Below are positions 1 through 64,000 of a DNA stretch of 64,000 bases, piece after piece. The notes under the pieces were generated by a model, which searched no databases, had not been told where the DNA came from, and worked only from the letters and a program-made list of their open reading frames with translations. Made by a program: the position numbers and the translations under genes. The stretch spans positions 1-64,000 of the forward strand of contig JAFDWN010000028.1 in NCBI GenBank assembly GCA_018268465.1, given 5' to 3'. Origin of the DNA: Actinomycetota bacterium. Its GTDB lineage: Bacteria; Actinomycetota; Actinomycetes; Mycobacteriales; Mycobacteriaceae. Positions within the stretch are counted from its first letter, which is position 1; each line of letters opens with the position of its first letter.

Positions 1-153
1 TTGAGTTCTCAAACAACACACCCGTCTCGCTCGCACAGCCAACCCGCGGCGTTTAGCCGCTTGTCGGTAGTGCGGACAATCAGAAGCCCACCGAAGTGGA
101 GCCTTCCCTCTGGATGGCCGCCGCGCTCTCCGGTTTCCCGTGTCGCGGCGACG
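1..153 (-). promoter_or_regulatory. rRNA operon leader (probable rrnB), continues off the left edge
   Basis: Read on the minus strand, the leftmost bases end in GTTGTTTGAGAACTCAA, the conserved antitermination-type element of mycobacterial 16S rRNA leaders. The leader starts near position 153 from the promoter at 160-188 and runs off the edge, so the 16S gene itself is not in the window. Position directly downstream of tyrS is where rapidly growing mycobacteria carry rrnB (established knowledge). No protein-coding gene is supported in 1-332. Confidence 0.8.
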
Positions 154-159
154 TGGAAT

Positions 160-188
160 AAGTTACGTGAGGGAAAACTCGGAGTCAA
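160..188 (-). promoter_or_regulatory. rRNA operon promoter (-35 TTGACT, -10 TAACTT)
   Basis: On the minus strand TTGACT (183-188) is separated by exactly 17 nt from TAACTT (160-165), giving a start site near 153 and a leader of about 150 nt before the TTTGAGAACTCAA element. Both the sigma-A-like spacing and the leader support a stable-RNA promoter. Further upstream TTGACG and TTGATC hexamers exist between 260 and 320 but lack convincing -10 partners. A small hairpin with arms CGCAC/GTGCG (244-257) lies between tyrS and this promoter and might help end tyrS transcripts. Confidence 0.7.
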
Positions 189-332
189 ATGGCCTGATAG
201 AGGGCGTTTTCGCGGCCCCTGAGGAGCCATCCGCCCGATCGTGCGCACCTTCGTGCGTCGACTCCGACAGGGTGATCAACGCATGGCCTCCGTGTTTTGT
301 TCCCGGCACTGTCGTCAAGATCACGCGGCGCC

Positions 333-1610
333 TCAGCCGACCCGGTGAACGCCGGCGATATTGCGCTTGCCGCGCCGCAACACCAACCAGCGGCCGTGCA
401 GGAAGTCCGACGGCCGCGCCGCCCACTCCTCGGAGTCGATCCGCACGTTGTTCACATACGCACCGCCCTCGCCGATGGTCCGGCGTGCGGCACCCTTGCT
501 CGCCGACAGTCCGGTGGCGACGAGCAGGTCGACGATGCCCTCCGGTGCGCCGGGTTCGAGGTCTGCAACCGCCGCCTCGCGCAGCGCCGCCGCCAACGTC
601 GGCTCGTCCAGCCGGCCGAGCTCCCCCCTGCCGAAGAGTGCCTGGCTGGCGTGCTCGACCGACGCCGTCGCCGCCTCCCCGTGGACGAGGGTGGTCAGCT
701 CGGCGGCCAGGCGGCGCTGCGCGGCTCGTTCGTGCGGGCGCGACACCGTCGCCTCCTCGAGCTCGGCGATCTCCTCGGCCGGCAGGAAGGTGAACCACCG
801 CAGGTATGGGCCCACGTCGGCATCGGCGGTGTTGATGAAGTACTGGTACCAGGAATACGGGCTGGTCATCTCCGGATCCAGCCAGAGGTTGCCGCCGCCG
901 GTGGACTTTCCGAACTTCTTCCCCTCCGAGTCCGTCACCAGCGGCGTCGTCATCGCATGGACCGCGGCGCCGGACTTCTGACGCACCAGCCGTACGCCGG
1001 CGATGATGTTCCCCCACTGGTCGGATCCGCCGATCTGCAACGCGCATCCGTACCGGTGATGCAGCTCCACATAGTCGTTGGCCTGCAGCAACATGTAGCT
1101 GAACTCCGTGTAGGAGATCCCCTCGCCGTCCAGGCGGCGCCGGACCGTGTCGCGGTCGAGCATCACGTTGACCGAGAAGTATTTGCCGACGTCGCGCAGG
1201 AACTCGATCGTCGACAGCGGTCCTGTCCAGTTGAGGTTGTTCTCGATGATCGCGCCCGTCGGTGACGCGTCGAACTCGACGAACCGCTCGAGCTGGCCGC
1301 GGATCCGCCCGGCCCAGTCGGCGACCGTGTCGGCCGAGTTGAGAGTGCGCTCTCCGGTGTCGCGGGGGTCACCGATCATTCCGGTGGCGCCCCCGGCCAG
1401 CACGATCGGACGGTGTCCGGCCTGCTGAAAGCGCCGCAACGTGAGCAGCGGCACCAGGTGGCCGGCATGCAGGCTGGCAGCGGTCGGGTCGAAGCCGGAG
1501 TAGACGGTGACGGGGCCACCCGCCAGCTCGGTTGCGAGCACGTCGCGGTCCGTCGACTGCGCGATGAGCCCGCGCCAGTCCAACTCGTCGAGAATGCCGT
1601 GGGATGTCAC
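333..1610 (-). CDS. tyrS: tyrosyl-tRNA synthetase
   Basis: Cytoplasmic class I aminoacyl-tRNA synthetase that charges tRNA-Tyr. The 425-residue protein carries the HIGH-type motif HAGH (residues 48-51), the KMSKS-type motif KFGKS (232-236) and a C-terminal S4 RNA-binding domain (from about 355, containing [11 protein letters not shown]). The length matches bacterial bacterial-type TyrRS. The start is GTG at 1610, 18 nt downstream of the mpg stop, with GGGAAGA upstream as a weak ribosome site. It is probably co-transcribed with mpg; the rRNA operon promoter follows immediately downstream in the same direction. Confidence 0.97.
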
Positions 1611-1628
1611 GGTGTCGATCTTCCCGTA

Positions 1629-2273
1629 TCAGTCGCTGGCCCCCGGCGCCGGTGCTCGCGGACTGCGGCGGTAGGCCGACACCTCCCGGTAGCCCGGCAA
1701 CCAGAACCGCCACGGACGATCGGCGGCCTTGCTGACTCCGACCCGCGGACCTGCGGCGGCGTTTCTCGACTCGGCCAGCGACAGGCGGATCGGGCTGTCG
1801 GCGGCGAACAGGTCGGTCGCGTTGTCGTCCATGGTGATGCCCAGCGCCGAGCACAGGTTGCCCGGCCCTCGTGCCAGCATCGGGTCCGGCAGCCCGGCGC
1901 CGCGGCGGTGCCGCGCCGTGTCCGCACCCGCGTCGACGACGGCGGCCCGCAACAGCACCGCGCAGGCGACCCCGTCCTGGCCGCACACCACGTTGGCGCA
2001 CACGTGGATGCCGTGACTGCGGTACGTGTACATCCGTCCCGGCGGTCCGAACATCACCGAATTACGCGGGCCGGGACCCCGATACGAGTGCGCCGCGGCG
2101 TCGGGCCACGGTCCGTCGGGCGGACCGCCGTAGGCCTCGACCTCGACGATCGTTGCGACGACGCCCCGCCCCGTCAGCACCGCACCGACCAGCCGCCGGG
2201 CCGCGGTGAGGGGGTCGGTGGCCAGGTCGAGCGCGACCCCCGCGCCGACGGCATGGGGAGATTCTGCGGCCAC
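1629..2273 (-). CDS. mpg: 3-methyladenine DNA glycosylase (AAG family)
   Basis: Base-excision repair enzyme that removes alkylated purines such as 3-methyladenine. The 214-residue sequence has the AAG family blocks [39 protein letters not shown] and [14 protein letters not shown], with the catalytic glutamate in the first. Start GTG at 2273 is chosen because TAGGAT (2281-2286) lies exactly 7 nt upstream, the leaderless arrangement. It is followed by tyrS, as in M. tuberculosis (Rv1688-Rv1689). Confidence 0.93.
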
Positions 2274-2280
2274 GGTGCAG

Positions 2281-2286
2281 ATCCTA
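2281..2286 (-). promoter_or_regulatory. -10 element of a leaderless mpg transcript
   Basis: TAGGAT on the minus strand fits TANNNT and ends 7 nt before the mpg GTG, so the transcript probably starts at or next to the start codon. No -35 is needed in this class. Confidence 0.5.
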
Positions 2287-2332
2287 CGGACGCCCCTTGA
2301 CGCGCCCGCCGGGGCGGGGCATTATTCATTTC

Positions 2333-3097
2333 ATGATGACTTCATCGAATGGTGAATTCTCTCGACGCGGCGGTGATCCCGCCGTCGCCATCGATCACCT
2401 GCGGGTCGTCCGCGGAAAACGACCCGCGATCCACGACCTGTCGGTGTCCATCGCCGCAGGCACCATCACCGGGCTGCTCGGCCCTTCCGGCTGCGGTAAG
2501 ACCACCCTGATCCGCTGCCTCGTCGGCACCCAGATCATCGCCGGAGGCACCGTCACGGTGCTGGGGCTGCCCGCCGGATCGCGCGACCTGCGCGCCCGGG
2601 TCGGGTACATGCCCCAGGACCCGACGATCTACAACGACCTGCGCATCGTCGACAACGTGCGCTACTTCGCGGCACTGTTCGGCCGCGACGCGACCGCTGC
2701 CGACGACGCCATAGACGCGGTAGGCCTCGGCGACCAGAGCACCTCCTACTGCGGCAACCTCTCCGGCGGCCAGCGCACCCGGGTGTCGCTTGCGTGCGCC
2801 CTGGTCACCCAGCCCGACCTGCTCGTGCTCGACGAACCGACGGTCGGCCTCGACCCGGTCCTGCGGTTCGACCTCTGGGAACAGTTCGCCGCGCTGGCCC
2901 GCGCCGGGACGACGCTGCTGGTCTCCAGCCATGTGATGGACGAGGCCGACCGCTGCGGGGATCTGCTGTTGATGCGCGACGGTCACCTGCTCGCGCACAC
3001 CACCGCCAACCGACTACGGGAGGAGACATCGTGCACGTCCCTGGAGGAAGCGTTCCTGTCCGTCATCCGGCGAACCACCACAAGCCGGGCCGGTTGA
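2333..3097 (+). CDS. ABC-2 type exporter, ATP-binding subunit
   Basis: ATPase of a drug/antibiotic-type ABC-2 exporter, working at the inner face of the membrane with the downstream permease. Walker A GPSGCGKTT (about residues 50-58), signature LSGGQRTRVSLA (about 142) and Walker B LLVLDEP (about 162) are intact. I place the start at the ATG pair at 2333/2336 rather than an upstream TTG; TTGACG (2297) and TATTCA (2323) could form its promoter. A 12-bp palindrome GATGACTTCATC (2335-2346) and repeated TTCAT units sit over the start and are candidate binding sites for the TetR encoded two genes downstream. Orthologous position to Rv1687c. Confidence 0.9.
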   Translation: MMTSSNGEFSRRGGDPAVAIDHLRVVRGKRPAIHDLSVSIAAGTITGLLGPSGCGKTTLIRCLVGTQIIAGGTVTVLGLPAGSRDLRARVGYMPQDPTIYNDLRIVDNVRYFAALFGRDATAADDAIDAVGLGDQSTSYCGNLSGGQRTRVSLACALVTQPDLLVLDEPTVGLDPVLRFDLWEQFAALARAGTTLLVSSHVMDEADRCGDLLLMRDGHLLAHTTANRLREETSCTSLEEAFLSVIRRTTTSRAG

Positions 3098-3849
3098 CGC
3101 TCGCCGGGTACACCGCAACGACCACCCGGATCCTGCGTCAGCTGGCCGCCGACCACCGCAGCGTCGCGATGATCCTCGTGGTGCCCAGCCTGGTCATCAC
3201 GCTCATCTACTTCATGTTCGCCGACCTGCCCAGCCGGCCCGGCGCGCCGTCCCCGTTCAACACCGCCTGCATGATCCTGCTGGGCCTGTTCCCCCTGTTC
3301 GTGATGTTCCTCATCACGTCGATCTCCATGCAACGCGAACGGGTGTCGGGCACCCTGGAGCGGATCCTCAGCACACCGTTGCGCCGGCTGGACCTGCTCG
3401 CCGCCTACGGCACCGCCTTCTCGATCGCGGCGGCCGCCCAGGCCAGCATCGCCTGCGTCGTCGCCTTCTGGCTGCTGGGATTCGACACCGCAGGCAATCC
3501 GCTGTGGGTGTTCCTCATCGCGATCGTCAACGCGGTACTCGGGGTCGGGCTCGGCCTGCTGTGCAGCGCATTCGCCCGCACCGAGTTCCAGGCCGTGCAG
3601 TTCATGCCGATCGTCATCGTGCCGCAGCTGCTCCTGGCCGGCATCATCGTCCCCCGCGCGCTGATGCCCGAATGGCTGCAGTGGATCAGCAACGTAATGC
3701 CCGCCAGTTACGCTCTGGAAGCACTTCAGCAGGTCAGCGCACACCCGCAGATCACCGGCACCGCGATCCGCGACATCGCTATTGTGGTGGCCTTCGCCGC
3801 GGTGGCGCTGGGCCTCGCGGCGGCCACGCTGCGCCGTAGGACGCCCTGA
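3031..3849 (+). CDS. ABC-2 type exporter, permease subunit
   Basis: Membrane subunit of the exporter, 272 residues with about six hydrophobic segments: MILVVPSLVITLIYFMF, a stretch starting MILLGLFPLFVMFL, then segments in AQASIACVVAFWLLGF, VFLIAIVNAVLGVGLGLL, IVIVPQLLLAGIIV and a final one near the C-terminus. The usual ABC2 start is missing an ATG; GTG at 3031 with a strong GGAGGAGAC-like ribosome site 5-7 nt upstream is the best start, giving a 67-bp overlap with the ATPase gene and hence translational coupling. Corresponds to Rv1686c. Confidence 0.9.
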   Translation: MHVPGGSVPVRHPANHHKPGRLTLAGYTATTTRILRQLAADHRSVAMILVVPSLVITLIYFMFADLPSRPGAPSPFNTACMILLGLFPLFVMFLITSISMQRERVSGTLERILSTPLRRLDLLAAYGTAFSIAAAAQASIACVVAFWLLGFDTAGNPLWVFLIAIVNAVLGVGLGLLCSAFARTEFQAVQFMPIVIVPQLLLAGIIVPRALMPEWLQWISNVMPASYALEALQQVSAHPQITGTAIRDIAIVVAFAAVALGLAAATLRRRTP

Positions 3850-3863
3850 CCACGTTGGGAGCC

Positions 3864-4472
3864 ATGCCAGAACGCAAACGTCCCGGGCGGCCGCCGGGGA
3901 CCTCCGACACCCGCAACCGGATCCTGACCAGCGCCCGGGAATTGTTCGCCAGCAACGGCATCGACAAGACGTCGATCCGGGCCGTGGCCGCGGGTGCCGG
4001 GGTGGACCCGGCGCTGGTGCATCACTACTTCGGCACCAAGCAGCGGTTGTTCGCCGCCGCGATCCACATGCCCATCGATCCCATGCAGGTCATCGGGCCA
4101 CTCCGCGAGACGCCGGTGGAGCAGATCGGGCACACACTGCCCGCACTGCTGCTGCCGCTGTGGGATTCCGAGATCGGTAAGGGATTCATCGCGACCCTGC
4201 GCTCGATCCTGGCGGGTAACGACGTCGGCCTGGTCCGCTCGTTCCTGCAGGAGGTGATCGCCGCAGAAATCGGGCCGAGGATCGACACCCCGCCCGGATC
4301 GGGGCGGATCCGGGTCCAGTTCGTCGCCTCGCAGCTGGTGGGTATCGCCGTGGCCCGCTACATCCTGGCGCTCGAACCGTTCGCCTCGCTGCCCGCCGAT
4401 GAGGTCGCCGCGACCGTCGCACCGAACCTGCAGCGCTACCTGACCGGCGACCTGCCCGAATTCAGCGGCTGA
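3864..4472 (+). CDS. TetR-family transcriptional regulator
   Basis: 202-residue one-domain repressor: the N-terminal helix-turn-helix (ILTSARELFASNGIDKTS, then AGVDPALVHHYFGTKQRLFAAAI) is typical TetR, followed by a helical ligand-binding domain. It begins 14 nt after the exporter permease stop, so it most likely controls the exporter and its own operon. ATG at 3864 is preferred; an in-frame TTG at 3855 is an alternative. Its 3' end overlaps the convergent Trm112-like gene by 11 bp. Corresponds to Rv1685c. Confidence 0.92.
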   Translation: MPERKRPGRPPGTSDTRNRILTSARELFASNGIDKTSIRAVAAGAGVDPALVHHYFGTKQRLFAAAIHMPIDPMQVIGPLRETPVEQIGHTLPALLLPLWDSEIGKGFIATLRSILAGNDVGLVRSFLQEVIAAEIGPRIDTPPGSGRIRVQFVASQLVGIAVARYILALEPFASLPADEVAATVAPNLQRYLTGDLPEFSG

Positions 4473-4677
4473 TCCCGCCGTCCACCAGGCGTTGGTGTTC
4501 GGCGTCGTCGGTGACGTCGCGCGCCTCGTCGACGAGGAGCACCGGGATACCGTCCTCGATGCGGTAGGCACGGCGCAGCCGTGAGTTGTAGAGCAGGTTC
4601 TCCGAGGCGACCAGCAGCAGTGGACCGCGGTCCTGCGGGCACACCAGGATGGCCAGCAACGTGTCGTCGAGAGCCAC
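4462..4677 (-). CDS. Trm112-like small protein
   Basis: 71-residue protein of the Trm112/UPF0434 fold: LLAILVCPQDRGPLLL and AYRIEDGIPVLLVDEA match the family core. Only one cysteine of the usual zinc-binding set is visible (VCPQD), so metal binding is doubtful. Family members act as small activators of methyltransferases, but the partner here is unknown. GTG start at 4677 lies 6 nt after the stop of the exported-protein gene, suggesting co-transcription. Corresponds to Rv1684. Confidence 0.8.
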   Translation of the reverse strand: MALDDTLLAILVCPQDRGPLLLVASENLLYNSRLRRAYRIEDGIPVLLVDEARDVTDDAEHQRLVDGGISR

Positions 4678-4683
4678 GGTCCG

Positions 4684-5214
4684 CTATGGGCCGATCGGCT
4701 GCTGACCGCCGCCGGGCGAGACGAACACACCGGTGCTGTTGCCGTTGTCCGGCGCGGGCATACCTGGCGGGGTCTGGTTGATACCGACGGTGAACGGCCC
4801 GCCCGTCGCTCCGGCGGCCGCCATCTGAGCCTGGATCTTGCGCTGATAGGCAACCGTCTCCTGCAGCGCCTTGATCAGCGGGCCCTGGTTGGGGCGGTAA
4901 TCCAACGCTTTGGTGATGGCCTGACGGTTCGCACTCGACGGCCGGTAGCCCTGCTGGCGCAGGGTCAGCACCTCGTGGATCAACTTCGACAACTGGCCAC
5001 CACCTGCGCCGAGGTCGTAGTCCTTGGCGACAATGGCCAGCGCTTCGTCGGCCGTCATCTCCCGCGGGGTGTCGGCCTGCGCGGTCGTCGCATCGTCGGG
5101 TTGGGCCAGCGCGATCGGTGTGCCGGCACCCGCCAGCAGGCCGGCCGCCATGGCCCCGCAGGCCAGCGCCCCCACCACGCCGCGCCGCCAGCCCATACCG
5201 GTCTGCCTAGTCAT
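4684..5214 (-). CDS. exported hypothetical protein
   Basis: 176 residues. The N-terminus is a clear Sec signal peptide (positively charged MTRQTGMGWRR, then a hydrophobic core ending around ALAQ, residues 35-38), so the mature protein is extracytoplasmic. The mature part is helical in character (EALAIVAKDYDLG, IHEVLTLRQQGY, ALQETVAYQRKIQAQM) and ends in a Gly/Pro-rich tail. I recognise no enzymatic motif. ATG at 5214 is preceded by TGGAGG at good spacing. It probably forms an operon with the Trm112-like gene. Confidence 0.8.
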   Translation of the reverse strand: MTRQTGMGWRRGVVGALACGAMAAGLLAGAGTPIALAQPDDATTAQADTPREMTADEALAIVAKDYDLGAGGGQLSKLIHEVLTLRQQGYRPSSANRQAITKALDYRPNQGPLIKALQETVAYQRKIQAQMAAAGATGGPFTVGINQTPPGMPAPDNGNSTGVFVSPGGGQQPIGP

Positions 5215-5292
5215 CGAACCTCCAGTGCGGGGACGCGACGGCGAGATGCCGCCAGCGGGAGCCTAACAGCGTGGCCATCGCACGGCACAGCC

Positions 5293-8200
5293 TCACGCCT
5301 GGCCGTCGACGTCGGTCGGATGATCACTGTTCTGCTGGCCTCCCGTCATTTCGGCGCGGACCGCAACGGTCAACCGCCTATATCGCTGTGTGTCGGTGTC
5401 CAGGTACCAGGCGTTACGCGACGGTTTCGGCACACCGGCATCGCGCAGCGGGGCGATCAGCGGACGGTAGGACGCGCTGAGCCCCATCGCGGGGACAACG
5501 TGCACGATGTCGGGTGCCGCGCCGACCGGCAGCCCGGTCAACGTTTCGGACAGCTCCGCGGCCAGCACCGTGCCGCCCGGCCGCAGCGCCAGCGCCGTCA
5601 CGGCGAGTTCGTATTCGCCCGCCTCGACGCCGTACGTCACCGCCATGTCGACGCCGTCGAGCCGCCCGACAGCATCGTTGACCGGCCACGCGTACACCGG
5701 GCCGCGCGCGGTGTGGATGAGCGCCCTGCGGTTGTCCACCAGCCAGAAGTCGCCGTCGTCGTCGCGCCGGAAGAGGTACTCCGTGGACACCCAGGTGTCG
5801 GCGGGAGCGAACACACCCCGCTTGACCGGCGCGGTCGGATCGACCGGCCCGCGCGGATGGGCCAGCAGCACACCGACCTCGTTGGTCTGCGCCCTGCGCA
5901 CGAAACCGCGCTCGTCCTCCAGGATGAGGTCATCCTCGGGGTCATAAGCCGCCAGTTCGACGTGCCCGCCGCCCGGCAGCGGCCTGCCCTCGCTGCCGAT
6001 CTTGGCCCCCGACACGTTGGCCAGCACGGCCTGGCCGTCCGACGTGGCGAAGAACTCGACGACGTGCGCCGGAGCGAAGACGTCGACCACGCGTTTCCAC
6101 AGCCCGGTCGGCATCCCCGAACCGATGAACAGCCGCACCGGATGGTTGCCGGTCAACGAGAACGCCGGATCGTCGATCACCTCCCGCAGCATGGCCCAGG
6201 TGTACGACACCACCGTCACGCCGTACTGGCGGATCTCCTGGACGAATCGCTCCGGGCGCAACTCACGCGACAACGCGATACGCGAGCCGCCGACGACGGC
6301 GCCGCCCAGGCTCACCAGCAGTCCGGACTGGTGGTGCAGCGGAGTCAGGCAGTAGACGGTGTCGCCGCGGCCCAGATTGGCCGCCGACGCGGTGCCGATC
6401 GCCGACATCGCCCAGCGGAAGTTGGTGATCTGCCGCGCCACGAGTTCGCCGCCGATCGAACTGAACCCGACGAACGCGATATCCCTGGCGAGCCCCGGAT
6501 TCGAGCGGTACCAGCCGGGGAGCTCCACCCCCTCGGGGTCGATCCGCTCCATGTCGACGACATCGGAATGGTCGGGCAGCCGCAGCTCACGCGCTTCGCC
6601 GCCGCCGAGGACCAGCACCCGCATGCCGAGCCCGCGCGCGGCGTCCAGGTTGCTCGGGTCGGCGATGATCTCCGACACGGCACCCAGCTTCGCCGCCATC
6701 TGCAGATCGACGTCCGGCGGCATGAGTACCGCCACGGCACCCAGCCGCGACAACGCGGCGATCGCGACGAACGCGCTCGGCCGGGTTTCCATCAGCACGC
6801 CCACATGCGCACCCTGGCGCACCCCGACGTCGATGAGTCCGCGCACGACGTTGTTGATGCGGCGGTCCACCGCCTCGTAGGTGTGTACGCGCCCGTCGTA
6901 GAGCAGGCAGTCCCCACCCGGCGCACCGCGCGCCTGTTCGGACATGATGCGGCCCAGCGAGACGCGGGTGTGGTCGTTGATCTGGCCGAGGCGGGCCAGC
7001 CGCGGCAGCGTCCGCACCGTTTCGACGGCCAGCGTGCGGGCAGATTTGTTGGCGGCCACCACCGCGCCGGCGGCAGAGCGCGCCAGACCGAACGCCATCT
7101 CGGTGGCCGCGGTGGCGCCGTGCGCGACCCGCGAGGTCAGCGACACACCGCTTTCGGTGTGCTGCGCCGGCTGCAGTGCCATCGGCACCACGTGGTCGGG
7201 CGCATCGCCGTCCCCCTCGATCCAGCGCACCCACTGCGCCACCGTCGGCCACGTCTGCGACGCCGCCTTCGAGCCCACCACCAGGCCGAAATGCCCGGCG
7301 CGGACCAGGAATTCGAAAACATCCGCCCGCGGAGCAGCTCTTTTGATGCCGCGCACCGACGCGGGCTGGCCGATGTCATCGACCTCCCCCACCACCGCGA
7401 GCACCGGGCAGTCGATATCCGACAGCGTCACCAGGTCACCGTGGATGGAGAAGCCGCCGGTCATCATCCGGTTGTGCGCGATGAACTGTTTGAGCAGTTC
7501 GGAGATGGCCGGGCCGGACCAGGCGATCCAGCCGTCGGAGGCCAGGAAGCGGCGCTGCTGCTCGCGCGGCAACAGCGCCTCGCGGTCGTGTAACTGGAGC
7601 AGGAAATCCAGCCGGGCCTGCGCCGTCTTGATCGGGTCGAGCATCTGGAATCCGGCGCGCGCCAGCCAGCCCGGTATGTCGATGCGGCTGAAGATGTGAT
7701 CGGCCATGAAGTCCGCGGCCGCCGCACCGAATCCGGCGGGCATGTTCATCGGCAGGGCCGCCAGCGTGTCCACCGGCGAACCGAACGCGACGATGCTGGC
7801 CAGATCCTTGGAGTGGCGATAGGCCGCTGTCTGGTAGCAGAACATCCCGCCCTGTGAGTAGCCGGCGAGATGGACGTCGCGGCCGGTGACCTTCTTGACG
7901 GTGTCGATGGCTTCGCTGAGCGCGACGATGTGGTCGGCCAGCGTGCGGCGCATCCCGCCCTCGATCTTGTCCGGTGAACCGAAGTCGATCACCCACGGGT
8001 CGATGCCCGCCTTGTGCAGGATCCCCACCGCGCCCTCGTCGCGGGTCACATCCCACATGTCGGCCGACATCATCATCGGATGCACCATCAGCACGGGCGC
8101 ACCCGGGGACTTCGCACCGGGCCGGGTGTCGGGCGGGAAGTACCGGCGCAGCCGGTACATCGGCACGCTGGCCACGGTCTGGAACGGCGACGGCACCGCG

Positions 8201-8304
8201 CCGGTCTCCAGCCCGCCGTAGCGCAGCACCTCCAGACCGTTCTGCGCGGTGGCCATGAGACGCCCCACGGGCCCGGTTATCGCCGAGAGATCCACCACAC
8301 CCAT
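5293..8304 (-). CDS. bifunctional alpha/beta-hydrolase (lipase) and long-chain acyl-CoA synthetase-like protein
   Basis: 1003-residue fusion corresponding to Rv1683, whose BCG orthologue is described as a lipid-droplet-associated protein linked to triacylglycerol turnover. The N-terminal half is an alpha/beta hydrolase of the PHA-synthase-like group (VHPMMMSADMWDV; lipase box GYSQGG near residue 149; later VVGEVDDIG and GHFGLV for Asp and His). The C-terminal half has an AMP-binding/acyl-CoA synthetase fold, but its P-loop reads GFSSIGGE instead of the Thr/Ser/Gly-rich YTSGTTG, the TGD-type motif is STEYLF, and I see no clear C-terminal catalytic lysine. It therefore looks like a strongly diverged or non-adenylating domain. 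Confidence 0.88.
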   Translation of the reverse strand: MGVVDLSAITGPVGRLMATAQNGLEVLRYGGLETGAVPSPFQTVASVPMYRLRRYFPPDTRPGAKSPGAPVLMVHPMMMSADMWDVTRDEGAVGILHKAGIDPWVIDFGSPDKIEGGMRRTLADHIVALSEAIDTVKKVTGRDVHLAGYSQGGMFCYQTAAYRHSKDLASIVAFGSPVDTLAALPMNMPAGFGAAAADFMADHIFSRIDIPGWLARAGFQMLDPIKTAQARLDFLLQLHDREALLPREQQRRFLASDGWIAWSGPAISELLKQFIAHNRMMTGGFSIHGDLVTLSDIDCPVLAVVGEVDDIGQPASVRGIKRAAPRADVFEFLVRAGHFGLVVGSKAASQTWPTVAQWVRWIEGDGDAPDHVVPMALQPAQHTESGVSLTSRVAHGATAATEMAFGLARSAAGAVVAANKSARTLAVETVRTLPRLARLGQINDHTRVSLGRIMSEQARGAPGGDCLLYDGRVHTYEAVDRRINNVVRGLIDVGVRQGAHVGVLMETRPSAFVAIAALSRLGAVAVLMPPDVDLQMAAKLGAVSEIIADPSNLDAARGLGMRVLVLGGGEARELRLPDHSDVVDMERIDPEGVELPGWYRSNPGLARDIAFVGFSSIGGELVARQITNFRWAMSAIGTASAANLGRGDTVYCLTPLHHQSGLLVSLGGAVVGGSRIALSRELRPERFVQEIRQYGVTVVSYTWAMLREVIDDPAFSLTGNHPVRLFIGSGMPTGLWKRVVDVFAPAHVVEFFATSDGQAVLANVSGAKIGSEGRPLPGGGHVELAAYDPEDDLILEDERGFVRRAQTNEVGVLLAHPRGPVDPTAPVKRGVFAPADTWVSTEYLFRRDDDGDFWLVDNRRALIHTARGPVYAWPVNDAVGRLDGVDMAVTYGVEAGEYELAVTALALRPGGTVLAAELSETLTGLPVGAAPDIVHVVPAMGLSASYRPLIAPLRDAGVPKPSRNAWYLDTDTQRYRRLTVAVRAEMTGGQQNSDHPTDVDGQA

Positions 8305-8397
8305 CCCCTCTCGTGACCCCGATCCCCCGATCGAACGTCGCCATCATGGCACAGGGCGCGATCGCCGACGGCCGCTGTCGGCCAACCTCCGCTGCCC

Positions 8398-8403
8398 TAC
8401 CCT
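8398..8403 (+). promoter_or_regulatory. -10 element for the ABC-F gene
   Basis: TACCCT lies 10 nt before the ATG at 8414, which would give a leader of only about 4 nt. It sits in the 109-bp divergent region shared with the lipase/synthetase gene. Confidence 0.35.
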
Positions 8404-8413
8404 TGGGGGCGTT

Positions 8414-10219
<1,806 letters not shown>

Positions 10220-10292
10220 GCAAGCCGGCTACGCGCTGCGGACCTGGTGGCGGTCCACCGACACCGCACCCCTTACCGGATGACCGTGAGAT

Positions 10293-13032
<2,740 letters not shown>

Positions 13033-13069
13033 GACCAATCTCCTTGTTTCTGGGCGTTTTCTCGGGCTG

Positions 13070-18880
<5,811 letters not shown>

Positions 18881-18967
18881 AATGAATTACCCCGGCGTGC
18901 CGCCACCGCGGCCGAGTGCGGTTCGACGGCGAGCCGATCGCCGGCGCCGCCCGGGCCGCACCACCGA

Positions 18968-21453
18968 TCAGCGTCGCTGCTCGGCGCCCACCGATTCCCC
19001 CGCGTGCCGCACCGCCGCGTCACGCGCCGCGCTGGCCTCATCCTCGGTCAACGTGCGGTCGGCGGCGCGGAACCGCAGCGCCAGCGCCAGCGATTTGCGT
19101 CCCGCCCCGATCTGCGGGCCGGTGTACACGTCGAACAGTCGCACGTCCTCGAGCAGTTCCCCGGCACCGGCGCGCACCGCCTCCACGACGCTCTGCGCCG
19201 CGATCGCCTCGTCGACCACCAGGGCGACGTCCTGGAAGACGGCGGGGAACGGCGACACCGACGGCGCGGGCAGGGTTTCGACGACCGGTATGGCGTCGAG
19301 ATTCAGTTCCACCGCGCAGGTGCCCTTCGGCAGCCCCGACCGCTCGATCGCCGCGGGGTGCAGCTGTCCGGCGTGCCCGACGACCACGTCCCCGACGAGG
19401 ATCTCGGCGCAGCGGCCGGGATGCCACGGCAGATACTGCGCCGGCCGGAATCCGAACTCCACACCGGCGGACCTGCCGATCACCCGCACCGCCTCGAACG
19501 CATCGGCGGCCTCGACCGACCGTCCCGCACCCCAGGGTCCGGCGGGTTCCCGCAATCCGGCCAGCACCGCGGCGACATGTCGCGGCTGCCGGGGCAGCGA
19601 GGCGTCCAGCGCGGCGATCTCCGCGTCGGTGGGACGGCGGCTGTTGGGGATACGTTCGACGGCGCGGGTCTCGTCGGTCGGCTCGACGACCTGGGCTATG
19701 GCGTACAGCGCCACGTCCACCGCGCCGCGGGACACGTTGCGTGTCAACGCCTCCAGCAGACCCGGAAGGAGCGTGGTGGCCAGGTGCGGCCGGTCGGCCT
19801 CCAGCGGGTTGAGCACCTGGGTGGTGGCCCGGCGGGAATCATCGGCGGGCAACGCCCACCGGTCGAACACCCCGGCGGGCAGGAACGGCGTCGGCAGGAT
19901 CTCCACGAAACCGGCCAGCGCCAAGGATTTTCCGATCGCGCGGCGGCGCTTCTGATCGGCGGTGAGACCGCGCCCGGGCGGAGCGGCCGGCAGCACCGAC
20001 GGGATGAGCTCGAGACCCTCCAGCCGCAGCACCTCCTCCACCAGATCGGCGGGCTCGCGCAGATCCGGCCGCCAGCTCGGCGGTGTGGCGGTCAGCCGCC
20101 CGTCCGCGGTGGTCACCGACGCGCCGATCTGGGTCAGTCGGCGTTGCGTGACGCCGTCCGCGTAGTCCACGCCCGCGATGCGGCCGGGCAGGTCGGCGGC
20201 CATGCTCACCGACGGCGGTGACCAGTTGGCGCGCGGTGGGTCGCCGCGCCAGTCGGTCAGTGTCGGCTGCGCGGCGCCGCCTGCGATGCCGGCGAGCAGC
20301 GCGGCGCAGCGGTCCAGTGCCGCAACGGATATGGCGGGATCGACGAACCGCTCATAGCGGCGCCCCGCTTCACTGGCCAGATGCAGCCGGCGCTGGGTCC
20401 GCGACACCGCCGCGGGATCCCACACGGCTGCTTCCAGCAGTACGTCGGTGGTGGTGTCACGCACCTCGGTGGTGCCCGCACCCATCACGCCGCCGATCGC
20501 GGCGGTGGCGACGTCGTCGACGATCAGCACGTCACCCGGCGTGAGCCGGCGGTTGACGTCGTCGAGGGTGACCACCGTCTCGCCCTCCCGGGCGAACCGC
20601 ACGTCGAAGCCGCCCGAGATGAGACTTCGGTCATGCGCGTGCATCGGGTGACCCAGTTCGAGCATGACGTAGTTGGTCACGTCGACCGCCGGTGAGATGG
20701 CGCGGATACCGCTGAGCAGCAGCCGTCGCTGCATCCACCACGGCGACACCGCCGCCGGGTCGATCCCGGTGACCGGCCGCAGGGTGAACCGCAGGACGCC
20801 CGTTCCGGGCTGCACGGTCAGCGGCCAGGCCTCGCCGTCGGCGGGCAGCGGCGCCAGGTCGGCGGGGTCGACGAAGGCCAGGTCGTAGGCGCAGGCGATC
20901 TCGCGGGCCATACCGCGCACCGACAGGCAGTAGCCGCGGTCGGGGGTGATCGCCAGGTGGAACACCACGTCGTCCAGTCCGAGCACGCCGGCCGCGGCGT
21001 CGCCGGGTTCGGCGGTGCCGGGCGGCAGCACGAGGATGCCCGACTGGTCGGCACCCAACCGCAGTTCTGCTGTCGAGCAGATCATGCCGTCGGAGGTGCG
21101 GCCGTAGGTCTTGCGGGTGGCGATGTGGAAATCACCGGGCAGCACGGTACCGGGCAGCGCGACGACCACCAGGTCGCCCACAACGAAGTTCGTTGCGCCG
21201 CAAACGATGTCGCGCAGCTCAGGCTCACCGACGTCGACCTTGACCGCCCGGATCGGCTTCTTGAACTCGGCGAGTTCCTCGATCTCGGCGACACGGCCGA
21301 TGGTCAGCGGTCCGCTCACGGGGCCGACCGGGATGATCTCCTCGACCTCGTGGCCGATCCGGATCAGTGTCTGTTCGAGCTCGTCGGCCGAGACGTCCCA
21401 GCCGGGAGCACCGGCCTGGACCGCCTCGCGCAGCCAGCTGTAGGGAAGACGCA

Positions 21454-21454
<1 letters not shown>
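18968..21454 (-). CDS. pheT: phenylalanyl-tRNA synthetase beta subunit
   Basis: Beta chain of the alpha2-beta2 PheRS. 828 residues: N-terminal tRNA-binding EMAP-like domain (about 42-153, [18 protein letters not shown]), B3/B4 editing domain, B5 domain, a catalytic-like core and the C-terminal FDX-ACB anticodon-binding domain ([16 protein letters not shown] to [14 protein letters not shown]). The ATG at 21454 shares one base with the pheS stop (TGATG), so translation is coupled. The stop is followed by 122 bp to the divergent-facing arg operon promoter. Confidence 0.97.
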
Positions 21455-24161
<2,707 letters not shown>

Positions 24162-24192
24162 GCCGCCGGCCCCGGTGATGATGCGATGGTAG

Positions 24193-24423
24193 CGTCGCGC
24201 CCGAACGCGAACGGAGAAGCCGAACGAAATCCAGTTCTACACCACACCCGGATACGGCGAAACATTCTTGGCGCGAGCGCATTACAACCAACCGGTACAG
24301 ATCGGTGACAGGGCCCCGATCTGGGCCCAGACCGGCGTAGCGCCATTGGGCGCGCCCGGCATGCGCATCGAAATCCGTGTGTTCGCAATCGTCGGCGCCG
24401 CCGAGAACCGGCCGGACGCATGA
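24193..24423 (+). pseudogene. RidA-family remnant with lost start and internal deletion
   Basis: The reading frame from 24229 encodes IQFYTTPGYGETFLARAHYN, then QPVQIGDR, which matches the N-terminus of a RidA (YjgF/UK114) subfamily, and runs directly into APIWAQTGVAPLGAPGMRIE, which matches its C-terminus. The roughly 70 central residues are missing and no ATG, GTG or TTG lies between the in-frame TAG at 24190 and the conserved start. GGAG at 24213 may be the former ribosome site. Its TGA overlaps the next gene as ATGA, so the two were once coupled. Seen directly: short frame and the two blocks; the family assignment is from memory of the family. Confidence 0.65.
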
Positions 24424-25268
24424 CGGCCGACACAGCCGTCACGGGTGCAACAGGCGCGTTGGGCGGTCTCGTCGCAGAACTGCTCGCCGCCGACGCACAC
24501 CCGCAACGCCTCCTGGTGCGCGACGCCGCGCGCGCTCCGAAACTGGCGGGGGCGACGGTGGCAACAATGGACTACTCAGACCGGGCATCCTGCACTCGTG
24601 CGCTGAGTGGAGTCTCGGTGGTTTTCCTGGTCTCCGCGCCGGAGGGTCCGAATCGACTCCAGCAGCACCGCACCGTTGTCGACGCCGCGGTGACGTCTGG
24701 TGTCGCCCACGTGGTGTACACGTCGTTTCTTGCTGCAGCACCTGATTCGACCTTCACACTCGCCCGCGACCATGCCGCGACCGAGCGGTACATCGTGGAG
24801 AGCGGCCTCGACTTCACCTTCCTGCGGGACAACTTCTACATCGACTTCATGGAGACGCTCATCGACAGCACCGGCGTGATCAGGGGTCCCGCCGGGAATG
24901 GCCGAGTGTCGATCGTCGCGCGCGCCGACATCGCGTCCGCGGCGTCAGCGGTGCTGCGAGCACCGGAAAACCACCGGAGCAGGACCTATGAGCTGACCGG
25001 GCGGGAAGCCTTGACCATGGCCGACATAGCGGCAACGATCTCCGAAGTCCGAAACAGGCCCGTCTCATTCGTCGACGAAACCACCGATGACGCCTACCGG
25101 TCACGTCGGCACCTGCAGCCACCGCCTTGGCAGCTCGATGCCTGGGTCTCGACGTATTCGGCCATCGCTTCCGGCGAGCTGTCACCCGTTCGTCCCGACC
25201 TGGAGCGACTCACGGGGCGTCCACCGATGACGTTGCGCGAGTTCTTGAATCAAACCAGGAGTCGCTAG
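24420..25268 (+). CDS. NmrA-like NAD(P)-binding reductase
   Basis: 282 residues. The dinucleotide loop TGATGALGG at the N-terminus and VFLVSAPEGPNRLQQH, VVYTSFLAAAPDS, LDFTFLRDNFY mark an atypical short-chain dehydrogenase of the NmrA/quinone-oxidoreductase-2 (QOR2) group, which usually sense or reduce NAD(P)H-linked quinones. No catalytic YxxxK is seen, as is usual in NmrA-like proteins. It overlaps the RidA remnant by 4 nt. Confidence 0.85.
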   Translation: MTADTAVTGATGALGGLVAELLAADAHPQRLLVRDAARAPKLAGATVATMDYSDRASCTRALSGVSVVFLVSAPEGPNRLQQHRTVVDAAVTSGVAHVVYTSFLAAAPDSTFTLARDHAATERYIVESGLDFTFLRDNFYIDFMETLIDSTGVIRGPAGNGRVSIVARADIASAASAVLRAPENHRSRTYELTGREALTMADIAATISEVRNRPVSFVDETTDDAYRSRRHLQPPPWQLDAWVSTYSAIASGELSPVRPDLERLTGRPPMTLREFLNQTRSR

Positions 25269-25349
25269 TCCGAACGAGATCGCTGCCCGGCCCACCCGCA
25301 CCCACCCCGCAACCGCATCCGGCGCCCGCTCCGCAACATCTGTCTTGAG

Positions 25350-25424
25350 TCAAGAAGTTGGCAGGTTCTGGCCGGTTTTGTCGGCGAGGTAGGCGGCTTT
25401 GGGGGTGCGGTCGTTGAGGGCTTG
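25350..25424 (-). mobile_element. 3' remnant of an insertion-sequence transposase
   Basis: On the minus strand the frame ending at the TGA at 25350 reads QALNDRTPKAAYLADKTGQ and then NLPTS, resembling the C-terminus of an IS3/IS481-type integrase (the ...ALxxRTPxxAY tail). Upstream similarity stops at about 25430, and the GNAT gene begins at 25485, so only the tail remains. The flanking 25269-25349 and 25430-25484 sequence holds nothing else I can support. Confidence 0.45.
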
Positions 25425-25484
25425 GCGAATTCCGACAGCCGGTATCGGTGCATCCGGCACGCCGGTCGAGGCATCATTCGCAGA

Positions 25485-26009
25485 ATGGATCAACCGGTCA
25501 CCCTTCGTGTCATGTCCGCCGCCAATCGCGACGACGTGCTCGCACTGCGCCTTGCGCCCGGTCAGGATCGCTACGTGAGCTCGGTGTCCGAGTCGCTCCA
25601 GGAGGCCAAGGAGTATCCGCAGGCGAACCCGTGGTGCCGGGCGGTTTACGCCGGCGACGAGCCGGTGGGTTTCGTCATGGTGAGCTGGAACTGCGCGCCG
25701 AAGCCACCGGACATCATCGGCCCGTGGTTCCTGTGGAAGCTGCTCATCGACGAACGCCGCCAACGCCGCGGGTACGGGCGTGAGGCGGTTCGGCTGGTTG
25801 TGGATCTGGTGCGAGCGGAGGGTGCAGATGACCTGCTCACCAGCTACGTCCCGGAGGGCGAGGATGGCCCTGGGCCGTTCTACGAGCGTCTGGGCTTCAC
25901 GCCCACCGGCGAGGTCGACCCCGGCGGTGAGATCATCATGCGCCTCAACCTGCGAACAGGCACACCGCCGCGTCGACGAGCGCTCAGAGGCTCGGATCGA
26001 GCTGAATGA
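25485..26009 (+). CDS. GNAT-family N-acetyltransferase
   Basis: 174 residues. The acetyl-CoA-binding motif A, RRQRRGYGREAVRLVVD, and the terminal GPFYERLGFTPTGE block are typical GNAT; the acceptor cannot be predicted, though spermidine/spermine- or drug-type acetyltransferases look similar. ATG at 25485 is chosen because upstream codons have no family similarity. Its 3' end overlaps the convergent rhomboid-like gene by 26 bp. Confidence 0.88.
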   Translation: MDQPVTLRVMSAANRDDVLALRLAPGQDRYVSSVSESLQEAKEYPQANPWCRAVYAGDEPVGFVMVSWNCAPKPPDIIGPWFLWKLLIDERRQRRGYGREAVRLVVDLVRAEGADDLLTSYVPEGEDGPGPFYERLGFTPTGEVDPGGEIIMRLNLRTGTPPRRRALRGSDRAE

Positions 26010-26769
26010 CCGCCCTCCGCGTCAGCGCCCCCCGGCGCGCCACCGCCCAACCCCCTGCGGCGCCGACGAGCCCTGCGCCCACCGACGCGACCATCGCCGG
26101 CACGGTGTTGGCCAGCAGCATCAAACCGAACATCGCGGCGGCACCGAGCAGCAGATACCGCACCGGAGTCCAGCGGTCGGGAACCCCGAAACGGGTGGAC
26201 ACCACCATCCCCAGCACCAGCGCCACCCCGTGGCCGACGTCGGTGAAGTCATGGCTCAACGCGGCGACGGACACGGCGACCGCAACCCACCAGCCGATCC
26301 ATATCGGACGCCACCGCACCGGGAGTGCCGAGGTGAGCGCGCCCAACACGGCCGCGGCACCGTAGCTCATCCCCACGTCGGTCGCCCGGCTCACCGACAC
26401 GGGCAGCCAGCCCAGTTTCACCGCGGTCACCAACCCCGCCGCGACCACCAGCGTGGCTCCGACATGCCCGACAGTGAACGCGATCACCAACCGGCCGCTG
26501 CGCCAGACCAACTCGGCAACGGCGAGCAGGCACACCAGCCCCGGCAACCACAGATAGATCGGGCCCGCCTCCATGACGAACGCACTGCCGACGAGTGTTC
26601 CGATACGACCGTGTGCGAGGTTGTGCAGGTTGGTGCTGGCATGGTCGATCACCCGTTCCTGCATGCGCGGTCCGAGTTCCACAAGCACCGTCGCGACCGC
26701 GACCAGAATCGCCGCGTACACCACGGTGACGCGGATCCGCTGGAGCGTGGACAGGACACCGGAGACCAC
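25984..26769 (-). CDS. rhomboid-like multi-pass membrane protein
   Basis: About 261 residues with six or more hydrophobic segments. The pattern LVIAFTVGHVGATLVVA, GMSYGAAAVLGAL and DVGHGVALVLGM resembles the rhomboid fold (HxxG, a serine loop, then a conserved histidine), although the canonical GxSG becomes GMSY. Catalytic activity is uncertain. It corresponds to Rv1648 and follows the adenylate cyclase in the same direction. I prefer GTG 26769, just after the cyclase stop; GTG 26814, overlapping the cyclase, is an alternative. Confidence 0.72.
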   Translation of the reverse strand: MVSGVLSTLQRIRVTVVYAAILVAVATVLVELGPRMQERVIDHASTNLHNLAHGRIGTLVGSAFVMEAGPIYLWLPGLVCLLAVAELVWRSGRLVIAFTVGHVGATLVVAAGLVTAVKLGWLPVSVSRATDVGMSYGAAAVLGALTSALPVRWRPIWIGWWVAVAVSVAALSHDFTDVGHGVALVLGMVVSTRFGVPDRWTPVRYLLLGAAAMFGLMLLANTVPAMVASVGAGLVGAAGGWAVARRGALTRRAVIQLDPSL

Positions 26770-26776
26770 TGCTCCA

Positions 26777-27649
26777 CTATCCCTGCGGGTCCCCCACACC
26801 CTGGGAATCGTCACCTGGCAAATCCCTGCGAGTTTTCAACAGGTACATATCGAGGCCGGCGGGGACGCCGTCGGACTTCCCGGCGAACATCTGTCGGCGC
26901 TGACGTTTCGCCGACAGGCCCATCGCCTCGAAGTCCTCATCGGAGATCTGCTCGAGCGCGGTCTGCGAAACCACGAGACCTCCCCTGGCCGCGCGCTCCA
27001 TGACCCTGGCGGCGACGTTGACGTCGACGCCGAGCCAATCCGAACCGATACGTTGCGGACGGCCGGTGTGCACACCCGCCCGCATGCGCGGCGTATAGCT
27101 TTGCACCTCAACGGTTTTCAGCGCCTCCATGGAGAGGATCACCGCCCGCAGCGCGGTGGTCGGATCGGCGAACACGGCCATGATCCCGTCGCCCATCCGT
27201 TTGACGATCTGGCCGCCGGCCTCCAGCAACGGAGGTTCAACCACCTGCGAAACCCTGCGCAGCAGGGTCAGGGTGGCGTCGTCGCCGGCCTTGAGCGACC
27301 ACGACGAGAATCCGACCAGGTCGGTGAAGACGATCGTCACCTCGCGGTTGGCCGGCCGCCCCGACACCCGCTCGGTCAGCGCCTGCCACAGCTGGAGCGC
27401 CCCCAGGCTGACCTCCCGCGATGCGGCGTCACGGTCGAGCAGCCGATCGGCCACCCGCGCGGCCGCCCGAGGTCCGCCGACACCGGCCGCGGAGAGCGGA
27501 TCGCCGAACTCGGGATCGCCGGGCAGCACCCGGCGCGCACGCTTCACCAACGCGATCAACGCGGGATTTCGGTTGGTCCGCGTCAGCCAGGCCAGCGGCC
27601 CGCCGGTGGCGTCGTCCCCGGATCGTTGCTCGGACGATTCGGCATCCAC
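26777..27649 (-). CDS. class III adenylate cyclase
   Basis: 290 residues, orthologue of Rv1647, a characterised mycobacterial adenylyl cyclase. The cyclase homology domain holds both metal aspartates (D110 in FTDLVGF, D154 in KRMGDG), the adenine-selecting pair K150 and D209, and transition-state N211 and R215 (VDVNVAARV), so it should be active. The N-terminal 100 residues form a soluble regulatory segment with no membrane span. GTG at 27649 follows TAGGCT by 6 nt. It makes cAMP, for which the universal stress protein at 53618-54064 is a known binder in mycobacteria. Confidence 0.93.
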   Translation of the reverse strand: MDAESSEQRSGDDATGGPLAWLTRTNRNPALIALVKRARRVLPGDPEFGDPLSAAGVGGPRAAARVADRLLDRDAASREVSLGALQLWQALTERVSGRPANREVTIVFTDLVGFSSWSLKAGDDATLTLLRRVSQVVEPPLLEAGGQIVKRMGDGIMAVFADPTTALRAVILSMEALKTVEVQSYTPRMRAGVHTGRPQRIGSDWLGVDVNVAARVMERAARGGLVVSQTALEQISDEDFEAMGLSAKRQRRQMFAGKSDGVPAGLDMYLLKTRRDLPGDDSQGVGDPQG

Positions 27650-27655
27650 GGCGTC

Positions 27656-27661
27656 AGCCTA
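27656..27661 (-). promoter_or_regulatory. -10 element of leaderless adenylate cyclase transcript
   Basis: TAGGCT ends 6 nt before the GTG start; the cyclase and the rhomboid-like gene are probably transcribed from here. Confidence 0.5.
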
Positions 27662-27712
27662 GGTCCGCGTTCTTCGGCCCGGCAAATCTCCAGCTACCCG
27701 GGCGCGCGCCGG

Positions 27713-28459
27713 TCAGCGTGCCGCCCTTGCACTCTGGTAGAGGCAGATCGCCGCCGCCGAGGCGACGTTGAGGCTTTCGGCGTGGCCGGGCATCACGATG
27801 CGCACCCGGTGCGCGGCGCGCCGCGCCAGCTCCACGGGCAAACCCTGCGATTCGGGACCGAACAGCCAGGCGGTGGGCGATCCGAGGAGGGATTCGGCGT
27901 CGTCGAGTGTGAGCTCACCGTCGACGGTGGTGGCGAGCACCTGCAGCCCCGCCGCCGACAGCACATCCACGGCGCGGTCCGCGTCGGGTTCGGACACCAC
28001 AGGCACCGAGAAGATGCTGCCCGCCGACGCCCGCAGACACTTCGCGTTGTAGGGGTCGACACTGTGCCCGGCCAGCACCACACCGCCGGCACCCATGGCG
28101 TCGGCGATGCGGATCAGGGTGCCCGCGTTCCCCGGTTCGGAGATCTGCGCGGCCACCGCGACCAACCGCGGCGAATCCGCCAGCATGTCGTCGAGCGACC
28201 CGACGGGAACCTCGCACACAGCGACGAGGCCAACCGGAGTCACGGTGTCCGACAACGCTTTTGCCGCCCGCTCGGTGACCAGGTGGACCGGTGCACCCGC
28301 CAACAGGGCGCCGAACCGCTCTGCGGCGGACTCCGTCGCGAACACCTCGGAAACGACACCGCGCCGCAACGCCGCCTCGACCAGGTTGGGACCTTCGGCG
28401 AGGAAGCGTGCGGCGCGGCGCCGACCGACGTTGCGGTGAAGTTTGACCGCTGCCGCCAC
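27713..28459 (-). CDS. tsnR: 23S rRNA methyltransferase (SpoU/TrmH family, TsnR-like)
   Basis: SPOUT-fold RNA 2'-O-methyltransferase. Family motifs 1-3 are NAGTLIRIADAMGAGGV, WLFGPESQGLP and IVMPGHAESLNVASAAAICLY, which build the S-adenosylmethionine knot. Orthologue of Rv1644. GTG at 28459 gives 248 residues; the codons just upstream encode [10 protein letters not shown], which resembles the conserved N-terminus, but the only in-frame initiator-like codon there is CTG overlapping the rplT stop. The annotated start is therefore provisional. Confidence 0.9.
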   Translation of the reverse strand: MAAAVKLHRNVGRRRAARFLAEGPNLVEAALRRGVVSEVFATESAAERFGALLAGAPVHLVTERAAKALSDTVTPVGLVAVCEVPVGSLDDMLADSPRLVAVAAQISEPGNAGTLIRIADAMGAGGVVLAGHSVDPYNAKCLRASAGSIFSVPVVSEPDADRAVDVLSAAGLQVLATTVDGELTLDDAESLLGSPTAWLFGPESQGLPVELARRAAHRVRIVMPGHAESLNVASAAAICLYQSARAAR

Positions 28460-28482
28460 CCGGGCGGAGCGTTCGGTGAGGG

Positions 28483-28872
28483 TCAGGCGGCCTCACCGGA
28501 CGGCGCGTTGACGTCCTCAGGCAGGGCGGCCTTGGCCACCGCGACCAGCGCGGTGAAGGCGGCAGGGTCGCTGACCGCGATCTCGGCGAGGTTCTTACGG
28601 TCGACCTCGACACCGGCGGCCTTCAGGCCCTGGATCAGGCGGTTGTAGGTGATGTCGTTGGCGCGTGCCGCGGCGTTGATACGCGAGATCCACAGCTTGC
28701 GGAACTCGCCCTTGCGGGCGCGACGGTCGCGGTAGGCGTAGGTGAGCGAATGCAGCTGCTGCTCTTTGGCTTTGCGGTACAGACGCGACCGCTGGCCGCG
28801 ATAGCCCTTGGAAGCCTTCAGGACTGTGCGCCGCTTCTTCTGGGCGTTGACTGCGCGCTTGACGCGTGCCAT
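28483..28872 (-). CDS. rplT: 50S ribosomal protein L20
   Basis: 129-residue basic large-subunit protein that binds 23S rRNA early in assembly; the conserved start [20 protein letters not shown] and [15 protein letters not shown] are complete. It is 77 bp after rpmI, a gap with a GC hairpin and a CTTTTTG stretch that could partly attenuate. tsnR follows 23 nt downstream. L20 is the autoregulator of this operon in several bacteria. Confidence 0.98.
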
Positions 28873-28949
28873 GGGGGTGTTCCTATTCTCGTACGGGCAA
28901 AAAGGTCATGGGGCGGCCCCCGGTACGGGGTCCGCCGCGGAGGGCTCGA

Positions 28950-29144
28950 CTAGCCGTTCAGCATCTTGTTGACGCGACGGGTGTCGTTCGCCGACACCTC
29001 GGTGCGGCCGTCGAGGCGGCGGGTGCGGCTGGAGGGCTTGTGCTCCAGCAGGTGTCGGCGGTTGGCCTTCTGGCGCACGATTTTCCCGGTGCCGGTGCGC
29101 CGGAACCGCTTGGCGGCGCCGCTGTGGGTTTTGGCCTTGGGCAT
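28950..29144 (-). CDS. rpmI: 50S ribosomal protein L35
   Basis: 64-residue basic protein with the family signature [20 protein letters not shown] and the [13 protein letters not shown] block. It lies 15 nt after infC and is part of the infC-rpmI-rplT operon. Confidence 0.98.
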
Positions 29145-29159
29145 GTGTCCTCAGTTCTG

Positions 29160-29756
<597 letters not shown>

Positions 29757-29820
29757 GGGGCCTCCTCGTAGTCGTTCTCCGGAGGCCACATCATCAGCGC
29801 TCTGCTCACCAGAACAGAGA

Positions 29821-29841
29821 GGCCCTGTCCGTGACAGGGCC
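29821..29841 (-). terminator. attenuator hairpin in the infC leader
   Basis: GGCCCTGTC and GACAGGGCC form a 9-bp perfect stem with a 3-nt loop, followed on the minus strand by TCTCTGTTCT. It lies about 65 nt before infC and inside the roughly 250-nt leader, so it can end transcription prematurely. Confidence 0.55.
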
Positions 29842-29844
29842 CAA

Positions 29845-29912
29845 TGCCGACCGATCACGGCTGTCGCCGCCCCGCGCGCAGGCGCGGGAACCGGCATTGC
29901 GAAAATGCCGGT
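29845..29912 (-). promoter_or_regulatory. possible antiterminator/anti-antiterminator region of the infC leader
   Basis: On the minus strand ACCGGCATT and AATGCCGGT pair as a 9-bp stem with a 5-nt loop (29890-29912). Another CGGCATT stands at about 29846-29852, directly before the terminator hairpin, and can pair instead with AATGCCG of the first stem. That gives two mutually exclusive structures, the hallmark of an attenuation switch. Confidence 0.45.
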
Positions 29913-30010
29913 GACCGGACCGCTGAGCCTTCGGAACCTTCCGTGGCCAAGCGGTGGGAGTGGACTCCACTTGCTGTCCCCGGCGTTCACCCGGGACGGT
30001 CGCGCGTGCA

Positions 30011-30016
30011 AGTCTA
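30011..30016 (-). promoter_or_regulatory. -10 element of the infC operon
   Basis: TAGACT on the minus strand predicts initiation near 30003 and a leader of about 247 nt. No good -35 is visible; it lies in the divergent region just left of the DUF1844 gene. Confidence 0.4.
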
Positions 30017-30022
30017 GCAGGC

Positions 30023-30385
30023 ATGACCGATATCCCCGCACCGTCCTCGTCGTCGGCCCCGCCGCCCGTGCGCGAACTCGCCGACGTCCCCGCCGTGGAG
30101 GTGATCAGCCGGGCGGCCGTGATGCTCATGAGTGCCGCGGCGGAGAAGCTCGGCCTGTCGGCCGACGACCCCGACGAGAGCCCGCACCGCGACCTCGACG
30201 AGGCGCGACGGCTGATCACCGCCCTGGCCGGCCTCGTCACGGCATCGGCGGAGTATCTCGGGCCGCACGCCGGGCCCGTGCGGGACGGCCTGAAGTCGCT
30301 GCAGCTCGCGTTCCGCGAATCCAGCGCGGCTCCGGAAGAACCGGGCCACGGACCGGGCGAGAAATACACCGGGCCGGTCTGGTAA
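30023..30385 (+). CDS. DUF1844 domain protein
   Basis: 120 residues. The core [25 protein letters not shown] and the helix with [19 protein letters not shown] match the DUF1844 family of small helical proteins of unknown function. The ATG at 30023 lies 7-12 nt from the oppositely directed infC promoter. It is followed 55 bp later by lysX in the same direction. Confidence 0.82.
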
Positions 30386-30440
30386 ACCCGCGTCGCGTGG
30401 TCGGCACATTTTCGAGGTTGAGCGAATATCCTCGCGGCCT

Positions 30441-33400
30441 ATGACCCTCGTACCCACGTCGACCCTGCGGCCCGCGTCCCGATATTCCTGGGTTCCCGCG
30501 GCGGCAGGCTGGACCGTCGGGATCATCGCGACGTTGTCGCTGATCGCGAGCGTGTCGCCGCTGGTGCGCCTGATCATCCGTGTGCCGCGCGAGTTCGTCA
30601 ACGACTACCTGTTCAATTTCCCCGACACCAGCTTCGCGTGGGCGTTCGTGCTGGTCCTGCTGGCTGCGGCCCTGGCGGCCCGCAAACGCATCGCGTGGTG
30701 GATCCTCGTGGGCTACATGGTCGCCGCGATCGGCTGGAACGTCGTCGACCTCGTGACCGGCGGCGACACGGTCGTGGAGGACGTCGGCGAGGTCATCGGG
30801 TTGGTCTTCCACGTCGCGTCCGTCGTGTTCCTCGTCCTGGCGCGCAAGGAATTCTGGGCGAAGGTCCGCCGCGGCGCGCTGGTCAAGGCCGCGGTGGTGC
30901 TCGTGGCGGCCATGGCCATCGGCACCCTGGTCGGCTGGGGGCTGCTCGAACTGTTCCCGGGCACCCTGGCCCGCGACGACCGCTTCCTCTACGCACTCAA
31001 CCGGGTGAGCGCCTTCGCGGGCGCCGACTCCGACATCTTCTCGGGTCATCCGCATGTGCTGGTCAACGCGCTGCTGGGGCTGTTCGGTGCGCTGGCGCTG
31101 ATGGTCGCGGCGATCGTGCTGTTCCAATCGCAACGCGCCGACAACGCGCTGACCGGCGAGGACGAATCCGCGATTCGGGGACTGCTGGAGCAGTACGGGA
31201 AGAACGACTCGCTGGGCTACTTCGCCACCCGCCGCGACAAGTCGGTGGTGTTCGCCCCCAACGGCCGCGCGGCGATCACCTACCGCGTGGAGGTCGGGGT
31301 GTGCCTGGCCAGCGGCGACCCCGTCGGCGATCCCAAGTCCTGGCCGCAGGCGATCGAAGCGTGGCTGCAGCTGTGCCAGGAGTACGGCTGGGCGCCGGGG
31401 GTGATGGGGGCGAGTTCGGCCGCGGCCCAGACCTTCCGCGAGGCCGGGCTCAACGCCCTGCAGCTCGGCGACGAGGCGATCCTCTACCCGGACAGATTCC
31501 GACTGACCGGACCCGATATGCGCGCGGTGCGCCAAGCCGTGACCCGCGCCCGCAGGTCCGGCCTGTCCGTGCGGCTGCGCCGGCACCGCGACCTGCCCCC
31601 CGAGGAGATGGCCGCGGTGATCAAGCGCGCCGACGCCTGGCGCGACACCGAGACCGAGCGGGGGTTCTCGATGGCGCTGGGCCGGCTCGGTGACAGCGCG
31701 GACGGGGACTGCCTGCTGGTGGAGGCGGTGAGCACCGGCGGGCAGGAGCGAAGCGACTCGGGGATCAGCACCGGCGGGCAGGAGCGAAGCGACTCGGGGA
31801 TCAGCACCGGCGGGCAGGAGCGAAGCGACTCGGGGATGAGTCCCGGCGGGGAGGTGGTCGCGATGCTCTCACTGGTGCCGTGGGGCAGCAACGGCCTGTC
31901 GCTGGACCTCATGCGCCGCTCACCGCAATCGCCGAACGGCACCATCGAGCTGATGGTCAGCGAGCTGGTCCAGCAGGCCGAGGACATCGGCGTCAGTCGC
32001 GTCTCACTGAATTTCGCGATGTTCCGTTCCGCCTTCGAGCAGGGTGCGCAACTGGGCGCCGGTCCGATCGCGCGCCTCTGGCGCAGCCTGCTGGTGTTCT
32101 TCTCCCGCTGGTGGCAGCTGGAAACCCTGTACCGGTCGAATATGAAGTACCAGCCGCAGTGGGTGCCGCGCTACGCCTGCTACGAGGACGCCCGGCTCGT
32201 CCCCCGCGTCGGTGTCGCCTCGGTGATCGCCGAAGGCTTCCTGATACTGCCCTTCTCACGACGCACCAGACAGCACACCGGCCACCACTCCGCCGTCCCC
32301 CGCGACGTCGTGGACACCGGAGTGCTGCATGCCGACGGCAGCGCCCCCGACGTCGAAGACTTCAGGGCCGAGGCGGAGGACGCCGAAAACGGTGGGCGCC
32401 TGCCCGAACAGGTGCGGGTCCGGATGGCCAAACTGCGGGCTCTGCAGGCCGACGGCGTCGACGCCTACCCGGTCGGCCGGCCACCCAGCCACACCATCGC
32501 CCAGGCCGTGGACGCGGCCGACGACGTGGAGCTCACCGTCGCCGGCCGGGTGCTGCGCATCCGCGACTACGGCGGTGTGCTGTTCGCCCAGCTGCGGGAC
32601 TGGTCGGGCGAGGTGCAGCTCCTGCTCGACAATTCACTGCTGCGGCAGGGCGCCACCGCCGATTTCACCGCGGCCATCGACCTGGGCGACTTGCTCGAGG
32701 CGACGGGGCGGATGGGTTACAGCAACAAGGGCACACGCTCGCTGCTCGTGCACAGTTGGCGGTTGACGGGTAAGTGCCTGCGTCCCCTGCCCGATAAATG
32801 GAAGGGTCTGACGGATCCGGAAGCCCGGGTGCGCACCCGCTACGTCGACCTTGCGATCAACACCGAGGCACGCGAGCTGATCACCGCCCGCAGCCGGGTG
32901 CTGCACGCGATCCGCGAAACCCTGTTCGGCAAGGGATTCCTGGAGGTCGAGACGCCCATCCTGCAGCAGATCCACGGCGGTGCCAACGCCCGCCCGTTCG
33001 TCACCCACATCAATGCCTACGACCTGGACCTCTACCTGCGCATCGCACCAGAGCTCTACCTCAAGCGGCTGTGCGTCGGCGGCGTCGAGCGGGTCTTCGA
33101 GCTGGGCCGCGCGTTCCGGAACGAGGGGGTGGATTTCTCCCACAACCCGGAGTTCACGCTGCTGGAGGCGTATCAGGCACACGCCGACTACGACGTCTGG
33201 CTGCACGGCTGCCGCGAACTGATCCAGAATGCGGCCGAGGCCGCCAACGGTGCGCAGGTGGTCATGCGGCCCGGCCCGGACGGCACCCTCGAACCCGTCG
33301 ACATCTCCGGCCAATGGACCGTCAAGACGGTGCACGGCGCGGTCTCGGAGGCGCTGGGCGAGGAGATCGGGCCCGAGACGGACGTCGCGACTCTGCGCAG

Positions 33401-33854
33401 GCTCTGCGACGCCGCCGACATCCCCTATCTGACCCACTGGGACGCCGGCGCGGTCGTGCTCGAACTCTACGAGCGCCTGGTGGAGGACCGCACCGAGCAC
33501 CCGACGTTCTACAAGGACTTCCCGACGTCGGTGTCGCCGTTGACGCGGCCGCACCGCAGCCGCCCGGGGGTGGCCGAGCGGTGGGATCTGGTGGCCTGGG
33601 GTGTCGAGCTGGGCACCGCCTACAGCGAGCTGACCGACCCGGTCGAACAGCGCCGCCGGCTGCAAGAGCAGTCCCTGCTGGCCGCTGGCGGTGACCCCGA
33701 GGCGATGGAACTCGACGAGGATTTCCTGCAGGCCCTGGAGTACGCGATGCCCCCGACCGGCGGTCTGGGCGTCGGCGTCGACCGGGTCGTCATGCTGATC
33801 ACCGGTCGATCCATCCGCGAGACCCTGCCCTTCCCGCTGGCCAAACCCCGCTAG
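30441..33854 (+). CDS. lysX: bifunctional lysylphosphatidylglycerol synthase / lysyl-tRNA synthetase
   Basis: LysX charges tRNA-Lys and transfers lysine to phosphatidylglycerol, giving resistance to cationic peptides. 1137 residues: six membrane segments in the first 225 residues, an MprF-like transferase domain (about 230-600), an OB-fold anticodon-binding domain (about 655-770) and a class II synthetase core with motif 2 [20 protein letters not shown] and motif 3 [13 protein letters not shown] stretch of 36-bp tandem repeats inserts about 36 extra residues in the transferase domain (430-466). ATG 30441 follows TATCCT (30427-30432) by 8 nt, nearly leaderless. Confidence 0.95.
31729..31836 (+). 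repeat. in-frame 36-bp tandem repeat, three copies, within lysX
   Basis: Three adjacent 36-bp units (31729-31764, 31765-31800, 31801-31836) differ by one base; each encodes 12 residues [13 protein letters not shown] partial fourth copy (31837-31852) follows. Each unit contains GAGCGAAGCGACTCGGGG, a nearly palindromic core. Copy number can change without breaking the frame, so strains may differ in length. Confidence 0.95.
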
Positions 33855-33931
33855 CCCGCACCGCCGGACGCCACTCAAACCTGACAGCCGGTGCACAGCT
33901 GGCCGTAAGCTTCGGCGTCCACGATGACGCT

Positions 33932-35341
33932 GTGACTTGGGTTGACCCGTCGTTGCGCCATCAGTTGGCGCACCTCTCGCTGATGCACGGCTGGCTTCCC
34001 CTGACGGCGCAGATCGTTGCAGCGGTGGCGCTGGTCGCCGCAGTCGGATTGCGCACTCGCCGCTGGCTGACGGTGGCCCTGCCCGTCGCGGCCGTCGTCG
34101 GTACCGGCCTGGTCAGCGTCACGTACTGGTACGTCACCTCCGAGGGACTGGCCGGCAATCCGGCGCCGCAGGGCCTGTGGATCTGGATCGCGCTGTCCGG
34201 TGCGGCCGTCGTGGTGCTTCTGGCGGGCTGGCCCGGTACGGCGTGGTGGCGGCGCGCCGTGTCGATGCTCGCGGTACCGCTGTCGGTGCTGTGCGCGGGC
34301 ATGGCGCTGAATATGTGGGTCGGCTACTTCCCCACCGCGCAGGCCATGTGGAATCAGCTGACGGCCGGACCGCTGCCCGACCAGACGGACCAGCACACCG
34401 TGATGGCGATGGTCAAAGAACACAAGATCCCGGCGAAGGGGTCGGTCGTGCCGGTCACGATCGGCGACGCGAGCTCGGGCTTCAAACACCGCGGCGAACT
34501 CGTCTACCTGCCGCCGGCCTGGTTCGCCACCGATCCCGCGCCACGCCTGCCGACGGTGATGATGATCGGCGGCGAATTCAACACCCCCGCCGACTGGGTG
34601 CGGGCGGGCAACGCCGTCAAGACGCTCGACGACTTCGCGGCGGCTCATCACGGCAACGCGCCGGTCGTCGTGTTCGTCGACTCCGGCGGCGCGTTCAACA
34701 ACGACACCGAATGCGTCAACGGCTCCCGCGGCAACGCGGCCGACCATCTGACCCGCGACGTCGTACCGTTCATGATCTCGAACTACGGCGTCAGCCCCGA
34801 CGCCACGGACTGGGGCATCGTCGGATGGTCGATGGGGGGCACGTGCGCGGTCGACCTGGCGGTCATGCACCCCGACATGTTCAGCGCGTTCGTCGACATC
34901 GCCGGCGACATCACCCCCAATTCGGGTAACAAGGAGCAGACCATCGCCCGTCTGTTCGGCGGCAGCGCCGCCAAGTGGGCGGCGTTCGACCCCACCACTG
35001 TGATGCGAGGCCACGGTCCCTACACCGACGTGGCGGGCTGGTTCGACGTCAACGGGGCGCCGCCGGGACCGGTGCAGGCGGGCAGCGCCGCCAACGCGGC
35101 CGCCGTCAAGGTCAGCGACCAGATGGCGGCGGCGGATTCGCTGTGCGGTCTGGGCTCCGCGAACGGAATCACCTGCGCGGTCGTCACACAACCGGGCAAC
35201 CACGACTGGCCGTTCGCCTCGCAGGCCTTCGCCGCAGCACTACCCTGGCTGGCCGGGCAACTCGGCACACCGCAGGTGGATGCCACCCCGCTGCCCGGAC
35301 CGCCTGTCGCGGCGCCGTACGTGCAGGCCGCCGCGAAGTAG
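33932..35341 (+). CDS. membrane-anchored esterase (antigen 85/esterase D-like)
   Basis: 469 residues. Three or four membrane segments occupy residues about 20-130; the rest is an alpha/beta hydrolase of the esterase D/mycolyltransferase group, with the oxyanion region MMIGGEFNTPADW, nucleophile in GWSMGG, and the final histidine in PGNHDWPFASQAF. Mycobacterial relatives hydrolyse or transfer acyl groups in the envelope; the substrate is unknown. GTG 33932 is the start. It corresponds in position to Rv1639c next to lysX. Confidence 0.82.
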   Translation: MTWVDPSLRHQLAHLSLMHGWLPLTAQIVAAVALVAAVGLRTRRWLTVALPVAAVVGTGLVSVTYWYVTSEGLAGNPAPQGLWIWIALSGAAVVVLLAGWPGTAWWRRAVSMLAVPLSVLCAGMALNMWVGYFPTAQAMWNQLTAGPLPDQTDQHTVMAMVKEHKIPAKGSVVPVTIGDASSGFKHRGELVYLPPAWFATDPAPRLPTVMMIGGEFNTPADWVRAGNAVKTLDDFAAAHHGNAPVVVFVDSGGAFNNDTECVNGSRGNAADHLTRDVVPFMISNYGVSPDATDWGIVGWSMGGTCAVDLAVMHPDMFSAFVDIAGDITPNSGNKEQTIARLFGGSAAKWAAFDPTTVMRGHGPYTDVAGWFDVNGAPPGPVQAGSAANAAAVKVSDQMAAADSLCGLGSANGITCAVVTQPGNHDWPFASQAFAAALPWLAGQLGTPQVDATPLPGPPVAAPYVQAAAK

Positions 35342-35353
35342 CCGGCACCGCGG

Positions 35354-36472
35354 TCAGTAGTCGGATTCGGCGGCCAGGAGTTCGGCGAGGAACGCGTCGC
35401 GGGCCGGCCGGCGCAGCCGGGTGCGCGCGAACATTCTGACCCGTTCACGCATCTGCGGCGTCTCCGCCGGCGCGGCGTCGGCTCCCACCGCGAGGTCGGT
35501 GCCGGCCCAATTCTGATTCCACGCACCGCTTTCGGTCAGGGGTTCGCCGGAACCGTCGACGAGGCCGACGGTGGCGCGGCCCGCGGCGTCGAGCGCACCG
35601 GTGCCCGCTACGGCGCCACACCGCAGGCGCACCGCCACACCCGCCGCAGACGGTGCACCCGTCACCGCGACCCGCACCCGCGCGACGGCGTGACCGCCCG
35701 CGGGCAGCACCTCCCACGCGACGGTGTCCTCCGCGGCGTCGAACACCCCCGGGGCGACCGCGGCCCACCGGATCGACGCCGCGCCGGTAGCCACCGCCAC
35801 CACCGGGTCGCGAGACGGATCCGGGCCCGCCGCCAGCGCGTAGTCGTCGCGGCGGCGGATCGGGTCACCCGTGGTCGCCGGACCGTCCGGCCAGCCGGGC
35901 ACACCGGTGTCGGCGGCCATCTGCGCACAGGCGCGAGCCAGCCGCGCAACCCGTTCGTCGGGCGCCGCCAGCAAGGACGTCAGCGCCGCGCCGTGCGGGG
36001 CGAGGAGAGCAGCGACCTCCGAATCGAGGGTGTCGTCGGTGAAGTAGTCCTCGGCCGCGGCGGTCAGCAACGCGACTTCACCGTCGAGCACCGCGGGGTC
36101 CAGCGCGGCGATCGCGTCCCGCTCGCTGGCGGGCCACCACCTGCGCAGCCAGTGGCCCAGGGCCAGCCGCCGCAGCGGCACGACTGCCGCCGCGCTGCTG
36201 TCCACCCCGTCGAGGTCGACGGTGGCTCCGTCGTGCGCGTCGCGCCCGGTCAGCGCCGAGACGAGCGCGATATGGCCGGGTTCGCCGACCATCTGCCACA
36301 ACCAGTCCGCGCGGGCGGCATCGGTGAAGGTGATCTGGGTGGCCGACGCGCCGGCGGGGTCGTCGACGGTCCAGGACAGCACGGCCCCGCTCACTTCCAG
36401 CACCGCCAGCAGCGGCGGCGGGGCGGCCACCGGACCAGTGCTCCATAGTCCGGAGACGGCGTGCAGCTTCAT
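35354..36472 (-). CDS. CHAT-cassette protein D, unrecognised family
   Basis: 372 residues. I see no enzymatic motif. The N-terminal 120 residues look beta-rich (AVLEVSGAVLSWTVDD, ATQITFTD); the middle is helical (VALLTAAAEDYF, VAALLAPHGAALTSLLAAPD, VARLARACAQMAAD); and the final 170 residues again beta (VAWEVLPAGGHAVARVRVAV, VAVRLRCGAVAGTG), ending in a basic helix (RVRMFARTRLRRPARDAFLAELL). It overlaps the stop of the preceding gene by 4 nt, so the two are coupled. It is a candidate regulatory partner or target of the CHAT protease. No membrane segments or signal peptide. Confidence 0.75.
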   Translation of the reverse strand: MKLHAVSGLWSTGPVAAPPPLLAVLEVSGAVLSWTVDDPAGASATQITFTDAARADWLWQMVGEPGHIALVSALTGRDAHDGATVDLDGVDSSAAAVVPLRRLALGHWLRRWWPASERDAIAALDPAVLDGEVALLTAAAEDYFTDDTLDSEVAALLAPHGAALTSLLAAPDERVARLARACAQMAADTGVPGWPDGPATTGDPIRRRDDYALAAGPDPSRDPVVAVATGAASIRWAAVAPGVFDAAEDTVAWEVLPAGGHAVARVRVAVTGAPSAAGVAVRLRCGAVAGTGALDAAGRATVGLVDGSGEPLTESGAWNQNWAGTDLAVGADAAPAETPQMRERVRMFARTRLRRPARDAFLAELLAAESDY

Positions 36473-37797
36473 CCGGCGGCCTGCGTTTCCAGCATCGACT
36501 TGATCTGCTGGCGGTGGTCCAGGCTGACCGAACGGGCGACGCCTTCGAGCAGGGACCGCATGTCGTCGACGTCGCCGCACGACTCCTGCCACACGTCGCG
36601 GCCGTGCAGCCGCGCCCACAGCCGGTTCAGATACGGGCGGCTGAACGCGGCCAGGTCGTCGATCACCTGGCGCTGTCGCGGATGCAGCGGTCCGCCGCCG
36701 GCCAGGTAGCGGCAGGCGTGCAGAACGTAAGCCTCCTTGCGGAGCCTGGCCTGGATCTGGCGGGCCAAATGGAAGCGCCCGGACGCGGCGTCGGCCAGTG
36801 GTGCCAGGTCGACGGCGACCTCGATCCCGGCGACAAGGGTGGCCTGGGTGTCCTCGGCGATCAAACCCCACGGTGCGCAGGCGCGGTCCACCTCTTCGGC
36901 GCACAGCAGTGGGATGTCGGGGAGTTCGTCGCGGTCCAGGGCCCTGCGCAGGGTGGCCCGCACCCGATCGGCGACCGCGCGGTCCAGCGGCCGATTCCCC
37001 TCGGTGACCCCCGCAACCGGCGGAGGACGTTGCGGCGCAACGGAACTGAGTCCGAGGTCGACGACCGACCAGGGCATCGCCTGGGGGTCGACGCGGGCCA
37101 GGGCACCGAGGTTGTACGGTGCGGCGTCAGCGATCAGCACCAACCAGGCCCGCTGCCGCGCTGTCGCGCCGCGATGGCCGTCGGCGTCGCCGAGGACGGT
37201 GCTCAGCCCGGCAAGAAACGGGGCGCTGGTCGCGGCGCCGGGCCGCACGTCGCGCCAGCTGTGCGCGAGTTGTTCGGTCAGCGTGGCCACCACGCGCGGA
37301 TCGCCCAGATGCCGGTCCAGCACCTCGACGGCGGTGCGGTCGCGGTCCCCGTGGACATGGCGCAGCACCGAGACCGCCGTCTGTTCACCGTCGCGGCCCG
37401 GCCGCCCCCGCGTCACCGCAAGTTCGAAGGACACCGGGAAGTACAGCTCCTGGGCATTGCCCGTGGCAATGCGGAGCCGGCGCCGCTGCGTCTTCAGCAG
37501 AACGAACCACGCTGCCGCGGAACGCAATTGATCGGCGCAGTCGGCGATCGCCCGGCACATGGCGGCCGCCACGTCGGCGGTGACGATCGGCGCCGAGTAC
37601 TGCGGGTTGGCCCGCAGCCGAAGCACCAGCGGGTCGATGATGCGTTTGACGGTGCGGCGCAACGGCGCACCGTCCTCGCCGCTGAGCACCTCGACACCCG
37701 GCCCGATGGCCCGCCACGCCCGGTCGATCACCGCCCGCCGCGGATGAGCCGGTGAGGTGGCCGCGGCCGGCGCCGCCGCGTCGGAGCCCGAACTCAT
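36469..37797 (-). CDS. CHAT-cassette protein C, unrecognised family
   Basis: 442 residues, mostly helical by composition (RTVKRIIDPLVLRLRAN, AAMCRAIADCADQLRSAAAW, TVLGDADGHRGATARQRAW, RKEAYVLHACRYLAGG). No known catalytic motif, signal peptide or membrane segment. It contains an acidic/arginine pattern unlike DNA-binding folds that I know. ATG 37797 has its own leaderless -10 and a 74-bp gap after the CHAT gene, so it and protein D can be expressed apart from the TPR-CHAT pair. Its role is unknown; being a CHAT substrate is one possibility. Confidence 0.75.
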   Translation of the reverse strand: MSSGSDAAAPAAATSPAHPRRAVIDRAWRAIGPGVEVLSGEDGAPLRRTVKRIIDPLVLRLRANPQYSAPIVTADVAAAMCRAIADCADQLRSAAAWFVLLKTQRRRLRIATGNAQELYFPVSFELAVTRGRPGRDGEQTAVSVLRHVHGDRDRTAVEVLDRHLGDPRVVATLTEQLAHSWRDVRPGAATSAPFLAGLSTVLGDADGHRGATARQRAWLVLIADAAPYNLGALARVDPQAMPWSVVDLGLSSVAPQRPPPVAGVTEGNRPLDRAVADRVRATLRRALDRDELPDIPLLCAEEVDRACAPWGLIAEDTQATLVAGIEVAVDLAPLADAASGRFHLARQIQARLRKEAYVLHACRYLAGGGPLHPRQRQVIDDLAAFSRPYLNRLWARLHGRDVWQESCGDVDDMRSLLEGVARSVSLDHRQQIKSMLETQAAG

Positions 37798-37803
37798 CGG
37801 CAC

Positions 37804-37809
37804 AGGATA
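37804..37809 (-). promoter_or_regulatory. -10 element of leaderless protein C transcript
   Basis: TATCCT on the minus strand ends 6 nt before the ATG at 37797. It would allow the second half of the CHAT cassette to be expressed independently. Confidence 0.5.
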
Positions 37810-37871
37810 CGGTGGGCGACACGGAACTCCGGTGGGCCGTTCCGGGCCGCGGCGACTCCGGCGACGGACGT

Positions 37872-39188
37872 TCACCGGGCACCGTCGACGGTGAACGTGG
37901 CCAGCGCGGCCCAGTACAGCGGGCTGGCGGCCGGTGCACCCGCGCGCCACCGCCGCATCTGCGCACGCTGCCAGCGGTTCACCGCGCACCCGGCGTCCTC
38001 GGCATCGTGCGCCCGGTCGACGGCGATGACGGTGTCGGCCATGGGATCGGTCGACGCGTCGGCGCGGGGCCCGAAACGGCGGATCCCCGCGGTGGTGACG
38101 AGCGACCACAAGGTGGCGGTGACGACCAGGGCGCCGCCCAGTACCGCCGCGGCCACCAGCCCGGTCGCCTCGTCGAATCGGTAGTCACCGCCGGATGCAC
38201 AGGCCAGCAGCGCGACCCGCGGCGGCATGGTGACACCGGCCGCGATCAGATCGGCGGCGCGCACGGGAGCCTCGGCGGCCAGATGCAGCGCGGCGCGATC
38301 GGCGCGCCCATGGCGGTCGTCGGCGGCGGTCACGTGCCCGACGAAGAGCATTCGCCCGGTCGGCAGGCCGAGTTGTCGTGTCAGCCAGGGGCCGTCGACG
38401 TCGGTGCGCCGGAACAACTCTAGCGGTGACGTCACCCGCGGGCACACCTCGCGCTCGCGCATCACCGCGGCGAAGTGCCTCACCAGCGGCGACTCCTGCG
38501 ATTGGCGTCCGAGGACCGAGCCGAGCGCGGAGTCCGGCCGCTGTCCGGGGATGCGCGGATCGAGCAGCAGTAGCGGCGGATCACCGTGCGGGCCCGTCCA
38601 CCGCGCCGGTGTGCGTGGCGCATTGGCGATATTCGGCGCGACCCCCATCAGCACATCGGCCAATTCCATCAAGCGGTAGCCCTCGGTCACGATGCCGATA
38701 TCGGCCAGCTGCCATGGGATCCGCGCGGGCGCGGTGCCGCTGGTGGTGCGCGCCTCGGCGGCGGCGCGCGACAGTTCGGCGGCGCTCGGCCCGCTCGTGG
38801 GCAGGGCCAGCAGACCCCACGGCACCCGTGCCAGCCGGGTGCTGGGGGTGACGAACAGCACCGCGCGCGGCGATGCCACACAGTCCAGGAGCAGATTCCA
38901 GGCCGGTCCGGCGATCAACGACACGCCCAGGATGTAGGCGACGGTCAGTTCGGTGTCGGGTGCGGCGAACGCGCCACGGGTCAGCGCCCGCTGCACCGCG
39001 TCGGTGCGGCTCTCCGCATCGCGCGGATCGGGCAGCGCGTCGTCCAGTTCGGCCAACGCGGCAAGCAGGATCGGCTCCTCGATCACCCACGTGACGGTGC
39101 GCGCCGGCTGCCCCACCACCCGCAGGCTCGCGTAGGTGGCCACGCCGACGTCGGCGTAGCGCAATACCAGGGTGAGCCGCTCGGTCAC
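37872..39188 (-). CDS. CHAT-domain (caspase-like) protease
   Basis: 438 residues. The C-terminal half is a CHAT domain: the predicted catalytic His285 is in MLFVGHV and Cys330 in LLACASGGD, 45 residues apart; both are followed by the typical LHLAAEAPVRAADLIAAG and GLVAAAVLGGALVVTATLWSL blocks. CHAT proteins are separase/caspase-clan cysteine proteases that in bacteria act in defence and regulated death. The N-terminal half is unassigned. GTG 39188 overlaps the TPR gene stop (GTGA), so the two are coupled. No transmembrane segments. Confidence 0.88.
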   Translation of the reverse strand: MTERLTLVLRYADVGVATYASLRVVGQPARTVTWVIEEPILLAALAELDDALPDPRDAESRTDAVQRALTRGAFAAPDTELTVAYILGVSLIAGPAWNLLLDCVASPRAVLFVTPSTRLARVPWGLLALPTSGPSAAELSRAAAEARTTSGTAPARIPWQLADIGIVTEGYRLMELADVLMGVAPNIANAPRTPARWTGPHGDPPLLLLDPRIPGQRPDSALGSVLGRQSQESPLVRHFAAVMREREVCPRVTSPLELFRRTDVDGPWLTRQLGLPTGRMLFVGHVTAADDRHGRADRAALHLAAEAPVRAADLIAAGVTMPPRVALLACASGGDYRFDEATGLVAAAVLGGALVVTATLWSLVTTAGIRRFGPRADASTDPMADTVIAVDRAHDAEDAGCAVNRWQRAQMRRWRAGAPAASPLYWAALATFTVDGAR

Positions 39189-40786
39189 GGCCACGTCGCC
39201 CACGCGGCACCGCGATCGGTGAGGTCGCGGCCGTACCGGTCGAACGCCAGCGCGCGGTACCGCTCGAGCACCGGTCCGCCGGCCGGGTCCATCCGCAACG
39301 GCGGCAGCGGGCCCAGGCGGGTCAACGGTCCGCCGTCGGGTGGGTGCGCCGCGGGGTGCAGTGGCACCGGCGCGGTCGCGGCGGAGGTCCACTCCCCCGG
39401 CCCGACCGACACCGGCTCTTCGTGGAAAGCACCACGGGCACTGTGGTATTCGATGAGCTCGCATAACACTGTCATGTCGCCCCATTCCCAGGTGGCGGCG
39501 AACGCACCGGCCAGCATGGGGGCGGAAACCCATGTCGCCCAGCGCATCCGGTCCTCCGCGTCGGCGATGGTGTACCGCACCGAATCGACGGCGAGCGCGG
39601 CGGGCACCTTGAGGTCGGCGGCCTGTTCCGATTTCGCTCGCGCGGCGGCACGGTTCGGGTCGGCCAGCGCGTCGGCACGCCAGATGCTGCCGAGGTGGTC
39701 GTCGAGGCGCGCGTACTGCAGCCAGCTGTGCCGCGCCGAGGCGTCCAGCTGCTCGCGCGCCTGCGCCACCAGTTCGACGGCGTCGGCGAACTCACCGCGG
39801 AACACCCGTATCCAGCTGCGCGCCAGCAGCACACGGTGGATGTGCAGCGGGCGGCCGACCTCACGCCAGTGCCTTTCGGCATGCCCGAAACACTCGTCGG
39901 CGTAGTCCAGCTCGCCGACCGCCATCCCCGTCAGCCCCAGATACAGCAAGCAACGGGATACCTCGTGCGCCCGCGCGTAGTGTGCGATCGCCGGGTAGGC
40001 GTCGCGCACCAGCGCCTCGGCCCTCACGTGGTCACCGGTCAGCCAGCTCGCCGCGGCGCGTTCCAGACCGGTTCTGGCGACAGCCAGTTGCCAGCCCCGC
40101 GCCTCGGCGCGCGCACCGGCCCGGCGCAACCAGGGTTCGGCCTCGGCCAGCCGTCCGGTCTCCACGCAGAACCTGCCGTATGCGGTGGCGGTGGTGACGT
40201 GGCGATGGTCGGTGGATTCCAGGCCGTCGCCCGGCCGGTCGACAGATTCGATCACTTTCTCCCACAACGGAACCGACTGTTCGTATAGATCGTCGTCACA
40301 CAGCGCCGTCGCACACAGGACGTGCGCGCGGGTGATCAGGTCATCGTGTTCGCCCGCGAGATCCGCGGGTCCCGGACCGGCGCGCAGCAGCGCTGCCAGC
40401 GCCGTCGCGGCCTCCTCGTGCGCTCCGCGCGCGGCCGCGAGCCCGGCGTCGAGGAATGCCGCGCGCCGGGCGTAGCGGCACGTCATGTGGGTGATCTCCT
40501 TATGCGGCATGGTGACCCGGTCGGCAAGGTCGGGCAGGGTGCCGCCGAGAAACCGGGTGTAGACGCCCAGACAGTCGCGGATGCGGCGGATACATTCGGC
40601 GACACCGTCATCGGCGCCGCGCACGAGGTAGATCTCGCCGAGTTGGGCGAACACCTCGAGCATCAGGTCGTCGCGGTCGACGGCCTCGATGGCCGGGATG
40701 AGAGACACCAGCAGATCACGCGCTGCGGCCTCGTCGGCGGCGAACGCGAGGTGACGGGCGCGTTCCAGCTCGGCGGGGATCGTCAC
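39185..40786 (-). CDS. TPR-like helical repeat protein of the CHAT cassette
   Basis: 533 residues built largely from paired helices of TPR character, e.g. DLMLEVFAQLGEIYLVRG, HEEAATALAALLRAG, ATAYGRFCVETGRLAEAEPW, VSRCLLYLGLTGMAVGELDY and SWIRVFRGEFADAVELVAQA. The C-terminal 80 residues are Pro/Gly-rich. TPR modules fused or linked to CHAT domains act as sensor or regulator; here the two are separate adjacent genes. GTG 40786 is placed by the leaderless TATGAT. It is the first gene of the cassette. Confidence 0.82.
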   Translation of the reverse strand: MTIPAELERARHLAFAADEAAARDLLVSLIPAIEAVDRDDLMLEVFAQLGEIYLVRGADDGVAECIRRIRDCLGVYTRFLGGTLPDLADRVTMPHKEITHMTCRYARRAAFLDAGLAAARGAHEEAATALAALLRAGPGPADLAGEHDDLITRAHVLCATALCDDDLYEQSVPLWEKVIESVDRPGDGLESTDHRHVTTATAYGRFCVETGRLAEAEPWLRRAGARAEARGWQLAVARTGLERAAASWLTGDHVRAEALVRDAYPAIAHYARAHEVSRCLLYLGLTGMAVGELDYADECFGHAERHWREVGRPLHIHRVLLARSWIRVFRGEFADAVELVAQAREQLDASARHSWLQYARLDDHLGSIWRADALADPNRAAARAKSEQAADLKVPAALAVDSVRYTIADAEDRMRWATWVSAPMLAGAFAATWEWGDMTVLCELIEYHSARGAFHEEPVSVGPGEWTSAATAPVPLHPAAHPPDGGPLTRLGPLPPLRMDPAGGPVLERYRALAFDRYGRDLTDRGAAWATWP

Positions 40787-40792
40787 CGCGCC

Positions 40793-40798
40793 ATCATA
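40793..40798 (-). promoter_or_regulatory. -10 element of leaderless TPR-CHAT transcript
   Basis: TATGAT on the minus strand ends 6 nt before the GTG at 40786. The adjacent hairpin (40802-40832) covers the -35 region, so it could act as an operator as well as a terminator. Confidence 0.6.
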
Positions 40799-40801
40799 GG
40801 A

Positions 40802-40832
40802 AGCGGCGGGCGTGCCGGGCACGCCCGCCGCT
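40802..40832 (-). terminator. 15-bp perfect palindrome between the lipoprotein gene and TPR gene
   Basis: AGCGGCGGGCGTGCC (40802-40816) and GGCACGCCCGCCGCT (40818-40832) are exact reverse complements around one base. It starts 16 nt after the lipoprotein stop, so it probably ends that transcript, although only TTCCTAT follows and it lies directly upstream of the TPR promoter. Confidence 0.6.
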
Positions 40833-40847
40833 GCGCCACCAACAGGC

Positions 40848-41312
40848 TCAACCGCAGGTCACCGTGACGGTGAACGGTTTGGTGATCATCCCCGCCATCG
40901 GGTTGTTGATGTCGGCGCCGGTGGCTTCGCCGGTGATGGTGTAGATGTCACCGTCCACCTTCACCTCCGCCGAACCCACCTTTACCCCCATGTTGTCGCT
41001 CACGGCGAGTGCGTTGCCGTCGACCACCATGCCCAGGGATTCGACCCGCGGTGTGGCTTCGTCGGTCATCACGATGCCCAGACCCTGCTGCCCGCCGACC
41101 GCACCGCTGCCGACGTTGATCTTGCCGCCGTGCTTCACGCACGTCACCGATGCGAGGTCCAGGCCGGCCAGGTCGGCCCCGTCGACCTTGACCTCGGTAC
41201 CGGGCACCATGTGGGCGGCGGTCCCGACCGCGACCGGGCTGTCGTCTGAACAACCGACCAGCACCGCGGCACCGGCGGCCAGCCCGATCACCGCTGCGGC
41301 AACTCGATTCAT
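40848..41312 (-). CDS. LpqH-type lipoprotein (19 kDa antigen family)
   Basis: 154 residues. A Sec signal peptide (MNRVAAAVIGLAAGAAVLVGC) ends in the lipobox LVGC, so the cysteine at 21 is expected to be lipidated and exported to the cell envelope. The mature part (EVKVDGADLAGLDLASVTC, EVKVDGDIYTITGEATG) fits the mycobacterial 19-kDa/LpqH family, surface glycolipoproteins that stimulate TLR2. ATG 41312 has AAGGAG upstream. Terminates at the strong hairpin before the TPR gene. Confidence 0.85.
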   Translation of the reverse strand: MNRVAAAVIGLAAGAAVLVGCSDDSPVAVGTAAHMVPGTEVKVDGADLAGLDLASVTCVKHGGKINVGSGAVGGQQGLGIVMTDEATPRVESLGMVVDGNALAVSDNMGVKVGSAEVKVDGDIYTITGEATGADINNPMAGMITKPFTVTVTCG

Positions 41313-41423
41313 CTTCGTTCTCCTTGCGTCTTCGCGTCGCCCCGATGGCGTCGTCGTGCGGTTAGTCAAAGCCGCCCCGAGCGCTACCGATCCCAACTTC
41401 CCCGTCGGGACGGAGGTCGCGGG

Positions 41424-41429
41424 TACGGT
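41424..41429 (+). promoter_or_regulatory. -10 element of leaderless 94-residue protein transcript
   Basis: TACGGT ends 7 nt before the ATG at 41437. Confidence 0.5.
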
Positions 41430-41436
41430 GACGGAT

Positions 41437-41721
41437 ATGCCAGACGAACCCGCCACCGAGCCGGAAAGCGGCACCGCGGTGCCGGTCGAACCTGTCGAGA
41501 CGGGTTACACCGCAGGCGGTGTGCCGACCTTCGAGGCGGTCCGCGAGCGGATCGAGACCCGCTACGGCACCGCCGTCGGGGCCTCCGAACTGGCCGCCGA
41601 AACACCCGAGGGCCGCGAGGCCGAGAAGCTGTACGAGGAGCGTCAGCGTGCGGCGGCCGAACGGCTGGCACAGATCCGCGCATCCATGGGCCGGCCGGAC
41701 GACCGGACCGACAACACCTGA
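41437..41721 (+). CDS. small conserved-looking hypothetical protein
   Basis: 94 residues, acidic N-terminus (MPDEPATEPESGTAVPVEP) then a helical region (FEAVRERIETRYG, EGREAEKLYEERQRAAAERLAQIRASM) rich in charged residues and suited to coiled-coil packing. No domain recognised. The start is supported by the leaderless TACGGT. The winged-helix gene starts 3 nt after its stop, so the two probably share a transcript. Confidence 0.7.
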   Translation: MPDEPATEPESGTAVPVEPVETGYTAGGVPTFEAVRERIETRYGTAVGASELAAETPEGREAEKLYEERQRAAAERLAQIRASMGRPDDRTDNT

Positions 41722-41724
41722 GCC

Positions 41725-42900
41725 GTGCGTTCTTTCAGTCCCGCTGAGCGCCGCGCCCGGCTGGCGCGACGGCATTTCCTGTCCGGCGCCGCGCCCGCCG
41801 ATTCGGTTGCCGCGGTGACCTGCGCGGTCGTCGGCCTGCACTCGACCGACCCGACCACACCGTATCTGAGCCTGTGGGCCCGGGTGCCCGGCTTCGCCAT
41901 CGCCGACCTCGACGACCTGCTCTATCGCAGGCGCGCGCTGGTCAAACATCTCGCGATGCGGCGGACGCTGTGGACGGTGCGTGCCGAGGATTTGCCGATG
42001 ATCCAGACGGCAGGCAGCGCACGGGTCGCCGTCGGCGAGCGCCGGCGGCTGATCGCGGACGCCCAGAAGGCCGGCCTCGCCGAGGACGGCGCGGGCTGGC
42101 TGGACGCGGCGTGCGGCGCGGTGCTGCGGCACCTCGACGAGCACGGCGCGGCGACGTCGAGCCAGTTGCGTGCGGCGCTGCCCGAGTTGGCGGGCACTTA
42201 CGACCCGGCGCCGGGCAAACGCTGGGGAGGTCAAACACCACTCGCCCCAAGGGTTTTGACGGTCCTCTCGGCGGCGGGCGAGATCGTGCGCGCCACCAAC
42301 GACGGCGGGTGGGCGGTCAGCAGACCGCGGTGGGCCAGTGCACGGTACTGGCTGGGAGCCCCGATCGAACCCGCGCATGCCGACCAGGCCTCCGCCGAAG
42401 CGGTGCGGCGCTGGTTGCGCACCTTCGGACCGGGTACCGCCGTCGACGTGAAGTGGTGGTTCGGCAGCACGCTGACCTGGGCGCGTCATACGCTGCGGGC
42501 GATCGGCGCCGTCGAGGTCGACCTCGGCGGCGCGGTGGGTTACGCGCTGCCCGACGACCTCGAGCCCGAACCCGGCGGCGAGCCGTGGGCCGCGCTGCTG
42601 CCCGGCCTCGACGTCACGGCGATGGGCTGGTCGGATCGCGACTGGTATCTCGGGGAGCACCGGCCACACGTATTCGACACCAACGGCAACGCGGGGCCCA
42701 CCGCGTGGTGGAACGGGCGGATCGTCGGCGCCTGGGGTCAGGACGCCGACGGGCGCGTCGAGGTGCGTCCCGTCGAGGACGTGGGCCGCGACGGGACACG
42801 GGCCCTGAACCGCCGGGCCGCCGAGCTCACCGCGTGGCTCGACGGGGCCCGGGTCAGTCCACGGTTCCCGTCGCCGTTGTCGCGGGCCTCGCCCGGCTGA
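41725..42900 (+). CDS. winged-helix DNA-binding protein (HTH_42/AlkZ-like superfamily)
   Basis: 391 residues. The family of AlkZ/YcaQ DNA glycosylases and relatives is suggested by VVGLHSTDPTTPYLSLWAR, KHLAMRRTLWTV, WGWS-like and RALNRRAAELTAWL. In AlkZ the corresponding loop has a QxQ or QxD catalytic motif; here it reads HSTD, so glycosylase activity is doubtful. GTG 41725 is the start, 3 nt downstream of the previous gene. The last 47 bp overlap the end of the convergent ABC-F gene. Confidence 0.75.
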   Translation: MRSFSPAERRARLARRHFLSGAAPADSVAAVTCAVVGLHSTDPTTPYLSLWARVPGFAIADLDDLLYRRRALVKHLAMRRTLWTVRAEDLPMIQTAGSARVAVGERRRLIADAQKAGLAEDGAGWLDAACGAVLRHLDEHGAATSSQLRAALPELAGTYDPAPGKRWGGQTPLAPRVLTVLSAAGEIVRATNDGGWAVSRPRWASARYWLGAPIEPAHADQASAEAVRRWLRTFGPGTAVDVKWWFGSTLTWARHTLRAIGAVEVDLGGAVGYALPDDLEPEPGGEPWAALLPGLDVTAMGWSDRDWYLGEHRPHVFDTNGNAGPTAWWNGRIVGAWGQDADGRVEVRPVEDVGRDGTRALNRRAAELTAWLDGARVSPRFPSPLSRASPG

Positions 42901-44527
42901 CCCGCATCTCGTCCCACACCGGCTGGTCCGCCTCGTACACGTCGCCGCCCGACCCGAACACCAGGAAACGGTCGAAGGCGCGCGCGAACCAGCGGTCATG
43001 TGTCACCGCCACCACCGTGCCCTGGTAGCCGTCCAGCGCGTGCTGCAGGGCCTCGGCGCTGGCCAAGTCGAGGTTGTCGGTGGGCTCGTCGAGAAGCAGC
43101 AGGGTGGCGCCGCCCAGTTCGAGCAGCAGAACCTGCAGACGCGCCTGCTGACCGCCGGACAGGGTGTCGAACGGCTGCTCGGCGCAGTGCTGCAGTTCGT
43201 AACGGGCCAGCGCGCTCATCGCCTCGTTGCGCAGCCGGGCGTGTTCGGTCATCACGATCTCGCAGGGGGTTCGCCCGGCCAGATCCGGGCGGGCGTGGGT
43301 CTGCGCGAACAGTCCGGGCGCGACGCGCGCGCCCAGCCGGGCGACACCCGTGTGCGCGACGGGGTCGGCCGGCGCGGTCCCCCGCGGAACCTCGTCGGCC
43401 ACCGCGCCGAGCAGCCGCAGGAAATGGGATTTGCCCGAACCGTTGGAGCCCAGGACCGCGACCCGCTCGCCGAACCAGATCTCGGCGTCGAACGGCTGCA
43501 TCAGGCCGGTCAGCTCCAGCGCTTCGCAGATCACCGCCCGCCGTCCGGTGCGGCCGCCCCGCAGCCGCATCGCGATGTCCTGGTCACGCGGAGCCGCTTC
43601 AGGCGGACCGGCGTCGGTGAACCGGCGCATCCTGGTGACGGCGGCCTGGTACCGCGACGCCATTCCGTCGTTGTATGCGGCCCGCTGCCGCAGGTCGTCG
43701 ACCAGCCGTTTGAGTTTGGCGTGCTCCTCGTCCCAGCGGCGGCGCAATTCGTCGAGCCGGTCGATCCGGTCATTGCGTGCCTGTGCGTAGGTGGCGAAGC
43801 GGCCGCCGTGGATCCACACGTGGCACGATTCGACGGTGACGATCCGATCGGCGGTCTGGTTGAGCAGTTCGCGGTCGTGCGACACCAGCAGCACCGTCTT
43901 CGGCGTCTCCCGCAGCCGGGCTTCCAGCCACCGCTTGCCGGGCACGTCGAGGTAGTTGTCGGGTTCGTCGAGCAACAGCACCTGGTCGGGTCCGCGCAAC
44001 AACGTCTCGAGCACCAGACGCTTCTGTTCGCCGCCCGACAGGGTGCTGACCAGCCGCCAGCGGCACGATTCGTACGGCATGCCCAGCGCCGCGACGGTGC
44101 AGGCGTCCCACACGATCTGGGCGTCGTAGCCGCCGGCGTCGCCCCACGCGGCGAGGGCGTCGGCGTAGCGCAGCTGCGCCGGTTCGTCGTCGCGCTCCAT
44201 CAGGACCAGTTCGGCGTCCTCGACGGCGGCCGCGGCGGCCCGGATGCGGGCGGGCGCCACCGAAAGCAGCAGGTCCTCGATATTGCTGGAATCGCGGATG
44301 CCGCCGATGAATTGACGCATCACCCCCAACCCGCCGCTGTGGGAGACGGTGCCGGCCTGCGCGGTGATGTCACCGGCGATCAACCGGAGCAACGTGGTCT
44401 TTCCGGCGCCGTTCGGGCCCACCAGTGCCGCCACCGCACCGTCGGCGATGCGGAACGAGACGTCGTCGAGGAGCACCCGGCCGTTGGGGAGCACGTGGCT
44501 GATGTGGCCGACCTCGACATGGCCCAT
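42854..44527 (-). CDS. ABC-F family ATPase
   Basis: 557 residues, two cassettes without membrane segments: Walker A GPNGAGKTT and GSNGSGKSH, signatures LSGGEQKRLVLE and LSGGQQARLQVL, Walker B boxes followed by DEPDNYLD and DEPTDNLD. The central linker (FATYAQARNDRIDRLDELRR) is a charged coiled coil as in ribosome-associated ABC-F proteins. Such proteins confer resistance to ribosome-targeting drugs or tune elongation; which applies here is unknown. ATG 44527 starts the family motif MGHVEVGHISHVLPNGRVLL. Its 3' end overlaps the convergent winged-helix gene. Confidence 0.88.
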   Translation of the reverse strand: MGHVEVGHISHVLPNGRVLLDDVSFRIADGAVAALVGPNGAGKTTLLRLIAGDITAQAGTVSHSGGLGVMRQFIGGIRDSSNIEDLLLSVAPARIRAAAAAVEDAELVLMERDDEPAQLRYADALAAWGDAGGYDAQIVWDACTVAALGMPYESCRWRLVSTLSGGEQKRLVLETLLRGPDQVLLLDEPDNYLDVPGKRWLEARLRETPKTVLLVSHDRELLNQTADRIVTVESCHVWIHGGRFATYAQARNDRIDRLDELRRRWDEEHAKLKRLVDDLRQRAAYNDGMASRYQAAVTRMRRFTDAGPPEAAPRDQDIAMRLRGGRTGRRAVICEALELTGLMQPFDAEIWFGERVAVLGSNGSGKSHFLRLLGAVADEVPRGTAPADPVAHTGVARLGARVAPGLFAQTHARPDLAGRTPCEIVMTEHARLRNEAMSALARYELQHCAEQPFDTLSGGQQARLQVLLLELGGATLLLLDEPTDNLDLASAEALQHALDGYQGTVVAVTHDRWFARAFDRFLVFGSGGDVYEADQPVWDEMRVSRARPATTATGTVD

Positions 44528-44665
44528 ACCCGTCAGTGTCGGCAACGAACCCGCGACGGCGCAACGGGTTTTCCTCGTCTCCGGGTGCCTCAGGACAGCT
44601 TCTCCGGGGCGGCGCCGCGGCTCCAGGGTTTTCGGTGCTCCCCCCGCGGCGCACCGCGAACTGAA

Positions 44666-44671
44666 TAGGAT
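44666..44671 (+). promoter_or_regulatory. -10 element of leaderless FHA gene transcript
   Basis: TAGGAT ends 6 nt before the ATG at 44678. Confidence 0.55.
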
Positions 44672-44677
44672 GCCCGC

Positions 44678-45292
44678 ATGTCTTCCCACCTGGAGATCTG
44701 GAGACCGTCAGGACGGGAGCTGATCAGTCTGAGCGGCCAGCGGGTGACGATCGGCAAGTCGTCGACCAATCTCGTGTCGCTCGACCACGACTCGACCGTC
44801 TCCCGCCTGCACGCCGTGTTGGAGAACCTCGGATTCGCCTGGTCGCTGCGCGATGTCGGCAGCCGCAACGGCACCTACGTCAACGGCGAGAAGATCACAC
44901 ACGAACGGGTTCTGCGGTCCGGTGACGAGGTGCGCGTCGGCAGTTCCCGGCTGGTCTTCTGGGAGGAGAAGCGCGCCGAGGACACCTCGCTGGGTGAGGC
45001 GACCGTGTCGGCTCAGCCCAGCCAGCTGCCACCGCGGCTGACACCGCGTGAACTCGACGTCCTGATGGCGTTGTGCCGGCCCCTGGTCTCCGACGCGCCG
45101 TTCCCCGAACCTGCGTCGGTGCGCCAACTCGCCGCCGAATTGGTGGTCACCGAGGCCGCCGTCAAACAGCATCTGCAGAACCTGTACGACAAGTTCACCG
45201 TCCCCACCGACGGTGACCGCCGGGTGCGGCTGGCCAACGAGGCCATCCGCCGCGGCGCGGTCACCCTGGCCATGCTGCGCGACCGCGGCTAG
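44678..45292 (+). CDS. FHA-domain protein with C-terminal winged helix
   Basis: 204 residues. The N-terminal FHA domain (about 5-95) keeps the phosphothreonine-binding GKSST, SRLHAV and SRNGTYVNG motif. Residues about 115-200 (RLTPRELDVLMALCRPLV, VVTEAAVKQHLQNLYDKFTV) look like a winged-helix or LuxR-like DNA-binding domain. So it may turn Ser/Thr phosphorylation into transcriptional control. The stop codon TAG shares a CTAG palindrome with the convergent kinase stop. A natural partner of that kinase. Confidence 0.85.
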   Translation: MSSHLEIWRPSGRELISLSGQRVTIGKSSTNLVSLDHDSTVSRLHAVLENLGFAWSLRDVGSRNGTYVNGEKITHERVLRSGDEVRVGSSRLVFWEEKRAEDTSLGEATVSAQPSQLPPRLTPRELDVLMALCRPLVSDAPFPEPASVRQLAAELVVTEAAVKQHLQNLYDKFTVPTDGDRRVRLANEAIRRGAVTLAMLRDRG

Positions 45293-48200
45293 CTGAAGTC
45301 CAGCGCCTCGATGGTCGGCACGGCACCTTCATGGGCGGGCCGGTTCGCCCCGCCGATGCAGTACACCGTCGTCCCGACCGCCGCGACGACCAGCGCGTGC
45401 CGCGGCGTGGGCAACGGTGCCAGCTCGGTCCAGGTGGCCTCGGCGATGTCGTACATCTCCACCGTGTCCAGGACCCGGGTGGGATCCTCCCCGCCGACGG
45501 CCACGATGCGACCGTCGACGTAGGCCGCCCCGTAGCTCCCGCGCGGAGTCGGCATGTCCACGAGCTTCACCCACTCCCCGGATGCCGGGTCGAACCGCTC
45601 GAACGCCGCGGAATTCCGGTCGGCGGACAGGAAGCGTCCGCCCACGGTGTAGACGTAGGTGCCGTCCGACACCGCGGCCAGGTGTTCACGCGGGGTCGGC
45701 AGGTCGGCGGCCTGCGTCCAGGATTCACCGTCGAACACCTCGGTCTGCGGAACGAGCTGTTTGTCGTGCTGACCGCCGACGACCACGAGTTTGTCCCCGA
45801 CGACCGCCGCGGCGGCGCCGGCCCGTGGGTGCGCCAGGCTCGGCAGCTCCGACCAGGTGCCGCCCGACAGCGCGAAGACCTTGTCCGAGGCGCCGGCGAT
45901 GTCGGCGCTGGCCCCGCCGATGACGACGACCTGGCCGCGGTAGGTGGTGGCGGTGGCGTGATGCAGCGGTATCGGCATCGACGGCTCCGATTGCCACTCG
46001 CCGGTCTGCGGGTCGTAACTCTCGACGGTGTCCAGTGCCTCCCCGTGGCGTAACCCGCCCATCACCCAGATCCGTCCGTCGAGCACCGTCCACGCCATCA
46101 TCAGCCGCGACGTCTGCGCGTCGGGCAACGACCGCCAGTGCGACGCCGGCTGCGGTTTGCGGGCCGCCAGTTTCAGCGATTCGGCCGACGACGTCGCCTG
46201 TGCGACGCCGGAGGCAGTGGACCCGCCGATCGCGTAGACGGTGTCGTCGATCGCCGCGACCGCCATCCCGTGCCGCCCCGCGCTCATACCCGGCAGACCG
46301 GTCCAGGTGAGGGTCGTCAGGTCGAGTGCCTCGACACTGTCGAGCGCGCGCCCGCCGGACATCCCGCCGACGGCAACCAGACGGCCGTCGGCGACCGCCG
46401 CCCCGAGATCGCTGCGCGCGTCGGGAAGGCCGGGCAGTGTGGTCCAGACGTCGGCGGCCGGATCGTAGGACTCGACCGTCGCGAGGTCGGAGGTGCCGTT
46501 GGTCCCGCCGACGGCGTACACCACCCGCCCGTCGGAGGCTCCGGCCACCATCTGCCGCGGCGTCGGCATATCGGCGCCCAGCCGCCAGGAGGCGCCGTCG
46601 AAGATCTCGGTGGTGGCCAGGGGCCTGCCGTTGGCACCGACCCCGCCCGCGACGATGATGCGGTCCCCGACGACCGCGGCCGCCGCGGCGGCGCGGGGTT
46701 GCAGCAGCGGGGGCAGCTCCACCCAGCGGCTGTTGACGACCCGCCACACCCGGTCGGTGGCTACGGAGGTGTCGGTGCCGTCGGCGCGCCAGCCGCCCAG
46801 GACGACGGGGTTGCCCTGCCAGGTGACGGCCATGGCGTGCTGGACGGGCACGGGGAGGTCGTCGCCGCCCTTCCAGTTGTCGATGATCGGGTCGTAACCC
46901 TCGTGCCGTGCGCTCAGGCGGCTATCGGCACCGATGCCGCCGAAGATCCAGATCGTGCCGTCGGCCTCGGTGGTCGCGGTGGCCGTGCGCGCGACGCGGG
47001 CGTTGGTGATCGGCCGCCAGCCGGCTTGGGTTTCGGCGGTGGGTTGAGCGGGATTGGCCGCGACCCCGGCGGGTTCGGCGCCGTTGCGTGTCGCAATGTA
47101 GTAGACGCTGCCGCCGATGAGGATGACGGCGACGACCGCGGCCAGGATGGCCGACAGCAACGCCCGGCGTCCGCTCTTGTGCGACGTGACGCGGGTCGGC
47201 TCGTCGGGCTCCCCTATCGGCACCGGTGCGGGCGGGGAGATCGGAGGCGGCGCGGGGTCTCGTTGTACCGGCGCGGGTCGCGGTTCGGAAATCGGTTGCG
47301 GCGCATCGGTATACATGAACGCGCTCGCCGGAATCGCTGCGGTGCCGTCCGCTTCCCCGGGTCCGGGGGCGACGTCGTTGATGGCCATCGAATCGGGCAG
47401 CAGCCCGTTGCGCCGCTGGACGGCCTGCAGGTCGTGGCCGAAGTCCGCCGCGGACCCCTGCCGTTCGGCCGGGTCCAGCGACATCGCCTTCTCGATCGCC
47501 GTGCACACATCGTGGGGGATGCCCAGCGTCCGCAGATCCGGGATCGGTGTCGAACTGATCCTCAGGTAGTGGGCGACGACCTCTTCACCGCTCTTGCGCT
47601 CGTGCGCGGCGGTGCCGGCGATCAGGGCGTAGATCGTGGCGCCCAGCGAGTACACGTCGGATTCCACGGTCGGTGGCGCCCCGGCAAGTACCTCGGGTGC
47701 GGTGTAGGCGATGGTGCCGGTGAAAAAGCCGGTGGCGGTTTCGTATCCGCCCGCGATCCGCGCGATCCCGAAATCACTCAGCTGGGGTTCGCCGTATTCG
47801 TTGACGAGCACATTGCCGGGTTTGATGTCGCGGTGCAGGGTGCCCGCCCGGTGCGCGGTCTCCAGCGCCCCGGCCAGTTTCACCCCGATGCGCAACGCGT
47901 CCGGCCAGGCGATCCGGCCCGATCGCCGCAATCGCTCGGCCAGGGACCCCGCCGGGTAGTACGGCATGACGATGTAGGGCCGGCGGCTCTCCGTCACACC
48001 GACCTGCAGGATGTTCATGATGTTCGGGTGGCCGGACAGGCCGCCCATCGCATACCCCTCGCGCAGGAAGCGTTCCTGGTTGTCGGTGCTCAGGTCGGAG
48101 GCGAGCACCTTGATCGCGACGCTTCGCCGCAGGGAGGTCTGATGACAGCGGAACACCACTCCCGCGCCGCCGTGGCCGACCTCCGCGGCGTCGACGAATC

Positions 48201-48303
48201 CGGCCGCCGCCAGCTCGGCAGCAATCCTGCTGTGCGGTGGGGGCGGGGTGGGATCTGCGGGCATTGTCGGCTGCGGCCCTCCAGTGTGATGCGGGTACGA
48301 CAC
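45289..48303 (-). CDS. transmembrane Ser/Thr protein kinase with 12 Kelch repeats
   Basis: 1004 residues. The N-terminal kinase domain (about 27-290) has GHGGAGVVF, catalytic Lys65 in VAIK, HRDIKPGN (Asp159) and DFG (177-179). It is followed by a Pro-rich linker, one membrane span (about 378-403), and an extracytoplasmic region of 12 Kelch motifs (GG pairs after WIF, VVL, IVA, YAV, VAV, YAI, then WVM, VVI, VVV, YTV, VAV, YCI). The second six repeat the first six in order, so the sensor probably has two six-bladed propellers. Such kinases are one-pass sensor kinases. GTG 48303. Confidence 0.9.
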   Translation of the reverse strand: MSYPHHTGGPQPTMPADPTPPPPHSRIAAELAAAGFVDAAEVGHGGAGVVFRCHQTSLRRSVAIKVLASDLSTDNQERFLREGYAMGGLSGHPNIMNILQVGVTESRRPYIVMPYYPAGSLAERLRRSGRIAWPDALRIGVKLAGALETAHRAGTLHRDIKPGNVLVNEYGEPQLSDFGIARIAGGYETATGFFTGTIAYTAPEVLAGAPPTVESDVYSLGATIYALIAGTAAHERKSGEEVVAHYLRISSTPIPDLRTLGIPHDVCTAIEKAMSLDPAERQGSAADFGHDLQAVQRRNGLLPDSMAINDVAPGPGEADGTAAIPASAFMYTDAPQPISEPRPAPVQRDPAPPPISPPAPVPIGEPDEPTRVTSHKSGRRALLSAILAAVVAVILIGGSVYYIATRNGAEPAGVAANPAQPTAETQAGWRPITNARVARTATATTEADGTIWIFGGIGADSRLSARHEGYDPIIDNWKGGDDLPVPVQHAMAVTWQGNPVVLGGWRADGTDTSVATDRVWRVVNSRWVELPPLLQPRAAAAAAVVGDRIIVAGGVGANGRPLATTEIFDGASWRLGADMPTPRQMVAGASDGRVVYAVGGTNGTSDLATVESYDPAADVWTTLPGLPDARSDLGAAVADGRLVAVGGMSGGRALDSVEALDLTTLTWTGLPGMSAGRHGMAVAAIDDTVYAIGGSTASGVAQATSSAESLKLAARKPQPASHWRSLPDAQTSRLMMAWTVLDGRIWVMGGLRHGEALDTVESYDPQTGEWQSEPSMPIPLHHATATTYRGQVVVIGGASADIAGASDKVFALSGGTWSELPSLAHPRAGAAAAVVGDKLVVVGGQHDKQLVPQTEVFDGESWTQAADLPTPREHLAAVSDGTYVYTVGGRFLSADRNSAAFERFDPASGEWVKLVDMPTPRGSYGAAYVDGRIVAVGGEDPTRVLDTVEMYDIAEATWTELAPLPTPRHALVVAAVGTTVYCIGGANRPAHEGAVPTIEALDFS

Positions 48304-48469
48304 AGAACGTCGGCAACGGTAGTGACCACTGAGTCACCGCACCGTTGTGCGCGTCGGCGTCCTGTGTTCACGTCCCATCGGCGCCGGGGTGTGGGCAGTT
48401 ACATTCTGACCCCGGCGAAACTGGCGGCAACGGGAAATGGCCGAATACCGGCGGCGCCAGACCGGTCGG

Positions 48470-51421
<2,952 letters not shown>

Positions 51422-51475
51422 CGGTGTCCTCTCCTCCCGGGCGGTGATCCGGACGCAGTACGCAAGTCCCGGTCC

Positions 51476-51498
51476 ATGCTATGTGTGGGTACCGACAA
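51476..51498 (-). promoter_or_regulatory. RecA-independent (PafBC-type) DNA-damage promoter of uvrA
   Basis: On the minus strand TTGTCGGTA, an 8-nt spacer and TAGCAT match the RecA-NDp consensus TTGTCRGTG-N8-TANNNT at all but one conserved position. The motif is bound by PafBC in mycobacteria and uvrA is among its reported targets. No LexA (SOS) box is visible in the 118 bp between uvrA and the divergent gene. Confidence 0.75.
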
Positions 51499-51521
51499 AC
51501 GACCGGGCGCGTCGACCGAAG

Positions 51522-51527
51522 TAACGT
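51522..51527 (+). promoter_or_regulatory. -10 element of leaderless metallo-hydrolase transcript
   Basis: TAACGT ends 7 nt before the ATG at 51535. Confidence 0.5.
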
Positions 51528-51534
51528 GACCACC

Positions 51535-52212
51535 ATGACAGTCGCCGACGACAACTACACGGGTCACGTCGATCCCCACACCGCCGCCGTCCGCACGCTG
51601 CCGGGAGCCACCATCGTCAAGGCGTCCGTCGGACAGATGGACAACAACGCATACCTGGTGACGTGTTCCCAGACCGGCGAGACGCTGCTCATCGACGCCG
51701 CCAACGAGGCGCCCGTGCTGCTCGATCTGATCGAACGCTACGCGCCGAAGCTCTCGCTGATCGTGACCACCCACCAACACGCCGACCATTGGCAGGCGCT
51801 GGAGCAGGTCGCCGAGGCCACCGGCGCGCCGACCGCCGCCCACCAGCTCGACGCCGCCGCGCTGCCCGTCACCCCGAGCCGGATCCTCGCCAACGGGGAC
51901 ACCGTGACGGTCGGTGAGCTGTCCTTCGACATCATCCACCTGCGCGGGCACACGCCCGGGTCCGTGGCGCTGGCGCTGAGCGGCCCTGCCGCGGGCGACG
52001 CCACGCAACTGTTCACCGGGGACTGCCTGTTCCCCGGCGGAGTGGGCCGCACCACCAAACCCGCCGAGTTCGAACAGCTGATCGGCGACGTCAGCAGCCG
52101 CGTCTTCGACGTCTATCCGGATTCGACGGTCGTGTACCCGGGCCACGGCGACGACACCGTCCTGGCCGCCGAACGTCCGCATCTGGCGGAATGGCAGAAA
52201 CGCGGCTGGTAA
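51535..52212 (+). CDS. metallo-beta-lactamase-fold hydrolase (glyoxalase II-like)
   Basis: 225 residues. Zinc-binding motif THQHADH (HxHxDH), GHTPGSVAL, GDCLFPGGVGR and PGHGDDT are the five typical loops of the glyoxalase II/thiolesterase subgroup. Substrate unknown. ATG 51535 is supported by TAACGT 7 nt before it. Orthologue of Rv1637c, divergent from uvrA. Soluble, no signal. Confidence 0.9.
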   Translation: MTVADDNYTGHVDPHTAAVRTLPGATIVKASVGQMDNNAYLVTCSQTGETLLIDAANEAPVLLDLIERYAPKLSLIVTTHQHADHWQALEQVAEATGAPTAAHQLDAAALPVTPSRILANGDTVTVGELSFDIIHLRGHTPGSVALALSGPAAGDATQLFTGDCLFPGGVGRTTKPAEFEQLIGDVSSRVFDVYPDSTVVYPGHGDDTVLAAERPHLAEWQKRGW

Positions 52213-52237
52213 CTGGAAAGGCGTCCGGCGAGGGAGC

Positions 52238-53545
52238 TCAGGCCGGCGGTGTCCAGGTCACCGGGAGGCGTTTGATCCCGTGGACGAATGCCGAACGCAG
52301 CAGCGCGGGTTCGGCGCTGGCCGCCACGTCGGGTATCTGCCGGTGCAGTTCGTCGAACAGGACACGGATCTCACGGCGGGCCAGATTCGCGCCGAGGCAG
52401 AAATGCACACCGCCGCCGCCGAATCCGACGTGCGGATTCGGATTGCGAGTGACGTCGAACAGCCACGGGTTGCCGAATTTGGCCTCGTCCCGGTTGGCGG
52501 AGATATACCACAGCGAGACCTTGTCGCCGGCCTTCATCGCGTGGCCGCGCATCTCGATGTCCTCGGTGAGGTTGCGCCGCATGAACTTCAGCGGTGACGC
52601 CCAGCGGACGATCTCCTCGACCGCGGTGACGGCCAACGCGTCGAAGTCGGCCCACCAGATGTCGCGCTGCTCGGGATAGCGGGTCAACGCCACCAACCCG
52701 TTGCTGATGGCGTTGCGCGTCGTCTCGTTGCCCGCGGCGGCGAGCAGGATGAAGAAGGACCCGATCTCCGCCGACGTCAACCGCTCACCGTCCACCTCCG
52801 CGCGGACCAGACTGGTGGCGAGATCCTCGGCGGGATGCGTCCGGCGGCGCTCGGCCAGGGCAATCCCGTATTCGGCCAGACCCGTTGTGGCCGTGATGAA
52901 CTCACTGACGTCACCGGACGCTTCCTCATCGCCCGCCCCCATCAGCACGGTGGTCCAGTGGAACACCTTGTCCTCGTCCTCGCCGGGGATGCCCATCATG
53001 TCGCAGATGATCTGCAACGGCAGCGGGCCGGCGACTTCGGTGACGAAGTCCGCGTCGCCGCCGGGGTGGCCGGCGACCATGGCCGACACCAGCCGCCGGG
53101 CGCGGTCGCGCACGCTCTCCTCGATGCGGGCGATGACCTTCGGGGTGAAGGCCCGGCTGACGATCGACCGCAGGCGCTGGTGCCGGGGATCGTCGAGGCT
53201 GATCATCGAGCCCAGGAACTCCGCGACCTGCGCAGGGGTGTCGTTGAGCCCGACGCTGGTGGGAATCGAGCTGAAGATCTCCGGGTGACGGCTGGCGAAG
53301 TGCACGTCGTCGTGGGTGGTCAACGCCCAGTGACCGGCGCCGGGCGGGAACCCTTTGAACTCGGCCACATCGAAGAACCTGATCGGCGCCTCCCGCCGCA
53401 GCGTCGCGAACGCGCCGTCGCTGCGGTCGTCATCCCATTCCCAGAACTGCATCGTGCCCAGGTCGACGTCCTCGAGTGGCACGTGCGGTGGCGGTGTGCC
53501 GTTACGGCGCCGCGCGATCCCTGCCCTGCCCAGTGTCGCGGTCAT
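52238..53545 (-). CDS. cytochrome P450, CYP124 type
   Basis: 435 residues. I-helix AAAGNETTRNA, K-helix EEIVR and the heme loop FGGGGVHFCLGANLARRE, with the axial cysteine. Long stretches (HWALTTHDDV, SMISLDDPRHQRLRS, PNPHVGFGGGG, HGIKRLPVTW) match M. tuberculosis CYP124, the omega-hydroxylase of methyl-branched lipids and cholesterol side chains. The electron-transfer partner is not in the window. ATG 53545 has GGGAG upstream. Located away from the M. tuberculosis cyp124 position. Confidence 0.8.
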   Translation of the reverse strand: MTATLGRAGIARRRNGTPPPHVPLEDVDLGTMQFWEWDDDRSDGAFATLRREAPIRFFDVAEFKGFPPGAGHWALTTHDDVHFASRHPEIFSSIPTSVGLNDTPAQVAEFLGSMISLDDPRHQRLRSIVSRAFTPKVIARIEESVRDRARRLVSAMVAGHPGGDADFVTEVAGPLPLQIICDMMGIPGEDEDKVFHWTTVLMGAGDEEASGDVSEFITATTGLAEYGIALAERRRTHPAEDLATSLVRAEVDGERLTSAEIGSFFILLAAAGNETTRNAISNGLVALTRYPEQRDIWWADFDALAVTAVEEIVRWASPLKFMRRNLTEDIEMRGHAMKAGDKVSLWYISANRDEAKFGNPWLFDVTRNPNPHVGFGGGGVHFCLGANLARREIRVLFDELHRQIPDVAASAEPALLRSAFVHGIKRLPVTWTPPA

Positions 53546-53617
53546 ATCCGAACTCCCGTCCGCTCCGAGTGTGACACCGACACGGACGGGGGCAGCGCCC
53601 TTTGGGCGAGGTCGCGG

Positions 53618-54064
53618 CTAGGGGGTGGTGTGGACGATGAGCACGTCGGTTTTGGACCGCCGCGCGACGTTGGCGGGGACAGAGCCCAGCAGCCGGCCGG
53701 CGATCGTGCTCAGGCCCACATTGCCGACGACCAGCAGGTCGGCACCGACCTCGGCGGCGAGGTCGACGAGTGCATCGACAGGAGCGCCGACGACAGCTTT
53801 TTCTTCGACGTCGGTGGCGCCCGCCGCCTTCGCGCGATCCCGCGCTTCCCGCAGGATCGCGTAGATCGGTGCGTTTCCCGCCATCTTGTAGCCCTCGTCG
53901 CGGAGTACGTCGGCGGCGCGCTGATCCTCACTTTGCGGGAAGTAGGCCGTCGCGACGATCAGCTTGGCGTTCGCGCCGGCGGCGATCTGGCCAGCCCGGT
54001 CCACCGCGCGCAGCGACGAATCGGACCCGTCCGTGCCGACCACTACCGTGCGATACGCGCTCAT
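53618..54064 (-). CDS. universal stress protein (cAMP-binding type)
   Basis: 148 residues, USP fold with VVVGTDGSDSSLRAVDRA at the N-terminus and the nucleotide-binding GNVGLSTIAGRLLGSV at the C-terminus. It is the orthologue of Rv1636/MSMEG_3811, shown to bind cAMP with high affinity. ATG 54064 has GGGAGG upstream. No other gene lies in 54065-54320; that stretch only holds a weak inverted repeat CCCGT/ACGGG and a TTGACG that could be a promoter. Confidence 0.92.
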   Translation of the reverse strand: MSAYRTVVVGTDGSDSSLRAVDRAGQIAAGANAKLIVATAYFPQSEDQRAADVLRDEGYKMAGNAPIYAILREARDRAKAAGATDVEEKAVVGAPVDALVDLAAEVGADLLVVGNVGLSTIAGRLLGSVPANVARRSKTDVLIVHTTP

Positions 54065-54320
54065 CCATATCCTCCCAGTTCAGTAGGCCTGCCACCCGCG
54101 ACAGTAACCCGTTGCATATGGCACACGGGTACGAATCACGACACCCGTCAACTCGGCCGGTGCCATCACGACGTTATCCCGGCACCGATGGTAGCGGCGG
54201 ATCGTAACAGGCCCGCGGGCGGGGAACGACGCGGCGGAGCGGCTGCGGCGGGGCGGGCGAACCCGTTGTCGCAGCACACCAGATGTCCTGCACCGCAACG
54301 GTATCCGCGGCACGGCCGGA

Positions 54321-55118
54321 TCAGTAGAGGTCGATGCGCCGATCGGCGAACAGATCCACATGGTCGGTGAGCGTCTTGTCGTGTGTCAGGGTCAGGTCGA
54401 CCTCGGCGATCGCCATCGCCGCACCGGGCCCGGCCGCGGCGGCCACCCATCCGTCGGGTCCGACGACGACACTGCCCTCGGTCCAGCGCTGTTCGCGCTC
54501 CACGCCCGATCGGTCGCAACAGGCCACGGCGATCTTGTTCGTCCGGGCCGTCGACATGGCGGTGATGACCTCGCCCGGCCACTCCCCCCGCGGGCGGGGA
54601 GACAGCGGCCAGTTGACCGGCGCGGCGATCAACTCCGCGCCGTCGAGCGCCACCCGGCGGGTGAGTTCGGCGAACTCGACGTCGTAACAGACCATCATCG
54701 CGATCCTGCCGTGGACGGTCGGCACCACCGGCGGAAGTCTGTCGCCGGGTGTGAAGACGAGTTTCTCGCGGTCCCACAGGTGAGTTTTCCGGTAGCTCGC
54801 GATGACGCCGCCGGCGTCGACCATGGCCGCACTGTTGTAGACGCGGCCATCCTCGCCGAGTTCGCAGAAGCCGCCGATGACCACGGCGTCGCCGGCCCCT
54901 GCCGACCACTGCGCGAAAGTGCTGTCCGACAACGGCAATGCCATCGCCCGCGCCTCGGCGGCGTCGGCGAACATGTACCCCGTCGTGGCGAGCTCGGGCA
55001 GGACGACCACGTCGGCGCCGGCCTCGCGGGCCGCCGCGATCTGCTCGTCGATCAGTCCGGCGTTGCCCCGCAGATCCCCCATCTGCGGGGCGAACTGACA
55101 GCACGCGATATGGGTCAC
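54321..55118 (-). CDS. nitrilase-superfamily carbon-nitrogen hydrolase
   Basis: 265 residues. Catalytic triad Glu42 (LPELATTG), Lys111 (YRKTHLWD) and Cys144 (MMVCYDVEF) is complete. Members are amidases or N-carbamoylases; specificity cannot be told from sequence. GTG 55118 follows TACCAT by 6 nt, a leaderless promoter of its own, so it is not simply the last gene of the sugar operon 54 bp upstream. Confidence 0.85.
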   Translation of the reverse strand: MTHIACCQFAPQMGDLRGNAGLIDEQIAAAREAGADVVVLPELATTGYMFADAAEARAMALPLSDSTFAQWSAGAGDAVVIGGFCELGEDGRVYNSAAMVDAGGVIASYRKTHLWDREKLVFTPGDRLPPVVPTVHGRIAMMVCYDVEFAELTRRVALDGAELIAAPVNWPLSPRPRGEWPGEVITAMSTARTNKIAVACCDRSGVEREQRWTEGSVVVGPDGWVAAAAGPGAAMAIAEVDLTLTHDKTLTDHVDLFADRRIDLY

Positions 55119-55124
55119 CGAAGC

Positions 55125-55130
55125 ATGGTA
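55125..55130 (-). promoter_or_regulatory. -10 element of leaderless nitrilase transcript
   Basis: TACCAT ends 6 nt before the GTG at 55118. Confidence 0.5.
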
Positions 55131-55172
55131 GGACGGGCGTCGGCGAATCGACGGCCCGAGCGACGATTGTGC

Positions 55173-56243
55173 TCAGCCCAGGCGAAGACCCGAGGCCGGG
55201 TCGAAGACGTGCACATGCTCGGCGTCGAGGACCTCCAACCGCACCGTGTGCCCCTTCGCCGGAGGGGTGCGCCAGTCGGTCCGCGCGACGATGGGGTCGG
55301 TCCCGAATTCGGACCGGCCGTAGAGGTAGGCGTCGGAGCCCAGCTCCTCCACGACCGACACCTCGACGGGCAGGCCGCTGTCGGCGACGGCGAGGTTCTC
55401 CGGCCTGATGCCGAGGACGACGCTGGTCCCGGTGTATCCGCCGAGCCGGTCTCGGGCAATCGGAACCACATCGTCCCCCAACCGCGCTCCGCCGTCGGCC
55501 AGCGGCGCTTCGAGCAGGTTCATCGCCGGGGATCCGAGGAACCCGGCGACGAACACGTTGGCCGGCCGGTCGTACATCTCGCGCGGGCTGGCGACCTGTT
55601 GCAGCACACCCTTGTTCAGCACCGCAACCCGATCCCCCATCGTCATCGCCTCGACCTGATCGTGCGTGACGTACACCGTCGTGGTGCCCAGCCGGCGCTG
55701 CAACGCCGCGATCTGCGTGCGGGTCTGCACCCGCAACTTGGCATCCAGGTTCGACAGCGGCTCGTCCATCAGGAACACCTGCGGCGACCGGACGATCGCA
55801 CGGCCCATCGCCACCCGCTGACGCTGCCCACCCGACAGCGCCTTGGGCTTGCGGCCGAGGAATTCGGTCAGCCCCAGCACAGCGGCCGCCTCGGCAACCC
55901 GTCGAGCGATCTCCTGTTTGGGTCGGCGGGCGACCTTCAACGCGAATCCCATGTTCTCCGCGACGGTCATATGCGGGTACAGCGCGTAGTTCTGGAACAC
56001 CATGGCGATATCGCGTTCCTTCGCCGGCACCGTGGTGACGTCGCGGTCTCCGATCACGATCCGTCCCGACGACACGTCTTCCAGCCCCGCCAGCATGCGC
56101 AGCGTGGTCGACTTGCCGCATCCCGACGGGCCCACGAGCACCAGGAACTCGCCGTCCTGGACGTGCAGGTCGAACGCGTCCACCGCCGGGCGTTCGTGCC
56201 CCGAGTATCGGCAGGTCGCCTGGTCGAAAGTCACCGAGGTCAC
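55173..56243 (-). CDS. sugar ABC transporter ATP-binding protein (MsiK/UgpC type)
   Basis: 356 residues. Walker A GPSGCGKST, Q-loop FQNYALYPHM, signature LSGGQRQRVAMG, Walker B MDEPLSNLDAKLR and the C-terminal TOBE region. This CUT1-class ATPase energises the MalFG-type permease. In Streptomyces the shared ATPase MsiK is elsewhere; here it is encoded in the operon, overlapping the cebR-like gene by 4 nt. Confidence 0.93.
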   Translation of the reverse strand: MTSVTFDQATCRYSGHERPAVDAFDLHVQDGEFLVLVGPSGCGKSTTLRMLAGLEDVSSGRIVIGDRDVTTVPAKERDIAMVFQNYALYPHMTVAENMGFALKVARRPKQEIARRVAEAAAVLGLTEFLGRKPKALSGGQRQRVAMGRAIVRSPQVFLMDEPLSNLDAKLRVQTRTQIAALQRRLGTTTVYVTHDQVEAMTMGDRVAVLNKGVLQQVASPREMYDRPANVFVAGFLGSPAMNLLEAPLADGGARLGDDVVPIARDRLGGYTGTSVVLGIRPENLAVADSGLPVEVSVVEELGSDAYLYGRSEFGTDPIVARTDWRTPPAKGHTVRLEVLDAEHVHVFDPASGLRLG

Positions 56244-57244
56244 GACGAGTCTCCTTCACGTAGTTCAGCCGGCAGGATGACCGACTCGGGGCCGGCGTCC
56301 GGATCCTCGATCAGCCGGCCGAGCACCGCGACCATCGAGGCGCCCATGGTCCCCACAGGCTGATACACCGTCGTCAGCGGTGTGCTGGCGGTGGCCGCGG
56401 CGGCCGATCCGTCGAAGCCCACGAGGGCCACGTCAGTGGGTACCGACAGCCCGCGGGCGCCGAGTTCACGCATCGCCCCGAGGGCCATGACGTCGTTGGC
56501 CGCGAAGATCGCGTCGAGGTCGGGGCGGCGGGTCAGCAGCGCGGCCGCGCCGGCCACACCGCTGGCGTCACTGAAGTCGCCCAATTCCACCAGCGCATCG
56601 TCGGCCGGCAGCCCGGCCACGGCCAGCGCCGCCCGATACCCGTCGAGACGGTCGCGGCCGGAGGCCATGTCCTGGGGACCGGCGATGCAGGCGATCCGCC
56701 GGCGCCCCCGAGAGATCAGGTGCTCCACGGCAACCCGGGCGCCGCCGACGTTGTCGACGTCGACGAACGACGCCTCGGGGTCGGTCGGCCTGCCGACGTA
56801 CACGACCGGGACGCCGAGCGCTCGCGGCAGGTCCAGGCCGTCGTGCATCGAGGCCACCAGCACACCGTCGACGTGCTGGGGGGTGAGGAACTGGGCGAGT
56901 CGCTCCAACTGGGATTCGGCCGGGACCATCGACAACACCAGCCGCCGGCTACTGGCCTCGACGGCGCGGGAGATGCCACGCAGCAGACCGGCGAAGAACG
57001 GTTCGCTGAACACCCGCTCCTCGTCCTCGGCGATCACCAGCGCAATGGTGTCGGTCCTGCGGGTCTTGAGCGCACGGGCCGCCTGATTGGGTACGTAGCC
57101 GAGTTCGCGGACGGCACGTTCGACCGCCTCGCGGGTGTGTGCGGAGACATGCGCCGAACCGTTGACGACCCGCGACGCGGTACCGCGGCCGACGCCCGCC
57201 AGGCGCGCCACCTCCTCCAGTGTCGGCTGCCGGTTCGGGCTCAT
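56240..57244 (-). CDS. LacI-family repressor, CebR-like
   Basis: 334 residues. N-terminal HTH PTLEEVARLAGVGRGTASRV is almost the CebR signature, followed by the periplasmic-binding-like sugar domain (FSEPFFAGLLRGISRAVE to VALVGFDGSAAAATASTPLTT). It overlaps the glucosidase stop (ATGA) and the ATPase start, so it is produced from the operon it represses. Its likely operators are the two TGGGAGCG palindromes upstream of the binding-protein gene. Confidence 0.9.
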   Translation of the reverse strand: MSPNRQPTLEEVARLAGVGRGTASRVVNGSAHVSAHTREAVERAVRELGYVPNQAARALKTRRTDTIALVIAEDEERVFSEPFFAGLLRGISRAVEASSRRLVLSMVPAESQLERLAQFLTPQHVDGVLVASMHDGLDLPRALGVPVVYVGRPTDPEASFVDVDNVGGARVAVEHLISRGRRRIACIAGPQDMASGRDRLDGYRAALAVAGLPADDALVELGDFSDASGVAGAAALLTRRPDLDAIFAANDVMALGAMRELGARGLSVPTDVALVGFDGSAAAATASTPLTTVYQPVGTMGASMVAVLGRLIEDPDAGPESVILPAELREGDSS

Positions 57245-58596
57245 CCCTCCTCCTTGCGGGCCAGTCGGATGAACGCCGAATACCAGTCGGCGCTCGCCTT
57301 GGGGGTGCGCACCAGTGTGTCGTAGTCGACGTGGACGATGCCGAACCGCTTGGCGTATCCCTCGGCCCACTCGAAGTTGTCGAGTAACGACCACGCGAAG
57401 TAGCCGCGTACGTCGACACCCGCGTCGAGCGCGTCGGCCAGCGCGCCGAAATGACCAGCGAGGAATGCCACACGGTCGTGGTCGTCGACGCGCCCGCCTT
57501 CGATCCGGTCGTCGGCGAAGGCCGCGCCGTTCTCGGTGACGAGGATCGGGAGGGGCGGATAGTCCCGGTGCACCCGGGTCAGCACCTCGGTGAGGCCGGC
57601 CGGGTCGATGTCCCATCCGAGGTCGGTTTTCGGCCATTTCCGGTTGACGAACTCGACGGGGGCGCTGCCGGGCCAGGCGCCGGCCCGCACGACGTGGCGT
57701 GAATAGTAGTTGACACCAAGGAAATCCAGCGGCGCCGAGATGACGGCCAGATCTCCCGGTTCGATCACGTCGGTGCCGCCGACCGTACGCAGGTCGTCCA
57801 GGACGTCAGCCGGGTAGCTGCCCCGCAACACGGAATCCAGGAACCACCGGTTCATCAGCCCGTCGATCCGCCGGGCGGCGTCGTCGTGCCTGCCGGTGTC
57901 GTCTGACGGCGAGACGGCGTACAGGTTCAGGGTGATCCCGACGCGGGCGTCGGGCGCACCGCCACGCAACCGGGACACGGCCAGTCCGTGCCCGAGTAAT
58001 AGATGGTGGGAGGCGGCGACGGCGGCGGCCGGCTCGACCCGGCCCGGGGCATGCACGCCTGACGCGTAGCCGAGGAATGCAGCACACCACGGCTCGTTCA
58101 TCGTCGTCCAGGTGCGGATCCGGTCACCCAGCCCGTCCACGACCAGTGCGGCGTAGTCGGCGAACCGTTCGGCGGTGTCGCGAACCGGCCAGCCGCCGGC
58201 ATCCTCCAGCGGCTGGGGCAGGTCCCAGTGATAGAGCGTCGGCCACGGCTCGATACCGGCCTCCAGCAACGAATCGACGAGCCGGTCGTAGAAGGCCAGC
58301 CCGCGCGCCTCGACGGGCCCTTTGCCGGTGGGTTGCACCCGCGGCCAGGCGATCGAGAAGCGGTAGGCGTCCAGGCTCAGCCGGGAGATGAGGTCGACGT
58401 CGTCGCGCCAGCGGTGATAGTGGTCGACGGCCACGTCCCCCGTCTCCCCGCCCTCGACCCGGCCCGGCAGGGCGGCGAACGTATCCCAGATCGACGGGCC
58501 CCGGCCGTCCTCGGTGGCGGCACCCTCGATCTGATACGCCGACGTGGCCGCGCCCCAGACGAATTCCTCGGGGAACCGCGCTGCGAGAGCCTTCAT
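57241..58596 (-). CDS. family 1 beta-glucosidase
   Basis: 451 residues. Glycoside hydrolase family 1: acid/base Glu168 in TMNEPW and nucleophile Glu355 in VTENGA, with N-terminal FVWGAATSAYQIEG and C-terminal FAWSLLDNFEWAEGY. It has no signal peptide, so it splits imported beta-glucosides such as cellobiose in the cytoplasm, matching BglC of Streptomyces. ATG 58596 overlaps the permease stop. Confidence 0.95.
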   Translation of the reverse strand: MKALAARFPEEFVWGAATSAYQIEGAATEDGRGPSIWDTFAALPGRVEGGETGDVAVDHYHRWRDDVDLISRLSLDAYRFSIAWPRVQPTGKGPVEARGLAFYDRLVDSLLEAGIEPWPTLYHWDLPQPLEDAGGWPVRDTAERFADYAALVVDGLGDRIRTWTTMNEPWCAAFLGYASGVHAPGRVEPAAAVAASHHLLLGHGLAVSRLRGGAPDARVGITLNLYAVSPSDDTGRHDDAARRIDGLMNRWFLDSVLRGSYPADVLDDLRTVGGTDVIEPGDLAVISAPLDFLGVNYYSRHVVRAGAWPGSAPVEFVNRKWPKTDLGWDIDPAGLTEVLTRVHRDYPPLPILVTENGAAFADDRIEGGRVDDHDRVAFLAGHFGALADALDAGVDVRGYFAWSLLDNFEWAEGYAKRFGIVHVDYDTLVRTPKASADWYSAFIRLARKEEG

Positions 58597-59432
58597 GATT
58601 TCAGACCGCCTTCCATGATGCCGCCCACGATCTGGCGACCGAACACGATGAATACGACGACGAGCGGCAGGGTGCCCATCAGCGTTCCGGCCATGACCAG
58701 CGCCTGGTCGGTGTAGTAGCCACCCGACAGGCGCGACAGCGCGACCTGCACCGTCGGGTGGTCGTAATCGAGCGTCAGGTACGGCCACAGGAAGTCGTTC
58801 CAGCGCTCCATGAACGTGAGCAGTCCCAGCACCGCCGCCGCCGGCCGCAGCGCCGGGAAGACGATGGAGAAGAAGATCCGGACGGTGGACGCCCCGTCCA
58901 TGCGAGCGGCCTCGATGAGTTCGTCCGGAATCGCCTGGGAGGCGTACTGCCGCATGAGGAAAACCCCGAATCCGCTGACGAGGAAAGGCAGCGTCACCGA
59001 CGCCAGTCCGCCGGCCAGGTCGAGTTTGGTCATGAGCATGTACAACGGGACCAAACCGAGCTGGACCGGGATCATCATCGTGCCGATGACGACGACGAGC
59101 AGCACGTTGCGGCCCCGGAACGTCAACTTCGCGAACGCGAACCCAGCCAGCGCGGAGCTGACCACCACCGCGATGGTGGCGACGAGCGAGACGATCACGG
59201 AGTTGACGAGGGCCGTGCCGAACAGCACGTCCTCGTTCTGGAAGACCCGGGCGATGTTCGCCCCCAGCTCCGGCCCCAGCGTCAGCGGCGGTGGCACGCT
59301 GAGGATTTCGCTGTTCGCCCGGGAAGCCATGACGAGCATGAAGTACAGCGGCGCGGCCGACAGCAACACCACCAGGGTCAGTGCGACATACATCAGGGGG
59401 GACGCGCCCTTGAAGCGCGAATGATCGCTCAT
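58593..59432 (-). CDS. sugar ABC transporter permease (MalG/CebG type)
   Basis: 279 residues with six membrane segments (first around MYVALTLVVLLSAAPLYFML). The EAA loop EAARMDGASTVRIFFSIVFP, which contacts the ATPase, is intact. It follows the MalF-type permease by 3 nt and overlaps the glucosidase start. Confidence 0.93.
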   Translation of the reverse strand: MSDHSRFKGASPLMYVALTLVVLLSAAPLYFMLVMASRANSEILSVPPPLTLGPELGANIARVFQNEDVLFGTALVNSVIVSLVATIAVVVSSALAGFAFAKLTFRGRNVLLVVVIGTMMIPVQLGLVPLYMLMTKLDLAGGLASVTLPFLVSGFGVFLMRQYASQAIPDELIEAARMDGASTVRIFFSIVFPALRPAAAVLGLLTFMERWNDFLWPYLTLDYDHPTVQVALSRLSGGYYTDQALVMAGTLMGTLPLVVVFIVFGRQIVGGIMEGGLKS

Positions 59433-59435
59433 CGC

Positions 59436-60338
59436 TCAGTCCGCCGATCGAATCCGTTGCAGCAGTAGCACATTGATGGCCGACGCCACGGCGATGATGA
59501 GGAACAGCACCCACGCGATGGTTGCCGCGTAGCCGAACCGCTGCCCGGTGAAGGCCTGCTGGACCAAATACATGGCGACGGTCTGGAACTGGCCGAGGTT
59601 GCCGCCGGCGATCGCGTTCGCGCCGGAGTTGAACAACAACGGTTCGGTGAACAACTGGATGCCGCCGATGGTCGCCACGATGGTCACGAAGATCAGGGTG
59701 GGCCGCAGCATCGGCACGGTGATCGACCAGAACTGGCGCCACGCGGACGCACCGTCGATCTTGGCGGCCTCGTAGAGGTCCTGCGGCACCGACTGCAGGG
59801 CGGCGAGCAGGATGAGCGCGTTGTAGCCCGTCCATCGCCAGTCGACCATGGTGGCGATGGCCAGCCACGACGACCAGCGGTGGGCACGCCAGTCGACCGC
59901 GGGCAGCCCGATCTGATCGAGGAACCAGTTCACGATGCCGTAGTCGCGGGCGAAGATGAGACCGAAGATGATGCCGACTGCCGCCACCGAGGTGACGTTG
60001 GGCAGCAGCACACCCATCCGCCAGAAGGTGCGCCCCCGCAACCGGGAGTTGAGCACCTGGGCCAGCACCGTCGCCACGATCAGCTGGGGCACCGTCGCCA
60101 GCAGGAAGATCCCGAACGTGTTGACCAGGGCCCGCCAGAACGCGGAGTCGCCGGCCAGTTCCCGGTAGTTCGCCAGCCCGATCCAGCCCTGGTCGCCGGC
60201 CAGCAGGGACCATTCGTGCAGGGAGACCCAGGCCGTGTAGAGGAGCGGGAACAGTCCGAAGACGGCGAAGACGATGAAGAAGGGCGAGACGAAGGCGAGT
60301 CCCGCCCCCTCTTGTCGGGCCAGCCGTGCGCGTGCCAT
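59436..60338 (-). CDS. sugar ABC transporter permease (MalF/CebF type)
   Basis: 300 residues with six membrane segments. N-terminal GLAFVSPFFIVFAVFGLFPL and the EAA loop YEAAKIDGASAWRQFWSITVPM are present. Starts 20 nt after the binding-protein stop. Forms the heteromeric channel with the next gene's product. Confidence 0.93.
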   Translation of the reverse strand: MARARLARQEGAGLAFVSPFFIVFAVFGLFPLLYTAWVSLHEWSLLAGDQGWIGLANYRELAGDSAFWRALVNTFGIFLLATVPQLIVATVLAQVLNSRLRGRTFWRMGVLLPNVTSVAAVGIIFGLIFARDYGIVNWFLDQIGLPAVDWRAHRWSSWLAIATMVDWRWTGYNALILLAALQSVPQDLYEAAKIDGASAWRQFWSITVPMLRPTLIFVTIVATIGGIQLFTEPLLFNSGANAIAGGNLGQFQTVAMYLVQQAFTGQRFGYAATIAWVLFLIIAVASAINVLLLQRIRSAD

Positions 60339-60358
60339 GAGGTGAGGTCTCCGTGCGT

Positions 60359-61648
60359 TCAGCGCGCCGAGGACTCGGCGGAGGTGATGGCGTTCTGCCA
60401 GCCGGTGGCCGCCGACACCTCGCCGTTCTCCACGCTGCGCAGCGCGTTTTCGACGGCGTCGCGCACGGGCACGTTCTTGGCTCCGAGGAACACGGGCTTG
60501 AGCTGTTCGGCACCGGCCACGAACAACTGACCGACCGGGGCGTCGTTGAAGTACTCGTTGGTCGCGTCCTTCAATGCGGGTGTCGTGTAGAGCGCGGGCA
60601 GCGACGGCAGCCGGCCCTCGGCCCCGAAGGCGAGCATCTGACCCTCCTCGTCACTGAGGTAGTCGATCAGCTCGAGCGCCAACTGCTGGTGTTCACTGGA
60701 GGCCGGGACGGCCAGGAACGACCCACCCCAGTTGCCGCCGCCGCCGGGCACCGTGGTGATATCCCATTTGCCGGCGTTGGCCTCGCCGGACTGGTCCTTG
60801 ATGTATCCGGTCATCCACGCCGGGCAGGCGATGGTGGCGAAGGATCCGTTCTTGAACCCGGCGTTCCACTCGTCGCTGAATGCCTTGAGCCTGGCGGTGA
60901 GGCCGGCTTGGGCCATCTCGACGGAGTAGTTCCACGCCGTCTTGACCGCGGGGTTGGAGGCGATGATGAGCTCGTTGTCCCGGTTGAAGTACGTCTCGTC
61001 GCCCTGCTGCATGAGGATCGAGTTGTAGGTGTTGGTCGCCGAGTCGAGGAAGGCGATGTCGTCCCCGCCACCGGCACCGTCGATGCCGGCCTTGAACTTC
61101 TCGCCGGTGGCGATGAACGCGTCCCAGGTGGGCCAGAGCTTGCCGACCTCGGTGCGGTCGGTGGGCAGGCCGGCCTTCTCGAACAGGTCACGCCGGTAGC
61201 ACATCGCCAGGCCGCCGACGTCGGTGCCGTAGCCGATGGTGGTCGCGCCGTCGGCGGTGGTGGCAGCATCCCAGACCCACGGCAGCCAGCGGTCCTTGAT
61301 GTCGTTGCCGCCGTGTTCCTGCAGGTTGACGAATCGGTTGGCGGCCGCCAGGAAGGCGACGGTCTGCCCCTCCTCGATGGCGACGACGTCACCGGCGTCA
61401 CCACCGGCGGCGAGCTGCTGGATGAGCTTGGTGTTGTACTTGCCCAGGTCGCCCTCGGCGGTTTCGACGATCTTCACGCCCGGGTGGGCGGCCTCGAACT
61501 TCTCGTAGGCCTCGGCGTACCCGAATTTGCCGAACAGGTTCACGCGCAGGGTGACGGTCCCGTCGTCGTCGCCCGATCCGCATGCGGTCAGGGCGCCGGC
61601 GGTGACAACTGCGACGAGTGCGGCGGTGATCCGTCGGGTGCGCTTCAA
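60359..61648 (-). CDS. sugar-binding lipoprotein (CebE-like)
   Basis: 429 residues. N-terminal signal with lipobox LTAC, so lipid-anchored outside the membrane, followed by the family-1 solute-binding fold (VTLRVNLFGKFGYAEAYEKF, GGGGNWGGSFLAVPASSEHQ). It presents cellobiose-type sugars to the permease. The start is TTG 61648 with GGAAGG upstream, which places KRTRR directly before the signal core. First gene of the operon, under the paired CebR-like operators. Confidence 0.9.
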   Translation of the reverse strand: MKRTRRITAALVAVVTAGALTACGSGDDDGTVTLRVNLFGKFGYAEAYEKFEAAHPGVKIVETAEGDLGKYNTKLIQQLAAGGDAGDVVAIEEGQTVAFLAAANRFVNLQEHGGNDIKDRWLPWVWDAATTADGATTIGYGTDVGGLAMCYRRDLFEKAGLPTDRTEVGKLWPTWDAFIATGEKFKAGIDGAGGGDDIAFLDSATNTYNSILMQQGDETYFNRDNELIIASNPAVKTAWNYSVEMAQAGLTARLKAFSDEWNAGFKNGSFATIACPAWMTGYIKDQSGEANAGKWDITTVPGGGGNWGGSFLAVPASSEHQQLALELIDYLSDEEGQMLAFGAEGRLPSLPALYTTPALKDATNEYFNDAPVGQLFVAGAEQLKPVFLGAKNVPVRDAVENALRSVENGEVSAATGWQNAITSAESSAR

Positions 61649-61678
61649 CGTGGTGCCTTCCGTCGTCCTCCCACCGAT

Positions 61679-61698
61679 TCGTGGGAGCGTTCCCACGA
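61679..61698. promoter_or_regulatory. CebR-like operator O1
   Basis: TCGTGGGAGCGTTCCCACGA is a dyad whose core TGGGAGCGTTCCCA (61682-61695) differs by one base from the Streptomyces CebR site TGGGAGCGCTCCCA. It overlaps the predicted transcription start of the sugar operon (about 61692). Confidence 0.8.
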
Positions 61699-61721
61699 GT
61701 GTGATGGCGGGCACACCGAGA

Positions 61722-61727
61722 AGTCAA
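61722..61727 (-). promoter_or_regulatory. -35 element of the cebE operon promoter
   Basis: TTGACT with TCACAC/CACACT 17-18 nt downstream, placed between the two operators. Its start site would fall in O1. Confidence 0.45.
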
Positions 61728-61736
61728 TAGTGAATT

Positions 61737-61750
61737 TGGGAACGCTCCCA
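61737..61750. promoter_or_regulatory. CebR-like operator O2
   Basis: TGGGAACGCTCCCA is the reverse complement of the O1 core. Centres are 55 bp apart, about five helical turns, so one repressor tetramer or dimer pair could bind both. Confidence 0.75.
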
Positions 61751-61842
61751 TGAGGCGATGGGCGGGAGGTGGACATCGCGAACCGCGGGGGCGAGTGCAG
61801 AGCGCCGCAGTCGGACCAGACGCCGGAGTTCGGCCGTGCCTG

Positions 61843-62499
61843 CTACCCCGGCCGCGAGAGGGAACCGCTGTCGAGCAGCCTCATCAGGCAGGCGGCCGAA
61901 TGCTCAGCGTGCCTGCCGATTTCGCTCACGGTGGGCACGTGCAGCCCCAACACTGCAGGCTCGAACACGCCCGCCTTCAACATGCCCGCGAACGTCTCCG
62001 CGGCCAGGTGCGAATCGACCGCGTTCCAGCCGCACCGGTCCGACCATAGTTCTAGATAGCCGTCGAGCGTCGCGTCGCGGCGGGCATTGCTCTCGGCGAG
62101 ATAGACCTGGCCGAGTTCGGGATCCCTACTGACATCACGGACCACGACCCGGTACAGCGCCAGATGATCCGACGACACCAAATGGCCGAGATGTTCCTTC
62201 CCCGCCTCCACAAGCCCCTTCGTCGGATGCAGTCCATACCACCGTGGCGGCTGCGTGACATCGGCGCCGCTCGACATGTCGCACGCGGCCCGCATCACCG
62301 CCGCGAACAGTTCGTCCTTGCTTTCGAAATGCCGATACAACGTCTTGATCGATACTCCCGCGTCGTCGGCGATCCGGTTCACAGATGCCCCGCCATAACC
62401 CGTCAGCAGGAATGCATCGCGGGCCGCGGCCACAATCGCCGCACGTTTGCGCGCCATGAGCGCAGCCTTCGGATTGTCGGGCGACCACGTCTTGACCAT
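61843..62499 (-). CDS. TetR-family regulator
   Basis: 218 residues. N-terminal HTH (AAIVAAARDAFLLTGYGGAS, IKTLYRHFESKDELFAAV) of TetR type, then a helical domain. ATG 62499 has GAGGTGA upstream. It is divergent from the flavin oxidoreductase and the 40-bp dyad between them should be its operator. Ligand unknown. Confidence 0.9.
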   Translation of the reverse strand: MVKTWSPDNPKAALMARKRAAIVAAARDAFLLTGYGGASVNRIADDAGVSIKTLYRHFESKDELFAAVMRAACDMSSGADVTQPPRWYGLHPTKGLVEAGKEHLGHLVSSDHLALYRVVVRDVSRDPELGQVYLAESNARRDATLDGYLELWSDRCGWNAVDSHLAAETFAGMLKAGVFEPAVLGLHVPTVSEIGRHAEHSAACLMRLLDSGSLSRPG

Positions 62500-62529
62500 C
62501 TCGTCACCTCGCAGCTTGACAATTCAAAC

Positions 62530-62569
62530 GACAGCGATCACTGTCGTATATGAAACAGTGCCTGCTGTC
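62530..62569. promoter_or_regulatory. 40-bp dyad operator of the TetR/OYE divergon
   Basis: GACAG-N4-CACTGT-N10-ACAGTG-N4-CTGTC is a symmetric array of two nested half-site pairs centred at 62549. TTGACA (62516-62521) on the plus strand has CACTGT, part of the dyad, at -10 distance, and TATATA follows at 62571. Repressor binding here could control both genes. Confidence 0.75.
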
Positions 62570-62646
62570 ATATATATATCAACTCTGGCAGCTGCAATCC
62601 CACGCCCCGAGCCCGGACCGCTCGACGTCGATATGGAGTTACTGCC

Positions 62647-63966
62647 GTGCCCCCATCTCTGAGTGCGCCGATCACGTTGCCCTGCGGCGCCATCCTGCCC
62701 AACCGCCTAGCGAAGGCCGCAACGAGCGAAGGCCTCGCCGACACCGACAACCACTCCACACCGCGGTTGGATACGTTGTATCGCCGGTGGTCGGGTTCCG
62801 GTGTCGGCCTGCTGTTCACGGGCAACATTCAGGTCGATCGCTTCCATCTCGAGCGCCCCGGCAACATCGTTGTTGACGACGAATCCGGTCGCGCGCCACT
62901 GGCTCGGCTCGCGGCGGCGGGTCGCGAAACCGGCACGCAGTTCTGGGCGCAGCTCAGCCATACAGGACGTCAGGTCAGCAATCACATCAACCCGGCGCCG
63001 CTGTCTTCGTCGGATGTCGAGATCGACGCAATCCGCGGCACCGGCCTCACATTTGGTGTGCCGGCCCCGATGTCCGAGAACCAGATTCGTTGTGTGACCC
63101 ATCAATTCGGATTCGCGGCGGCCGAGGTCAAGCGGGCGGGGTTCACCGGCGTGATCGTGCACGCAGCGCATGGGTATCTGATCTCCCAGTTCCTCAGTCC
63201 GCGCACCAATCACCGCACAGATCGGTGGGGCGGATCGCTGCAGAACCGGTCTCGACTACTGATCGAAATCATCGCCAGTATCCGAGACGCCGTCGGCCCT
63301 CGTTACCCTATCGGGATCAAGCTCAACGCATCGGATTTCCAGAAGGGCGGGTTCAGCCACGCGGAATGCGTGAAACTCGTCAGGCTTCTCAATGGCTCCG
63401 GCCTGGACCTCCTGGAGCTTTCCGGAGGGTCGCTTGAACAACCGAAGGTCGTCGGGGCAACGGTCAAAGACGAGGGCGAGGACGGACCACGTGCCGGCAC
63501 AATTGCACGTGAGGCGTATTTCGTGGAGTTCGCGGGCGCGATCCGTCAGGACGCGAACATGCCGCTTATGGTCACCGGCGGCTTCCGCAGCGCTGATGCG
63601 ATGTCCGATGCGCTGCAGTCCGGTGACCTCGACGTCATCGGTGTGGCACGGCCGGTCATCGCCGTTCCGGAATCACCGCGCCAGCTGCTCAGTGGCGCGA
63701 TCGATCGTCTGCCCGCACCGGAAGCCGGTCTAGATCTGTTGAACATACTGCCCTGGAACAACATCCAAATCGAGCGTCTTGCAGATGGCTTAGACCCGGA
63801 CCTCGATCTGGCTGGAGCGGAGGCAGCTCAGCTGTTCACCGACATCGAACATCGCTACATGAACGCCCTGCTCTCACATCGCATGCGCACGGGTCAGATT
63901 CCGGCGAGCGCAATCTCCGGCGATTCAGCCGTCGTGGCCTGCATCGGCCGCGGAGTGACGTTTTAG
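62647..63966 (+). CDS. NADH:flavin oxidoreductase, Old Yellow Enzyme family
   Basis: 439 residues. FMN TIM-barrel blocks PNRLAKAATSEGLA, AQLSHTGRQ (substrate-region His), HAAHGYLISQFLSPRTNHRT, LELSGGSLEQP and VTGGFRSADAM. OYE enzymes reduce activated C=C bonds. GTG 62647 has GGAG upstream. Divergently transcribed from the TetR gene, which probably senses its substrate. The stop is at 63966, near the right edge; 63967-64000 is too short to interpret. Confidence 0.92.
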   Translation: MPPSLSAPITLPCGAILPNRLAKAATSEGLADTDNHSTPRLDTLYRRWSGSGVGLLFTGNIQVDRFHLERPGNIVVDDESGRAPLARLAAAGRETGTQFWAQLSHTGRQVSNHINPAPLSSSDVEIDAIRGTGLTFGVPAPMSENQIRCVTHQFGFAAAEVKRAGFTGVIVHAAHGYLISQFLSPRTNHRTDRWGGSLQNRSRLLIEIIASIRDAVGPRYPIGIKLNASDFQKGGFSHAECVKLVRLLNGSGLDLLELSGGSLEQPKVVGATVKDEGEDGPRAGTIAREAYFVEFAGAIRQDANMPLMVTGGFRSADAMSDALQSGDLDVIGVARPVIAVPESPRQLLSGAIDRLPAPEAGLDLLNILPWNNIQIERLADGLDPDLDLAGAEAAQLFTDIEHRYMNALLSHRMRTGQIPASAISGDSAVVACIGRGVTF

Positions 63967-64000
63967 GGCGTCTGTGGCAGCTCTACCGAAATCGGGCCGG

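Follow-up and report, generated by a model that had tools for sequence, protein, structure and literature searches.

In the 64,000-nucleotide window analyzed here, the first 64,000 positions of a contig from a member of the Mycobacteriaceae, four genes (A to D) encode a TPR protein, a CHAT protease, and two partner proteins without a known family. There is strong support for a functional module in which the partners C and D go with the CHAT gene: of 298 genomes sampled from the order, the same 48 carry B, C, and D. The module is real and conserved, is built around a protease of a known kind, and appears to be undescribed in the open-licence PMC literature. To our knowledge, most of what is known of TPR–CHAT proteases comes from a single CRISPR subtype. 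The four open reading frames, their lengths, and two 4-nt overlaps, as proposed in a first-pass annotation of this DNA, were all confirmed on the minus strand. The features discussed below are as follows.

40848..41312, minus strand: gene E, an LpqH-like (19-kDa antigen family) lipoprotein of 154 residues, 61 bp upstream of A
39185..40786, minus strand: gene A, a TPR protein of 533 residues with a GTG start, the probable sensor or scaffold arm of the protease
37872..39188, minus strand: gene B, a CHAT (caspase-clan) protease of 438 residues with a GTG start, overlapping A by 4 nt
38334..38336, minus strand: codon of the predicted catalytic His285 of B, invariant in the aligned rows
38199..38201, minus strand: codon of the predicted catalytic Cys330 of B, invariant in the aligned rows
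37798..37871, no strand: the short B–C junction, where an antisense gene, F, lies in 76 of 79 mycobacterial loci; the window is without F
36469..37797, minus strand: gene C, a conserved protein of 442 residues with an ATG start, predicted all-helical in a model of middling confidence, without a known family
35354..36472, minus strand: gene D, a protein of 372 residues with an ATG start, without a known family, overlapping C by 4 nt
Parts of protein D in the model (pLDDT 91.6, pTM 0.88): an N-terminal beta/helical part, a disordered linker, and a C-terminal beta-sandwich
35825..35857, minus strand: D linker motif RRRDDYALAAG, residues 206–216, SsrA-tag-like
A215/G216 within RRRDDYALAAG: proposed cleavage or docking site

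The overlaps seen in the window (39185–39188 for A/B and 36469–36472 for C/D) recur in related loci: of 77 loci measured for A and B, 75 show 4 or 10 nt, and of 74 measured for C and D, 73 show 4 nt. By NCBIfam names, the set is flanked on one side by LysX and a hydrolase-like gene, and on the other by an unnamed gene followed by genes for an ABC-F protein, an FHA protein, a PknB-like kinase, and UvrA.

The assignment of the protease pair comes from homologues. For B of the window itself, Pfam gives no hit at E ≤ 1, and a search of its whole genome with PF12770 (CHAT) found a different CHAT gene and did not recover B. Among 31 aligned B members, however, 30 match PF12770 at E ≤ 0.1 (best 2.5e-18), the window copy being the exception, and the curated cut-off is passed by four homologues (L031, L071, L116, and L123), of which two come from outside the mycobacteria; the window protein is 68% identical to L031. 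His285 (context FVGHVTA) and Cys330 (LLACASG), together with the glycine preceding His285, do not vary in any of the 31 mycobacterial or 22 diverse rows. Because the homologues match PF12770 and the His/Cys pair is invariant, B of the window is assigned to the CHAT proteases, which bears out, for a copy below Pfam detection, both the CHAT call and the two residues put forward in the first-pass annotation. The motif and spacing predict His285 and Cys330 to be the catalytic pair. B profiles matched no CHAT structure among solved structures; hhalign found nothing useful between B and the unambiguous CHAT protein of its genome (probability 0.8%), and a MAFFT alignment of the two did not superpose their His/Cys motifs.

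Judged by its homologues, A is a diverged TPR protein, as the earlier reading had it. The window copy reaches TPR_12 in Pfam only below threshold (E 0.01); the homologue in L123 matches TPR_12 at 2.8e-19, above the cut-off, and that in L146 matches TPR_MalT at 8.5e-10. In five relatives (L111, L112, L113, L128, and L146), a single open frame spans A and B and joins the TPR array to the CHAT domain, and we infer that the two proteins form one enzyme in the window organism.

Neither C nor D has a family match in Pfam, NCBIfam, or PADLOC, and the first-pass remark that they show no recognizable motif extends to solved structures, where no meaningful match was obtained. The C profile found no related chain, Craspase parts included; the D profile likewise found none, and returned two designed helical proteins (E 0.0027 and 0.25). 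Fold comparison of the models gave no clear match for either protein. The C model is mostly helical and middling in quality (pLDDT 73.9, pTM 0.50). C also shows the highest conservation of the set, with a mean column identity in matched 31-row sets of 69%, compared with 68% for A, 65% for B, and 57% for D, a degree of conservation that would fit a central binding role.

D is modelled well apart from residues 201–203 and 205–213, which fall below a pLDDT of 50, and the block 211–220, which averages 51. The predicted-disordered linker in this region joins the two folded parts of the model and contains ALAAG (A212–G216), the most conserved pentamer of D (0.98 against a mean of 0.29 in 20 diverse rows), in the midst of linker residues that are mostly unconserved in the same rows (0.01–0.4). 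Mycobacterial D proteins carry DYALAAG in 68 of 75 cases and ALAAG in 71, the remaining four having ALVAG. Across the 20 diverse D proteins, LAAG is present in all and ALAAG in 19, with one TLAAG, and in 18 an aromatic residue precedes ALAAG. The pentamer occurs 20 times in 1307 called non-D proteins of related loci.

The genome-collection scan yielded 126 related loci, of which 80 mycobacterial loci were kept. A to D occur together in 77 of these 80; in the other three (L070, L075, and L079) a contig end truncates the locus. In the 298-genome sample of the order, a protein query recovered B from 48 genomes, and profiles recovered C from 49 and D from 47; all 48 B genomes lie within the C list and 47 also in the D list, and the 48th D (G252) was recovered by profile in the fetched locus L127. 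The additional C genome, G219, has next to F a C that is split between two frames and is without A, B, and D. Across the phylum, 396 genomes gave 12 with C, of which G598 has just a weak, incomplete match, and 13 with B, two of these being represented by a fragment (G320) and by a weak, incomplete match (G015). No intact C or D without a CHAT gene was found in the genomes scanned (298 of the order, 396 of the phylum). The first-pass annotation had held that partners widespread without the CHAT gene would argue against a module; the distribution is the opposite. Relatives of B without C and D do exist (L120, a second A–B pair in G021). Loss, too, affects the set: all that is left is the broken C in G219 and a B fragment in G320.

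The set recurs in two main gene orders. Exactly the order E, A, B, antisense F, C, D is found in 69 of the 80 kept loci, the rest showing minor differences or cut ends. A further 18 loci from 17 genomes were fetched, and C, D, and B are adjacent in 17 of them: 16 read C, D, (A), B, whereas L111 is of the mycobacterial type (E, fused A–B, C, D). A was found by profile in 15 of these 17, and in L124 and L125 an open reading frame fills its place. The order C, D, A, B also occurs in a Nocardia farcinica record (L145) and two Streptomyces records (L146 and L147). The chromosomal site varies: flanks of the window type (LysX, UvrA, or their neighbors) are found in 38 of the 80 loci and in none of the other 42, most of which share flanks that we take to be dnaX and aspC. 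The site label changes at least four times over a tree built from 72 C proteins, with three of these changes forced by supported branches; the count is approximate, because short contigs were scored as 'other'.

Two companions, which do not figure in the first-pass annotation, accompany the set. E matches PF05481 at 2.7e-26, over the cut-off, and the solved LpqH structure 7fds at E 1.5e-11; its sequence starts MNRVAAAVIGLAAGAAVLVGC, comprising a signal peptide and a lipobox, the latter judged by eye. E thus belongs with the LpqH/19-kDa antigen family and its solved structures but is a separate paralogue tied to the module, an LpqH-type paralogue being present elsewhere in the genome (L167/L170), which has only three PF05481 genes. 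E precedes A in 77 of the 80 mycobacterial loci, the other three starting at a contig end, and the distance is 55–111 bp in 76 of the 77 measured loci and 283 bp in one. This position is kept across different mycobacterial chromosomal sites. E also lies upstream of the fused A–B gene in L111 and divergently beside C in six of six Nocardia-type loci. F encodes a membrane protein and is missing from L083, L100, and L108 as it is from the window; outside the mycobacteria it adjoins the set in eight of eight loci of groups f14 (g21 and g46) and f15. Because antisense F splits A–B from C–D in most mycobacteria, the genes do not form one operon there. E was not found in the eight F-bearing f14/f15 loci, and neither E nor F was found in L112, L113, L146, or L147.

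The closest precedent is Craspase (Csx29/Csx30). Proteases of the TPR–CHAT type become active when a complex is bound and then cleave a substrate of their own (PMC11106740), and they act in type III-E CRISPR defense (PMC9729208, PMC10028731). Jc-Craspase cuts Csx30 between A434 and S435 (P4–P4' AIAA/SSEK, the slash marking the bond); the same paper stresses that Craspase sites are non-conserved and reports that single substitutions around the cut are tolerated (PMC11106740). The window set resembles Craspase in its combination of TPR and CHAT with a His/Cys pair, in a dedicated partner encoded nearby, and in a putative linker cut after two alanines with a small residue next (AIAA/S in Jc-Csx30, ALAA/G here). 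In contrast to Craspase, the window has A and B as two genes that overlap, C and D have no sequence match to its solved parts, and the putative D site is invariant, whereas the Csx30 site, according to PMC11106740, is not. No gRAMP/Cas7-11 or CRISPR gene was found among 10 neighboring proteins named by NCBIfam, and within that neighborhood the earlier statement that no CRISPR genes are near holds. The set is also reminiscent of the CATRA and VMAP/EACC1 ternary conflict systems of the Aravind group (caspase, TPR, and partner proteins), which are described as actinobacterial multi-gene systems with a caspase-clan peptidase and partners (PMC7159879, PMC8195603). Unlike the VMAP systems, it has no MoxR ATPase or vWA gene among the 10 neighbors; with regard to CATRA, C and D match no model in the Pfam copy used, which may not include CATRA models. 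A search of PADLOC-DB 2.0.0 gave no match for A to D at E ≤ 1 and, for 10 homologues, only two weak matches (E 0.029 and 0.061).

Based on these data, a split TPR–CHAT regulated-proteolysis module, in which A–B is the protease, C and D are the partners, and D is cut at ALAA/G, is the reading we favor, tentatively and with a probability that falls somewhat short of even. A and B would together make up a TPR–CHAT protease, which is one polypeptide in several relatives, with C and D as its dedicated partners. A, probably with C, would receive a signal and thereby switch on B; the signal may perhaps originate from the envelope, because the lipoprotein E and the membrane protein F are linked to the set. 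B would then cut D in its disordered linker, most likely at the invariant ALAA/G (A215/G216), after which the two halves of D would separate and the N-terminal half would end in ALAA, resembling a tagged protein. We infer the role of D as the substrate of B, the cut bond, the signal, and the outcome; cleavage at A215/G216 by A–B, under the control of C, is proposed by analogy with Craspase. The first-pass annotation had proposed a functional module with one partner as a possible substrate; the first part is upheld by co-inheritance, and the second gains support from the conserved motif in the D linker. Since an invariant ALAAG is not what the Craspase precedent predicts, the motif may instead serve in docking.

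The D linker also bears a resemblance, spotted after the fact, to the tmRNA (SsrA) tag. Such motifs are silent when internal and are read by ClpXP when C-terminal, and LVA is a working engineered variant of the tag. According to ARAGORN, tmRNA tags are present in 22 of 22 genomes examined, and the tag of the window genome, ADSNQRDYALAA, resembles RRRDDYALAAG; the DYALAAG of most mycobacterial D proteins, the universal LAAG of the diverse ones, and the ALVAG of the remaining four, which recalls LVA, fit the same pattern. The likeness suggests that the D hinge, with its copy of the cell's own degradation tag, could act as a protease-triggered switch. Cleavage would leave ...DDYALAA as the C terminus of the N-terminal half of D, an SsrA-tag copy by which ClpXP (or ClpC1P) would destroy that half, with or instead of whatever it held, so that B would start processive proteolysis of a regulator. 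We regard this course of events as unlikely, and we assign a similarly low probability to its structural counterpart, in which D is a clamp whose hinge holds an internal tag copy that the ALAA/G cut turns into a C-terminal Clp degron, and to the corollary that a natural "protease-unmasked tag" has been selected across several actinobacterial families. The pattern [DE][YWF]ALAA is absent from the 1307 non-D proteins (468,987 residues), which come from the same loci and are interrelated rather than independent, and it arises in 0.28% of shuffles of the window D. The looser [YWF]ALAA, however, arises in 2.0% of shuffles, occurs 30 times in the same 1307 proteins, and is found in 22 of 78 C proteins, where it is located in a helix. 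D agrees with the tag of its own lineage at 5.86 of 9 positions and with the tags of other lineages at 5.10 (permutation 0.01), a result trusted little, as it comes from eight lineages with Streptomyces left out, one tag each, and no tree or kinship correction; for g2 the tag HQREYALAA was used (NQREYALAA and NQRDYALAA are also present) and for g21 RADFALAA (RADYDLAA is also present). The aromatic residue matches between D and tag in six of nine lineages (p 0.045), which is trusted equally little, the Streptomyces tag being taken from G320, not the source of D rows L146 and L147; in the other three it differs (F versus Y, W, V). In addition, an internal tag would be inert until cut at exactly the right bond. 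The same motif evidence could be read as a lock, in which C (or A) binds the ALAA of D at rest and SsrA-tagged peptides from stalled ribosomes or an overloaded Clp system compete for this site and release B, such that the module would sense translation distress. C, the most conserved of the four and without an enzyme signature, has features that a receptor might show, but binding of ALAA by C or A is putative, and the free carboxylate at the end of a tag has no counterpart in D, where an invariant glycine follows the motif; we consider such a lock very improbable.

The companions and the distribution bear on two further readings. E and F might report the state of the envelope to A–B–C–D, or E might itself be regulated or processed by the set. 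The close spacing of E and A at different chromosomal sites, the position of E in L111 and the Nocardia-type loci, the attachment of F to the set both in mycobacteria and in two other groups, and the small number of PF05481 genes in the genome are in line with such a role in envelope stress. Nevertheless, E is missing from the F-bearing f14/f15 loci, both companions were not found in four further loci, the window itself is without F, and E and F would lie across the membrane from A to D, their topology being putative; we consider this reading rather doubtful. A role in anti-phage or other conflict, such as abortive infection, in which CHAT would be the effector and the partners would serve for sensing and inhibition, would be consistent with the part that TPR–CHAT proteases play in type III-E CRISPR defense (PMC9729208, PMC10028731). 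It would also fit the patchy presence of the set: it is absent from eight listed genomes of the genus, three of which keep the flanks, two with approximately 0.7 kb between the hydrolase gene and the next flank gene, and it occupies several chromosomal sites and is found on large actinobacterial replicons in 6 of 72,556 plasmid records. On the other hand, C was found in none of 50,697 phage records, no PADLOC family was matched, the 10 named neighbors include no mobile or defense genes, C and D are strongly conserved, and the companions are of envelope type. Defense, an option raised in the first-pass annotation, is thus left unsupported by the PADLOC result, the conserved chromosomal sites, and the envelope-type companions, and we judge it quite improbable.

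More generally, the set represents a CRISPR-free form of TPR–CHAT protease whose two dedicated partners belong to no known family. It is present in many mycobacteria and in Nocardia-type organisms, Streptomyces, and other actinobacteria, and it offers a concrete candidate substrate, bond, and consequence. If D does carry a latent tag, caspase-like switching would be linked to tmRNA/Clp quality control, and a function would be offered for the LpqH-family lipoprotein that travels with the module.

The source genome of the window carries a second gene for a CHAT protease in addition to gene B, and the window itself holds two further features outside the gene set formed by A (TPR protein), B and the partner genes C and D.

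G000:C1:125743-126672 (L170, 12235-13944), second CHAT gene of the same genome, matching PF12770
window 31731-31854, in-frame tandem repeat within lysX, 36-bp unit, 3.4 copies
window 45289-48303, PknB-like Ser/Thr kinase gene, adjoining an FHA gene and UvrA

The match of the second CHAT gene to the CHAT family profile PF12770 is clear (E 5e-49). An LpqH-type paralogue lies about 5 kb away and a metallo-beta-lactamase-fold gene is nearby, and no match to A, B, C, D or the antisense membrane-protein gene F was found around it. The repeat within lysX adds copies of a 12-residue unit to the protein, and the C-terminal half of the kinase is matched by mutarotase/Kelch-type propeller models.

In many loci of slow-grower type, including L031 and L035, F is cut down in the B–C gap to about 80–150 codons, retaining only the first half of a membrane protein that measures 200–290 aa elsewhere. 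One group of non-mycobacterial loci has an extra gene:

f15-type loci (L114, L116, L117, L126 and kin), divergent gene of about 420 aa beside C, between C and F

Its product is anchored and weakly beta-propeller-like, with PQQ-type matches below the cut-off.

A second copy in genome G021 (L120) consists of an extra A–B pair from which C and D are absent, and this pair is a natural example of the protease without its partners.
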